This document shows positions 1 to 40,837 of a stretch of DNA of 40,837 bases, piece after piece; the first letter of the stretch is position 1; every line of letters starts with the position of its first letter. A program made the position numbers and the translations under genes. The stretch is from a virus: positions 1 through 40,837 of the IMG/VR virus record IMGVR_UViG_3300008448_000215; one strand, written 5' to 3'. Under the pieces are notes generated by a model, which made no database searches, was not told the DNA's origin, and was given only the letters and a program-made list of their open reading frames with translations.

Positions 1-18
1 ATTTCATAAAAAAAATAA

Positions 19-318
19 TTAACTATTCCAGTCAAGTTGATTAAAAAAATTCTTTATTGTTTCAAAGGCTTCCTCATTATCTATGTTTATGAATGCACTT
101 TGTATTTGACCGGTTTTATGATTAACACCACTAAATGTTAAAGACAAATATCTCATAGAAACATTTTTTTCCCTGAATTGAACAAGATCAATCTCTAGTT
201 GACCATCTTGTTCATTACCTATGCATAAATAGGTTGAAGGTTCATCATTGTTTTCTCTATTGTTATTTTCTTCTTGCGGAATAAGATTAGACTTGCTAAT
301 AAAATTGTTATCAGACAT
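19..318 (-). CDS. hypothetical protein, 99 aa
   Basis: I do not recognise this protein. The first ~30 residues are Asn/Glu-rich and look disordered. The rest (about 30-99) alternates short hydrophobic stretches with polar residues and looks like a small alpha/beta domain ending in a helix with FETIKNFFNQL. There is no signal peptide or membrane segment. It lies on the minus strand downstream of the portal and a 74-residue gene, the position where T4-like phages often keep prohead core or assembly genes, but nothing in the sequence proves such a role. The start has an A/T-rich leader (ATAGAAAAA before ATG) and no Shine-Dalgarno. Confidence 0.6.
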   Translation of the reverse strand: MSDNNFISKSNLIPQEENNNRENNDEPSTYLCIGNEQDGQLEIDLVQFREKNVSMRYLSLTFSGVNHKTGQIQSAFINIDNEEAFETIKNFFNQLDWNS

Positions 319-369
319 TTTTTCTATATTTTATAAAATAAAAATATGAAAATAAAATAACAAAGTAAA

Positions 370-594
370 TTAATATTCAGAATCAAATTCTTGACCTTGA
401 TGCATAATCCCAATACTTACTTTGTGAGCTAATTCTTTTAATCTAATTAGTTTTTTTCTTGCCCTTCTTCCAGCTTTTCTGTTTCTAGTAGGTCCAATAA
501 ATTTATATAAATCTTGTTCAGTTTGTTGAATTAAGAATTTTAATTTTTGAAAATTCTCATCAATATTATTATTATCGTTAAATTGTGGTATCAT
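370..594 (-). CDS. small basic hypothetical protein next to portal, 74 aa
   Basis: This is a short protein with an acidic/Asn-rich N-terminus, a predicted helix (about 12-35) and a strongly basic segment (RNRKAGRRARKKLIRLKEL, about 38-56) followed by an amphipathic helix. It starts five bases after the portal stop codon, so it is probably co-transcribed and possibly translationally coupled with it. In T4 the genes after gp20 encode small prohead core proteins (gp67, gp68). The position fits such a role, but I see no specific similarity. The RRARK-type basic helix could equally bind DNA. Confidence 0.6.
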   Translation of the reverse strand: MIPQFNDNNNIDENFQKLKFLIQQTEQDLYKFIGPTRNRKAGRRARKKLIRLKELAHKVSIGIMHQGQEFDSEY

Positions 595-599
595 ATAAT

Positions 600-3500
600 T
601 TATTCAGAATCACTATTCTCATCCTTGATCTTATTCAAATATGAGTCTATGCTTTTCATCATTTTTCTTGTTTGGATATCAAATTTTCTATTTTCAACAA
701 TTAATTTATTTTCAGTTAAAGGGGCACCAGCTTCAGCTTCTGCTCCGCCTGCTGCTGGTTCAGTTCCACCTGCTTCCGGTGCTGCTTCAGCTCCTCCTAA
801 TTCAGGGGTTGCTTCTGGTGTTGCTTCTGCACCACCTCCAAGACCACCTAATACGCTAGAACCTCCAAAACCTCCACTGGACTCTTCTCCCCCTGATGAT
901 TCAGATCCACCTTCAGGTGTTGAACCACCATCACCAGCATCAAAATCTGGTTTTCTAAATTTTTCATCCAAATCTTTGAATATACCAGTATCCATATATT
1001 CATCATTTGCTCTCTCAATCTCAGAAAACATTTTCTTTTCAACTTTCTTTTGTCTAAGAATTTGTTTGATCTCTGACTTTGAAAAACCTAGAATATATTC
1101 CATTGCCCAAGAATAAGAAACAGGAGCAGTGGCATCACTTGAGAATAATTCTTTGAAAACTTCCATTCTTGCTTTCCAAGTTTCGAGTTTTAATAACTCT
1201 AGCTGTGTTGATGGATTTGTCAAAGTCAAAGTAAAATTATCTAAGTCATCTTCAAATCCTAAAAAGTATAAATGTACATTAGCTATTCTTCTTAATTCAA
1301 GAACTATCTGTTCTTGAATTCTGTTTATAGTTCTAGCAAATCTCAAATCAACTTGAGAAAGAGTTGAACCTCCCGGCATAGATTCAGCATAGTTCAAATA
1401 TGTTTTTGGAACTTTGATTGCAGCAAATAATTTGTTTTGTAAATATTCTATATCGGCTATGGCATCTAAATTAGAATTTTGTGTAAAAATGCCTACGGTT
1501 AAAGCAAAATTGTGAAAATTATGATATTGTTCAGGGCCATCAATTGTGATAGTTCCTGTATCTTGTTTATCGGATAAAAATTCCACTGAAACAATTTTAT
1601 GGTTGTAGCAATAAGCACTATTTTTGAATTCTCTCCAATTTTTGTATCCAAAATGTTTTACTAATTTATCTAAATTATTATGTGTGATTCCTTTGCTTTT
1701 TAAAAATTGTTTATTATTTGAATTTAACTCATTAAAAATTTTATAAAATTCATTGTTTGAATCATTTATAATTGGTAAAATATCCTGAGTTTTATTAAAA
1801 CCATTTTTTATCAAATCAGATAAAATAGAGATCATTCTTTCATCATATTTAATCCTTTGTGGACCAATAACACTTTCTACATAATCTTTATTTTCCCATA
1901 ATTTTTTTGAGTTTTGACTGTATCGAATTTTATTTTCTAACTTGTTTTTAGTTATTTTTGCTTTATTAGAAGTTCTTTTAATTATTTCATCTTTTTTTGG
2001 ATTACTTTTAAAAGTAGAAGCTGATTTTTTTCTTGATTTTAAACTGTTATCTATCGCTGTCTTTATTTTTTTATCAAGCTCTTCAGGGCTAAGGTTTTCA
2101 AAATATTTTACAAGTCCCTTTTTTCTTTCTTTTTTCCATGATTCAGTTATTTCATTTCCAAAAAATTTATACATTTCATCAATTTTATCTTGGTGATAAT
2201 AAAAATGATCTTTCGGATTCATAAAACATAAATTTTCGGGTGAATTGTTATATCTATTGAAGTCTTTGTGATGAATTGTGTTTTTTTCACTATCAAAATA
2301 TTCATTTAGATATGAAAATATTTCATGTTCATTTAAATTTTTAAAATAATTAGCTACTAATCTATGTGTATATATCCATTCATTTGAATTATGATCAAAC
2401 ACCATTTCATAAGTGTTTCTTTTTCTTTTTTTACCAGCTCCTTTAATTTTTTGAAATTTTTTATTGAATGACCACATAGATTCACCTATTTGCAAATCCT
2501 TTGCTTGTTTAATTCCATTAAATTTAGTTGGAAATTTGTGATCAGGTGTTGTGGTAATTGTTTCACCATTATCTAATGTTATTTTTACTACATCAGTATT
2601 TTTTCTAGTTAATCCAGCCCAAGTTATTTTTCCGGGAACTATTTCTCCTGTTTCTGGATTAATTGAATATGACCAAAGTTGTTTTCCATTTTCAAATTCA
2701 GAAATTATATCTTTTAGTTCTAGGCTTCTTCCATCTAATAATTCAATTTTTGTATCTAAAGCAAGACATGCTCCGGGTAAAGTTTCAATTTTAGAACTCT
2801 TATCCCCTCTTATTGGCAAGAAATAATCCTCTTCGTAAGTTATTGGATTGTATTTTAAATTTACTTGACCACTATTCGGATCAACAACAGGAGATTTTTT
2901 AACATTCTTTTTTACCTGCTCAATTAATTGATAAACATCATTTGGATCTGTGTTCCCAACTTCAATATAAAATATTCTCCTCTCAGGTGCTCTGGATAAA
3001 CGATAAACCAACATAGCGTCTTCTGCTAACTGTAATTGTTTCCAAAGTTTTCTTGCAGGATCTAACAAACTTCTACCATAAGGCAATCTTGAAGCATCAA
3101 ATAATAAACAAAAGTGAGCAACTTGCCATTCCTCAAAAAACATATTGTTAATATCCCATTTGTATCTTGTCGATTTTGGATTTCCATCATAACCAACTTC
3201 TTTATGAATTTCACCAACTGGTAAAATCATACAATCGTATATTCCTTGATCCTGATCAATTTCTAATTTCAAGAAACAATCTCCGTATTTACATAATTCT
3301 CTTGTCCAAAAACTTAAATTAAATTCAGCATTTAATGTATTATAAAATAATTCTTGTAAAATTTTCTTTATTCTTAAATTATCAGAATATATTGTTATTA
3401 CATGACCCCTTTCACTTCTAGTGCAAACTTCATCTGAGATTATATCTAAAGCAGCAGCGATTTCAGGAGACAAATCCATGGACCTAAAATCGTTATATGC

Positions 3501-3743
3501 TGTAATTCTGTCTGAATCATAAAACAACGTTCTTGAATATAAATCTTGAGCAATTTTAACAGATTGTATGTCAAGATATTGTTGTTGTTTTTGCTGAATA
3601 AAATTAATATCAGAGGATTGTGTCGGAGGAGTACTGGATAATATATCCTTACTTTGTTCCAAAGACTTCATCGGGTCTTTTCGACCTCTTAAAGCCCTCA
3701 TAACACCATAAAATACACTTTTTGGGTCTAATTCGTTTGCCAT
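600..3743 (-). CDS. portal vertex protein (T4 gp20-like) with in-frame intein
   Basis: The portal forms the dodecameric ring at the head vertex through which DNA is packaged and the neck attaches. The N-extein (residues 1-325) carries gp20-type sequence: SPEIAAALDIISDEV, a PARKLWKQLQLAEDAMLVYRL helix, SRAPERRIFYIEVG and ETLPG. The C-extein (757-1047) resumes with SNLDAIADIEYLQNKLF. The product is 1047 residues. Removing residues 326-756, which form an intein, leaves 616 residues, close to T4 gp20 (about 524) plus a long tail. That tail (about residues 930-1010) is a Gly/Ala/Glu/Pro low-complexity segment followed by a charged helix. The gene follows the terminase gene on the same strand. The gp20 assignment is firm. 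Confidence 0.93.
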   Translation of the reverse strand: MANELDPKSVFYGVMRALRGRKDPMKSLEQSKDILSSTPPTQSSDINFIQQKQQQYLDIQSVKIAQDLYSRTLFYDSDRITAYNDFRSMDLSPEIAAALDIISDEVCTRSERGHVITIYSDNLRIKKILQELFYNTLNAEFNLSFWTRELCKYGDCFLKLEIDQDQGIYDCMILPVGEIHKEVGYDGNPKSTRYKWDINNMFFEEWQVAHFCLLFDASRLPYGRSLLDPARKLWKQLQLAEDAMLVYRLSRAPERRIFYIEVGNTDPNDVYQLIEQVKKNVKKSPVVDPNSGQVNLKYNPITYEEDYFLPIRGDKSSKIETLPGACLALDTKIELLDGRSLELKDIISEFENGKQLWSYSINPETGEIVPGKITWAGLTRKNTDVVKITLDNGETITTTPDHKFPTKFNGIKQAKDLQIGESMWSFNKKFQKIKGAGKKRKRNTYEMVFDHNSNEWIYTHRLVANYFKNLNEHEIFSYLNEYFDSEKNTIHHKDFNRYNNSPENLCFMNPKDHFYYHQDKIDEMYKFFGNEITESWKKERKKGLVKYFENLSPEELDKKIKTAIDNSLKSRKKSASTFKSNPKKDEIIKRTSNKAKITKNKLENKIRYSQNSKKLWENKDYVESVIGPQRIKYDERMISILSDLIKNGFNKTQDILPIINDSNNEFYKIFNELNSNNKQFLKSKGITHNNLDKLVKHFGYKNWREFKNSAYCYNHKIVSVEFLSDKQDTGTITIDGPEQYHNFHNFALTVGIFTQNSNLDAIADIEYLQNKLFAAIKVPKTYLNYAESMPGGSTLSQVDLRFARTINRIQEQIVLELRRIANVHLYFLGFEDDLDNFTLTLTNPSTQLELLKLETWKARMEVFKELFSSDATAPVSYSWAMEYILGFSKSEIKQILRQKKVEKKMFSEIERANDEYMDTGIFKDLDEKFRKPDFDAGDGGSTPEGGSESSGGEESSGGFGGSSVLGGLGGGAEATPEATPELGGAEAAPEAGGTEPAAGGAEAEAGAPLTENKLIVENRKFDIQTRKMMKSIDSYLNKIKDENSDSE
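1476..2768 (-). mobile_element. portal intein with HNH homing endonuclease domain
   Basis: The intein spans residues 326-756 (431 aa) of the portal product. It begins with Cys326 (CLALDTKIELLDG, block A). The TTTPDHKFPT segment is the block B Thr-x-x-His. It ends with a block F/G region, HNFALTVGIFTQN, followed by Ser757 as the +1 nucleophile. The central part holds an HNH-type endonuclease: IHHKDFNRYNNSPENL with His491/His492, then DHFYYH, in a Lys/Asn-rich region. Excision joins TLPGA to SNLDAIAD, restoring a conserved portal segment. The penultimate residue is Gln755 instead of the usual His, which may slow Asn cyclisation. Boundaries are inferred from motifs and extein continuity. Confidence 0.9.
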
Positions 3744-3802
3744 AATAATAAATATCTCTTAAATTAATTAAATTGATTAGCAAATCATATAATTATAGAT
3801 TT

Positions 3803-6544
3803 TTATCCAGACATCAACCAGCTCAAATCATTATCATCGTCTGATTTTCTGTTTTGACTCGTCAAAATAATACCCTCTGTTGGTTTGGAATCAAAATCTA
3901 TTTTATCTCCGATTTCAGTTTTTTGGTTCGAAATCGCACCAATCATAGCTTTGTATAAATCTCTACTGGCAAAATGTTTGAAATATTCAGTATCTCTTAC
4001 AAAAAGTAATACTCCCAAAGCAAAAATTAAATCATCATTAAATCCATCAGCATGTTCTGGTTTATTGCCATTATATATAAAAGTATCAAATTCCTCCAGT
4101 AATCTCACTGAATTTATCTTAATCTTTCCTTCTCTCATATAAGAATTTAAACTGCTTATAATTAAAGGTCTTGTTACCTGAGTTGTTTGAATACCGGGAA
4201 TATCATCATTCTCTTTGATTTTAACTTTTGCTACCGGATTTATAATGTCTTTTATTGATTTTGAATGATAAATTCTGTCTTCTGGATATTTAAGACTATT
4301 TTTTATATTCAAAGTTGTTGCTAAACCAAAACTATTACATTCGATTACCAAATAAGCATTATTATAATCACGTCCAACTTTATCAATTAAGCTTCCAAAT
4401 ACATCTGGTGGAATTTTACCTTGATACTCTGCTACTTGTTCACATGTATCAGCGTCAAAAACTTGTAATGTTGAAAAGTCTTTTGAATCGCCTCTTGCAA
4501 CGTCTCCGCCCACAATGTAGTTTTTTCCATATTCTGGTTTTTTCCAAACCCAAAAATTTGTTTTTGTATTGATAAATCTTTCTTCAGACCTTGTATAATC
4601 ATAATAAAATTCTGGTTTTTCGTTTATAATAGATCTTTTGTATTTTTCAATAATAGCACTTTCAATAACCAATTGTCTTGAACCCTCAAATGACAAATCT
4701 AACTCTTGTGCGATTTTTACCCTATCATACTGTAATCGTTCACATTCTTTTTCATACCATGGACTTGTCCAATATTTTTGACCATAATCATTAATTTTTT
4801 CCTCCATTTCTTTACAATAAACAGGATGTTGAGTCCAATGTATTTCAAATGGTATAAAATCATTTTCACTCTTTTTTGTTCCAACCCAAGTTCTATGATA
4901 TAGGTTCCCCGTGCCTTGTGGAGTGCTTATCATGATACATTTACCTTGTGTTGCAGATAAAGCAAGACCAGCAGCCATCCAAATATCTTCTGCATTCTCT
5001 ATAAACGCAGTCTCATCCAATATCAACATTGTTAATGATTCTCCACGACCTGCATTTTTGGAACTTGCAACTGCTTTTACCCATGATATTTTACCTTCTG
5101 GATTTTTCAATGAAAAGAATTTTTCATTGTCTTTTTCAGATTGTGTATCTGGATCAAATAAAAATTTAGGAAGAAATTGAAAATATTGTTTAACGGTACT
5201 TAAAAAACGAATTGCTCCAGCACCATCGTTTGCAACAATTAATATTCTTTGGTCCATTTTGAACAATAACATCCAAACTACAAAGCCTGCTGTGATTACA
5301 GAAAGTCCTGTATTGTGAACTAAAAGACCATCAATAAAGTAGTTTTCATTTTTAGTTACTGAAATGTCATAACAATTAATTTTTCCAACTCTCTCTATTT
5401 TTCTAACTTTTGATTGATCTTTTACATCATGTTTTCTTGAATTTGAAATTGAAACGTGTTCTGAATTTATTTTTTTATAAATTCCTATATCATTAATAAA
5501 TTTTGATATGCTTTTGGAGTGAGTTATTCTTAATTTAAAAAAAGGATTTTTTTGAAGTTTCATATTTTTAACTTCATAAATATTACATTTAATATCAAAT
5601 TTTTTTAATAAAAATTTTACTTGTTCTAAAAATTCCTTGCTTGGGGAAGCTATTCCTATTTCTAATCTTTTATTTGTTTTTTTCTTTAAAATACTTATCC
5701 AACCATCTCCTGCAAACATTCTATTTAATAAAATAGATAATGAATTCTTATTCCAATAAAAAACTTCTTGAGGTAATATTTTATTTTCTGTTTTCTTTCC
5801 AGCTATTTTTTTATTTTCACACCATTCCATGATTGGACTTTTGGTATTAACCCCATGCTTTTGATGAGGTAAATAATCGAATCCTTTTAGTTTTGGTATT
5901 TTTCTTAAACTTAATTCTGGAAAAATATAATTTATTGATTCTTCAAATTCTTTTAGATAATCAATATTGTTGTTTGTAAATTTTACTTGTTTGATTGTAC
6001 TTCCATCCGTTATGAGATAAGCTAACAATTTTATTTCATTTATATCAGCTTCAATTTCCCCAAATTGAAATTTTTGATCTAAAATTTCATCGTCAATTTC
6101 TAAATCTTTTGCTGATACCCATTTGTTTTTATTTTTTATGAAAAAAGGGTGATTTTCACCAACAACAATATTTCTTGAATCTTTTAATTTTATTTTTACA
6201 GATTCTATTTCTCCGCATTCCCAATGATCATAAACCGTATCTAATTCATATTTATTTTTATTTAAATTGAATGAATATACTATATCTCCTTTGTTTATTT
6301 CACTTATTTTTTTTGGCCCATCTGGTGTACTTATAAAAGTATCTTCTGGTAAACATTGTCTTGATTTTAGAATAATATTATTCTGATATTTTATGTAATT
6401 TTTCAATACATTCTCTTGATACTCAAAACAAGATAATTTATCTACTTTGCTTTTTCTAATATCATAAACATATCCATAGTTATTTAGAAAATAAACTGGA
6501 TCTTTTGCACATTTAATATATTCTTGTATCTCTTGAGGTGTCAT
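3803..6544 (-). CDS. terminase large subunit (T4 gp17-like) with in-frame intein
   Basis: This is the packaging motor ATPase and headful nuclease that docks on the portal. Residues 1-63 and 412-913 are exteins, 565 residues after splicing (T4 gp17 has 610). The spliced P-loop reads KSRQ-TGLS, a deviant Walker A with Lys60 at its start, as in lambda gpA. Walker B is MLILDETAF (Asp510, Glu511), and STPQGTGN fits the coupling motif. The RNase H-fold nuclease shows GGDVARGD (Asp681), YLVIEC (Glu735) and FNDDL (Asp837/Asp838). The first 20 residues resemble other gp17 N-termini of this lineage. The gene is followed 59 bases later by the portal. Assignment is firm; the intein is listed separately. 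Confidence 0.94.
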   Translation of the reverse strand: MTPQEIQEYIKCAKDPVYFLNNYGYVYDIRKSKVDKLSCFEYQENVLKNYIKYQNNIILKSRQCLPEDTFISTPDGPKKISEINKGDIVYSFNLNKNKYELDTVYDHWECGEIESVKIKLKDSRNIVVGENHPFFIKNKNKWVSAKDLEIDDEILDQKFQFGEIEADINEIKLLAYLITDGSTIKQVKFTNNNIDYLKEFEESINYIFPELSLRKIPKLKGFDYLPHQKHGVNTKSPIMEWCENKKIAGKKTENKILPQEVFYWNKNSLSILLNRMFAGDGWISILKKKTNKRLEIGIASPSKEFLEQVKFLLKKFDIKCNIYEVKNMKLQKNPFFKLRITHSKSISKFINDIGIYKKINSEHVSISNSRKHDVKDQSKVRKIERVGKINCYDISVTKNENYFIDGLLVHNTGLSVITAGFVVWMLLFKMDQRILIVANDGAGAIRFLSTVKQYFQFLPKFLFDPDTQSEKDNEKFFSLKNPEGKISWVKAVASSKNAGRGESLTMLILDETAFIENAEDIWMAAGLALSATQGKCIMISTPQGTGNLYHRTWVGTKKSENDFIPFEIHWTQHPVYCKEMEEKINDYGQKYWTSPWYEKECERLQYDRVKIAQELDLSFEGSRQLVIESAIIEKYKRSIINEKPEFYYDYTRSEERFINTKTNFWVWKKPEYGKNYIVGGDVARGDSKDFSTLQVFDADTCEQVAEYQGKIPPDVFGSLIDKVGRDYNNAYLVIECNSFGLATTLNIKNSLKYPEDRIYHSKSIKDIINPVAKVKIKENDDIPGIQTTQVTRPLIISSLNSYMREGKIKINSVRLLEEFDTFIYNGNKPEHADGFNDDLIFALGVLLFVRDTEYFKHFASRDLYKAMIGAISNQKTEIGDKIDFDSKPTEGIILTSQNRKSDDDNDLSWLMSG
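5312..6355 (-). mobile_element. terminase intein with LAGLIDADG (DOD) endonuclease
   Basis: The intein spans residues 64-411 (348 aa) of the terminase product. It starts at Cys64 (CLPEDTFISTPDGPKKI, block A), has a block B segment VVGENHPFF, and ends FIDGLLVHN with Thr412 as the +1 residue. Two DOD motifs are visible: LLAYLITDGS (Asp180) and LNRMFAGDGW (Asp280), spaced about 100 residues apart as in two-motif LAGLIDADG enzymes. The insertion point lies inside the deviant Walker A loop, between SRQ and TGLS, so unspliced terminase cannot form its nucleotide site. All splicing residues expected in a class 1 intein are present. Confidence 0.93.
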
Positions 6545-6552
6545 CTAAAATA

Positions 6553-6582
6553 AATAGCTCTATTATTAAAAATAGAGCTATT
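6553..6582 (-). terminator. 12-bp perfect hairpin between small fibre gene and terminase
   Basis: AATAGCTCTATT (6553-6564) and AATAGAGCTATT (6571-6582) pair perfectly with a six-base loop. Read on the minus strand, the stem is followed by TATTTTAG, a modest U-rich tail. The hairpin ends eight bases before the terminase ATG. It could terminate or attenuate the fibre transcript, stabilise an mRNA end, or hinder translation of terminase. The U-tract is weak, so termination is not certain. Confidence 0.6.
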
Positions 6583-6599
6583 ATAGAAAAATTGAATGA

Positions 6600-6917
6600 T
6601 TATAAACCTACATATACTATAGGTTGAGAATTTACAGTTGCACCAGAATTAACATTGTATAATTCTGAAACATACATAACATTTGTTGTTTGATTTCTCA
6701 AATAAAATTGATGATAACCATAAGTGTCAGAAGACCAACTTACCGAAAAAGTAGCAGCACTCTGATTTATTAGATTTATATCAGGTATTATTGTGTTTGA
6801 GATTTGGCCATTCACATAGAAATTCAAATCAAAAGTTGCAGCAGATACCGGATTATTATTGGTATCAAACGATTGAACTATTTCATAAACTGTTTGTCCT
6901 GTTGTTGCGTCTATCAT
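6600..6917 (-). CDS. small Ig-like/beta-sandwich virion protein, 105 aa
   Basis: I do not recognise a family by name. The sequence is rich in beta-forming residues and in Asn/Thr/Ser, with the pattern of an Ig-like or fibre-associated domain: TVYEIVQSFDTNNNPVSAATF, then FNLYVNG-type strands and YGYHQFYLRNQT. It has no signal peptide or transmembrane segment. It starts 20 bases after the stop of the giant fibre gene on the same strand, so it may be a fibre accessory, adaptor or chaperone. That role is inferred from position only. Confidence 0.7.
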   Translation of the reverse strand: MIDATTGQTVYEIVQSFDTNNNPVSAATFDLNFYVNGQISNTIIPDINLINQSAATFSVSWSSDTYGYHQFYLRNQTTNVMYVSELYNVNSGATVNSQPIVYVGL

Positions 6918-6937
6918 TTTAGTATTTATTTATTTTT

Positions 6938-9900
6938 TTAAGCAGGTTCATAGCTAATTGTATAAGAAAATTCTAAAGTATTTCCCAAGGTATTATCTAC
7001 TTGAAATCCCACATAAAGAAATGTTTCACATGCTAATAAATCTACCGGAGCATTTGCACTTACTGAAAAACATGCATGTCCACTTGTTGAATTAAAACCT
7101 ACGGGTGTTGCTTCATTGTCTGCTATTGCTTTTGTTGATCTTGCATCTATAGCAAAGTCGGAACATAATAGGTAAGACAATTGAACTGTCAAATTTCTCG
7201 ATACACCTACAGCTCCTCTTGAATAAGCCATTCCACAAACTTTAATTTTATAAGAGGTCCCAATATCTCTTGGTAAAGGAACACCACAATTGAAATCTGA
7301 ATTATCAGTTAAAGTTGCTGGGGCATTAATTCCTGCTTGTAAATCCCAAGGAACAGCATTCCAGCCTCCATCTATTGAATTACCTACATAATATCTATTT
7401 GCATTAGGGTTGTTTATATAGCCAGAGTTTGCAGCTATTAATCCCTTATCTGTACCACTTGTACCAGAAGTTCCACTTGATCCAGAGCTACCAGAAGAAC
7501 CAGATGTACCACGACTCCCTGAACTACCAGAGGAACCTGATGTACCTGCTGCACCGGAACTACCAGAAGAGCCTGATGTACCGCCACCACCTCCACTTGT
7601 TGAAGAATAAACATATCCATTAGCATCTATGGTAAGGAATTTTGTTCCACCGTTTGGTGTGTTCCTTATTCTAAGATAATCTACATATGTATGATTGTTA
7701 TCATTTCCAGTTGATGATGAAGAAGGATTTGATAATGAAAGACCAGTGCTTCCTAAAATTACTGCGTTTGTTACATTTGAATTTATAATATTTGCAGAAC
7801 CTCCAACTATTGATGAATTAGTTGAACCTGCACTAACAGTATTTCCTGAACCATTTAGAATTGCTGATCTAATTGCATTTGTAATATTTTCTTGACCATT
7901 AACGACCGCTGAATATTGTCCTAGAGTTGTGTTTGAAAGACCATTTCCAATAAAACTTCCTATTCCAGTAGCTTTATTACTTATACCATTTATGGTTGAT
8001 GAATATGTATTTATTGCTGTGTTTCCAGAACCATTTCCTATAAAACTACCAATTCCACTTGCTGTATTATTTTTACCGTTTATTATAGTTGCATAAGTAT
8101 TAAAGCCTGCTGTATTTCCAGACCCTTGAGCTATGAAAGTTTTTATTCCATTAGCTAAATTATATTCTCCATTTATAACTGTAGAATAAAAAGTTGTTGC
8201 TGAGTTTTTGAAACCATTTAAGATAGAGCCCCATTTTCTAACAACTTTATTTTGAACGCCATTAACAATTACATTATAGCCTTGATTTCCTTGATTTGCA
8301 AAAATACCAGCATAATTTTCAACTCCAGTACCTATAAATACATGTTTTGTAATAGCTGTATTTGCAACTCCGTTCACAATGGTTGTATAACCGGTTTTTG
8401 GCATATTGCCGTTACCGCCTCTCGATTCAATATAATTATCCTTACCATTTAGTATTGTACTGAATTTTGTTTTGTTTGTATTTCCAGTACCATTCAAAAT
8501 GGTTGCAAATTCAGGTTGGTAAATTGAGAATGGAAAACTATAACCAGCACCTCTTGTTGGTATTATTCTATTCAAAAATCCTTGGCCTATTAATGCAAAT
8601 ATATTTGTGGTATTCTGCCCACTTATATAATTACTTATACCACCAATTATAGAACTTTGTGTAGTCAATCGATGTGTGGTATTTCCAGAACCATTTATAA
8701 TTGTTGAATAACTAGAGAAAATTTCATTATCTTGTCCATTTCCAATTAAAGATGTTGCACCTGAAATTAAATTGCTTCTACCATTACCAATAAAAGATTG
8801 ACTTCCATAAACTGTATTTCCTGATCCATTGAAAATGCCAGAATAAGTTGAATTGAATGCATTGTTTTTGATAACTCTGTTAATTTTTCCATTTATTACG
8901 GATGAATAATTAGAGTAGACATCATTTGTAAAACCATTTAAAATTGCTGAAGTTGATCCCGATATTAAATTAGATGTACCATTTCCAATAAATGATAAAT
9001 CTCCAAAAACAGTATTTCCTGAACCATTGAAAATGCCAGAATAAGTAGAATTAAATGCGTTATTTTTGATAACTCTGTTAATTTTACCATTTACAATTGC
9101 TGAATAATTTGAGTAAATATCATTTGTTAATCCATTTAGAATTGCTGAAGTTGATCCGGATATTAAATTAGATTTACCGTTTCCAATAATAGAAGTGCTT
9201 CCATAAACTGTATTTGCGGATCCACTAAAAATTGCAGAATAAGTAGAGTCTATTACACCTCTATCTTTACCTACTAAATTAACTCTGCCGTTTATAATTG
9301 TAGTGAATTGAGTTCTTGCTGTGTTTATATATCCATTTAATACTTGAGAGAACTTAGTGTCATACCGTGTACCAGATGGTGTAGGACTAGAAAATCCTAC
9401 CCTGTTTAACCAACCAGCTAAAACTGTATTAAATCCTAAGCTATTTGTTAATCTAGCATGATAAATAGTATTTTGTTTACCACCACCAATTAAATTATAT
9501 CCACCATTATTTAAAGTTATTAAATTATTAATTCCATTTAATATTGTACTGTGTCTATAATCAGCTATTTGATTGTTTCTGCCACCCAATATAGTATGAC
9601 CCAAACTATACACATTTGGAGGTAATCCTGATCTTGTTCCAACGGTGTTTCCAGATCCACCAATAATTGAATTTTCAGATGAAAAACCAGCATTATTTGG
9701 TCTGATGAAATTATCATATCCATTTAAAATTGTTGATACTGATGGGCCTGCACTTATGAAATTTCCACGACCATTACCTATTAAATGATATTTTCTACCA
9801 TAATGTACTGTGTTTCCAGAACCGTTTATTACAGTAGAGAAACGCGAATTAGCTGTATTAAATCTTCCGCTTCCAATTAAACTATAATATTTAGATGCTC

Positions 9901-12900
9901 TGTTGTGTTTTCCATTTATAATAGTATTAAAATCATAGGCTGATACTCCGTATGCTATATTGTGTTGACCATTTAAAATTAAACTATATGAAGTACTTGC
10001 TGTATTTCCAGAACCATTTACTATTGATGAAAAATTACCATTTATTATAAAGTTATTTCTACCATTATCGATAGTTGAATAATCAGTTTTAATTGTGTTG
10101 CCAGTTCCATTAAAAATACTTGACTTCGATTTGCTATTTCCAATATAATTATATTCGCCATTAATTATAGTAGTATAGAAACCATTTACGGCTGTATTAA
10201 ATTTACCAGTTCCAAAGAAATTAAATCTACCAAAATTTGAAAAATTATTTTGTCCATTTCCTATAAACGAAAATCCAAAATTTACATTAGATGTAAATGC
10301 CGTATTATTTTGTCCGTTTGTTATAACATTGAAAGCTCCTTTTGTTGTATTTCCAGAACCATTAAGTATTGTACTAAATGAAGAATTATTATCATAAGAA
10401 TTTACATAGTTGTAAGCCCCATTACCTATAAAAGAATAAGCAAAATTTGTTAAATCTTTTGTGGAATTGTTTTTTCCATTTACTATTGTTGAAAAACCTC
10501 CTTTGGCAGTATTTCCACTTCCATTTCCAATGAATTGATATCCTCTGGTCAGATAGGAACTTGCAAATGTTGAATTTTTATATCCTCCACCAATAATAAA
10601 AAATTTAGTTTTTCCTGAATTGTATTTACCGTTTACAATTGTGGCATATTGTGTAATCGCAGTATTTGAATTACCATTTAAAATTGATGTATAAGAATTA
10701 TCTACGTAATTGTTATATCCATTTCCTATAAAAGAATGTTTTCCAGATGCTTTATTATCTCTTCCATTAACAATGGTTGGAAATAAAAATTGCGTAGCAG
10801 TATTTCCTGAGCCATTTATTATTGAAGAATATTTAGAATTAGCGTTGTTATATATTCCTTGATTAATTATAGAAAGTTCTCCATCTGCTACATTGTATTG
10901 TCCATTGATAATTGAAGCTCTGAATCCATCAGCAAGATTTGCTCTACCATTAATTATTATTGATGTAACTGTTTTTGCAGAATTCTCAATTCCGTTTCCT
11001 ATGAAAGATCTTAAACCGCTTGCTGTGTTTCCAGATCCATTAATTATCGTTGACCAATTACTAGATCCTGTATTTTTTATACCTGAACCTATAAATGAAT
11101 ATTTCGAACCACTTTCAATTAAATTCTGATATCCACCTATGATAGTAGAATATTGTGATAATCCAGAGTTTGATTTTCCTGCTACAAGTGCAAAATTAGA
11201 AGAAGCTTGATTGTCTCCTTTTTGTAATTGTACAGCCATGGTTGCAGCAGCATATGTGCTAGTGCTTGTTCTTCCGCTTTCCCACAATGTGTGTCTAATA
11301 CCAAAAGTATCATTAAGTGTAAGTCCTGTTACAATTTCTATTGCAGTTCCAGCTGAGATGTTAGGTGCTGTTTGACCAGTAACATTTATTGTAATATAAT
11401 TATTGTTAAGTGATCTTATTACTTGAACATTGGTACCGGCAGAAATTGTTCTTAAATATACTACCCCTAAGTTTTGATTACTGTAAATATTTCCATCAGG
11501 AGATCCGGCATTACCTAGATTGTTAAAAGTCAGTCCGTATCCACCGGGTATTGTTATACCTGTTTTAAATACATATCCATTATTGTCAATGGTTAAAAAT
11601 TGAAAAGGTGTAGGTGGACCTTGGTATATATTTGTAATTCTTAAATATGGTACTGCAGTTGTATCTGCTGTTAATGCAATAGAAATGTTTTTGCCTCCGG
11701 TGATAGTAGATCCTGATTTAAATATACTATTGTTTAAACCATTTATTATTGTAGAATAATAAGTATTTCCAGTTGGAATGTAATTATTCTTACCATTAAT
11801 AATTGAATTATATCTTGTTTCTAGATTTTTATCATTTGAATAAATTCTGTTGTTTGATCCATTAAAAATTGAATTGAAATAACTATTTTTATTACAATTC
11901 AAAACTAAAGAACAATTAATACTTGATCCACTTATTAAATTATATACACCATTTTGTATTATTGAATAGAAACTTCCATATATTTTATTTTTATGACCGT
12001 TGCCAATTAAAGAATTTACACCTATATTTAAATTATTTGTTCCATTTAATATTGTTGTGAAACTACTAGTTGCAGTATTTTGAATACCATTTAAAATTGT
12101 TGAATTTACATTTGTTGTTAAAAGAAAATTTATACTAGGTGGATATACTAACTCATCTAAAGTTGGAGAAAAACTAAATATTTGATTATACAAACCATTT
12201 AATATGGATGAATATCTTAATGTTTTATCATGATAAACTTTATCACCAATTTGATTGTAAATACCACTTCCTATTAATGATTGCTTAGATTTTACAAAAT
12301 TATATCTACCGTTTATAACGTTTGAATAACTTGAATAACCAGAATTAAATTTACCTGCTAAAATATTAGAGTGTTCTGGCAAACCAATACCACTGTATAG
12401 ATATACTCTGCTTAATTTATTTTTATATCCATTAATTATATCAGCATAGTTAAATATACCTATATAATTCTGATTACCATTTTTTATTGAAGAATAATAA
12501 ATTACATAACCTCTATTTTGTTTTCCGTTATCTATGGATGAATAATTAGAATACTTTACATAATTTTCTTTACCATTTAAAATTGAAAAGAAATTTGTAG
12601 TAAGGGCAGAATTACTAGAACCATTTTTAATTGAGCTTTTTGAAGAATTTTTTATATAATTATCTGTACCCTGAATAATGGTATTAAAATAACCATCATC
12701 AATTGTATTGCCGCTACCATTAATTATTGTACCATAATCACTAGACGCACTTAAAGAATTATAAGCTCCATTTAATATTGAACCAAATCTGGTGTTATTT
12801 TTTCCATATAAACCATTTCCTATAAAAGAATATGGTTTTGTTGAAATATTATTATAACCATTTGTTATAATTGAAAATCTTTCATTGGCTAAATTATTTG

Positions 12901-13966
12901 ATCCATTAACAACAGTTGTGTATGCACTTAAGCCTGAATTAGAAAAACCATTACCTATTAAAGAAAAACCTCCATAAGATCTATTTCCAGAACCTCCAAT
13001 TATAGAGGCAAAATTACTATAAGAATAATTTGAATTACCTCCAACTACTAAAGAAGAATTTCCGTTTGTATAGTTATTAACTCCACCGCCTATAAAACTG
13101 GTAAATCCGGAAGATAAATTAGAATAACCACCAACAACTGTTGAATAGTATCCATATACACTATTTCCAGTTCCGTTTAATATAGAGGAAAATCTAGAGT
13201 TATTCGATATAAAATTTAAAGAACCATTTCCTATAAAAGAATATTGTGAAGTATATCCTGAATTATATGTTCCATTACCTATAAAAGAATAAGTAGAAGA
13301 TGATAGAAAGTTTTTTCTACCGCCTAAAATGTTGCCAAATTTGCTATAATTTGTATTTCCACTACCTGCCACTAAAGCCCAATCTGCATCAGTAATATGA
13401 TTGCCTCGTTGGAGTTGTACAGGCATAAAATAACTAGAATAACCACCTGTATTTGTTCTACCAGTTTCCCAAAGAGTATGTCTTATGGTTACTATGTTTG
13501 ATCCACTTATTATCTCAATAGCTGTACCAGCAGATAAATTTGTATAAAAAACTGTGGTATTGGCACTAGTTGTAAGATTGCCAAAACAATCAAGAGTTAC
13601 AATATCATTACAATTTCCACTTAAAGATGATACTTGAATAGTAGATGCAGTTAATCCGCTTACTGAAATATTTGGTTGTAAATAATATGTTATTACATTT
13701 CCGGTTGAGATACCTAAATTTGTTCCTGCCGAAAAACTTCTAAAATAATATGTGACACCAGTTCTTCCCGCAAAAACAGGAAAACCATTACCTAGTGTTG
13801 AAATACTTACTGTTCCGGTCTTTCCTCCAGTACTTGCACTAAATTCATCCAAATAATATCTTAAAGAACGTAAATTTACAACATCCTTATCGTGTAATGG
13901 ATCTGCTGCATTTACACCTCTTCTTCCAAAAAAATTTACACCTTCTGGTCCTAAAAGTTCAACCAT
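6938..13966 (-). CDS. giant repetitive tail fibre / adhesin, 2342 aa
   Basis: This is a very long virion fibre, probably trimeric. Residues 1-140 form an attachment-like N-terminus (VELLGPEGVNFFGRRGVNAADPLHDKD). Most of the rest is 14-15-residue motifs of the form (Y/F)SxIxNGxxNxAxx, reminiscent of the beta-roll heads of trimeric autotransporter adhesins. There are two large modules. Each opens with SAGTAIEI...HTLWE(T/S)GRT (near residues 144 and 870) and closes with YLRI...FLTID.NGYV (near 773 and 2097). A collagen-like Gly-Ser-Ser/Gly-Thr-Ser segment (about 2118-2172) precedes a C-terminal ~170-residue tip with no repeats, probably the receptor-binding part. The receptor is unknown. It lies between another fibre gene and terminase. 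Confidence 0.88.
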   Translation of the reverse strand: MVELLGPEGVNFFGRRGVNAADPLHDKDVVNLRSLRYYLDEFSASTGGKTGTVSISTLGNGFPVFAGRTGVTYYFRSFSAGTNLGISTGNVITYYLQPNISVSGLTASTIQVSSLSGNCNDIVTLDCFGNLTTSANTTVFYTNLSAGTAIEIISGSNIVTIRHTLWETGRTNTGGYSSYFMPVQLQRGNHITDADWALVAGSGNTNYSKFGNILGGRKNFLSSSTYSFIGNGTYNSGYTSQYSFIGNGSLNFISNNSRFSSILNGTGNSVYGYYSTVVGGYSNLSSGFTSFIGGGVNNYTNGNSSLVVGGNSNYSYSNFASIIGGSGNRSYGGFSLIGNGFSNSGLSAYTTVVNGSNNLANERFSIITNGYNNISTKPYSFIGNGLYGKNNTRFGSILNGAYNSLSASSDYGTIINGSGNTIDDGYFNTIIQGTDNYIKNSSKSSIKNGSSNSALTTNFFSILNGKENYVKYSNYSSIDNGKQNRGYVIYYSSIKNGNQNYIGIFNYADIINGYKNKLSRVYLYSGIGLPEHSNILAGKFNSGYSSYSNVINGRYNFVKSKQSLIGSGIYNQIGDKVYHDKTLRYSSILNGLYNQIFSFSPTLDELVYPPSINFLLTTNVNSTILNGIQNTATSSFTTILNGTNNLNIGVNSLIGNGHKNKIYGSFYSIIQNGVYNLISGSSINCSLVLNCNKNSYFNSIFNGSNNRIYSNDKNLETRYNSIINGKNNYIPTGNTYYSTIINGLNNSIFKSGSTITGGKNISIALTADTTAVPYLRITNIYQGPPTPFQFLTIDNNGYVFKTGITIPGGYGLTFNNLGNAGSPDGNIYSNQNLGVVYLRTISAGTNVQVIRSLNNNYITINVTGQTAPNISAGTAIEIVTGLTLNDTFGIRHTLWESGRTSTSTYAAATMAVQLQKGDNQASSNFALVAGKSNSGLSQYSTIIGGYQNLIESGSKYSFIGSGIKNTGSSNWSTIINGSGNTASGLRSFIGNGIENSAKTVTSIIINGRANLADGFRASIINGQYNVADGELSIINQGIYNNANSKYSSIINGSGNTATQFLFPTIVNGRDNKASGKHSFIGNGYNNYVDNSYTSILNGNSNTAITQYATIVNGKYNSGKTKFFIIGGGYKNSTFASSYLTRGYQFIGNGSGNTAKGGFSTIVNGKNNSTKDLTNFAYSFIGNGAYNYVNSYDNNSSFSTILNGSGNTTKGAFNVITNGQNNTAFTSNVNFGFSFIGNGQNNFSNFGRFNFFGTGKFNTAVNGFYTTIINGEYNYIGNSKSKSSIFNGTGNTIKTDYSTIDNGRNNFIINGNFSSIVNGSGNTASTSYSLILNGQHNIAYGVSAYDFNTIINGKHNRASKYYSLIGSGRFNTANSRFSTVINGSGNTVHYGRKYHLIGNGRGNFISAGPSVSTILNGYDNFIRPNNAGFSSENSIIGGSGNTVGTRSGLPPNVYSLGHTILGGRNNQIADYRHSTILNGINNLITLNNGGYNLIGGGKQNTIYHARLTNSLGFNTVLAGWLNRVGFSSPTPSGTRYDTKFSQVLNGYINTARTQFTTIINGRVNLVGKDRGVIDSTYSAIFSGSANTVYGSTSIIGNGKSNLISGSTSAILNGLTNDIYSNYSAIVNGKINRVIKNNAFNSTYSGIFNGSGNTVFGDLSFIGNGTSNLISGSTSAILNGFTNDVYSNYSSVINGKINRVIKNNAFNSTYSGIFNGSGNTVYGSQSFIGNGRSNLISGATSLIGNGQDNEIFSSYSTIINGSGNTTHRLTTQSSIIGGISNYISGQNTTNIFALIGQGFLNRIIPTRGAGYSFPFSIYQPEFATILNGTGNTNKTKFSTILNGKDNYIESRGGNGNMPKTGYTTIVNGVANTAITKHVFIGTGVENYAGIFANQGNQGYNVIVNGVQNKVVRKWGSILNGFKNSATTFYSTVINGEYNLANGIKTFIAQGSGNTAGFNTYATIINGKNNTASGIGSFIGNGSGNTAINTYSSTINGISNKATGIGSFIGNGLSNTTLGQYSAVVNGQENITNAIRSAILNGSGNTVSAGSTNSSIVGGSANIINSNVTNAVILGSTGLSLSNPSSSSTGNDNNHTYVDYLRIRNTPNGGTKFLTIDANGYVYSSTSGGGGGTSGSSGSSGAAGTSGSSGSSGSRGTSGSSGSSGSSGTSGTSGTDKGLIAANSGYINNPNANRYYVGNSIDGGWNAVPWDLQAGINAPATLTDNSDFNCGVPLPRDIGTSYKIKVCGMAYSRGAVGVSRNLTVQLSYLLCSDFAIDARSTKAIADNEATPVGFNSTSGHACFSVSANAPVDLLACETFLYVGFQVDNTLGNTLEFSYTISYEPA
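7450..7610 (-). repeat. collagen-like Gly-X-Y coding segment
   Basis: On the minus strand this stretch encodes about 17 uninterrupted triplets such as GSS, GTS, GAA and GSR, the glycine-every-third-residue pattern of phage collagen-like fibre linkers. In phage fibres such segments form trimeric stalks next to receptor-binding tips. Overlapping reading frames on both strands here are by-products of the repeat. Confidence 0.85.
8750..9250 (-). repeat. 198-base tandem repeat inside giant fibre gene
   Basis: Two to three copies of a 66-codon unit are visible. Each contains STYSGIFNGSGNTV, FIGNG.SNLISGSTSAILNG and INGKINRVIKNNAFN, with only a few substitutions between copies. This is much closer identity than between other motifs of the protein, so it looks like a recent in-frame expansion. 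Confidence 0.8.
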
Positions 13967-13973
13967 TTTAATT

Positions 13974-14003
13974 AAATACTATATCTCAAGATAAATAGTA
14001 TTT
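13974..14003. terminator. hairpin between two fibre genes
   Basis: AAATACTAT (13974-13982) pairs with ATAGTATTT (13995-14003). An inner ATCT/AGAT pair extends the structure. It sits in the 71-base gap between the Peptidase_G2 fibre and the giant fibre and ends seven bases before the giant fibre ATG. It is AT-rich with no clean U-tract, so it may act as an RNA stabiliser or weak attenuator instead of a terminator. Confidence 0.4.
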
Positions 14004-14037
14004 AAAATAAAACGAACTTAAAAATAATCAATAAAAA

Positions 14038-15579
14038 TTATTTGAAAAATATAAGAACAATACCATAATTACCATCAAAATCTTTAAATTTATTTAATAC
14101 AGGATAAGTTGTTCCGTTTTTGGCCATTCCTGTGTTTGTATCAACATCAACGAAATTCCCAGTTATTTGTTCTGAGGTTCTGACACGTAATTTTCCTAAT
14201 AAACCAACAACATCCCACTCTTTTCTCTTGTCTCTTGGAATGTAATTTATTGAATGATTATAATTCGGATTGAAAATTTCTTGCTCTCTTTCTTTCACAA
14301 AAATTCCATTTTTCTTATCTAAACCATCTATAATAATTTTATTTGTATTTTCTGGGCAAGGAATATTTTCATAACAAATTTCATTTTCATCATAAAAAAC
14401 AGTTTTTGTTTCGCCGTTTATTTCAAAATTATATTCATAATACTTTTCTATAAGTACATTACCCCATTCATCTTTCAAATGCATTTCATTCCAATAATCT
14501 TGATTAGAATCTCCTATGAATGCAGTAGTTGTAGAAATAATACCTATGGTATTTAAATTGTCAGATATTTTTATTTTTCCATTAGATAAACCAACAAAAT
14601 ACCCAACTCTTTTTTCATCATTTTGATTTCCATCTTCCCATTCAAAAAATTCTCCGTAGTCAGCACCTGATTGGTTAAAACTTCCCGGGCCTATTAAATT
14701 TATACTTGATGGAGATGTTCCAAATTCAATTCTTATCCTTCTTGTTGCACTAGTTCCCATTATCATGGAGTAACTATTAACAGGTCTTAGGGGAGTTGAA
14801 GAATTTGAACCTCTTCCAAACATGTGAATATCATTTTTAGGTGTCGAAGAATTATATAAATTCGTCAAAAAAATACCATGAAATGTTGATGCTCCTCCTC
14901 TATAAATCCTATTATCTCCACCAACCACTGAATTATAATTAGAGAAACTTGCTGTAGCAGTACCTCCGGGTAAAGTATTTACAACTACATTATTTATACC
15001 TATAACAAGATTATCTCTTACAGTACTACTTCCAGAAACTACGTTTCCATCTCCGACTATAAAGTTTCTTGATGGATTGCTTGCAGATTTTTTTATTTTA
15101 TTATTAGCTCCAAAAACTAAATTACTTGTTCCGTATATTGTATTGCCATTTCCATTAGCAATGTTATAGTTTCCTCCGTATATTTTATTTGTTTTTCCGT
15201 TTATTACTGTACTATACTTACTTAATGTTGTTATTCCTATTTGATTAGCTGAACCATTTAAAATAGAACTGTAAGTAGAAGAAGCATTTCTTATTTGATT
15301 GTTTACTCCATTTCCTATTAAATTAAATGAGGCTCTTGTATAATTTGTTTTACCACCTATTAAACAACTATAATCTCCTGTAACAGCAGAATTATTTACA
15401 CCTACAACTAAACCATAATTGCCAAAGGCAAAATTATAATTACTACCACCTATTCTACTAAAAATAGAATAATTTATAGTATCAGAAGACCAAACACCAG
15501 TAGTGGAGTTAACAAAACTATTAACTTTTATTCTTCCTTGATCTAGGGTATCTGTGGATAATATTAATTCGTATGGCAT
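14038..15579 (-). CDS. tail fibre with C-terminal Peptidase_G2 self-cleaving chaperone domain
   Basis: The N-terminal ~270 residues hold the same S.I.NG..N motifs as the giant fibre, for example LIGGKTNYT and STVINGKTNKI. From about residue 300 the protein matches the Peptidase_G2 family: DYGEFFEWEDGN near residue 307, RVGYFVGLSNGKIKI, GIISTTTAFIGDS, and WNEMHLKDEWG. In phi29 gp12 and GA-1 this domain is an intramolecular chaperone that assembles the trimer and then cuts itself off. I infer the same here: a short trimeric fibre whose last ~200 residues are removed during maturation. The gene starts 33 bases after the preceding virion gene. Confidence 0.87.
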   Translation of the reverse strand: MPYELILSTDTLDQGRIKVNSFVNSTTGVWSSDTINYSIFSRIGGSNYNFAFGNYGLVVGVNNSAVTGDYSCLIGGKTNYTRASFNLIGNGVNNQIRNASSTYSSILNGSANQIGITTLSKYSTVINGKTNKIYGGNYNIANGNGNTIYGTSNLVFGANNKIKKSASNPSRNFIVGDGNVVSGSSTVRDNLVIGINNVVVNTLPGGTATASFSNYNSVVGGDNRIYRGGASTFHGIFLTNLYNSSTPKNDIHMFGRGSNSSTPLRPVNSYSMIMGTSATRRIRIEFGTSPSSINLIGPGSFNQSGADYGEFFEWEDGNQNDEKRVGYFVGLSNGKIKISDNLNTIGIISTTTAFIGDSNQDYWNEMHLKDEWGNVLIEKYYEYNFEINGETKTVFYDENEICYENIPCPENTNKIIIDGLDKKNGIFVKEREQEIFNPNYNHSINYIPRDKRKEWDVVGLLGKLRVRTSEQITGNFVDVDTNTGMAKNGTTYPVLNKFKDFDGNYGIVLIFFK

Positions 15580-15612
15580 TTTTTTTTTAAATAAATAGTT
15601 TACTAAAGTTTT

Positions 15613-17409
15613 TTACAAAAATGTTTCATTAGATAAATTATCAAATGTAAATGTTTGATTTCCCCAAATTATATAAAAAATTAAATTTAAACCAAGGTCC
15701 GAATCAATAGTTATATAAGTGTCTATAGGTTCGTAAGCAGCATAAGCAGGTGAAGGTTGTGCTACCAATCTATAATAGCCACCATTTAAAAATCCAAAAT
15801 CAAAATATCCATCTGAGCCAGAGGTTCTATTAAATATTTGTCCACTTGAAGTTCCTACATAATCTTCAGTAACAGTTTCAGCAACAAGAGATGACGATAT
15901 TCTATCAATTCTTAAATCTAAATTTGTATTATTATATATGTTCGTCAAAGTCAAAGTCACATCTGGCATAGCTTGAGTTACAGTGCTAAATGAAAATGAT
16001 GAATCAGTAATACCTGTATTTGGACTACCATCAACTACATAAAGTCCAAGATTCGACCAATTTGTTGCACTATAAACAGCATTAACCCAATCTTGAGTAT
16101 ATAGTGTTCCAGTATAATCGATTGTCACAGTATTTATACCATCAGTAGCAGCTGAAATTGTATTAGGTAGCATAGTCACACCCACATCTGTTGTTGTAAA
16201 TGTAAATGTTGATGCATCTGGAGTGCTTCCCCCGATGGTCATACCAGAAATTTGATAAGAACCATTAAAAGTATTGCTAACATAATTTCTCCACGTATAT
16301 CCAGAAAAATAATATTGTCCAGAAGATTCAATTCTTGTATAAATTTCGTCAGACCAACTTGTAATACTTTGTTTATTTCCAAAAATATTTATTATTTCTT
16401 TAGTATTTCCTATTCTATAATTAAAGTCATCATTAGCTCTTAGCGGAGTTGAAAAAACTCTCACAAATTCAGCATCTCCAACTTGTTTATTAATAGTATA
16501 AGTATAAATTTCAGTACCCGAAAAAGGTGTATCTAAAATATCATAATTTACTTGCAATTGATAATAATCACCATCATCAACATTTGAAAAATTGAAGGTC
16601 GGGCTTAAGTTGTTTTGAACACCTTGAACTGCTATTAATTGTCTTCCACCAGATACATTTAAATTTGGCTTTTTAGGAGGAACAAAATAAGTGAAAAATG
16701 CACCATTGATTGTAATTCCTGTAAATGGAGTATCTCCTGTTATTTCAAATGGACCTATATTTGAACTATAAATGGTTGTTGCACTAGGTTCCATATATAA
16801 AAATACAGGAGTATTGTTAAGAGAATCATAATAATATGCATCTCCTAAAGTTAAGTCGTTACTGCTCTCAAAAGTAAAAACAGTATCTAATAAAAACTGA
16901 TCTTTATCATTGAATATAGGTTGAGTATATTGTCCTACATCTTTGTAAAGTGTCGGAAAGCTATATGTATAAGCACTATTAAAAATTGTTAATGCAGAAA
17001 CACTTTCAACAACTGACACTAATTTATTTTCGAAGAAACTTTCTATGTCACCAACTTCTTCAGTTTGAGGATTATTATAATATATTGTATACGCTGTAAA
17101 TGGTAATCTATATAAATCATGAGAAATAGTTGTATTTCCCGTATAATCAATTACAGATGTTGTTGATTCACCTGAAAAAAATAAAGTATATATTTTTCCG
17201 TTTGTTATATCGTAACTAATTGAATTATAATCTTCTCCATAATAATCTAAAGTAGCTCCCTCTATTTTATAAACAGGATATAAATATGTAAAACAACTAC
17301 CCAAAGAAATCTGATTAAAATAACCTGATGCATTAGATGTTAAGACTTGAGAAGATGTGTCTTGATTACCTGTTGTTTGTGATAAATTTGTAAATATTCC
17401 TGATGGCAT
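15613..17409 (-). CDS. unrecognised virion (baseplate/fibre-region) protein, 598 aa
   Basis: I do not recognise the family. The sequence is almost all beta-strand type, rich in Thr/Ser/Asn/Tyr, without membrane or signal segments. Residues about 250-420 contain Ig-like stretches (YYQLQVNYDILDTPFSGTEIYTY type). A C-terminal region (about 490-590) resembles carboxypeptidase-regulatory/Ig-like beta-sandwich repeats (SGSDGYFDFGFLNGGYYRLVA). It lies between a baseplate-like gene (13 bases upstream) and a fibre gene, so it is probably a baseplate-fibre connector or fibre protein. That is inference from composition and position. Confidence 0.7.
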   Translation of the reverse strand: MPSGIFTNLSQTTGNQDTSSQVLTSNASGYFNQISLGSCFTYLYPVYKIEGATLDYYGEDYNSISYDITNGKIYTLFFSGESTTSVIDYTGNTTISHDLYRLPFTAYTIYYNNPQTEEVGDIESFFENKLVSVVESVSALTIFNSAYTYSFPTLYKDVGQYTQPIFNDKDQFLLDTVFTFESSNDLTLGDAYYYDSLNNTPVFLYMEPSATTIYSSNIGPFEITGDTPFTGITINGAFFTYFVPPKKPNLNVSGGRQLIAVQGVQNNLSPTFNFSNVDDGDYYQLQVNYDILDTPFSGTEIYTYTINKQVGDAEFVRVFSTPLRANDDFNYRIGNTKEIINIFGNKQSITSWSDEIYTRIESSGQYYFSGYTWRNYVSNTFNGSYQISGMTIGGSTPDASTFTFTTTDVGVTMLPNTISAATDGINTVTIDYTGTLYTQDWVNAVYSATNWSNLGLYVVDGSPNTGITDSSFSFSTVTQAMPDVTLTLTNIYNNTNLDLRIDRISSSLVAETVTEDYVGTSSGQIFNRTSGSDGYFDFGFLNGGYYRLVAQPSPAYAAYEPIDTYITIDSDLGLNLIFYIIWGNQTFTFDNLSNETFL

Positions 17410-17422
17410 TTATTTATTTTTT

Positions 17423-19987
17423 TTATTCTGAAGGTGGAACTACTGGAGAAGGTCCTACTGATCCACCGGAACCTGTGTTACCTGTATATAATTGAGGTAT
17501 CGGAGGAGGAGTTCCAAACGGAATTCCAGATAGTGGGAATATTATGGGTGTTCCAAAAAAACCAACTTTTTGTGTGTTTAGTGTGACAGCACTTAATATA
17601 TTTGATGTCACTGATACAGCATTTACTGTCATTTGCAATGGTGTTGAAACAGTTCCTATTGCTTGAACAACATTCATATTTAAGTTAATGCTATTTTTTA
17701 AATTAGACGATACGAAAGCACCAACAATATTTGCTTTGAAAATATTGTTAACGCTAGAAGTTACTACTGCACCATTTATTTGATTGTAAAATTGTGCTGG
17801 TAGTTTTGTTTGAAATTCTGAACCATCATTTATTCCTTTTGGATATACAAATTTTTGTCTATTAAATACTGTATTTCTATAAATTGTTGAAACACCTTCA
17901 AAAATGGTTGTTGCAGGTATTATTTGTTCAAAATAAACAAATATCTTAGATTCAACAAATCTTATAAATTGCTCTAATTTTCTAAAAGTTACTTGACTAG
18001 AAATTTCATAAGATGGTGCTGTCACATTCCAATAATAATAAGTCAAATATATTTTTCGCAAATTTGGATAAAAGAAATTATGATGAGGATCAAAATAAGT
18101 TTTTCTATTTTTTACGTCTATACTATTATTATATACAAAATTCAACCATTCACTTATAGTATATCCAGAAATTTCTGGAGGTGCTACCAAATCTTCATTT
18201 GTTAATTTATAATCTGAAGGTAAATTTACACTTGTATTTCCGGTATAAAAGAAACCTAATTTGTACCAATCAAATACATCGCACTCTATAGCTGAAGCAG
18301 GATCTAATCCAATACTAACTTCTTTACTATTGACTAAATTTTCCGTTCCATAATAATTTGGATCTCCAGTATAAACTTTAACATTGTCAACTGTTTTTAT
18401 AGGATCGAATTCAGGTTGCCATTGATTTATATAATCTTGTCCATTTCCTCTACCCGGTCCACCTTCTTGAAAAGCTAAAAAACTTTCATCGAAATTGATG
18501 TATCCGTTTTCATTAACTTTTCCAATTGGTACTGGTATAAAAGCTGTTGTTCCATCCCACCCACTTGTCGTTTGATCAGTAAGGCTTATGTTTGCATTTC
18601 TTTGAATTTTATAAACAAATTCATCAAAATTAACCATACAATCAGGTGCTCCAATAACTTTAAAAATAAACATTATTGCTTCTCTAGTACCTTTTCTTTT
18701 GTATAACCAATTTATATTGGTCAAGATTCTTCTCCAGAGATCTAAATTATAGTCTTCTAATGTTTTATTACTATCATCTTCTTGTCCTAAGTATTCAAAA
18801 AAATCAGTATCAGTGAAATTAATCGGTTGTTTCCATCCTAATAATTCTGTTAATCTACCAATGAATTTATTTGATACTGTTTCAGACTCAGTATAATTAA
18901 TTGAGTGTGAAAAAGCTAAGTTATCTATATATCCTTTAATTTTATCGAATTCCTCAGCATAAGTTTGGATGAATTTATTATATATTTGACCATCAGAATC
19001 TAATTCTAAATAATTTTCCGGTATAATTGTTCTAACCATCCAATTTGTTTTTAATTGGTCGGTTAAAGTAGCATATTTTAGAATTTCATCTAAATAATTA
19101 TCGAAATTTGTTCCATAACTGTCAGGTGCAAAACCATCAATAGTTCTTGGCCACTCTATCAATTTATCAAAAAATTTATCGTTTTCTGGATTTGGAACGC
19201 TAAATTTTCCAACTTCTAATAACTGGTATTGTAAATTATCAAGACTTCTTTTATATTGAAAATACCTTTTTTTTGATGGTCTAATATAAATTGCATCAGT
19301 TGTGTTCGCAGTAAAAATACCTGAAACCTTAAAATTAAGATGATAATAATTTGAGAATGCACTAAAATTATATGATAAAATTGGATAAGAAGGGGAAGTA
19401 TTTAAAGTTGTTGAACTTAATTGTATCTCAAATTTATCATAATTATCATATAAAGTTAGGGTATTAGAACTCAATGCATTGTAACTATTTCCTGAAGTAA
19501 AAATTATATTTCCTTGATTAGTAAGTGCAGAACTGATAATTGTTATTTCTGTATAACTTAATTGTGTACTTGATAATGTTATAAAATTAGTTTCACCAAC
19601 ATTTCCATCATAAGCTAATAGGGCGTATGGAAAATTGTCTATGATTTTATTTATAGTATTTGCTAGTTTTGAATAATATGAACCAAAGTATGAATAAGAA
19701 TTGGGATCTGAAAGATCCAAATTCAAATCATTTATAGTTAAACCAATTGCTTCTCCAGCATTAAAATTTGAAGAAGTTAATGAGGTTAAACTTTGTAACC
19801 TATCAAAACTTAGTGATCTAGGATCACCATCAACAATATTTGGATTAAGATCTCTACTTATTCTGAAATCTCCAAATGTAAAAATAGATTCAGTGTTCGT
19901 GTTCTGGTACAGCTTATCCTGTCCGGGAACACTTCGAACTGATAAAGTGTTCCTCACAAAAATATCTTCCGGTTCAAGCAATACCAT
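17423..19987 (-). CDS. baseplate/tail protein with P2 gpI-like segment, 854 aa
   Basis: This large structural protein is the first gene of the minus-strand late block. Residues about 280-480 contain a helical region with LDLWRRILTNINWLYKRKGT-type sequence followed by REAIMFIFKVIGAP, which resembles the 'LYKRKGT..AI...L...G' signature of tail protein I / baseplate wedge proteins in many tailed phages. The N-terminal third is beta-rich. The C-terminus (about 740-854) is Asn/Val/Thr-rich and ends in a Pro/Gly-rich tail. The role in the baseplate is inferred; which T4 gene it corresponds to (gp6/gp7-like) cannot be decided by eye. Confidence 0.65.
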   Translation of the reverse strand: MVLLEPEDIFVRNTLSVRSVPGQDKLYQNTNTESIFTFGDFRISRDLNPNIVDGDPRSLSFDRLQSLTSLTSSNFNAGEAIGLTINDLNLDLSDPNSYSYFGSYYSKLANTINKIIDNFPYALLAYDGNVGETNFITLSSTQLSYTEITIISSALTNQGNIIFTSGNSYNALSSNTLTLYDNYDKFEIQLSSTTLNTSPSYPILSYNFSAFSNYYHLNFKVSGIFTANTTDAIYIRPSKKRYFQYKRSLDNLQYQLLEVGKFSVPNPENDKFFDKLIEWPRTIDGFAPDSYGTNFDNYLDEILKYATLTDQLKTNWMVRTIIPENYLELDSDGQIYNKFIQTYAEEFDKIKGYIDNLAFSHSINYTESETVSNKFIGRLTELLGWKQPINFTDTDFFEYLGQEDDSNKTLEDYNLDLWRRILTNINWLYKRKGTREAIMFIFKVIGAPDCMVNFDEFVYKIQRNANISLTDQTTSGWDGTTAFIPVPIGKVNENGYINFDESFLAFQEGGPGRGNGQDYINQWQPEFDPIKTVDNVKVYTGDPNYYGTENLVNSKEVSIGLDPASAIECDVFDWYKLGFFYTGNTSVNLPSDYKLTNEDLVAPPEISGYTISEWLNFVYNNSIDVKNRKTYFDPHHNFFYPNLRKIYLTYYYWNVTAPSYEISSQVTFRKLEQFIRFVESKIFVYFEQIIPATTIFEGVSTIYRNTVFNRQKFVYPKGINDGSEFQTKLPAQFYNQINGAVVTSSVNNIFKANIVGAFVSSNLKNSINLNMNVVQAIGTVSTPLQMTVNAVSVTSNILSAVTLNTQKVGFFGTPIIFPLSGIPFGTPPPIPQLYTGNTGSGGSVGPSPVVPPSE

Positions 19988-20026
19988 ATTTTACTAATTT
20001 AATGTCTTTGTTTTTAAATTAAATTT

Positions 20027-20038
20027 TAAAATAAATAG
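20027..20038 (-). promoter_or_regulatory. CTATTTATTTTA box upstream of minus-strand late block
   Basis: CTATTTATTTTA on the minus strand lies 40-51 bases upstream of the 854-residue gene's ATG. Near-copies occur upstream of three other minus-strand virion genes (13987-13998, 15587-15598, 6546-6557) and, on the plus strand, at 20095-20106. It could be a late promoter element. The opposite strand reads AATAAATA, similar to T4/cyanophage late -10 boxes, so orientation is uncertain. Confidence 0.35.
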
Positions 20039-20094
20039 ACTTTCAAATTTTTTACAATAAAACTTTTATAATATTTTATTTTTTTTTTCTAAAT

Positions 20095-20106
20095 CTATTT
20101 ACTTTA
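20095..20106 (+). promoter_or_regulatory. CTATTTACTTTA box upstream of plus-strand virion block
   Basis: CTATTTACTTTA lies 31 bases before the ATG of the first plus-strand virion gene and differs by one base from the minus-strand box at 20027-20038. The two face outward in the 150-base divergent region, as expected for a pair of promoters. The region is very AT-rich, so chance similarity is possible. Confidence 0.35.
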
Positions 20107-20137
20107 AGTATTAAAAAAATATCTTTAAAAACAAAAA

Positions 20138-22177
20138 ATGCCATTTTTACCACCAGAATCAACGACATATATTAATGTTAAGCTAACTGATGCTGGCCGA
20201 AGATTACTTTCTTTGGGGCAATTACAGTTTTCTAAAGCTGTAGTTTCTGATAGAGAGATAGATTATAATATAGATAGGGATAGAGTTAACGGATTATCTA
20301 CTTACGATATTTTAAATAATAGAGTGTTAGCCCCAGTTGGAGATTATCCGAATATAGATCCCGTCAATTTAGATGGTACAAATCCAATTGAATTAACAAA
20401 CCAAACAATTCAATCTGTAAAACAGTTCGCGACTGCACAAACTGCAACTTATGGTATGTTTTCAGGATACTCTAATAACTGGTATTTCTTGGATGATAAT
20501 CAACATATTTTGGCAAGAAGTATTGGTGTTGAAGGGGCTACAACAACTTTTGGTACAAATAATATTCAAATTACAGCACCTGTTGGTTACACAATTAAAG
20601 AAGGTGATAATATATACATATTATGGGTTCCGGATGCATATCCAACAGCTTCTGCTTTGAATCCAAATACCTCAGCTGATTTAATTTATTCTGGAACTCC
20701 TTTTAATGGTCTTTGGTATAAAGTTTATTCGGCTATTACAAACACAAATATTGATTTAGATAGAGCAATACCAAATATAGGTGGTGCTAAAACTAGATAT
20801 CCACTATTCATTTATCCAGATAATGCCGTTGAATCATATTTTGGTTCAGGATATACTCAGCAAACAAAATTTTGGAACATGAATATTGTAAGACCATACG
20901 ATGTTGCTGGTACGGATGTTACAATTGATGGAGTTTCCGGTTATTCATCATATGGTTCAATAGAATATGCTGGAACTAAGACTTATTTGGGTTTTGATGA
21001 AAGTTATCCTGCTTTAGGATTGATTCACTATACCAATAAATTTAGTGGATTAACTTATGGAGAACAGTTGATAGAGAAATCAGTAATAATGAATATGCCA
21101 ACATTGATGTGGCATGGATTCCCTGCAAATAATGGACAAGGTACAGAATATGGATTAACATTATATGATTCATATGGGAATTCTTTTTATGATTCTGCAG
21201 CAAAAACAACATATAGAGAATTAAGAGACGGTATTCAATCAACAAATAAAGTTGTTGGTAGAGTATATCATAAATTACAATTATTTGTAATTACTGATCA
21301 GGATTTATTAATGGCTATGTCTTACAAAGGAAATAGATCTTATACTTTACCAGAACCTATTGTAAATCTTGTTACTAATCCAGCTCCACCATTAACTACA
21401 AATGATGTGAATGGTTTGTGTGAATCTGGAAAAACATACTTTGTTACATATTTGATGGAAGTTGATCCTGCAAGTGTAGCGGGTTATGGTTATGATTATC
21501 CGATTCATTGTGGAAGTATAAAGCAAATAGATGGAGCTGTTGATATTAATGGTAACCCTCAATATTTATCTGTTCAATTTCCGACTAATAGTTTTCCATA
21601 CATGAGGAATTCAACAGAATTAGCAAATGGTACAGGTTGGAATGCTCAGAGAGTTAAAATTTTAGTAAACGAACAAGATAAATCATTTGATTATAAACCG
21701 GGTAATGTACCAGCAACTGACTGGGTTGTTTTATCTGGTCAGGGGATTTATGATTGCACAACTTTAGTTGTGCCAGATACTACAATTGACCCAGTAGCTT
21801 TAAATTCTCATCAATTTATTGTTTCTAGAGAAGATTATAATTCTGGTGCTACAAGTGGAAATTATGTAATGTGGTCTGGACATACTTCTAATGGAGATAT
21901 TTGTAATTTTGGAGGCGAATCTTTCTTTTTTGGTACTATAGATGCCCAAGTATTGACAACAACTTATAAAACAATCATAACAGTTATAGCAGCTAATTAT
22001 CAATATAATGATTCAAATAATGAAACTTTTGATTCACTAGTTGATGAAAATACATATATAACTGAAGTAGCAATTCTAGATAATCAAAACAATACAGTGG
22101 CTGTTGGTAAACCTACATACCCACTGAAAAAAGCTAATTCTAGATATTTAGCTTTTCAATTAATAATAGATTTTTAA
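20138..22177 (+). CDS. virion protein with LT..GR N-terminal domain, 679 aa
   Basis: This is the first gene of the plus-strand structural block. Its N-terminus (TTYINVKLTDAGRRLL then VVSDREIDYNI) matches the start of the next gene (TTVYARAYLTELGRQYL then FSLGDPDVNY), so the two share a domain of about 60 residues. The C-terminus ends with ITEVAILDNQNNTVAVGKP and a hydrophobic strand, which matches the ends of two other genes in this block and resembles the 'EVGLYD..G.LIAV' motif of phage tail-collar and fibre-adaptor proteins. I infer a tail or baseplate structural role. The start has an A-rich leader (AAAACAAAAA). Confidence 0.7.
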   Translation: MPFLPPESTTYINVKLTDAGRRLLSLGQLQFSKAVVSDREIDYNIDRDRVNGLSTYDILNNRVLAPVGDYPNIDPVNLDGTNPIELTNQTIQSVKQFATAQTATYGMFSGYSNNWYFLDDNQHILARSIGVEGATTTFGTNNIQITAPVGYTIKEGDNIYILWVPDAYPTASALNPNTSADLIYSGTPFNGLWYKVYSAITNTNIDLDRAIPNIGGAKTRYPLFIYPDNAVESYFGSGYTQQTKFWNMNIVRPYDVAGTDVTIDGVSGYSSYGSIEYAGTKTYLGFDESYPALGLIHYTNKFSGLTYGEQLIEKSVIMNMPTLMWHGFPANNGQGTEYGLTLYDSYGNSFYDSAAKTTYRELRDGIQSTNKVVGRVYHKLQLFVITDQDLLMAMSYKGNRSYTLPEPIVNLVTNPAPPLTTNDVNGLCESGKTYFVTYLMEVDPASVAGYGYDYPIHCGSIKQIDGAVDINGNPQYLSVQFPTNSFPYMRNSTELANGTGWNAQRVKILVNEQDKSFDYKPGNVPATDWVVLSGQGIYDCTTLVVPDTTIDPVALNSHQFIVSREDYNSGATSGNYVMWSGHTSNGDICNFGGESFFFGTIDAQVLTTTYKTIITVIAANYQYNDSNNETFDSLVDENTYITEVAILDNQNNTVAVGKPTYPLKKANSRYLAFQLIIDF

Positions 22178-22189
22178 AAAAGTAAAAAA

Positions 22190-22912
22190 ATGGGATTAAT
22201 ACCAAGTGCAACAACTGTTTATGCAAGAGCCTATCTTACTGAATTAGGAAGACAATATCTATTTGACAGTTTGTCAAAACCCAGATATATTCAACTTCCT
22301 AATGGAGTTACTGTAGATAGATTAAAAATTACACGTTTCTCATTGGGTGATCCAGATGTAAATTATACTCTTCCACTTCCTTTATTATCTGGAGAAATAC
22401 CAGATTTATCAGGCGAAAATGAAAATGCAGTAACTGGTGCAAAGGGAAGAACATTGGATAATTTGATTAGTCCTACTACATCAACAATTCCGGCAGAATC
22501 AATTGAAACAGTTGAGTATAAAACAACATATCAAAGTATTAATTTTAATTCAAATGTTGCTCCAACAACTTTTCCAGTTGTAACTACTCAACAATTACAA
22601 ACATTTGTTGATGGTGCTTTGGTTAATGATGGAGTTTATGTAGTGTCTCCAACTAGTTATGGTCCAAATGTCATCAATAATAATGAATTAATTATTCCTT
22701 TAAAACAACCTACAGCAACAGCTCCCGGTTATAGATTAAGAATATTCTTCCCTTCAACTGGAAGTAATTATAATAAAATTACTTTTCAATTTGAAAAAGC
22801 AAATCAAATTCAGGGAACACCAACGACACAAGTATCTACAGGTTTAAATCCCTTGGTTAATCCTACTTTAAACGTAGCACAAACAAATATAGGTGCAACA
22901 GCTGCAGAATAA
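22190..22912 (+). CDS. virion protein with LT..GR N-terminal domain, 240 aa
   Basis: The protein shares its first ~60 residues in pattern with the preceding gene (TTVYARAYLTELGRQYL and FSLGDPDVNYTL). The remainder has a Pro/Thr-rich linker and beta-rich segments, ending in a low-complexity Thr/Asn/Ala tail. No catalytic motif, membrane segment or signal peptide is seen. It lies 12 bases after the previous gene and is probably co-transcribed with it. It is likely a tail-associated structural protein; the precise function is unknown. Confidence 0.65.
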   Translation: MGLIPSATTVYARAYLTELGRQYLFDSLSKPRYIQLPNGVTVDRLKITRFSLGDPDVNYTLPLPLLSGEIPDLSGENENAVTGAKGRTLDNLISPTTSTIPAESIETVEYKTTYQSINFNSNVAPTTFPVVTTQQLQTFVDGALVNDGVYVVSPTSYGPNVINNNELIIPLKQPTATAPGYRLRIFFPSTGSNYNKITFQFEKANQIQGTPTTQVSTGLNPLVNPTLNVAQTNIGATAAE

Positions 22913-22936
22913 TAATAAAATATAAATCAATAAATA

Positions 22937-23341
22937 ATGGCAAGAGCATTAGTAAACAAAGATTTATCAGCAAGATTGACTGAAAATAATTTTTCAGAAT
23001 TACAATCTCAAGTGACACTAGGACCAAGTTTAAGTACAGCGACCGTACAAGGAGAAGCTATTGCTGCCAATGTAAATGATGCAGTATCGGTAAATCAATG
23101 GGTTGCTATGACTCAAGCAGATCAAGGTTTATTGAATGCAATATATGACTTTGTTAATACCACGAAAGAAGGTGCAAGTGTCATACCTGATAATAGATTT
23201 GGCAGAACAAAAAAACTATTCTTTAATTTTTATGGTACTATGGGTAAGTCCATAAAACCCGGAGAAATAGGTCAATTTGAAGTTAATTTTAGTTATCCAC
23301 CAAGATCTTTAACAGATACTGGTTCATCCGCAGCACTTTAA
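22937..23341 (+). CDS. 134-aa virion-cluster protein, tandem copy 1
   Basis: I do not recognise the family. The protein is 134 residues with a helical middle (QADQGLLNAIYDFVNTTKEG) and a beta-rich C-terminal half (KKLFFNFYGTMGKSIKPGEIGQFEVNFSYPP type). The next gene is the same length and differs at four residues only. Small size, tandem duplication and position among virion genes suggest an abundant structural component or a capsid/tail decoration, but there is no direct evidence. No Shine-Dalgarno is present; the leader is AATAAATA. Confidence 0.7.
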   Translation: MARALVNKDLSARLTENNFSELQSQVTLGPSLSTATVQGEAIAANVNDAVSVNQWVAMTQADQGLLNAIYDFVNTTKEGASVIPDNRFGRTKKLFFNFYGTMGKSIKPGEIGQFEVNFSYPPRSLTDTGSSAAL

Positions 23342-23371
23342 ATTCAAAAAACAACTATAAGTAAATAAAAA

Positions 23372-23776
23372 ATGGGAAGAGCAATAGTCAACAAAGATTT
23401 ATCAGCAAGATTGACTGAAAATAATTTTTCAGAATTACAATCTGAAGTTACTTTGGGTCCAAGTTTAAGTACAGCGACCGTACAAGGAGAAGCTGTTGCT
23501 GCCAATGTAAATGATGCAGTATCGGTAAATCAATGGGTCGCAATGACTCAAGCAGATCAAGGTTTATTGAATGCAATATATGACTTTGTTAATACCACAA
23601 AAGAGGGTGCCAGTGTAATACCTGATAATAGATTTGGAAGAACGAAAAAATTATTCTTTAATTTCTACGGGACTATGGGAAAATCTATAAAGCCCGGAGA
23701 AATAGGTCAATTTGAAGTTAATTTTAGTTATCCACCAAGATCTTTAACAGATACTGGTTCATCCGCAGCACTTTAA
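23372..23776 (+). CDS. 134-aa virion-cluster protein, tandem copy 2
   Basis: This is a near-identical copy of the upstream gene, with Ala2Gly, Leu5Ile, Gln25Glu and Ile42Val as the only protein changes. At the DNA level, stretches of perfect identity (the last ~84 bases, and a ~30-base tract in the first third) alternate with stretches carrying clustered synonymous changes. This fits an older duplication partly homogenised by recombination. The protein changes are conservative, so both copies look functional. Confidence 0.7.
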   Translation: MGRAIVNKDLSARLTENNFSELQSEVTLGPSLSTATVQGEAVAANVNDAVSVNQWVAMTQADQGLLNAIYDFVNTTKEGASVIPDNRFGRTKKLFFNFYGTMGKSIKPGEIGQFEVNFSYPPRSLTDTGSSAAL

Positions 23777-23795
23777 AAAATAATAAAAAAAAGAA

Positions 23796-24983
23796 ATGAG
23801 TACAATTGATCCACGTTTTACAAAATTAGTAAGTTCATCGCTTACAGTTCAAGCTGAAACATTAGATAATAAAATAGTTTCAAATGAAGAATTATTTTTC
23901 ACTGAATGTGACAGAAATTCAGTTGCAGATAATAAGGGAAATTATTTTGTTTCTTTTAATCTCCCAACTTCTGATGATGATTTAAGTACAAGTTCAACTA
24001 TAGCAAAATATTTTCCAGAGCTTTATCAGTTAAATAATGAAAAGATTGTTTTTTGTTCTATACCCCCAACTGAATATTCAGAATTTATAGACGGAAGATC
24101 TATAACTCTTTTTGTACCAACAAGTGGTACAGCACCCGGACCTTTTGATGGAGTAAAGATTTATTCTTCAACATATTCATCTGATAAACCATTGAAATAT
24201 GGCGAAACAAATCAACTGTTAGGTGATAATATTTGTTTTTTATTTTGTGATGATATAAATATTCCTTATACTGGATTTACTGCAAATGAAATTGGAGTAA
24301 GAACTAATATGTCAGCTAATACAACTTGGGAACCAGATCCAACTGATTATACGAAGAGACCATCTGCTGTTTCATACAGAGAGGTTTTAGGTGGAGGAAT
24401 TTCTTCTGTATTGAATCCTAATAATAGGCCAAACGGATTAAATACTGATACAAGATCAGGAAGTTATTCTATAACACCTCCTACTAATTTTCCAGACGGA
24501 GTTGCAGGTTATAATTACGATGTTCCAGTAGGTTTTTGTTATTTAGATATGGGTATTTGTGTTTTAACTCATACTGCCATAACACAAAATATTGTATGGA
24601 CAGAGGGTACTGGTGGCCCCGGATCAGGTGACTTAAACTATACTTCTGGAAGAACAAATGTTTATTTTTCTGGATTAAATATTGATGATGATCCAGCAGC
24701 TTATTTGGAATACACCGATATTAACACATCTTTCAAAATTTCCGCAGTTTGTTTGGCAATGCCTACTGAGTTCTGGATCTCTAATAATTCTACTTGGGAT
24801 AGAACTAGTGCTCTCAACAATATTAATTCTCAAACAGGTATAATTACATTAGATCCAGTTTATGTAACTGAAGTTGGATTATACAATAGAATGAATGAAT
24901 TAATAGCTGTTGCTAAACTTTCGGAATACGTTGAAAAAAACTATATAAATTTAGTTACTTTCAATATTGATATAGATATGTAA
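23796..24983 (+). CDS. virion protein, paralogue A with TEVGLYN C-terminus, 395 aa
   Basis: This protein is paralogous to the next gene: both begin with IDP(R/K)FT, contain GNYFVS(F/L)NLPT, YPEL.QLN..KI, EFID.RSI.L.VP and STYS....KYGE...LLGDNI, and end with a TEVGLYN..NELIAVAKLSE strand pair. The end resembles the N-terminal/collar adaptor motif of many phage tail-fibre proteins. It is beta-rich with no signal or membrane segment. I infer a tail-fibre adaptor or baseplate-attached protein. A 12-bp inverted repeat spans its stop codon. Confidence 0.7.
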   Translation: MSTIDPRFTKLVSSSLTVQAETLDNKIVSNEELFFTECDRNSVADNKGNYFVSFNLPTSDDDLSTSSTIAKYFPELYQLNNEKIVFCSIPPTEYSEFIDGRSITLFVPTSGTAPGPFDGVKIYSSTYSSDKPLKYGETNQLLGDNICFLFCDDINIPYTGFTANEIGVRTNMSANTTWEPDPTDYTKRPSAVSYREVLGGGISSVLNPNNRPNGLNTDTRSGSYSITPPTNFPDGVAGYNYDVPVGFCYLDMGICVLTHTAITQNIVWTEGTGGPGSGDLNYTSGRTNVYFSGLNIDDDPAAYLEYTDINTSFKISAVCLAMPTEFWISNNSTWDRTSALNNINSQTGIITLDPVYVTEVGLYNRMNELIAVAKLSEYVEKNYINLVTFNIDIDM

Positions 24984-25019
24984 TTCTATTTGATATTGAA
25001 AGTCATTTAGAATTACATT
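24977..25019 (+). promoter_or_regulatory. 12-bp inverted repeat across stop codon and up to next ATG
   Basis: TATGTAATTCTA (24977-24988) pairs perfectly with TAGAATTACATA (25008-25019), with a 19-base loop. The left arm includes the stop codon of the upstream gene and the right arm ends directly before the ATG at 25020. No U-tract follows, so it is more likely a translational control or mRNA-stability element than a terminator. Confidence 0.5.
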
Positions 25020-26450
25020 ATGATTGATCCTAAATTCACAAGTCCTGTTAGTGGTTTTCTCTATATAAATGAAGAGAACGAAATTCCAATTTCGTTGTCA
25101 GGAGATAGTGTTTCTTTAAGTTTGTGTGATAGAACTGGTATAACAAATAATTTAGGTAATTATTTTGTTTCTTTAAATTTACCAACTGATAAAGATAAAT
25201 TTCCAACAAATTCATCTTTATCTTTTTTTTATCCCGAATTACAACAATTAAATGTTGATAAAATATTATTAATAAAAATACCAAATACTGCTTATACTGA
25301 ATTTATAGATGCTAGATCTATAAAATTAAATGTACCCGGTACTGGTAGTTCAGCTAATTTCTATACTTTATTTTCTTCGACTTATTCTGATAGTACACCC
25401 GACAAATATGGCGAAAGAAGTCCTTTGCTAGGAGATAATATTACTTATTTATTTAGTGATAGTGTTAATTTGCCATATACAGGATTAAGTGTAAATCAGA
25501 TTGGACAAATTATATCAAATTCCGCTGTAACATCTTGGAATCCCATAGATAGAAGATATCAAGATAGACCTTCAGCAACTTCATATGCAGAAACAAAATT
25601 AAGTAATGATTCAATAAATACTGATAGAAGATATAGAATAAATAAATCTGTTTTTGTTGATGGGTTATATAATGATTATAGGGGTCAAGCAATAGGATAT
25701 TATGATTCATATTTTGACGCAGGTGATGTTGGTTTTGTAGTTTTACCAGATCGTAATTACTTTTCTGTAGGAGATTCAATAACAATTGATGAATTTGACC
25801 ATACTTTAAACCCTACTTATTCTGGAAATGTTCAAGTTACTAGTATTATAAAAAATTATTATCAATCTGGATTAATATATGCCCCAGATGGTTATGATGG
25901 ACCATTTGATGTAATAGTAACAAATAAAGCTTTTGCAGCAACTACTAGTAATGAAGCTGGAATTTTATATATTAGTGGAGGAACATATTATAATTATGAT
26001 ATTCCTGTTGGTTTTGTTGTTCTTGATAAAGGTTTAATTGCAATTACTCATACAGATATAGTAAATTCAATAGATTGGGTATCTGGTTTTCTACCTGATG
26101 GCAGTCCAAATTCAGGTGGCGAAACAACCAATATTTATTTTGATACTACTGATACTTCAATATATGGAGATGAAGAACCTATATGTTCACTAGATTTCAC
26201 ATCTTTAGATACAGTTTTTAAATTAAGAACAACTTGTAATAGTTTATTGGGTCAATTTTATATTTCAAATAACGCTACTTGGGATAATGCATTAGCAAGC
26301 AATCCTTATGCAGCTAATCAACAAGTTTCAATTACTGAGGTTGGTTTATATAATGAATTAAATGAATTAGTTGCGGTTGCAAAATTTTCAGAACCAATTT
26401 ATAAAGGTGCTTTAGATTTATTCACTTTTGAAATAGATATAAATCTTTAA
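25020..26450 (+). CDS. virion protein, paralogue B with TEVGLYN C-terminus, 476 aa
   Basis: This is the longer paralogue of the preceding 395-residue protein. The N-terminal ~170 residues and the C-terminal ~60 align in pattern. An insertion of about 80 residues in the middle (RRYRINKSVFVDGLYNDYRGQ... through SGLIYAPDGYDGPFDVIVTN) is absent from the shorter protein and contains an SH3-like/beta stretch (VGFVVLPDRNYFSVGDSITI). The C-terminus TEVGLYNELNELVAVAKFSEP matches tail-collar-type motifs. I infer an adaptor or fibre-linked role with the insertion as a variable domain. Confidence 0.7.
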   Translation: MIDPKFTSPVSGFLYINEENEIPISLSGDSVSLSLCDRTGITNNLGNYFVSLNLPTDKDKFPTNSSLSFFYPELQQLNVDKILLIKIPNTAYTEFIDARSIKLNVPGTGSSANFYTLFSSTYSDSTPDKYGERSPLLGDNITYLFSDSVNLPYTGLSVNQIGQIISNSAVTSWNPIDRRYQDRPSATSYAETKLSNDSINTDRRYRINKSVFVDGLYNDYRGQAIGYYDSYFDAGDVGFVVLPDRNYFSVGDSITIDEFDHTLNPTYSGNVQVTSIIKNYYQSGLIYAPDGYDGPFDVIVTNKAFAATTSNEAGILYISGGTYYNYDIPVGFVVLDKGLIAITHTDIVNSIDWVSGFLPDGSPNSGGETTNIYFDTTDTSIYGDEEPICSLDFTSLDTVFKLRTTCNSLLGQFYISNNATWDNALASNPYAANQQVSITEVGLYNELNELVAVAKFSEPIYKGALDLFTFEIDINL

Positions 26451-26479
26451 TTTTTTTATTTAATTTTTATTTTAATTTT

Positions 26480-27028
26480 ATGATTTTAGCATTAGATATT
26501 TCTACCTCTGTAATAGGTGTTGCACTTTTTGGTTTAGAAAATGATAATTACAAACTTCATGAATTATCATATAAAAAATTTAAACCTAAACATAATCTTT
26601 TTGAAAAATACGATGATTTTGTAGAATTTTTCAAGGATTACCAAGATATAAAATTTACTGATATAAGCATTGAAGAACCTTTGAAAAAATTTAAGGGTAA
26701 ATTTTCAAATGCAGATACAATTCAAAAATTAACTCAGATGAATTCAATGATAAGTTTATTTTTGTATCAGAAAACCGGTATTCAACCTACTTATTATAAC
26801 GTTTCTGCTGCTAGGGGAATTGTTTTTCCGGACTTAAAAATTCCTAAATCACATCCAAATAAAAAATATTTAATTTGGGAGGCAGTAGACAGAGCTGAGC
26901 CAAAAGTTATATGGAAATATAGCAAAACAACTCATAAGTTAATTGATGAAAATTTTGATATGGCGGATGCTTGGGTGGTTGGAATGGCACATGTTTGTTC
27001 TAAAATAAACTCAAAACAATTAGTATAA
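26480..27028 (+). CDS. RuvC-like RNase H-fold nuclease
   Basis: The protein has 182 residues. It opens with ILALDISTSVIGVALFG, the first strand of a RuvC-type RNase H fold with Asp6. ISIEEPL (Glu65/Glu66) and the C-terminal DMADAWVVGMA (Asp160/Asp163) supply the remaining acidic residues, giving the D-E-D/D pattern expected for two-metal catalysis. RuvC-like phage enzymes resolve Holliday or branched DNA before packaging. T4 uses the unrelated endonuclease VII for this. It heads the replication/recombination cluster, 28 bases before primase. Branch resolution is inferred from the family; substrate specificity is not visible. Confidence 0.75.
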   Translation: MILALDISTSVIGVALFGLENDNYKLHELSYKKFKPKHNLFEKYDDFVEFFKDYQDIKFTDISIEEPLKKFKGKFSNADTIQKLTQMNSMISLFLYQKTGIQPTYYNVSAARGIVFPDLKIPKSHPNKKYLIWEAVDRAEPKVIWKYSKTTHKLIDENFDMADAWVVGMAHVCSKINSKQLV

Positions 27029-27056
27029 TTTATAATTTTTTATTATTTTTGCTCAA

Positions 27057-28118
27057 ATGGTCTCTGGCGAAAATAATATTGTCATTAATTCTATTCTGAA
27101 AAGGATCCTTGGTGATCCAAAAGATGAATACGATAATATCATACAATTCGAATATAATTGTCCAAGTTCATATTGTAGAAGTGATATAGATAAATTTAAT
27201 TTAGGCTACAATTCAGAATTAAATATTTTTCATTGCTGGAAGTGTAAATATAAGGGTTTTGTTAAGAGAGTTATAGAAGATTTTGGAACAGAAGATGAGA
27301 ATGAAAAAATAAAATTAATTTTTCCTAAATCCTCTAAAAATTATTTACAAAACAACAACAACATTACTAATAATAAAATTGTTGTAGACCAAAATTTAAT
27401 CTGTGAACTTCCGGAGGGTTTTAAGCCACTTTCTCAAACTTATAGTAGTTTGAATTATAGAAAAGCAATAAAATATTTACAATCTAGAAAAGTTGATTTT
27501 GAAACAATAAAAAAATACAATATAGGTTATACCGAAGACGGTCCAAGAAAATTTAGAATTATAATTCCATCTTATAATGTCGATGGTAAAATAAATTATT
27601 ATGAAGCAAGGAGTTATTTACCTAATATAAAACCCACATATTTAAAACCTGATTTTCCTGATAAACAAGATATAATTTTTAATGTTAAAAACATAAATTT
27701 TAATTTGCCAGTTTATCTTGTTGAAGGTGTATTTGATATGTTTCCAATATTGAATGCTATTCCTTTATTGGGTAAGACTATTTCTGATCTTTTGCTGACC
27801 AAGCTTTTAGAATTTAAATCTAAAATTGTCATTTGTTTAGATGAAGACGCAAAAAAAGATGCATATAATCTATATTTTAAATTAGAAAGTTTGGGTTTAG
27901 ACGTTTATTATGTTGATATTAAAGGAGATATAGCAAAATATTATGAGCAAAATGGAAGAGAAGAATTGATTAAAATTCTAAGAAATCATAAAAAAATAGA
28001 TTTTAATCATATTTTTGTTGATAAATTGAAAGGTAGAAAAAAAGGTTATTTAAAAAATATAAATCCTGATTTTGCAAAGAGGGAATTTGAGAGGTTAAAA
28101 AATAAAATAAATGAATAA
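27057..28118 (+). CDS. DnaG-type DNA primase (T4 gp61-like role)
   Basis: This enzyme makes RNA primers for lagging-strand synthesis. The N-terminus has a zinc-binding site (Cys35, Cys40, then HCWKC with Cys60 and Cys63). After an Asn-rich linker (about 95-110) comes the catalytic core, with TIKKYNIGYTEDGPRKFRIIIP typical of DnaG-like proteins, then the Toprim domain VYLVEGVFDM and KIVICLDEDAKKDAY. A helicase-binding C-terminal domain is short or absent; the protein is 353 residues, similar to T4 gp61 (342). It overlaps the next gene by eight bases, so the two are coupled. The start ATG follows a T-rich stretch. Confidence 0.85.
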   Translation: MVSGENNIVINSILKRILGDPKDEYDNIIQFEYNCPSSYCRSDIDKFNLGYNSELNIFHCWKCKYKGFVKRVIEDFGTEDENEKIKLIFPKSSKNYLQNNNNITNNKIVVDQNLICELPEGFKPLSQTYSSLNYRKAIKYLQSRKVDFETIKKYNIGYTEDGPRKFRIIIPSYNVDGKINYYEARSYLPNIKPTYLKPDFPDKQDIIFNVKNINFNLPVYLVEGVFDMFPILNAIPLLGKTISDLLLTKLLEFKSKIVICLDEDAKKDAYNLYFKLESLGLDVYYVDIKGDIAKYYEQNGREELIKILRNHKKIDFNHIFVDKLKGRKKGYLKNINPDFAKREFERLKNKINE

Positions 28119-31100
28119 TAAAATTGCACACATAGCTGATCTACATATTAGATTCGGTTCAAGACATCAAGAATATAAAACTGTATTTAACAGACTTATA
28201 AAAGATTTAAAAAATGAACAACCAAGAAGAATAGTTGTTGCTGGAGATATTTTTCACCTGAAAATAAATATGTCTCCAACGTCTATTGATATTGCCGGTA
28301 ATTTATTGAGGGCCTTATCCAAAATAGCACCAGTTGATTTGATTATTGGAAATCACGATTTTAATCAACAAGATTTAACTCAGGGCGATGCAATTTCTCC
28401 ATTAATTGATTTATTAGAGAATGGTTTTATTGTCACAAAAGAAAATCCAGAATTGATAATTCCCAAGGATGGCAATGGTGTATACTTTTTCAAGGATTCT
28501 GGTTTATATGAAATTGAAGAAGATATTATTTATGGTGTTTATTCTTTATTAGATAACGAGATATTAACTTTAACTGAAAAAGAAAAAAACAAAAAATATA
28601 TAGCTCTTTACCACGGTCCTGTTTATGGATGCGTAAATGACAATGGATATCAACTGAAGGGTGATGAATTAATGAAAATTACAGCCTTTAACAATTTTGA
28701 CATTGTTATACTCGGTGATATACACGAACACCAATCATTTGAAAGAAAAAATGGAGATACTGCAGCTTATTCCGGCAGTTTAATTCAACAAAATTTCGGT
28801 GAGTCAATTGAAAAAGGATATTTGATTTGGGACTTAAATTCAAATGAATTTGAGAGAAAACATATCCCAAATGATTATGGGTATTGTAAGTTAAATATCA
28901 CTAAAGGTGAAATTGTTGAAGAAAGATTACAGGATTTAAAGTTTTCTTTAGATAAGAAAAAAACTAGAGTTTATATCGAGATTGAGGATGATGCTGAAAA
29001 CGAAAATGTTGAAAAGAAGTCACAAGTAAGAAAATGGATTAAAGACATTCATGGCTGCGAAAATGTAACCGTTGAATTTAAACCCATTATCAAGGATAAG
29101 GTTTTAGAATCAGATGAGGATGATTTTTCTTATGAAAATTCCGAAAGCTTTGAGAAGCTTTTGATTGATTATTTAAATCAAAATTCTTACGAAAATATTC
29201 AGGATGTTATTGAATTGAGCAAGGAAATTGATTCTAAAATAAATTTAGAATCGAATGATAAGAAGGGTATTGAATGGGATTTGAATAAAATGGAAACCTT
29301 TAATATTTTTTCTCATCCAGCACAAACAAATGAATTTGATTTTGACAAATTAAATGGAATCACCGGTATATTTGGAAAAAACTACTCAGGAAAATCCAAT
29401 TTAATAAAAGCTTTAGTGTGGGGATTATATGAAAAGATTTTGGGAGGAGGAGATAATCACAAGGTTGTTAATCTTTACACAGGTGTTAACAAGTCTTGGG
29501 TGAGAATTTACATTACAATAGCAGGTATTAAATATAGAATTGAAAGAGGTATAACTGTTTCATCCAAAAGAGATGGAACAACCAAAGCTGCATATTCTGT
29601 CAAATATGAATATTTATCTCACGATGAAGATGGTGAAGAAATTTGGATCAATGAAGATTCTGATCGTGCTGCTAAAGAGAAAAAAGAGTTTAAAAAACTA
29701 ATAATTGATAGTATAGGAACTTTCGATGATTTTACAAAAATATCACTTCAGACACAAGGTGGAAAAGATGATTATTTAAGTTTACAACAACAACCAAAGA
29801 ATGATTTGATAAGAAAGTTTTTTGGTTTGGAGGTTTTTGACATCAAATATGAATTCGCTAATAAAATTTTTAATCAAATAAAGTCTGTACAAAAACAACT
29901 TGGAGACCCATCTGAAATCGAAAAACAGATTGAAGAATTGAAGGATAAAAATTCTAATGATAAAATACATCTTGACTCTCTACAAAAGGATAAAGATGAA
30001 AATGATGAACAGATAGAAATTCACAATTCTGAAATTTTAGAACTCACAAAAAAAATATTGCAATTAGAAGAAACTACTGAAAAAAATATAACTGAAGTAG
30101 AACAAAAAATAGAGAAAAATAATTCAGAAATTAATAAATTTTCTGAAAATATAAATTCATTATCTGATTGGACATCTAAAAACTTTCTTAAGGAAACACC
30201 TCAAGAAATTGCTGGATTAAAATCAAATGACCTAGAAAATAAAATAGAGTCTATAAAAACACGATTCCAAAAAAATAAAAATTTATATCTTGAATTTGAG
30301 AAATGGATTAAGGAAAATCCTAAACTTACTGTTGAGGAATCAAAACCATATGAAGATGAATTAGATTCTAAACGAAAAGATAAATTAAATTTAGATAATG
30401 ATCTAAAGGTTTCTAGAGGAGAAAAGTGCCCAACTTGTAAACAAACCACTAAACAAGCTAATCCAGAAGTTGAGCAAGAATGTATTGTGAAGATTTCTTC
30501 AATCACATCAGAAATAAACGGATTACAAGAAAAAATAAATTCGATAAAAAGTGCTTCTACTCATAATATAAATTTTGATGGTCAAAAAAATAAGTTAGAC
30601 TCTCTTAAAATATCATTACAATCTGATAAAAATGAAATGGATTCATTGAAAGTCAATTTAGAAAAATTGAAACAAGCCGAAACTGACATCTTGCATAATG
30701 AGGAGGTAAAAAATAAAAACAGAGATTTGGAGGATCAAAAAAATAAATTGAAGAGTTTTGAAGATAAAAATAAAGACCTCAAAGAACAAATTTCTAAAAT
30801 AAAATCAAACGAAACCAAGATATCATCTAATAGTAAAATTGATAACAAAATTGAAGCTTTAAAACAAAGTATAAAAGAATACAAGATTGTTATTCATCAA
30901 CTTGATAATAAAATAAAAGATTTTTCCGGTACAATAAAAGTTAATCAAAACAATATCGAAAACTTGATTGATAAATTAAATCAGATAAAAGAATCAGTTA
31001 GAATATATGCTAAATATTCTGTTTATTTACAGGCTGTTTCAAGAGATGGAATACCAGCTCAGATAATTAAAAAGAAACTTCCAATTGTTAATTATAGAAT

Positions 31101-31542
31101 CAACTCAATTCTATCAAATATTGTTAACTTCAGAATTGATATGTTCATTAAAAACAATGGAGATGTTCAAGAAATATTTTATTTCAGTCCAGACAAAATA
31201 GATTCGCTTCCTTTATCTATGGGTTCTGGATCTCAGAAATTTGTTGGTAGTATAGCAATTACCGATGCATTACACTCTGTAAGCTGTTTGATGAAACCAA
31301 GTCTAAGGATTATAGATGAAGGTTTTGGTACGCTTGATGAAGATAAGACAGCAGACATTGGAAAGGTCTTTTCTTATTTAAGTAACAGATATAAAAATAT
31401 TCTTATAATAACTCATAGAACAGAAATAAAAGATTTTGTAAATAACATTATACAAGTTACCAAATCTAATTCCGGGTTGATTAAAGAACAGGTTGAGGCC
31501 AATCCTGATGCAGGAATTTCACAGTTTTCTATAACTTCATAA
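28111..31542 (+). CDS. fused SbcD-SbcC (Mre11-Rad50 type) nuclease-ATPase, 1143 aa
   Basis: One open frame joins both subunits. Residues 1-~240 are a metallophosphoesterase: ADLHIRF (Asp10, His12), VAGDIFH (Asp46), GNHD (Asn81-Asp83), YHGPVYG and GDIHEHQS, as in T4 gp47/SbcD. About 240-390 is a linker and capping-like region. From about 395 it is SbcC/gp46-like: Walker A FGKNYSGKSN (about 418-427), a long coiled coil (about 590-990) with a zinc hook CPTC (Cys773, Cys776), the MGSGSQKFVGSIAI signature, Walker B LRIIDEGFGTLDE (Asp1069, Glu1070) and the H-loop ITHR. The complex processes DNA ends for recombination-dependent replication. T4 encodes these as two proteins. No internal stop or frameshift is visible. 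Confidence 0.93.
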   Translation: MNNKIAHIADLHIRFGSRHQEYKTVFNRLIKDLKNEQPRRIVVAGDIFHLKINMSPTSIDIAGNLLRALSKIAPVDLIIGNHDFNQQDLTQGDAISPLIDLLENGFIVTKENPELIIPKDGNGVYFFKDSGLYEIEEDIIYGVYSLLDNEILTLTEKEKNKKYIALYHGPVYGCVNDNGYQLKGDELMKITAFNNFDIVILGDIHEHQSFERKNGDTAAYSGSLIQQNFGESIEKGYLIWDLNSNEFERKHIPNDYGYCKLNITKGEIVEERLQDLKFSLDKKKTRVYIEIEDDAENENVEKKSQVRKWIKDIHGCENVTVEFKPIIKDKVLESDEDDFSYENSESFEKLLIDYLNQNSYENIQDVIELSKEIDSKINLESNDKKGIEWDLNKMETFNIFSHPAQTNEFDFDKLNGITGIFGKNYSGKSNLIKALVWGLYEKILGGGDNHKVVNLYTGVNKSWVRIYITIAGIKYRIERGITVSSKRDGTTKAAYSVKYEYLSHDEDGEEIWINEDSDRAAKEKKEFKKLIIDSIGTFDDFTKISLQTQGGKDDYLSLQQQPKNDLIRKFFGLEVFDIKYEFANKIFNQIKSVQKQLGDPSEIEKQIEELKDKNSNDKIHLDSLQKDKDENDEQIEIHNSEILELTKKILQLEETTEKNITEVEQKIEKNNSEINKFSENINSLSDWTSKNFLKETPQEIAGLKSNDLENKIESIKTRFQKNKNLYLEFEKWIKENPKLTVEESKPYEDELDSKRKDKLNLDNDLKVSRGEKCPTCKQTTKQANPEVEQECIVKISSITSEINGLQEKINSIKSASTHNINFDGQKNKLDSLKISLQSDKNEMDSLKVNLEKLKQAETDILHNEEVKNKNRDLEDQKNKLKSFEDKNKDLKEQISKIKSNETKISSNSKIDNKIEALKQSIKEYKIVIHQLDNKIKDFSGTIKVNQNNIENLIDKLNQIKESVRIYAKYSVYLQAVSRDGIPAQIIKKKLPIVNYRINSILSNIVNFRIDMFIKNNGDVQEIFYFSPDKIDSLPLSMGSGSQKFVGSIAITDALHSVSCLMKPSLRIIDEGFGTLDEDKTADIGKVFSYLSNRYKNILIITHRTEIKDFVNNIIQVTKSNSGLIKEQVEANPDAGISQFSITS

Positions 31543-31544
31543 TA

Positions 31545-32960
31545 ATGGAAAAAACTAAAAACAAATATACAGAGGAACAATTATCATTTATCAATGCTAA
31601 TATAAAATCAAATATTATTTTAAGAGCAACCGCAGGTTCGGGAAAAACCTTTTCAGCAGTCGAAAGAGTAAGGTATTTAATTTCACAAGGTGTAGATCCT
31701 TCAAAAATTTTATTTTTCTCTTACACTAAATCTGCTGTAGAAGAATTCAGATCAAGGCTTCAGAATGATGAAATTAAAATAACTACAATCCATGCTTTTT
31801 GCCAAGGAATGTTGTCAAAAATGAAAAAGTTTAAAAAGGTAGTAGAGATATATGAATTTATTTCTTGGTATAAAGAAAAAAATAGACCTAAGCCGAGTGC
31901 ATCTAATGAGCTTAAAATTAAATTCTATGAATTATTAAACGATATGTATGAGAATGCACAATACATAAGTGCTGAAATAACTTCATTCAAATTACAATCT
32001 GCAGAGGGCATTAAGTGTAAAAAACCAAATTTTATAGATGAATATAATAAATTCAAAAAGGAAACTAAAACCAGAGATTTTTCAGATATGTTGATTGAGA
32101 TAAGGGATCTGTTAAAGGAAAATAAATGGCTCGTGATGTTTAGGAATAAATATGATTATATTCTCATAGATGAATTTCAAGATACCTCTGCAATTCAAAT
32201 GGATATATTACTAAAATTGAATGCAAAATACTATACACTCATAGGAGATATAGGTCAATCTATTTTTGGTTATAGTGGTGCTAATGCTTTCAGGGTAATG
32301 GATATGTTGAAAAAAAGAAGACAGGTTGATGAAATGACACTTAGTATAAATTTCAGAAGTTCAATTTCAATTGTAGAAAATTCAAATAATTATTCGACAT
32401 TAAAAGCTATACCATCTAAAACAGAACAAGGTGTTGTTAATAAAAAAATTATGAAATTTGAAAATTTCATGAAAATGATAGATAATTACAGTGAGATTGT
32501 AATTTTGTGTAGAACTAATAATGTAATCAAAGAAATAGAAAGGGAGTTTTTAGTTAAGAAATATCCCATGAATTATAAAAATTATTTTTCTGAATCTGAG
32601 ATAGAGGGGATAAAAAAAGGTAATATAAGTGTAACTACACAAAATAAAATAACTTATGTTTTGCCGGTTTTTGGAAATGTAGAAAATATTATTAATTTTA
32701 TAGAATCTAATAGAGAAAGTAGGAAATTTTTATTGACTATACACAAATCTAAAGGGTTGGAATTTGATAATTGTGTAGTCGTCAATTGTTTTGCTCCAGA
32801 TCTATTGGAATTTAACAACGTAAAAAACCTAACAGACGAACAAAAGAAAAAATATTCTTTTGATCCTGATGATGAAGAAGATTTTGAATCAAAAAATGTT
32901 TTTTACGTTGCCATAACCAGACCAAAAAATTCTTTACACTTCATGGCATATAAAATCTAA
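31545..32960 (+). CDS. UvrD/Rep-like superfamily 1 DNA helicase
   Basis: The 471-residue helicase carries the SF1A motifs in order: I ATAGSGKT (residues 28-35, Lys34), Ia FFSYTKSAVEEF, Ib TIHAFC, II YILIDEFQDTS, III LIGDIGQSIFGYSGA, IV LSINFRSS, V TIHKSKGLEF, and VI NVFYVAITRPKNSL. The length is close to the compact phage helicases (T4 Dda has 439) and well under bacterial UvrD (about 720), so the 1B/2B inserts are reduced. It starts two bases after the SbcDC stop and probably acts with it in recombination or restart. The direction of unwinding (3'-5' for UvrD-type) is a family inference. Confidence 0.9.
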   Translation: MEKTKNKYTEEQLSFINANIKSNIILRATAGSGKTFSAVERVRYLISQGVDPSKILFFSYTKSAVEEFRSRLQNDEIKITTIHAFCQGMLSKMKKFKKVVEIYEFISWYKEKNRPKPSASNELKIKFYELLNDMYENAQYISAEITSFKLQSAEGIKCKKPNFIDEYNKFKKETKTRDFSDMLIEIRDLLKENKWLVMFRNKYDYILIDEFQDTSAIQMDILLKLNAKYYTLIGDIGQSIFGYSGANAFRVMDMLKKRRQVDEMTLSINFRSSISIVENSNNYSTLKAIPSKTEQGVVNKKIMKFENFMKMIDNYSEIVILCRTNNVIKEIEREFLVKKYPMNYKNYFSESEIEGIKKGNISVTTQNKITYVLPVFGNVENIINFIESNRESRKFLLTIHKSKGLEFDNCVVVNCFAPDLLEFNNVKNLTDEQKKKYSFDPDDEEDFESKNVFYVAITRPKNSLHFMAYKI

Positions 32961-32964
32961 TAAA

Positions 32965-33198
32965 ATGGAACACAAAGTCGAATTTAAAAATCTTATAGAT
33001 AATTTTTTAGAGAAACATTCTCCATTCAAGATAAATGATTTGGTGTTTGTAAAATCTTTTGGACCTAGTAAAAGACCATATCAAGTTACTAAAGTTTCCG
33101 TTAGCGAAGATGGAGAAATTTACTATCAATTAACTTCTCCAAGAAGCCATTCTTCATTACCTAATAGATTCAAAATCAGTGATTTAGAAAGATTTTGA
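32965..33198 (+). CDS. small hypothetical protein, 77 aa
   Basis: I do not recognise the protein. The N-terminus is helical and charged (KVEFKNLIDNFLEKH). Residues about 22-60 form a likely small beta-barrel (INDLVFVKSFGPSKRPYQVTKVSV...IYYQLTS), reminiscent of SH3/KOW-like folds. It starts four bases after the helicase stop and is followed by a small hairpin, so it is probably the last gene of the DNA-metabolism operon. Confidence 0.65.
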   Translation: MEHKVEFKNLIDNFLEKHSPFKINDLVFVKSFGPSKRPYQVTKVSVSEDGEIYYQLTSPRSHSSLPNRFKISDLERF

Positions 33199-33200
33199 TT

Positions 33201-33215
33201 ATAGGAAAATCCTAT
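33201..33215 (+). terminator. short hairpin after the helicase operon
   Basis: ATAGGA and TCCTAT pair around a three-base loop (AAA), directly after the 77-residue gene's stop. The following bases (TAAATATATT) are AT-rich but not a U-tract, so termination is uncertain. Confidence 0.35.
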
Positions 33216-33230
33216 TAAATATATTAGTTG

Positions 33231-33238
33231 TAACTTTG
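33231..33238 (+). promoter_or_regulatory. TAACTTTG, Bacteroidota-like -7 box
   Basis: TAACTTTG fits the TAnnTTTG consensus of Bacteroidota sigma factor promoters and lies about 48 bases upstream of the 282-residue gene in the longest intergenic gap of the plus-strand block. A TTG at the expected -33 spacing is not seen, so it is weak. A small hairpin, AAACGA/TCGTTT (33240-33256), would lie in the transcript leader. Confidence 0.3.
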
Positions 33239-33285
33239 GAAACGAGTATTTCGTTTAAATACAAAAAACTCCAAAAAACACCATC

Positions 33286-34134
33286 ATGTCTAAGAAATTG
33301 GATAAAAATGTTGATTCTGTTCCTGACACCATCTTTCAAGTTAAAGAAATGGGCAAGAGAATCAAATTTATATTAAAACAGGAAAATCTTTATCAGAACC
33401 GTGAAGATGTAAATGGTTATTTATGTGGAAAAATATCTGAGGACAATCCTGTTTTCAGTATTAAATTGAATGACCCATCTAAAATAAAATTTATTATAGA
33501 TTTACTTACTAAAAAATACAATTACATAACTGAGGTTGGTGGTGAAAATGATGAATTAATAATTAAAAACAAATCTATTTTAGATCCCTCTGACATTGAA
33601 ATAGATGGTGAGATACAAAAAGAGATAAAAGAAAGTTTCGATCATTTTGATGAAGAGCAAGATGATGATCCAAAATTAAATTTGTTGAGGTCTCGATATA
33701 AGAGAATAATTGGAGCTATACGCAGTAATTTTCCTATGAGTTACGGCTTCAATCAAAACAGTCCTAATGGATACAAGGCCAGTAGGATTAAAAATGCTGA
33801 TCAGAAATCATTTATGATGCAATTTCCCACATCAGAATTTACTGATTCGGTTAGTCATTTTCTATACAAGAATGGTCACAAGGCAATTAAAACAGATTCC
33901 AACACTTTAGAAATATTTGTTGTTGATGTGCCGGAGGAAAGTCCAATATTGAAAAATTTAGTAGATCAAGATTTCTCTCCTGAACAACTTGTTAAAATTT
34001 GGGATTTGTTAAACACAAATGGATTGGTATTGGTCGATGTAAATAATCAATTTTCTACCTTGGATCTTTTTAATGGTAAGGGTCTTCCACAAATCAATAA
34101 AGAAGAATTTATAAAAATAATTAAAAACCAATAA
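33286..34134 (+). CDS. hypothetical protein, 282 aa
   Basis: I do not recognise the protein. Residues about 1-130 hold an alpha/beta region with a central acidic segment (FDHFDEEQDDDPKL, about 118-131). Residues 135-215 include a basic, helix-forming part (LLRSRYKRIIGAIRSNF), and the C-terminus is an alpha/beta stretch ending KEEFIKIIKNQ. It is charged and soluble, with no membrane segment. It is followed six bases later by the HNH/AP2-like gene. A promoter-like box and a leader hairpin precede it, so it may start a new transcript. Confidence 0.6.
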   Translation: MSKKLDKNVDSVPDTIFQVKEMGKRIKFILKQENLYQNREDVNGYLCGKISEDNPVFSIKLNDPSKIKFIIDLLTKKYNYITEVGGENDELIIKNKSILDPSDIEIDGEIQKEIKESFDHFDEEQDDDPKLNLLRSRYKRIIGAIRSNFPMSYGFNQNSPNGYKASRIKNADQKSFMMQFPTSEFTDSVSHFLYKNGHKAIKTDSNTLEIFVVDVPEESPILKNLVDQDFSPEQLVKIWDLLNTNGLVLVDVNNQFSTLDLFNGKGLPQINKEEFIKIIKNQ

Positions 34135-34139
34135 GACAC

Positions 34140-34634
34140 ATGAAAGAATTACCATTATCAAATGGGCAGGTAGCTTTAGTAGATGAGAATGACTATTACA
34201 AGTTGTTAAAATACAAATGGGTGGCAACATCATTTTATACTGGAAGGTATTATGCCAGAAATCAAAAGTATGGACTTTTGCATAAGTTTATTATGAAAGA
34301 TGATCCTAACGAAGTTTTCAACATAACATTTAAAAATGGCAATACCTTAGATTGTCGTAGAGAAAACATGGTTAAAACAAACGTTAAAATAGTGTCTCCT
34401 GAAATGCAGATTATCAAAAAAGACGCACAGCTTGGACTTTTTAATCCTGAAAAAACATCTGATGATAAGGTAAAAAACATCATTTCAGATAATTCTAGTG
34501 GTGTCAAAGAAAAAATTGTTTTTGAAGCTAAGTACATCAGTCCTGAGGGTCGTGTTTTTAATTTTGGAACATATGAAACCAAAGAAGAGGCTCAAGAGAA
34601 CTATGACAGGATGATAAAAATGATCCCTAGGTAA
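34140..34634 (+). CDS. degenerate HNH / AP2-like DNA-binding protein, 164 aa
   Basis: The N-terminal ~85 residues follow the phage HNH-endonuclease pattern: LPLSNGQVALVDENDYYKLLKYKW, YYARN, LLHKFIM and LDCRRENM. The catalytic segment that normally reads (V/I)DHinGn is NITFKNGN, so the key His is missing and cleavage activity is unlikely. Residues about 125-160 (YISPEGRVFNFGTYETKEEA) resemble an AP2-type DNA-binding domain, which often accompanies HNH domains in homing endonucleases. I infer a former homing endonuclease kept as a DNA-binding protein or a decaying one. A strong terminator follows. Confidence 0.65.
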   Translation: MKELPLSNGQVALVDENDYYKLLKYKWVATSFYTGRYYARNQKYGLLHKFIMKDDPNEVFNITFKNGNTLDCRRENMVKTNVKIVSPEMQIIKKDAQLGLFNPEKTSDDKVKNIISDNSSGVKEKIVFEAKYISPEGRVFNFGTYETKEEAQENYDRMIKMIPR

Positions 34635-34657
34635 TAAAACATTATTTTTAAAATAAT

Positions 34658-34688
34658 AAAGGTGAACTTTGATAGTTCACCTTTTTTT
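34658..34688. terminator. bidirectional rho-independent terminator
   Basis: AAAGGTGAACT (34658-34668) and AGTTCACCTTT (34674-34684) form an 11-bp perfect stem with a five-base loop, followed on the plus strand by a T run to 34688. On the minus strand it is followed by TTTATTATTTT. It lies between convergent genes (ends 34634 and 34687), so it can serve both. Confidence 0.9.
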
Positions 34689-35115
34689 ATTTCATTTTAT
34701 TTATAATCTTTTTAAGGTCATCGCCTCTTGTTTCAAACATCAATTTACATGCTGGTAACAAATCTTCCGGTAATTCATCTAAGGAAAACCACCCATAATC
34801 AGTATTTTCTTCATTAAGGATGGGTACAAACTTGTTATCAAAAAACCCTATGTAAGTGTAAAATTTAAGGTATTTATTTTCGTTTATAAAGAATGGGAGT
34901 TTGCTGAGTTGATAAGAGGTGTCTGGTTGAACTTCTTCCTTAAATTCTCTTATCGCTGCCACTCTAGTATTTTCATCTTCTGGATCTTTTTTACCTCCTA
35001 CAACTGCCCATTTATTGGGGTTGGGTACTAAATTGCTTCTTTTAATAAGTAAAATTTCACCTGTATTCTTATCTACGGCTAATATTCCGGCAGCTATTAA
35101 CTTTTTGTTGTTCAT
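34687..35115 (-). CDS. Nudix hydrolase
   Basis: This 142-residue protein is the only minus-strand gene in the right half. It has a Nudix box (GGKKDPEDENTRVAAIREF then KEEV) with the REx2EE metal-binding glutamates. One extra residue lies between the glycines and the first conserved Glu compared with the GX5EX7REUXEE consensus. The N-terminus (AAGILAVDKNTGEILLIKRS) is the usual first strand pair. Nudix enzymes cleave nucleoside diphosphates linked to another group. In phages they may clean nucleotide pools or process NAD-type or capped RNA. The substrate is not visible. It overlaps the T-run of the downstream terminator. Confidence 0.85.
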   Translation of the reverse strand: MNNKKLIAAGILAVDKNTGEILLIKRSNLVPNPNKWAVVGGKKDPEDENTRVAAIREFKEEVQPDTSYQLSKLPFFINENKYLKFYTYIGFFDNKFVPILNEENTDYGWFSLDELPEDLLPACKLMFETRGDDLKKIINKMK

Positions 35116-35159
35116 AACAATAAATATATCGTATTTATGTAAATTTTATAATTTTTAAA

Positions 35160-35176
35160 TATGTTTGTCAAAAATA
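35160..35176. promoter_or_regulatory. back-to-back TAnnTTTG-like boxes in a divergent gap
   Basis: TATGTTTG on the plus strand (35160-35167) and TATTTTTG on the minus strand (35169-35176) fit the Bacteroidota -7 consensus and face the two divergent genes starting at 35184 and 35115. Matching -33 TTG elements at usual spacing are not seen. In such AT-rich DNA this may be chance. Confidence 0.25.
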
Positions 35177-35183
35177 TTTATTA

Positions 35184-35606
35184 ATGGAAAAAACTAAAGA
35201 GATTTTAATCAAATTATATTTGAATTTTTCAGAAAATGAATTTTCGAATTTTGGTGATGATTTATTTAATCAATCAGATTTAAGATCCGCTATTTGTGAA
35301 GTTCTGGATAATCAGGAAATTTTTATTATTGATTTAGCTGTTTACATAAATCAAATAAAGAAGAAAATTGATTATGAAGAGGATGATAAAGCGTATATGA
35401 AAAAATTACGTTCACTATGGGATAGTTTTTCTGTAAATGATTTATATGATTTAAAAGATAAGTGTGATAATAATTCCATAAAAAATATCATACAAAAAAT
35501 GATAATTCTTAAAAATGCTTTCAAAAAATTTAATCAAGAAGTTGTAGATATAGATTATGAAGATTACTTTTATGAACAAAATAAATTAATCAATTTAATT
35601 CTATGA
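35184..35606 (+). CDS. hypothetical acidic helical protein, 140 aa
   Basis: I do not recognise the protein. It is mostly predicted helix, rich in Asp/Glu/Lys, for example DEDDKAYMKKLRSLWDSF-like stretches and KDKCDNNSIKNIIQKM. It has no membrane segment or metal-binding cluster. It overlaps the next gene by four bases (ATGA), which suggests translational coupling. It is the first gene of a plus-strand set that continues with dUTPase. Confidence 0.65.
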   Translation: MEKTKEILIKLYLNFSENEFSNFGDDLFNQSDLRSAICEVLDNQEIFIIDLAVYINQIKKKIDYEEDDKAYMKKLRSLWDSFSVNDLYDLKDKCDNNSIKNIIQKMIILKNAFKKFNQEVVDIDYEDYFYEQNKLINLIL

Positions 35607-35899
35607 ACGAAAAAACTTATCCGAAAATTTATAGAGATAAGCTAAATAGAATTAATTACATACTACAAAACGAGTTTCAAAAAATTATCTATACATTTTA
35701 TGGAGAAACAAAAAACATAAAAATTAAATATGTTTATTTCAGGAAAAATGTATATTTTGATGCTTTCTCAAAATCTGGACACTTGATATTTTCTACATTC
35801 GAAGATAATTACAGTTCCACAGTTGAAAAAAAATATGATGGAACAATAAGTTTTATCATTCATCCAGAAAAAATTAAAATCATAAACCAAATAAAATAA
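35603..35899 (+). CDS. hypothetical protein, 98 aa
   Basis: I do not recognise the protein. It is a small basic alpha/beta protein: a helical N-terminus (KIYRDKLNRINYILQNEFQK) followed by beta-rich segments (IKIKYVYFRKNVYFDAFSK, and HLIFSTFEDNY). It is coupled to the upstream gene by an ATGA overlap and is followed one base later by dUTPase, so it is probably co-expressed with nucleotide-metabolism functions. Confidence 0.6.
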   Translation: MNEKTYPKIYRDKLNRINYILQNEFQKIIYTFYGETKNIKIKYVYFRKNVYFDAFSKSGHLIFSTFEDNYSSTVEKKYDGTISFIIHPEKIKIINQIK

Positions 35900-35900
35900 T

Positions 35901-36326
35901 ATGTTAATCAAAATTAAAAAATTAGACCCCAACGCAATTATTCCAAGTTATGCTAAAATGGGTGATGCAGGAATGGATTTGACTGCATTATCTTTAACTG
36001 TAGATCCCAATGGATTCTATACTGAGTATGGAACTGGATTAGCGATTGAAATTCCTGATGGTTATGCTGGATTTATTTTTCCTCGAAGCTCTGCAAGTAA
36101 AACTTCTCAAATTCAAGCTAATTGTGTTGGTGTAATAGATTCGGGTTATCGTGGTGAGATTAAAGTAAGATTGAAAGAACTTGGTAATCCTCGGAAATTA
36201 TATCAAATAGGTGATAGAATTGCTCAAATAATTATTATGCCTGTTCCAAATGTAATTTTTGAAGAGGTTGATGAATTGAATACTACTGATAGAGGAGAAG
36301 GTGGTTTTGGTAGCACAGGCAACTAA
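35901..36326 (+). CDS. dut: dUTPase (trimeric dUTP pyrophosphatase)
   Basis: The enzyme converts dUTP to dUMP and pyrophosphate, keeping uracil out of phage DNA and supplying dUMP for dTMP synthesis. All five trimeric dUTPase motifs are present: I GDAGMDL (21-27), II PRSS (61-64), III GVIDSGYRGEI (catalytic Asp80, Tyr83), IV GDRIAQIII and V RGEGGFGSTG at the C-terminus. The length of 141 is normal. It starts one base after the preceding gene's stop and lies 44 bases before the ClpC gene. Confidence 0.95.
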   Translation: MLIKIKKLDPNAIIPSYAKMGDAGMDLTALSLTVDPNGFYTEYGTGLAIEIPDGYAGFIFPRSSASKTSQIQANCVGVIDSGYRGEIKVRLKELGNPRKLYQIGDRIAQIIIMPVPNVIFEEVDELNTTDRGEGGFGSTGN

Positions 36327-36370
36327 ACTACAAATTTCAAAATATTAATTTAAATTTAAAAATAAAAAAT

Positions 36371-37711
36371 ATGGCTATAGAAGATTTGGATGACTCTAAA
36401 TTATTATTTCCTTCTGATGGGAATAACAATAAAAAAAATAGATCAAACACTCCGCTGTTAGATAATTTTGGAAAAGATATTACAAAATTAGCTGCTTCTG
36501 GAAAAATTGAACCTGCAGTAGGAAGAGAAAATGAAGTAGATAGAATTATTCAAATTTTAAGTAGAAAGAAAAAGAATAATCCTGTATTAGTTGGTCAACC
36601 CGGTGTAGGTAAAACTGCGATTGTAGAATCTCTTGCAAATAAAATAGTTGATAAAAAGGTTAGTGTTGTTCTTCATGATAAAAGAATAGTAAGCTTAGAT
36701 ATTTCACTCATAGTTGCCGGAACAAAATACAGAGGTCAGTTTGAGGAAAGGATGAAAGCAATTATGGATGAAATTGAAAATAATCCTAACATTATTTTAT
36801 TTATTGATGAATTACACACCATAATTGGTGCTGGTAATTCTGCTGGATCTTTAGATGTTTCTAATATTATAAAACCTGCTCTTGCAAGAGGTACAATGCA
36901 AATTATAGGTGCTACAACAATTGAAGAATATAAAAAATCGATTGAAAAAGATGGGGCTATGGAAAGAAGGTTTCAAAAAGTAATGATTGAGGAACCCTCT
37001 ATTGAAGAAACTAAAACTATTCTTAATAACATTAAAGGAATTTATGAGGATTTTCATAATGTTACTTTTGATGCCGAAGCAATAACATCTGCAGTAGATT
37101 ATTCTGTTAGATATATTACCAATAGATTTTTACCAGATAAAGCGATCGATATTATTGATGAAGCAGGTGCTAGATTACATTTGGATAATCTCCACTTACC
37201 AGTAGAATTAGAAGTTCTTGAAAATAAATTGAATGATCTTAAGAACGAAAAAAACGAAGTAATAAAATCTCAAAAATATGAGCAAGCTGCTAAGATCAGA
37301 GACAAGGAGAGAGATTTAATAAAAGAAATAGAGATTTTTAAATACAACTGGCAAAATCAACAAAAAACCAAAAGGGTTCCTGTCACAGAACATGATATTG
37401 CGAGAGTCGTTTCAAAAATGATTGGAATTCCGGTAACTCAAATCACAGAAAGTGAAGGTGTTCGTCTAATGAAAATGGGTGAAGAGTTGAAAAAAAGGGT
37501 TATTGGACAGGATGAAGCAATTGAAAAAATATCCGAATCTATTCAGCGATCAAGATCTGGATTGAGTAATCCAAAAAAACCTATTGCAAGTTTTTTGTTT
37601 CTTGGTTCAACTGGTATTGGTAAGTGTTTAGGAAAAAATACAGAAATAACAATAATGGCTGATGATATTTTAATAAATAAAATATTAGAAAACAGAAAAA
37701 ACAAAAATTAA
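36371..37711 (+). CDS. ClpC-type AAA+ unfoldase, N-part ending in split-intein N-half
   Basis: Residues 1-418 are the N-extein and 419-446 the intein N-half. There is no Clp N-terminal repeat domain. D1 has Walker A GQPGVGKT (75-82), Walker B ILFIDELHTI, the GATTIEEY sensor region and an arginine finger MERRFQKV. A short middle domain (SQKYEQAAKIRDKERDL) is of the ClpC/UVR-like kind. D2 begins VIGQDEAIEKI and stops inside its Walker A, GSTGIGK, at Lys418. The frame then runs into CLGKNTEITI and ends after 28 residues. The rest of D2 is in the gene at 38865. Trans-splicing would give a 698-residue ClpC-like ATPase that unfolds proteins, possibly for the host ClpP. Confidence 0.93.
   Translation: MAIEDLDDSKLLFPSDGNNNKKNRSNTPLLDNFGKDITKLAASGKIEPAVGRENEVDRIIQILSRKKKNNPVLVGQPGVGKTAIVESLANKIVDKKVSVVLHDKRIVSLDISLIVAGTKYRGQFEERMKAIMDEIENNPNIILFIDELHTIIGAGNSAGSLDVSNIIKPALARGTMQIIGATTIEEYKKSIEKDGAMERRFQKVMIEEPSIEETKTILNNIKGIYEDFHNVTFDAEAITSAVDYSVRYITNRFLPDKAIDIIDEAGARLHLDNLHLPVELEVLENKLNDLKNEKNEVIKSQKYEQAAKIRDKERDLIKEIEIFKYNWQNQQKTKRVPVTEHDIARVVSKMIGIPVTQITESEGVRLMKMGEELKKRVIGQDEAIEKISESIQRSRSGLSNPKKPIASFLFLGSTGIGKCLGKNTEITIMADDILINKILENRKNKN
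37625..37711 (+). mobile_element. split intein, N-half (28 aa)
   Basis: This segment starts with Cys (TGT at 37625-37627, residue 419) in a block A sequence, CLGKNTEITI, directly after Gly-Lys of the D2 Walker A, and ends at a TAA stop after 28 residues. Ordinary split inteins have N-halves of roughly 100 residues. This break right after block A matches the atypical class known from AceL-TerL, with an N-half of about 25 residues. Its partner is the first 139 residues of the gene at 38865. Confidence 0.88.
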
Positions 37712-37717
37712 CACTAT

Positions 37718-37762
37718 TTAGGTTTAACAGGGATAGGAAAATTAGTATCCCTGTATTCCTAA
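37718..37762 (+). promoter_or_regulatory. strong two-part hairpin abutting the endonuclease start codon
   Basis: CAGGGATA (37728-37735) pairs with TATCCCTG (37746-37753) around a ten-base loop, and TTAGG (37718-37722) pairs with CCTAA (37758-37762) outside it. It fills the gap between the intein N-half stop (37711) and the endonuclease ATG (37763) and ends at the base before the ATG. There is no T-run, so translational control or RNA processing is more likely than termination. T4 homing endonuclease genes are known to be held back by such hairpins. Confidence 0.7.
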
Positions 37763-38860
37763 ATGATAATTAAAAGTAGAAAAAAAGTATTGTTCAATAT
37801 CGAATCAATAGAAGAGTTTGAAAAATATTTAAGTAAAGAGATTAAGAATTTCAAAAATTTAAATAATTTAGAAAAAGGACAAAGAGAAAATCTTATAGTT
37901 GCTCTTTCAGAAAAAAATGAAATAGGTATAAAAAAATTCAGAAATATATTTGTAAAAAATTATATTAATTGTAAAACACTTTTTAATAAAAAATATTGGT
38001 TAGAAAGGGGTTATTCTCACGAAGAGGCAGTTAGTGAAATTTTTAAAATTCAAAAAATTAACAACATAAAAGCGGTTGAAGTAATGCAAGATTTAAAAAA
38101 ATATGATCTTAATAATTACAAAAAAAAAAGAAATATCTATGTTGAGTATTGGATAGAAAAAGGATTCACTATTGAAGAAGCAAAAATAAAATTAAAAGAA
38201 AGACAATCAACTTTTTCACTTGAAAAACTTAAATTAAAATATGGCGAGAAAGAAGGTTTAATCAAATTCAATCAACGTAATGATAAGTGGCAAAATAGTC
38301 TTTATAGTAAAATGACTTTTGAACAAAAAAATGAATTTGAAAAAAGCAAGTGTATAACCAAAGATAAAATGGTTTCTAAGTACGGTGAAAAATTGGCTAC
38401 AGAAAAATGGGAAAATTATATTAAGACTCACTCAAATATGTGGAATGCGTCTGGTATATCAAAAAAATACATTGATGAAATTCTATCTATTATTGGACCT
38501 GATGAAATTGAAACTGAAACCATATTTTACGGTTCAGATATAAAAAGTGAATTTTACCTATATGACAAAGAAACGATGTCTTTGTATTGGTATGATCTCA
38601 CTTTTTTTGATAGAAAAAAAATAATAGAATTTGACGGTATTCACGTACATCCGGATCCAAATGCTCTTGAAAATGAACGTTTAAATTGGAAACAAGCGTA
38701 CACAAATAAAAGTTATGAAGAAGCTTTGTCAAAAGATATAGCTAAAGAACAATTTGCAATAAAAAATGGTTTTGAAGTACTTAGAATTAGATTACCAAAA
38801 CATTCAACAAATACAATAAAAGAGTCTATTGATAAATGCATAAAATTTATAAAAAAATAA
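37763..38860 (+). CDS. Vsr/EDxHD-like homing endonuclease inside a fractured gene
   Basis: This 365-residue protein is encoded between the two halves of the split-intein ClpC gene. The C-terminal nuclease reads YDLTFFDRKKIIEFDGIHVHP (Asp278, Glu289, Asp291, His294, His296), followed by a W...A..K..FAIKNGFEVLRIR strand. This matches the 'IIEF.G..WH..P ... NGY.V..I' pattern of Vsr-like enzymes of the EDxHD homing family. The N-terminal ~230 residues contain putative DNA-contacting repeats common in phage endonucleases: (Y)WLERGYSHEEAV and YWIEKGFTIEEAK, and KLKYGEKEGLIKFNQRNDKW and SKYGEKLATEKW. It probably cuts intein-free clpC alleles. The target is inferred. Confidence 0.85.
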   Translation: MIIKSRKKVLFNIESIEEFEKYLSKEIKNFKNLNNLEKGQRENLIVALSEKNEIGIKKFRNIFVKNYINCKTLFNKKYWLERGYSHEEAVSEIFKIQKINNIKAVEVMQDLKKYDLNNYKKKRNIYVEYWIEKGFTIEEAKIKLKERQSTFSLEKLKLKYGEKEGLIKFNQRNDKWQNSLYSKMTFEQKNEFEKSKCITKDKMVSKYGEKLATEKWENYIKTHSNMWNASGISKKYIDEILSIIGPDEIETETIFYGSDIKSEFYLYDKETMSLYWYDLTFFDRKKIIEFDGIHVHPDPNALENERLNWKQAYTNKSYEEALSKDIAKEQFAIKNGFEVLRIRLPKHSTNTIKESIDKCIKFIKK

Positions 38861-38864
38861 TAAA

Positions 38865-39281
38865 ATGATTGAATTAAAAGTAAAAATAGAAGAGATATTC
38901 GAAGCAGTTTCTCAATTAGAAGCTCAAGAATTTATTCCAGAAAAAGAGATTTTTCAAAAATCTAAAATAATGGTCAAAAACGAATTTGGTAAATGGATAA
39001 ATGTTTTAGGTATGATCACAAAAAAAGATCAAGTTCGTGAAATTAAATTTTCTGATGGAAGCTTCTGTGTAGTTGCAGATAATCACAAAATACGTAAAGA
39101 AAAGAATGAATGTTGTTTAGTTTCTAATTTGTTGATCGGAGATTTTGTTGAAAAGGCAGATGAAAGTAAAATTTCTGTAATTAGCAACAATTTAACAGGT
39201 GAAATTGAAACTGTTTTTGATATGCACGTTGATTCTGAAACTCATTTATATCAAACAGAAAATGGAATTGTACATCACAAC
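38865..39281 (+). mobile_element. split intein, C-half (139 aa)
   Basis: This segment begins with its own ATG, carries a block B-like stretch (SFCVVADNHKIR, with the His at about residue 76), a block F region ETVFDMHVDSETHLYQ and ends GIVHHN, with Asn139 as the last intein residue and Thr140 as the +1 nucleophile. Together with the 28-residue N-half it makes a 167-residue mini-intein with no endonuclease domain inside. Confidence 0.88.
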
Positions 39282-40124
39282 ACAGAATTATCTAAAGCAC
39301 TATCTGAATATTTATTTAATGATGAAGATTCGCTAATTAGAATTGACATGAGTGAATATATGGAACCACATAGTGTATCAAAATTAATAGGTGCTCCTCC
39401 GGGATATGTTGGTCATGGTGATGGCGGTCAATTGACTGAAAAAGTTAGAAATAAACCTTATAGTATTGTTTTATTTGATGAAATAGAAAAGGGTCATAAA
39501 GATGTGATAAATATTTTATTACAGCTTTTGGATGAAGGAAAATTGACTGATGGAGACGGTGTTGAAATTAATTTTAAAAATACTGTGGTTATTATGACAT
39601 CAAATATTGGAACGCAAGAAATTACTGAAAACAAACCAGTAGGATTCAATTCAGATCTTTTGAAAAATAATCTTGAAAACCAAAGGATAATTGAAAAGGC
39701 ATTAAAAAAACATTTCAGACCGGAGTTGCTTAATAGAATTGATGATGTTGTTATATTCCAAAAATTGACCCAAGATAATGTATTAGATATCGTAAAAATT
39801 CATTTAAGAAACTTTGAAAAAAATGTTATTTCTCAAGGAATAAATGTTGAATTTACAGATAAAATGATTGATTTTATTGGTGAAGAAGGTTATTCTGACG
39901 AATATGGAGCAAGGCCTATTCTTAGAGTTATAACAAAATTTGTTGAAACTCCTTTGTCTAAAGAATTACTTCTCAAAAAAATTATAAAAGGTGATGATAT
40001 TATCATTGATTTTGACAAAGAAAAAGGAACTTTAATTTCTAAAAGAGAAGAAAAAAAAGAAACCAAAGTTAAAAATGTTGTCAAAAAAAAGGTTACGAGA
40101 AAAAAGAAAGAGGATAATATTTAA
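38865..40124 (+). CDS. ClpC-type AAA+ unfoldase, C-part headed by split-intein C-half
   Basis: Residues 1-139 are the intein C-half and 140-419 the C-extein. The extein starts TELSKALSEYLF, which continues the Walker A of D2 exactly (GSTGIGK + TELSKAL). It goes on with MSEYMEPHSVSKLIGAPPGYVGHG, Walker B IVLFDEIEKGHKD, VIMTSNIG (sensor 1), the arginine finger in RPELLNRIDDVV and GYSDEYGARP (sensor 2), and ends in a Lys-rich tail of about 30 residues. It starts four bases after the endonuclease stop. Without splicing to the N-part it has no complete D2 P-loop. The tail is unlike that of host ClpC proteins. Confidence 0.93.
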   Translation: MIELKVKIEEIFEAVSQLEAQEFIPEKEIFQKSKIMVKNEFGKWINVLGMITKKDQVREIKFSDGSFCVVADNHKIRKEKNECCLVSNLLIGDFVEKADESKISVISNNLTGEIETVFDMHVDSETHLYQTENGIVHHNTELSKALSEYLFNDEDSLIRIDMSEYMEPHSVSKLIGAPPGYVGHGDGGQLTEKVRNKPYSIVLFDEIEKGHKDVINILLQLLDEGKLTDGDGVEINFKNTVVIMTSNIGTQEITENKPVGFNSDLLKNNLENQRIIEKALKKHFRPELLNRIDDVVIFQKLTQDNVLDIVKIHLRNFEKNVISQGINVEFTDKMIDFIGEEGYSDEYGARPILRVITKFVETPLSKELLLKKIIKGDDIIIDFDKEKGTLISKREEKKETKVKNVVKKKVTRKKKEDNI

Positions 40125-40164
40125 TATTTTATTTCTCGGTTCATTCTATTATTTTTATTAAATA

Positions 40165-40837
40165 ATGAATGATGATTTTTACACATTATTGGGTTTAACT
40201 AAGGATGCCAGTCAGGATGATATAAAAAAAGCTTATAGATCTTTAAGTAAAAAATATCATCCTGATTTAAACCCTAACAATAAAGAAGCCGAAGAAAAAT
40301 TTAAAAAAATTAACGAGGCTTATTCTGTTTTAAGCGAACCAGAAAAAAGAAAACAATACGATAATAGAGGTTCTGGTTTTGGGAATTTTTCAAATTTCAA
40401 CCAAGGTTTTTCAAACTTCGATTTTTTCTCTGATTTCTTTAATTTTAGAAATAATAATCAGAGACCTCAACAACAAAACCAAAAAGGTTCTGACTTAAGA
40501 ATCAAATTGTCTTTTTCTTTAGAGGAAGTTGTACATGGTTCTAGAAAAACAATTAAATATAATAGAAATGTTTGTTGTTCATCTTGCAAAGGAAATGGTT
40601 CTAAAGAAGGTATTTCTTTGAAAACATGTAATAATTGTAACGGACAAGGAAGTGTTATTAATGTTGTACAAACTCCTTTTGGTAGAATTCAAACTTCGAA
40701 CCATTGCAATATTTGTAATGGTGCAGGAAAAATAATAAATGAAATTTGTAATAGTTGTGGAGCTAGAGGAATAAAAGAAAACTTTGAAAATATTGAAATA
40801 AACGTACCTCCCGGAATTACTGAAGGATTTGTTTATA
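40165..40837 (+). CDS. dnaJ: DnaJ (Hsp40) co-chaperone, 3' end outside window
   Basis: The gene is cut by the window end after about 224 codons. The J-domain opens NDDFYTLLGLTKDASQDDIKKA and contains HPD at residues 32-34. A Gly/Phe-rich linker (GFGNFSNFNQGF) follows. Then come the four zinc-binding repeats of type I DnaJ: CSSCKGNG, CNNCNGQG, CNICNGAG and a slightly reduced CNSCGARG, and the start of the C-terminal substrate domain (INVPPGITEGF). DnaJ stimulates DnaK and delivers clients. It starts 40 bases after the ClpC C-part and may be part of the same chaperone-type cluster. No partner DnaK is visible here. Confidence 0.93.
   Translation, partial: MNDDFYTLLGLTKDASQDDIKKAYRSLSKKYHPDLNPNNKEAEEKFKKINEAYSVLSEPEKRKQYDNRGSGFGNFSNFNQGFSNFDFFSDFFNFRNNNQRPQQQNQKGSDLRIKLSFSLEEVVHGSRKTIKYNRNVCCSSCKGNGSKEGISLKTCNNCNGQGSVINVVQTPFGRIQTSNHCNICNGAGKIINEICNSCGARGIKENFENIEINVPPGITEGFVY

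What the first reader, a model, noticed from the sequence alone, without database searches (positions are those of the whole stretch)
36371..40124. Atypically split intein breaks a phage ClpC gene inside its second Walker A
Seen: one ClpC-like reading frame stops 28 codons after GSTGIGK, a separate gene follows, and a third gene restores ClpC with TELSKAL after a 139-residue intein C-half. The N-half starts with Cys and the C-half ends HHN-Thr. Known: most natural split inteins break near the endonuclease site with an N-half of about 100 residues. Very short N-halves are known mainly from the AceL-TerL-type class, and endonuclease-interrupted 'fractured' genes are known for a few phage-type proteins. 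Inference: ClpC is a new or rarely seen host protein for this class. The short N-half makes it interesting for protein splicing biology.
Basis: partly seen in the sequence, partly recalled or inferred. Interest (0 to 1): 0.92.

Follow-up and report, generated by a model that had tools for sequence, protein, structure and literature searches.

The report
Phage ClpC rebuilt by split intein
A phage's ClpC unfoldase gene is broken inside its second ATP-binding loop by a nuclease-like gene, and the two protein pieces carry matching halves of a self-splicing intein that should stitch the enzyme together; related phages repeat the trick, some in three pieces and one with its halves about 49 kb apart on opposite strands.

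Summary
Confirmed: a ClpC-like gene stops 28 codons after GSTGIGK; a 365-codon gene follows; a third gene has a 139-residue intein C-half ending HHN, then Thr and the rest of ClpC. Three other contigs are identical, and the junction fits intact phage ClpC exactly. The predicted C-half fold matches solved inteins, including atypically split Cat and VidaL.

It is not a one-off. A viral-contig scan found 45 ClpB/C records with an intein cysteine at this K|T site; 43 have N-halves of 26-38 residues, then a stop. States seen: contiguous, overlapping split, split around a nuclease gene, ClpC in three pieces with both P-loops split, and halves ~49 kb apart on opposite strands, which excludes RNA cis-splicing or ribosome bypass there. 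Homologous C-halves also split phage TerL, tying this to the AceL-TerL class. No ClpB/C case appeared in ten paper searches. A diverged Walker A copy sits in a hairpin holding the nuclease start codon, role unproven. Splicing is untested.

The parts
36371..37624 (+). ClpC N-extein, 418 aa: first AAA+ domain with intact Walker A (GQPGVGKT), AAA lid, UVR motif, start of second AAA+ domain up to GSTGIGK
37625..37708 (+). intein N-half, 28 aa, Cys1; stop codon at 37709-37711
   Evidence: short N-halves at the same site in 43 other contig records, 3 of them this phage
37715..37765 (+). hairpin between N-half and nuclease gene; RNA energy -20.1 kcal/mol, z -5.3; the ATG of ORF2 (37763-37765) lies in the stem
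37718..37741 (+). second, diverged copy of the Walker A coding sequence (LGLTGIGK against LGSTGIGK), behind the N-half stop and in the same frame
   Evidence: 7 of 8 residues; 0 of 20,000 mononucleotide shuffles reached 7; not significant as DNA
37763..38860 (+). free-standing probable homing endonuclease, 365 aa; C-terminal part weakly EDxHD/Vsr-like
   Evidence: no Pfam family over cut-off
38865..39281 (+). intein C-half, 139 aa, ADNH (block B-like) and C-terminal HHN
39282..40124 (+). ClpC C-extein, 280 aa from Thr(+1): rest of second AAA+ domain and ClpB D2-small domain

Best explanation
This is a naturally and atypically split class-1-type intein in the second P-loop of a phage ClpC. ORF1 and ORF3 are translated separately. 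The 28-residue N-half docks onto the 139-residue C-half to complete an intein fold. Cys1 starts the N-to-S shift, Thr(+1) takes over the N-extein, the terminal Asn cyclises, and GSTGIGK is joined to TELSKAL, restoring the Walker A motif and an active ClpC. ORF2, between the halves, is probably the homing endonuclease that once cut, or still cuts, intein-free ClpC at the Walker A codons, so that repair copies the whole cassette in. SHOWN here: gene order, exact junction, intein-like predicted fold, catalytic residues, a family of relatives at the same site, and one relative whose halves lie on opposite strands. INFERRED: splicing, nuclease activity and target, restored ClpC activity, and repression of ORF2 by the hairpin over its start codon.
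For: Cys1, terminal His-Asn and +1 Thr. AlphaFold model of the window C-half (pLDDT 86): all 37 Foldseek PDB matches with E<=0.001 are inteins or intein-like (BIL) domains, e.g. RadA E 3.1e-6, gp41-1, Cat with atypical split site, VidaL. The contiguous 173-aa intein at the same site in L062 likewise matches RadA, VidaL and Cat. A profile of 4 window-type C-halves finds CatC first (E 0.0011); a profile of 22 rows (21 C-halves and L062) finds gp41-1 8.9e-10, CatC 6.8e-8, VidaL 2.3e-6. Viral scan: 45 of 57 stretches are ClpB/C with Cys at K|T, 43 of 45 with N-halves of 26-38 aa, then stop. A C-half with HN|T restoring ClpC lies in the same locus in 26 of 45, and in the same record outside the locus in 7 more. 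Joining in cis is impossible in G002: N-half on + at 171,065, C-half on - at 120,909-122,102. The N-half side is collinear with L093 (6.3 kb, 76%) and L110 (2.7 kb, 74%), so it is unlikely to be a chimera. Purifying selection on group A C-halves (median dN/dS 0.095, 61 non-independent pairs).
Against: No splicing data. The window intein matches Pfam Intein_splicing far below cut-off (C-half 13.1, joined halves 11.8, cut-off 35.8 bits), and NCBIfam gives nothing. The usual block B Thr is Ala in ADNH. N-halves of group A show weaker constraint (median dN/dS 0.48, 232 pairs, ungapped); the window subtype was not in that test. For 12 of the 45 records searches gave no separate D2 C-half; one of these (L100) is contiguous and one (L147) is this phage, whose C-half is in L003. 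Of the rest some records end too soon and some were not searched beyond the locus. The window subtype is rare: 8 records, 3 of them this phage. The nuclease assignment is weak: phrog_22677 has no known function, and no solved nuclease was found. RNA trans-splicing in G002 is not excluded in principle.
Confidence: 0.9

Rival explanations
1. The interruption is removed at the RNA level (group I/II intron) or skipped by the ribosome, and the intein likeness is incidental.
For: Phage genes often carry introns with homing endonucleases (general knowledge); a strong hairpin follows the first stop.
Against: No Rfam match at E<=0.1 in 36000-40837. Both flanks end in intein-like sequence. In relatives L103, L108 and L136 the nuclease-like frame is on the reverse strand; in L135 the two ORFs simply overlap by 4 nt; in G002 the halves are on opposite strands ~49 kb apart.
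Confidence: 0.02
2. A dead, fragmented ClpC gene.
For: Three ORFs where most related phages have an unbroken site; the middle gene carries only a weak family match.
Against: Both extein pieces are in frame to the exact junction; the same layout recurs in many contigs; C-halves of group A relatives are under purifying selection.
Confidence: 0.04
3. The halves associate through the intein fragments but do not splice, giving a two-chain ClpC.
For: Association precedes splicing (general knowledge); the block B Thr is replaced by Ala.
Against: Cys1, His-Asn and Thr(+1) are all present, and every C-half found beside a ClpB/C extein or collected ends HN|T (the collection itself asked for HN followed by T, S or C). 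An unspliced intein would sit in the P-loop and should block ATP binding (inference).
Confidence: 0.04
4. Sequencing or assembly error.
For: None found.
Against: 7,556 nt identical in three other contigs; the same kind of split in 40 records of other phages.
Confidence: 0.005

Closest known systems
AceL-TerL / GOS-TerL / Cat atypically split inteins (PMC11766414, passages)
   Same: Short N-half (25-37 aa) and long C-half; intein in the P-loop of a phage ATPase (the TerL site was read here in L306 and Vibrio phage BX-1; for AceL/GOS it is recalled). Group A C-halves are homologous to TerL ones: that of L305/L306 is 44% identical to G002 ClpC over residues 17-132, and the contiguous L062 ClpC intein matches inteins of phages such as VAP7 (annotated terminase) and BX-1 at 36% over its full length.
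   Different: Host protein is ClpC, not TerL. +1 is Thr (Cys in AceL and GOS). The window subtype appears split between strands 1 and 2 rather than after strand 2 and the helix (inferred).
Fractured genes with split inteins and EDxHD/Vsr endonucleases (Dassa et al. 2009; paper not held; known here from citations and recall)
   Same: Gene broken by a split intein, with a free-standing endonuclease-like ORF between the halves.
   Different: Those I recall are split at the usual endonuclease insertion site and sit mainly in DNA-metabolism genes, not an AAA+ unfoldase.
PolB16 OarG (15-aa N-half; PMC10189870, passages)
   Same: Naturally and very early split intein.
   Different: Ser1/Ser+1, DNA polymerase host; only a weak sequence match here (E 0.001).
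VidaL (PDB 6vgv)
   Same: Atypically split (recalled); among the closest folds.
   Different: Other host gene (recalled).

Membership tests
Class 1 intein | Cys/Ser at position 1 and Cys/Ser/Thr at +1 | tested here: met
   Cys1 and Thr+1
Class 1 intein | penultimate His and terminal Asn | tested here: met
   HHN; the last two columns, His and Asn, are invariant in the alignment of 22
Class 1 intein | block B TxxH | tested here: inconclusive
   His invariant, Ala in place of Thr in all 22 rows
Class 1 intein | Hint/intein fold | tested here: met
   predicted fold only
Class 1 intein | autocatalytic splicing | not testable with these tools
   needs co-expression
Atypically split inteins (AceL-TerL class) | short IntN (about 25-37 aa), long IntC | tested here: met
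   28 and 139 aa
Atypically split inteins (AceL-TerL class) | common descent with TerL split inteins | tested here: inconclusive
   met for group A relatives; for the window itself only weak matches to a phage TerL (E 2e-3) and to CatC (E 0.031; profile E 0.0011)
Atypically split inteins (AceL-TerL class) | split after strand 2 and its helix | tested here: inconclusive
   group A fits; the window type looks split one strand earlier
Fractured genes | free-standing homing endonuclease gene between the split intein halves | tested here: inconclusive
   layout met; that ORF2 is an active endonuclease was not tested
EDxHD/Vsr homing endonucleases | E, D, H, D catalytic set in a Vsr-like domain | tested here: inconclusive
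   invariant E263, D278, E289, G292, H296 in 8 homologues; relatives L022 and L134 hit DUF559/MTES_1575 below cut-off; L103 hits phrog_559 'HNH endonuclease'
ClpC-type AAA+ | two AAA+ modules, UVR middle, D2-small | tested here: met
   PF17871, PF00004, PF02151 UVR, PF07724, PF10431 over cut-off; Clp_N is not among the 25 families shown of 32

The most novel reading that the evidence does not exclude
A single family of mobile, atypically split inteins, carried with an EDxHD-like nuclease, specialises in P-loop codons of phage ATPases (TerL, ClpC D1, ClpC D2). It has repeatedly turned phage ClpC into a protein assembled from two or three gene products, and in one lineage the halves have drifted ~49 kb apart onto opposite strands, so that trans-splicing is obligatory. 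The cassette also carries a degenerate copy of its own target-side sequence over or near the nuclease start, acting as a built-in control element.
Probability: 0.5. Interest if true: 0.88.

Novelty: new variant of a known kind. Interest (0 to 1): 0.8.

Why it matters
It adds ClpB/C, a AAA+ unfoldase, to the hosts of natural split inteins and supplies dozens of unstudied short-N-half pairs, useful for protein labelling because a 26-38-residue half can be made synthetically. The series from contiguous to overlapping to interrupted to three-piece to genome-separated halves makes the evolution of split inteins directly testable. Relatives with two split inteins in one protein are natural test cases for orthogonal splicing.

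Tried and rejected
RNA intron: Rfam gave nothing at E<=0.1. Pfam/NCBIfam on the joined or separate intein halves: nothing over cut-off. PDB profile of the nuclease: no nuclease. Horizontal transfer of the window-type intein between distant ClpC lineages: the intein tree groups the window with L091/L103/L108 (100/100, long branches) while the extein tree separates them, but an AU test did not reject one extein clade (p 0.242), so I do not claim it. Walker A copy as a recent duplication of the window's own Walker A: rejected, since 7 of 8 codons differ and 6 of those 7 changes are synonymous. As an exact 24-mer shared with other phages: found only in this phage's three contigs. DNA-level tests of the copy in the window: the direct copy is not the best local match, and the inverted copy is not significant (107 of 300 shuffles). 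Intrinsic terminator reading of the hairpin: no T-run follows it. Dropped rows: the extein tree used 68 of 104 rows after removal of near-copies, the AU test 30 of those 68; 12 of 57 pattern stretches were discarded as not ClpB/C.
Full report
WHAT IS THERE. The window is a 40,837-bp virus record. Three same-strand ORFs lie between a dUTPase gene and a DnaJ gene. ORF1 holds a first AAA+ module with intact Walker A, its lid, a UVR motif as in ClpC, and the start of a second module up to GSTGIGK. It then runs 28 codons into CLGKNTEITIMADDILINKILENRKNKN and stops. ORF2 is a 365-codon gene. ORF3 begins with 139 residues ending HHN and continues with TELSKAL, the rest of the second module and the D2-small domain. 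The joined exteins make 698 residues. The region is identical over 7,556 nt in three other contigs. Against an intact phage ClpC (LR745206.1) the ORF1 match ends on the same codon on which the match of a sister phage's C-half gene begins with its +1 Thr, so the junction is exact.

IS IT AN INTEIN. Cys1, terminal His-Asn and Thr+1 are present. Sequence libraries alone see it poorly: Pfam Intein_splicing 13.1 bits for the C-half and 11.8 for the joined halves, cut-off 35.8. A profile of four window-type C-halves finds CatC, the consensus atypically split intein, first (E 0.0011). The AlphaFold model of the window C-half (pLDDT 86) finds only inteins and intein-like domains among its 37 PDB hits with E<=0.001, RadA, gp41-1, Cat and VidaL among them. 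The contiguous intein at the same site in L062 (173 aa, pLDDT 81) gives the same answer.

IT IS A FAMILY. One scan of viral contigs for [LF]GxTGxGK followed by Cys gave 57 stretches. By context 45 are ClpB/C and 12 are not. Of the 45, 43 have N-halves of 26-38 residues and then a stop. L100 (same contig as L062) is contiguous, and L130 runs 171 residues to the end of its locus. Three of the 43 are this phage. A C-half ending HN, followed by Thr and ClpC, lies in the same locus in 26 of 45 and in the same record outside the locus in 7 more, of 16 records searched for it. Two subtypes exist. Group B has N-halves of 26-28 aa and C-halves ending LYQTxNGxxxHN: the window phage, L091, L103, L108/L136. 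Group A has N-halves of 28-38 aa and C-halves ending RYYTNGILSHN or close to it. By alignment with contiguous L062 and TerL inteins and by the two models, group A is split after strand 2 and its helix, while group B appears split between strands 1 and 2. The second statement is an inference: the automatic alignment does not itself line up strand 2 of group B.

STATES OF THE ELEMENT. Contiguous: L062, 173 aa, no endonuclease domain found; L076/L078, 338 aa with a Hom_end (LAGLIDADG-type) domain, L076 being the one scanned. Split with no nuclease gene: L135, where the two ORFs overlap by 4 nt; L096, gap 78 nt; L091, gap 113 nt, which keeps a reverse-strand scrap of 39 residues resembling the end of the L103 nuclease by eye. 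Split with a 91-codon remnant: L095, L105, L125, L131. Split with a longer nuclease-like gene: most of the rest whose C-half was seen, gaps of about 1.1-2.0 kb; in L103, L108 and L136 the long frame is on the reverse strand. Three pieces: the first Walker A also carries a split intein in L022, L133 and L137, where all four half-inteins were found in three ORFs, and in L094 and L130, where the last C-half was not seen. Separated: in the 464,605-bp contig G002 the only N-half found is on + at 171,065 and the only C-half found on - at 120,909-122,102. The N-half side is collinear with L093 over 6.3 kb at 76% identity and with L110 over 2.7 kb at 74%, and neither of those records gave a C-half, so the separation is unlikely to be a chimera of one assembly. 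Joining in cis is impossible there; protein trans-splicing is by far the likeliest way to a whole ClpC, though RNA trans-splicing is not formally excluded.

LINK TO TerL. The L062 intein matches 332 phage records at E<=0.01, 149 of them over at least 80% of its length; most of the 40 rows shown are annotated as terminase large subunits. The region was read in Vibrio phage BX-1 and Klebsiella phage May. The last viral scan, with the G002 C-half, returned G002 itself and two contigs whose TerL (named by eye) starts with a homologous C-half (44%). In L306 the TerL gene ends 47 codons after RQCGK with an N-half (CLKYNT...), a nuclease-like gene with a similar C-terminal end follows, and then the C-half. 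So ClpC and TerL share one family of split intein, and probably of nuclease, placed in P-loops.

SPREAD. On an extein tree of 68 rows the intein label needs at least 15 changes, and starred branches alone force 7 (quick method). Intein-free relatives are common: 69 of 80 loci read GK|T. This patchiness suits a mobile element but could also include losses. C-halves of group A are under purifying selection (median dN/dS 0.095 over 61 non-independent pairs of the last 27 codons); N-halves less so (0.48, 232 pairs). The window subtype was not in that test.

THE WALKER A COPY. Directly after the window N-half stop, in the same frame, lies HYLGLTGIGKLVSLYS*. Seven of eight residues match LGSTGIGK; 7 of 8 codons differ, 6 of them synonymously. 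None of 20,000 mononucleotide shuffles of the 51 nt reached seven, and no place in the window other than the Walker A itself and this copy exceeds five of eight. As DNA the copy is not significant. It forms a hairpin (-20.1 kcal/mol, z -5.3) whose stem includes the ATG of ORF2. In group A an inverted copy of the Walker A / intein-start junction lies at the N-half stop: 10 of 32 distinct loci had at most 2 of 300 shuffles reaching the score, usually at the same place; the other 22, the window among them (107 of 300), did not. Readings: a control site for the nuclease, like I-TevI binding a site similar to its target (PMC3943268, passages), or start-codon occlusion by a hairpin (recalled for T4-type nucleases); or a scar of the cassette's insertion. 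I cannot decide between them.

KNOWN OR NEW. Ten paper searches (listings, capped) showed no report of split inteins in ClpB/C. Passages were read of PMC10189870, PMC11766414, PMC7090010, PMC3229294, PMC3943268, PMC12350094 and PMC7824862. The founding fractured-gene paper is not held, and the library lacks most subscription journals, so prior mention is possible. I file this as a new variant of a known kind.

LIMITS. No splicing, cleavage or expression data. The nuclease label rests on position, conserved residues and weak matches. Host and taxonomy of the phage are unknown; two other window proteins had no match among the phage records.

Noticed in passing
window 3806-6544 (-): Terminase large subunit with a contiguous intein at its Walker A (SRQ|CLPEDT...VHN|TGLS, by eye) carrying a LAGLIDADG domain.
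   Followed up: partly
window 603-3743 (-): T4-type portal protein with a further intein-like insert and an HNH match: three inteins, probably with three different nuclease kinds, in one window.
   Followed up: partly
L306 3843-6692: TerL (named by eye) in a 242-kb phage contig split the same atypical way: 47-aa N-half, nuclease-like gene, C-half.
   Followed up: partly
L022, L094, L130, L133, L137; also L300, L302, L303: Split intein in the first Walker A of ClpB/C. The first five also have a second N-half at the D2 site; in L022, L133 and L137 all pieces of a three-ORF ClpC are seen.
   Followed up: partly
L267: A cellular genome contig with a large contiguous intein, LAGLIDADG-looking by eye, at the same Clp Walker A site; organism title not shown in the listing.
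   Followed up: no
window 34140-34634 (+): Small gene with a weak HNH_3 match below cut-off, possibly another free-standing homing endonuclease.
   Followed up: no
window 40165-40836 (+): DnaJ gene directly downstream of ClpC, suggesting a phage chaperone cluster.
   Followed up: no
L095, L105, L125, L131; L091: Remnants of the nuclease gene between the halves (91 codons; in L091 a 39-residue reverse-strand scrap): decay of the nuclease with the split retained.
   Followed up: no
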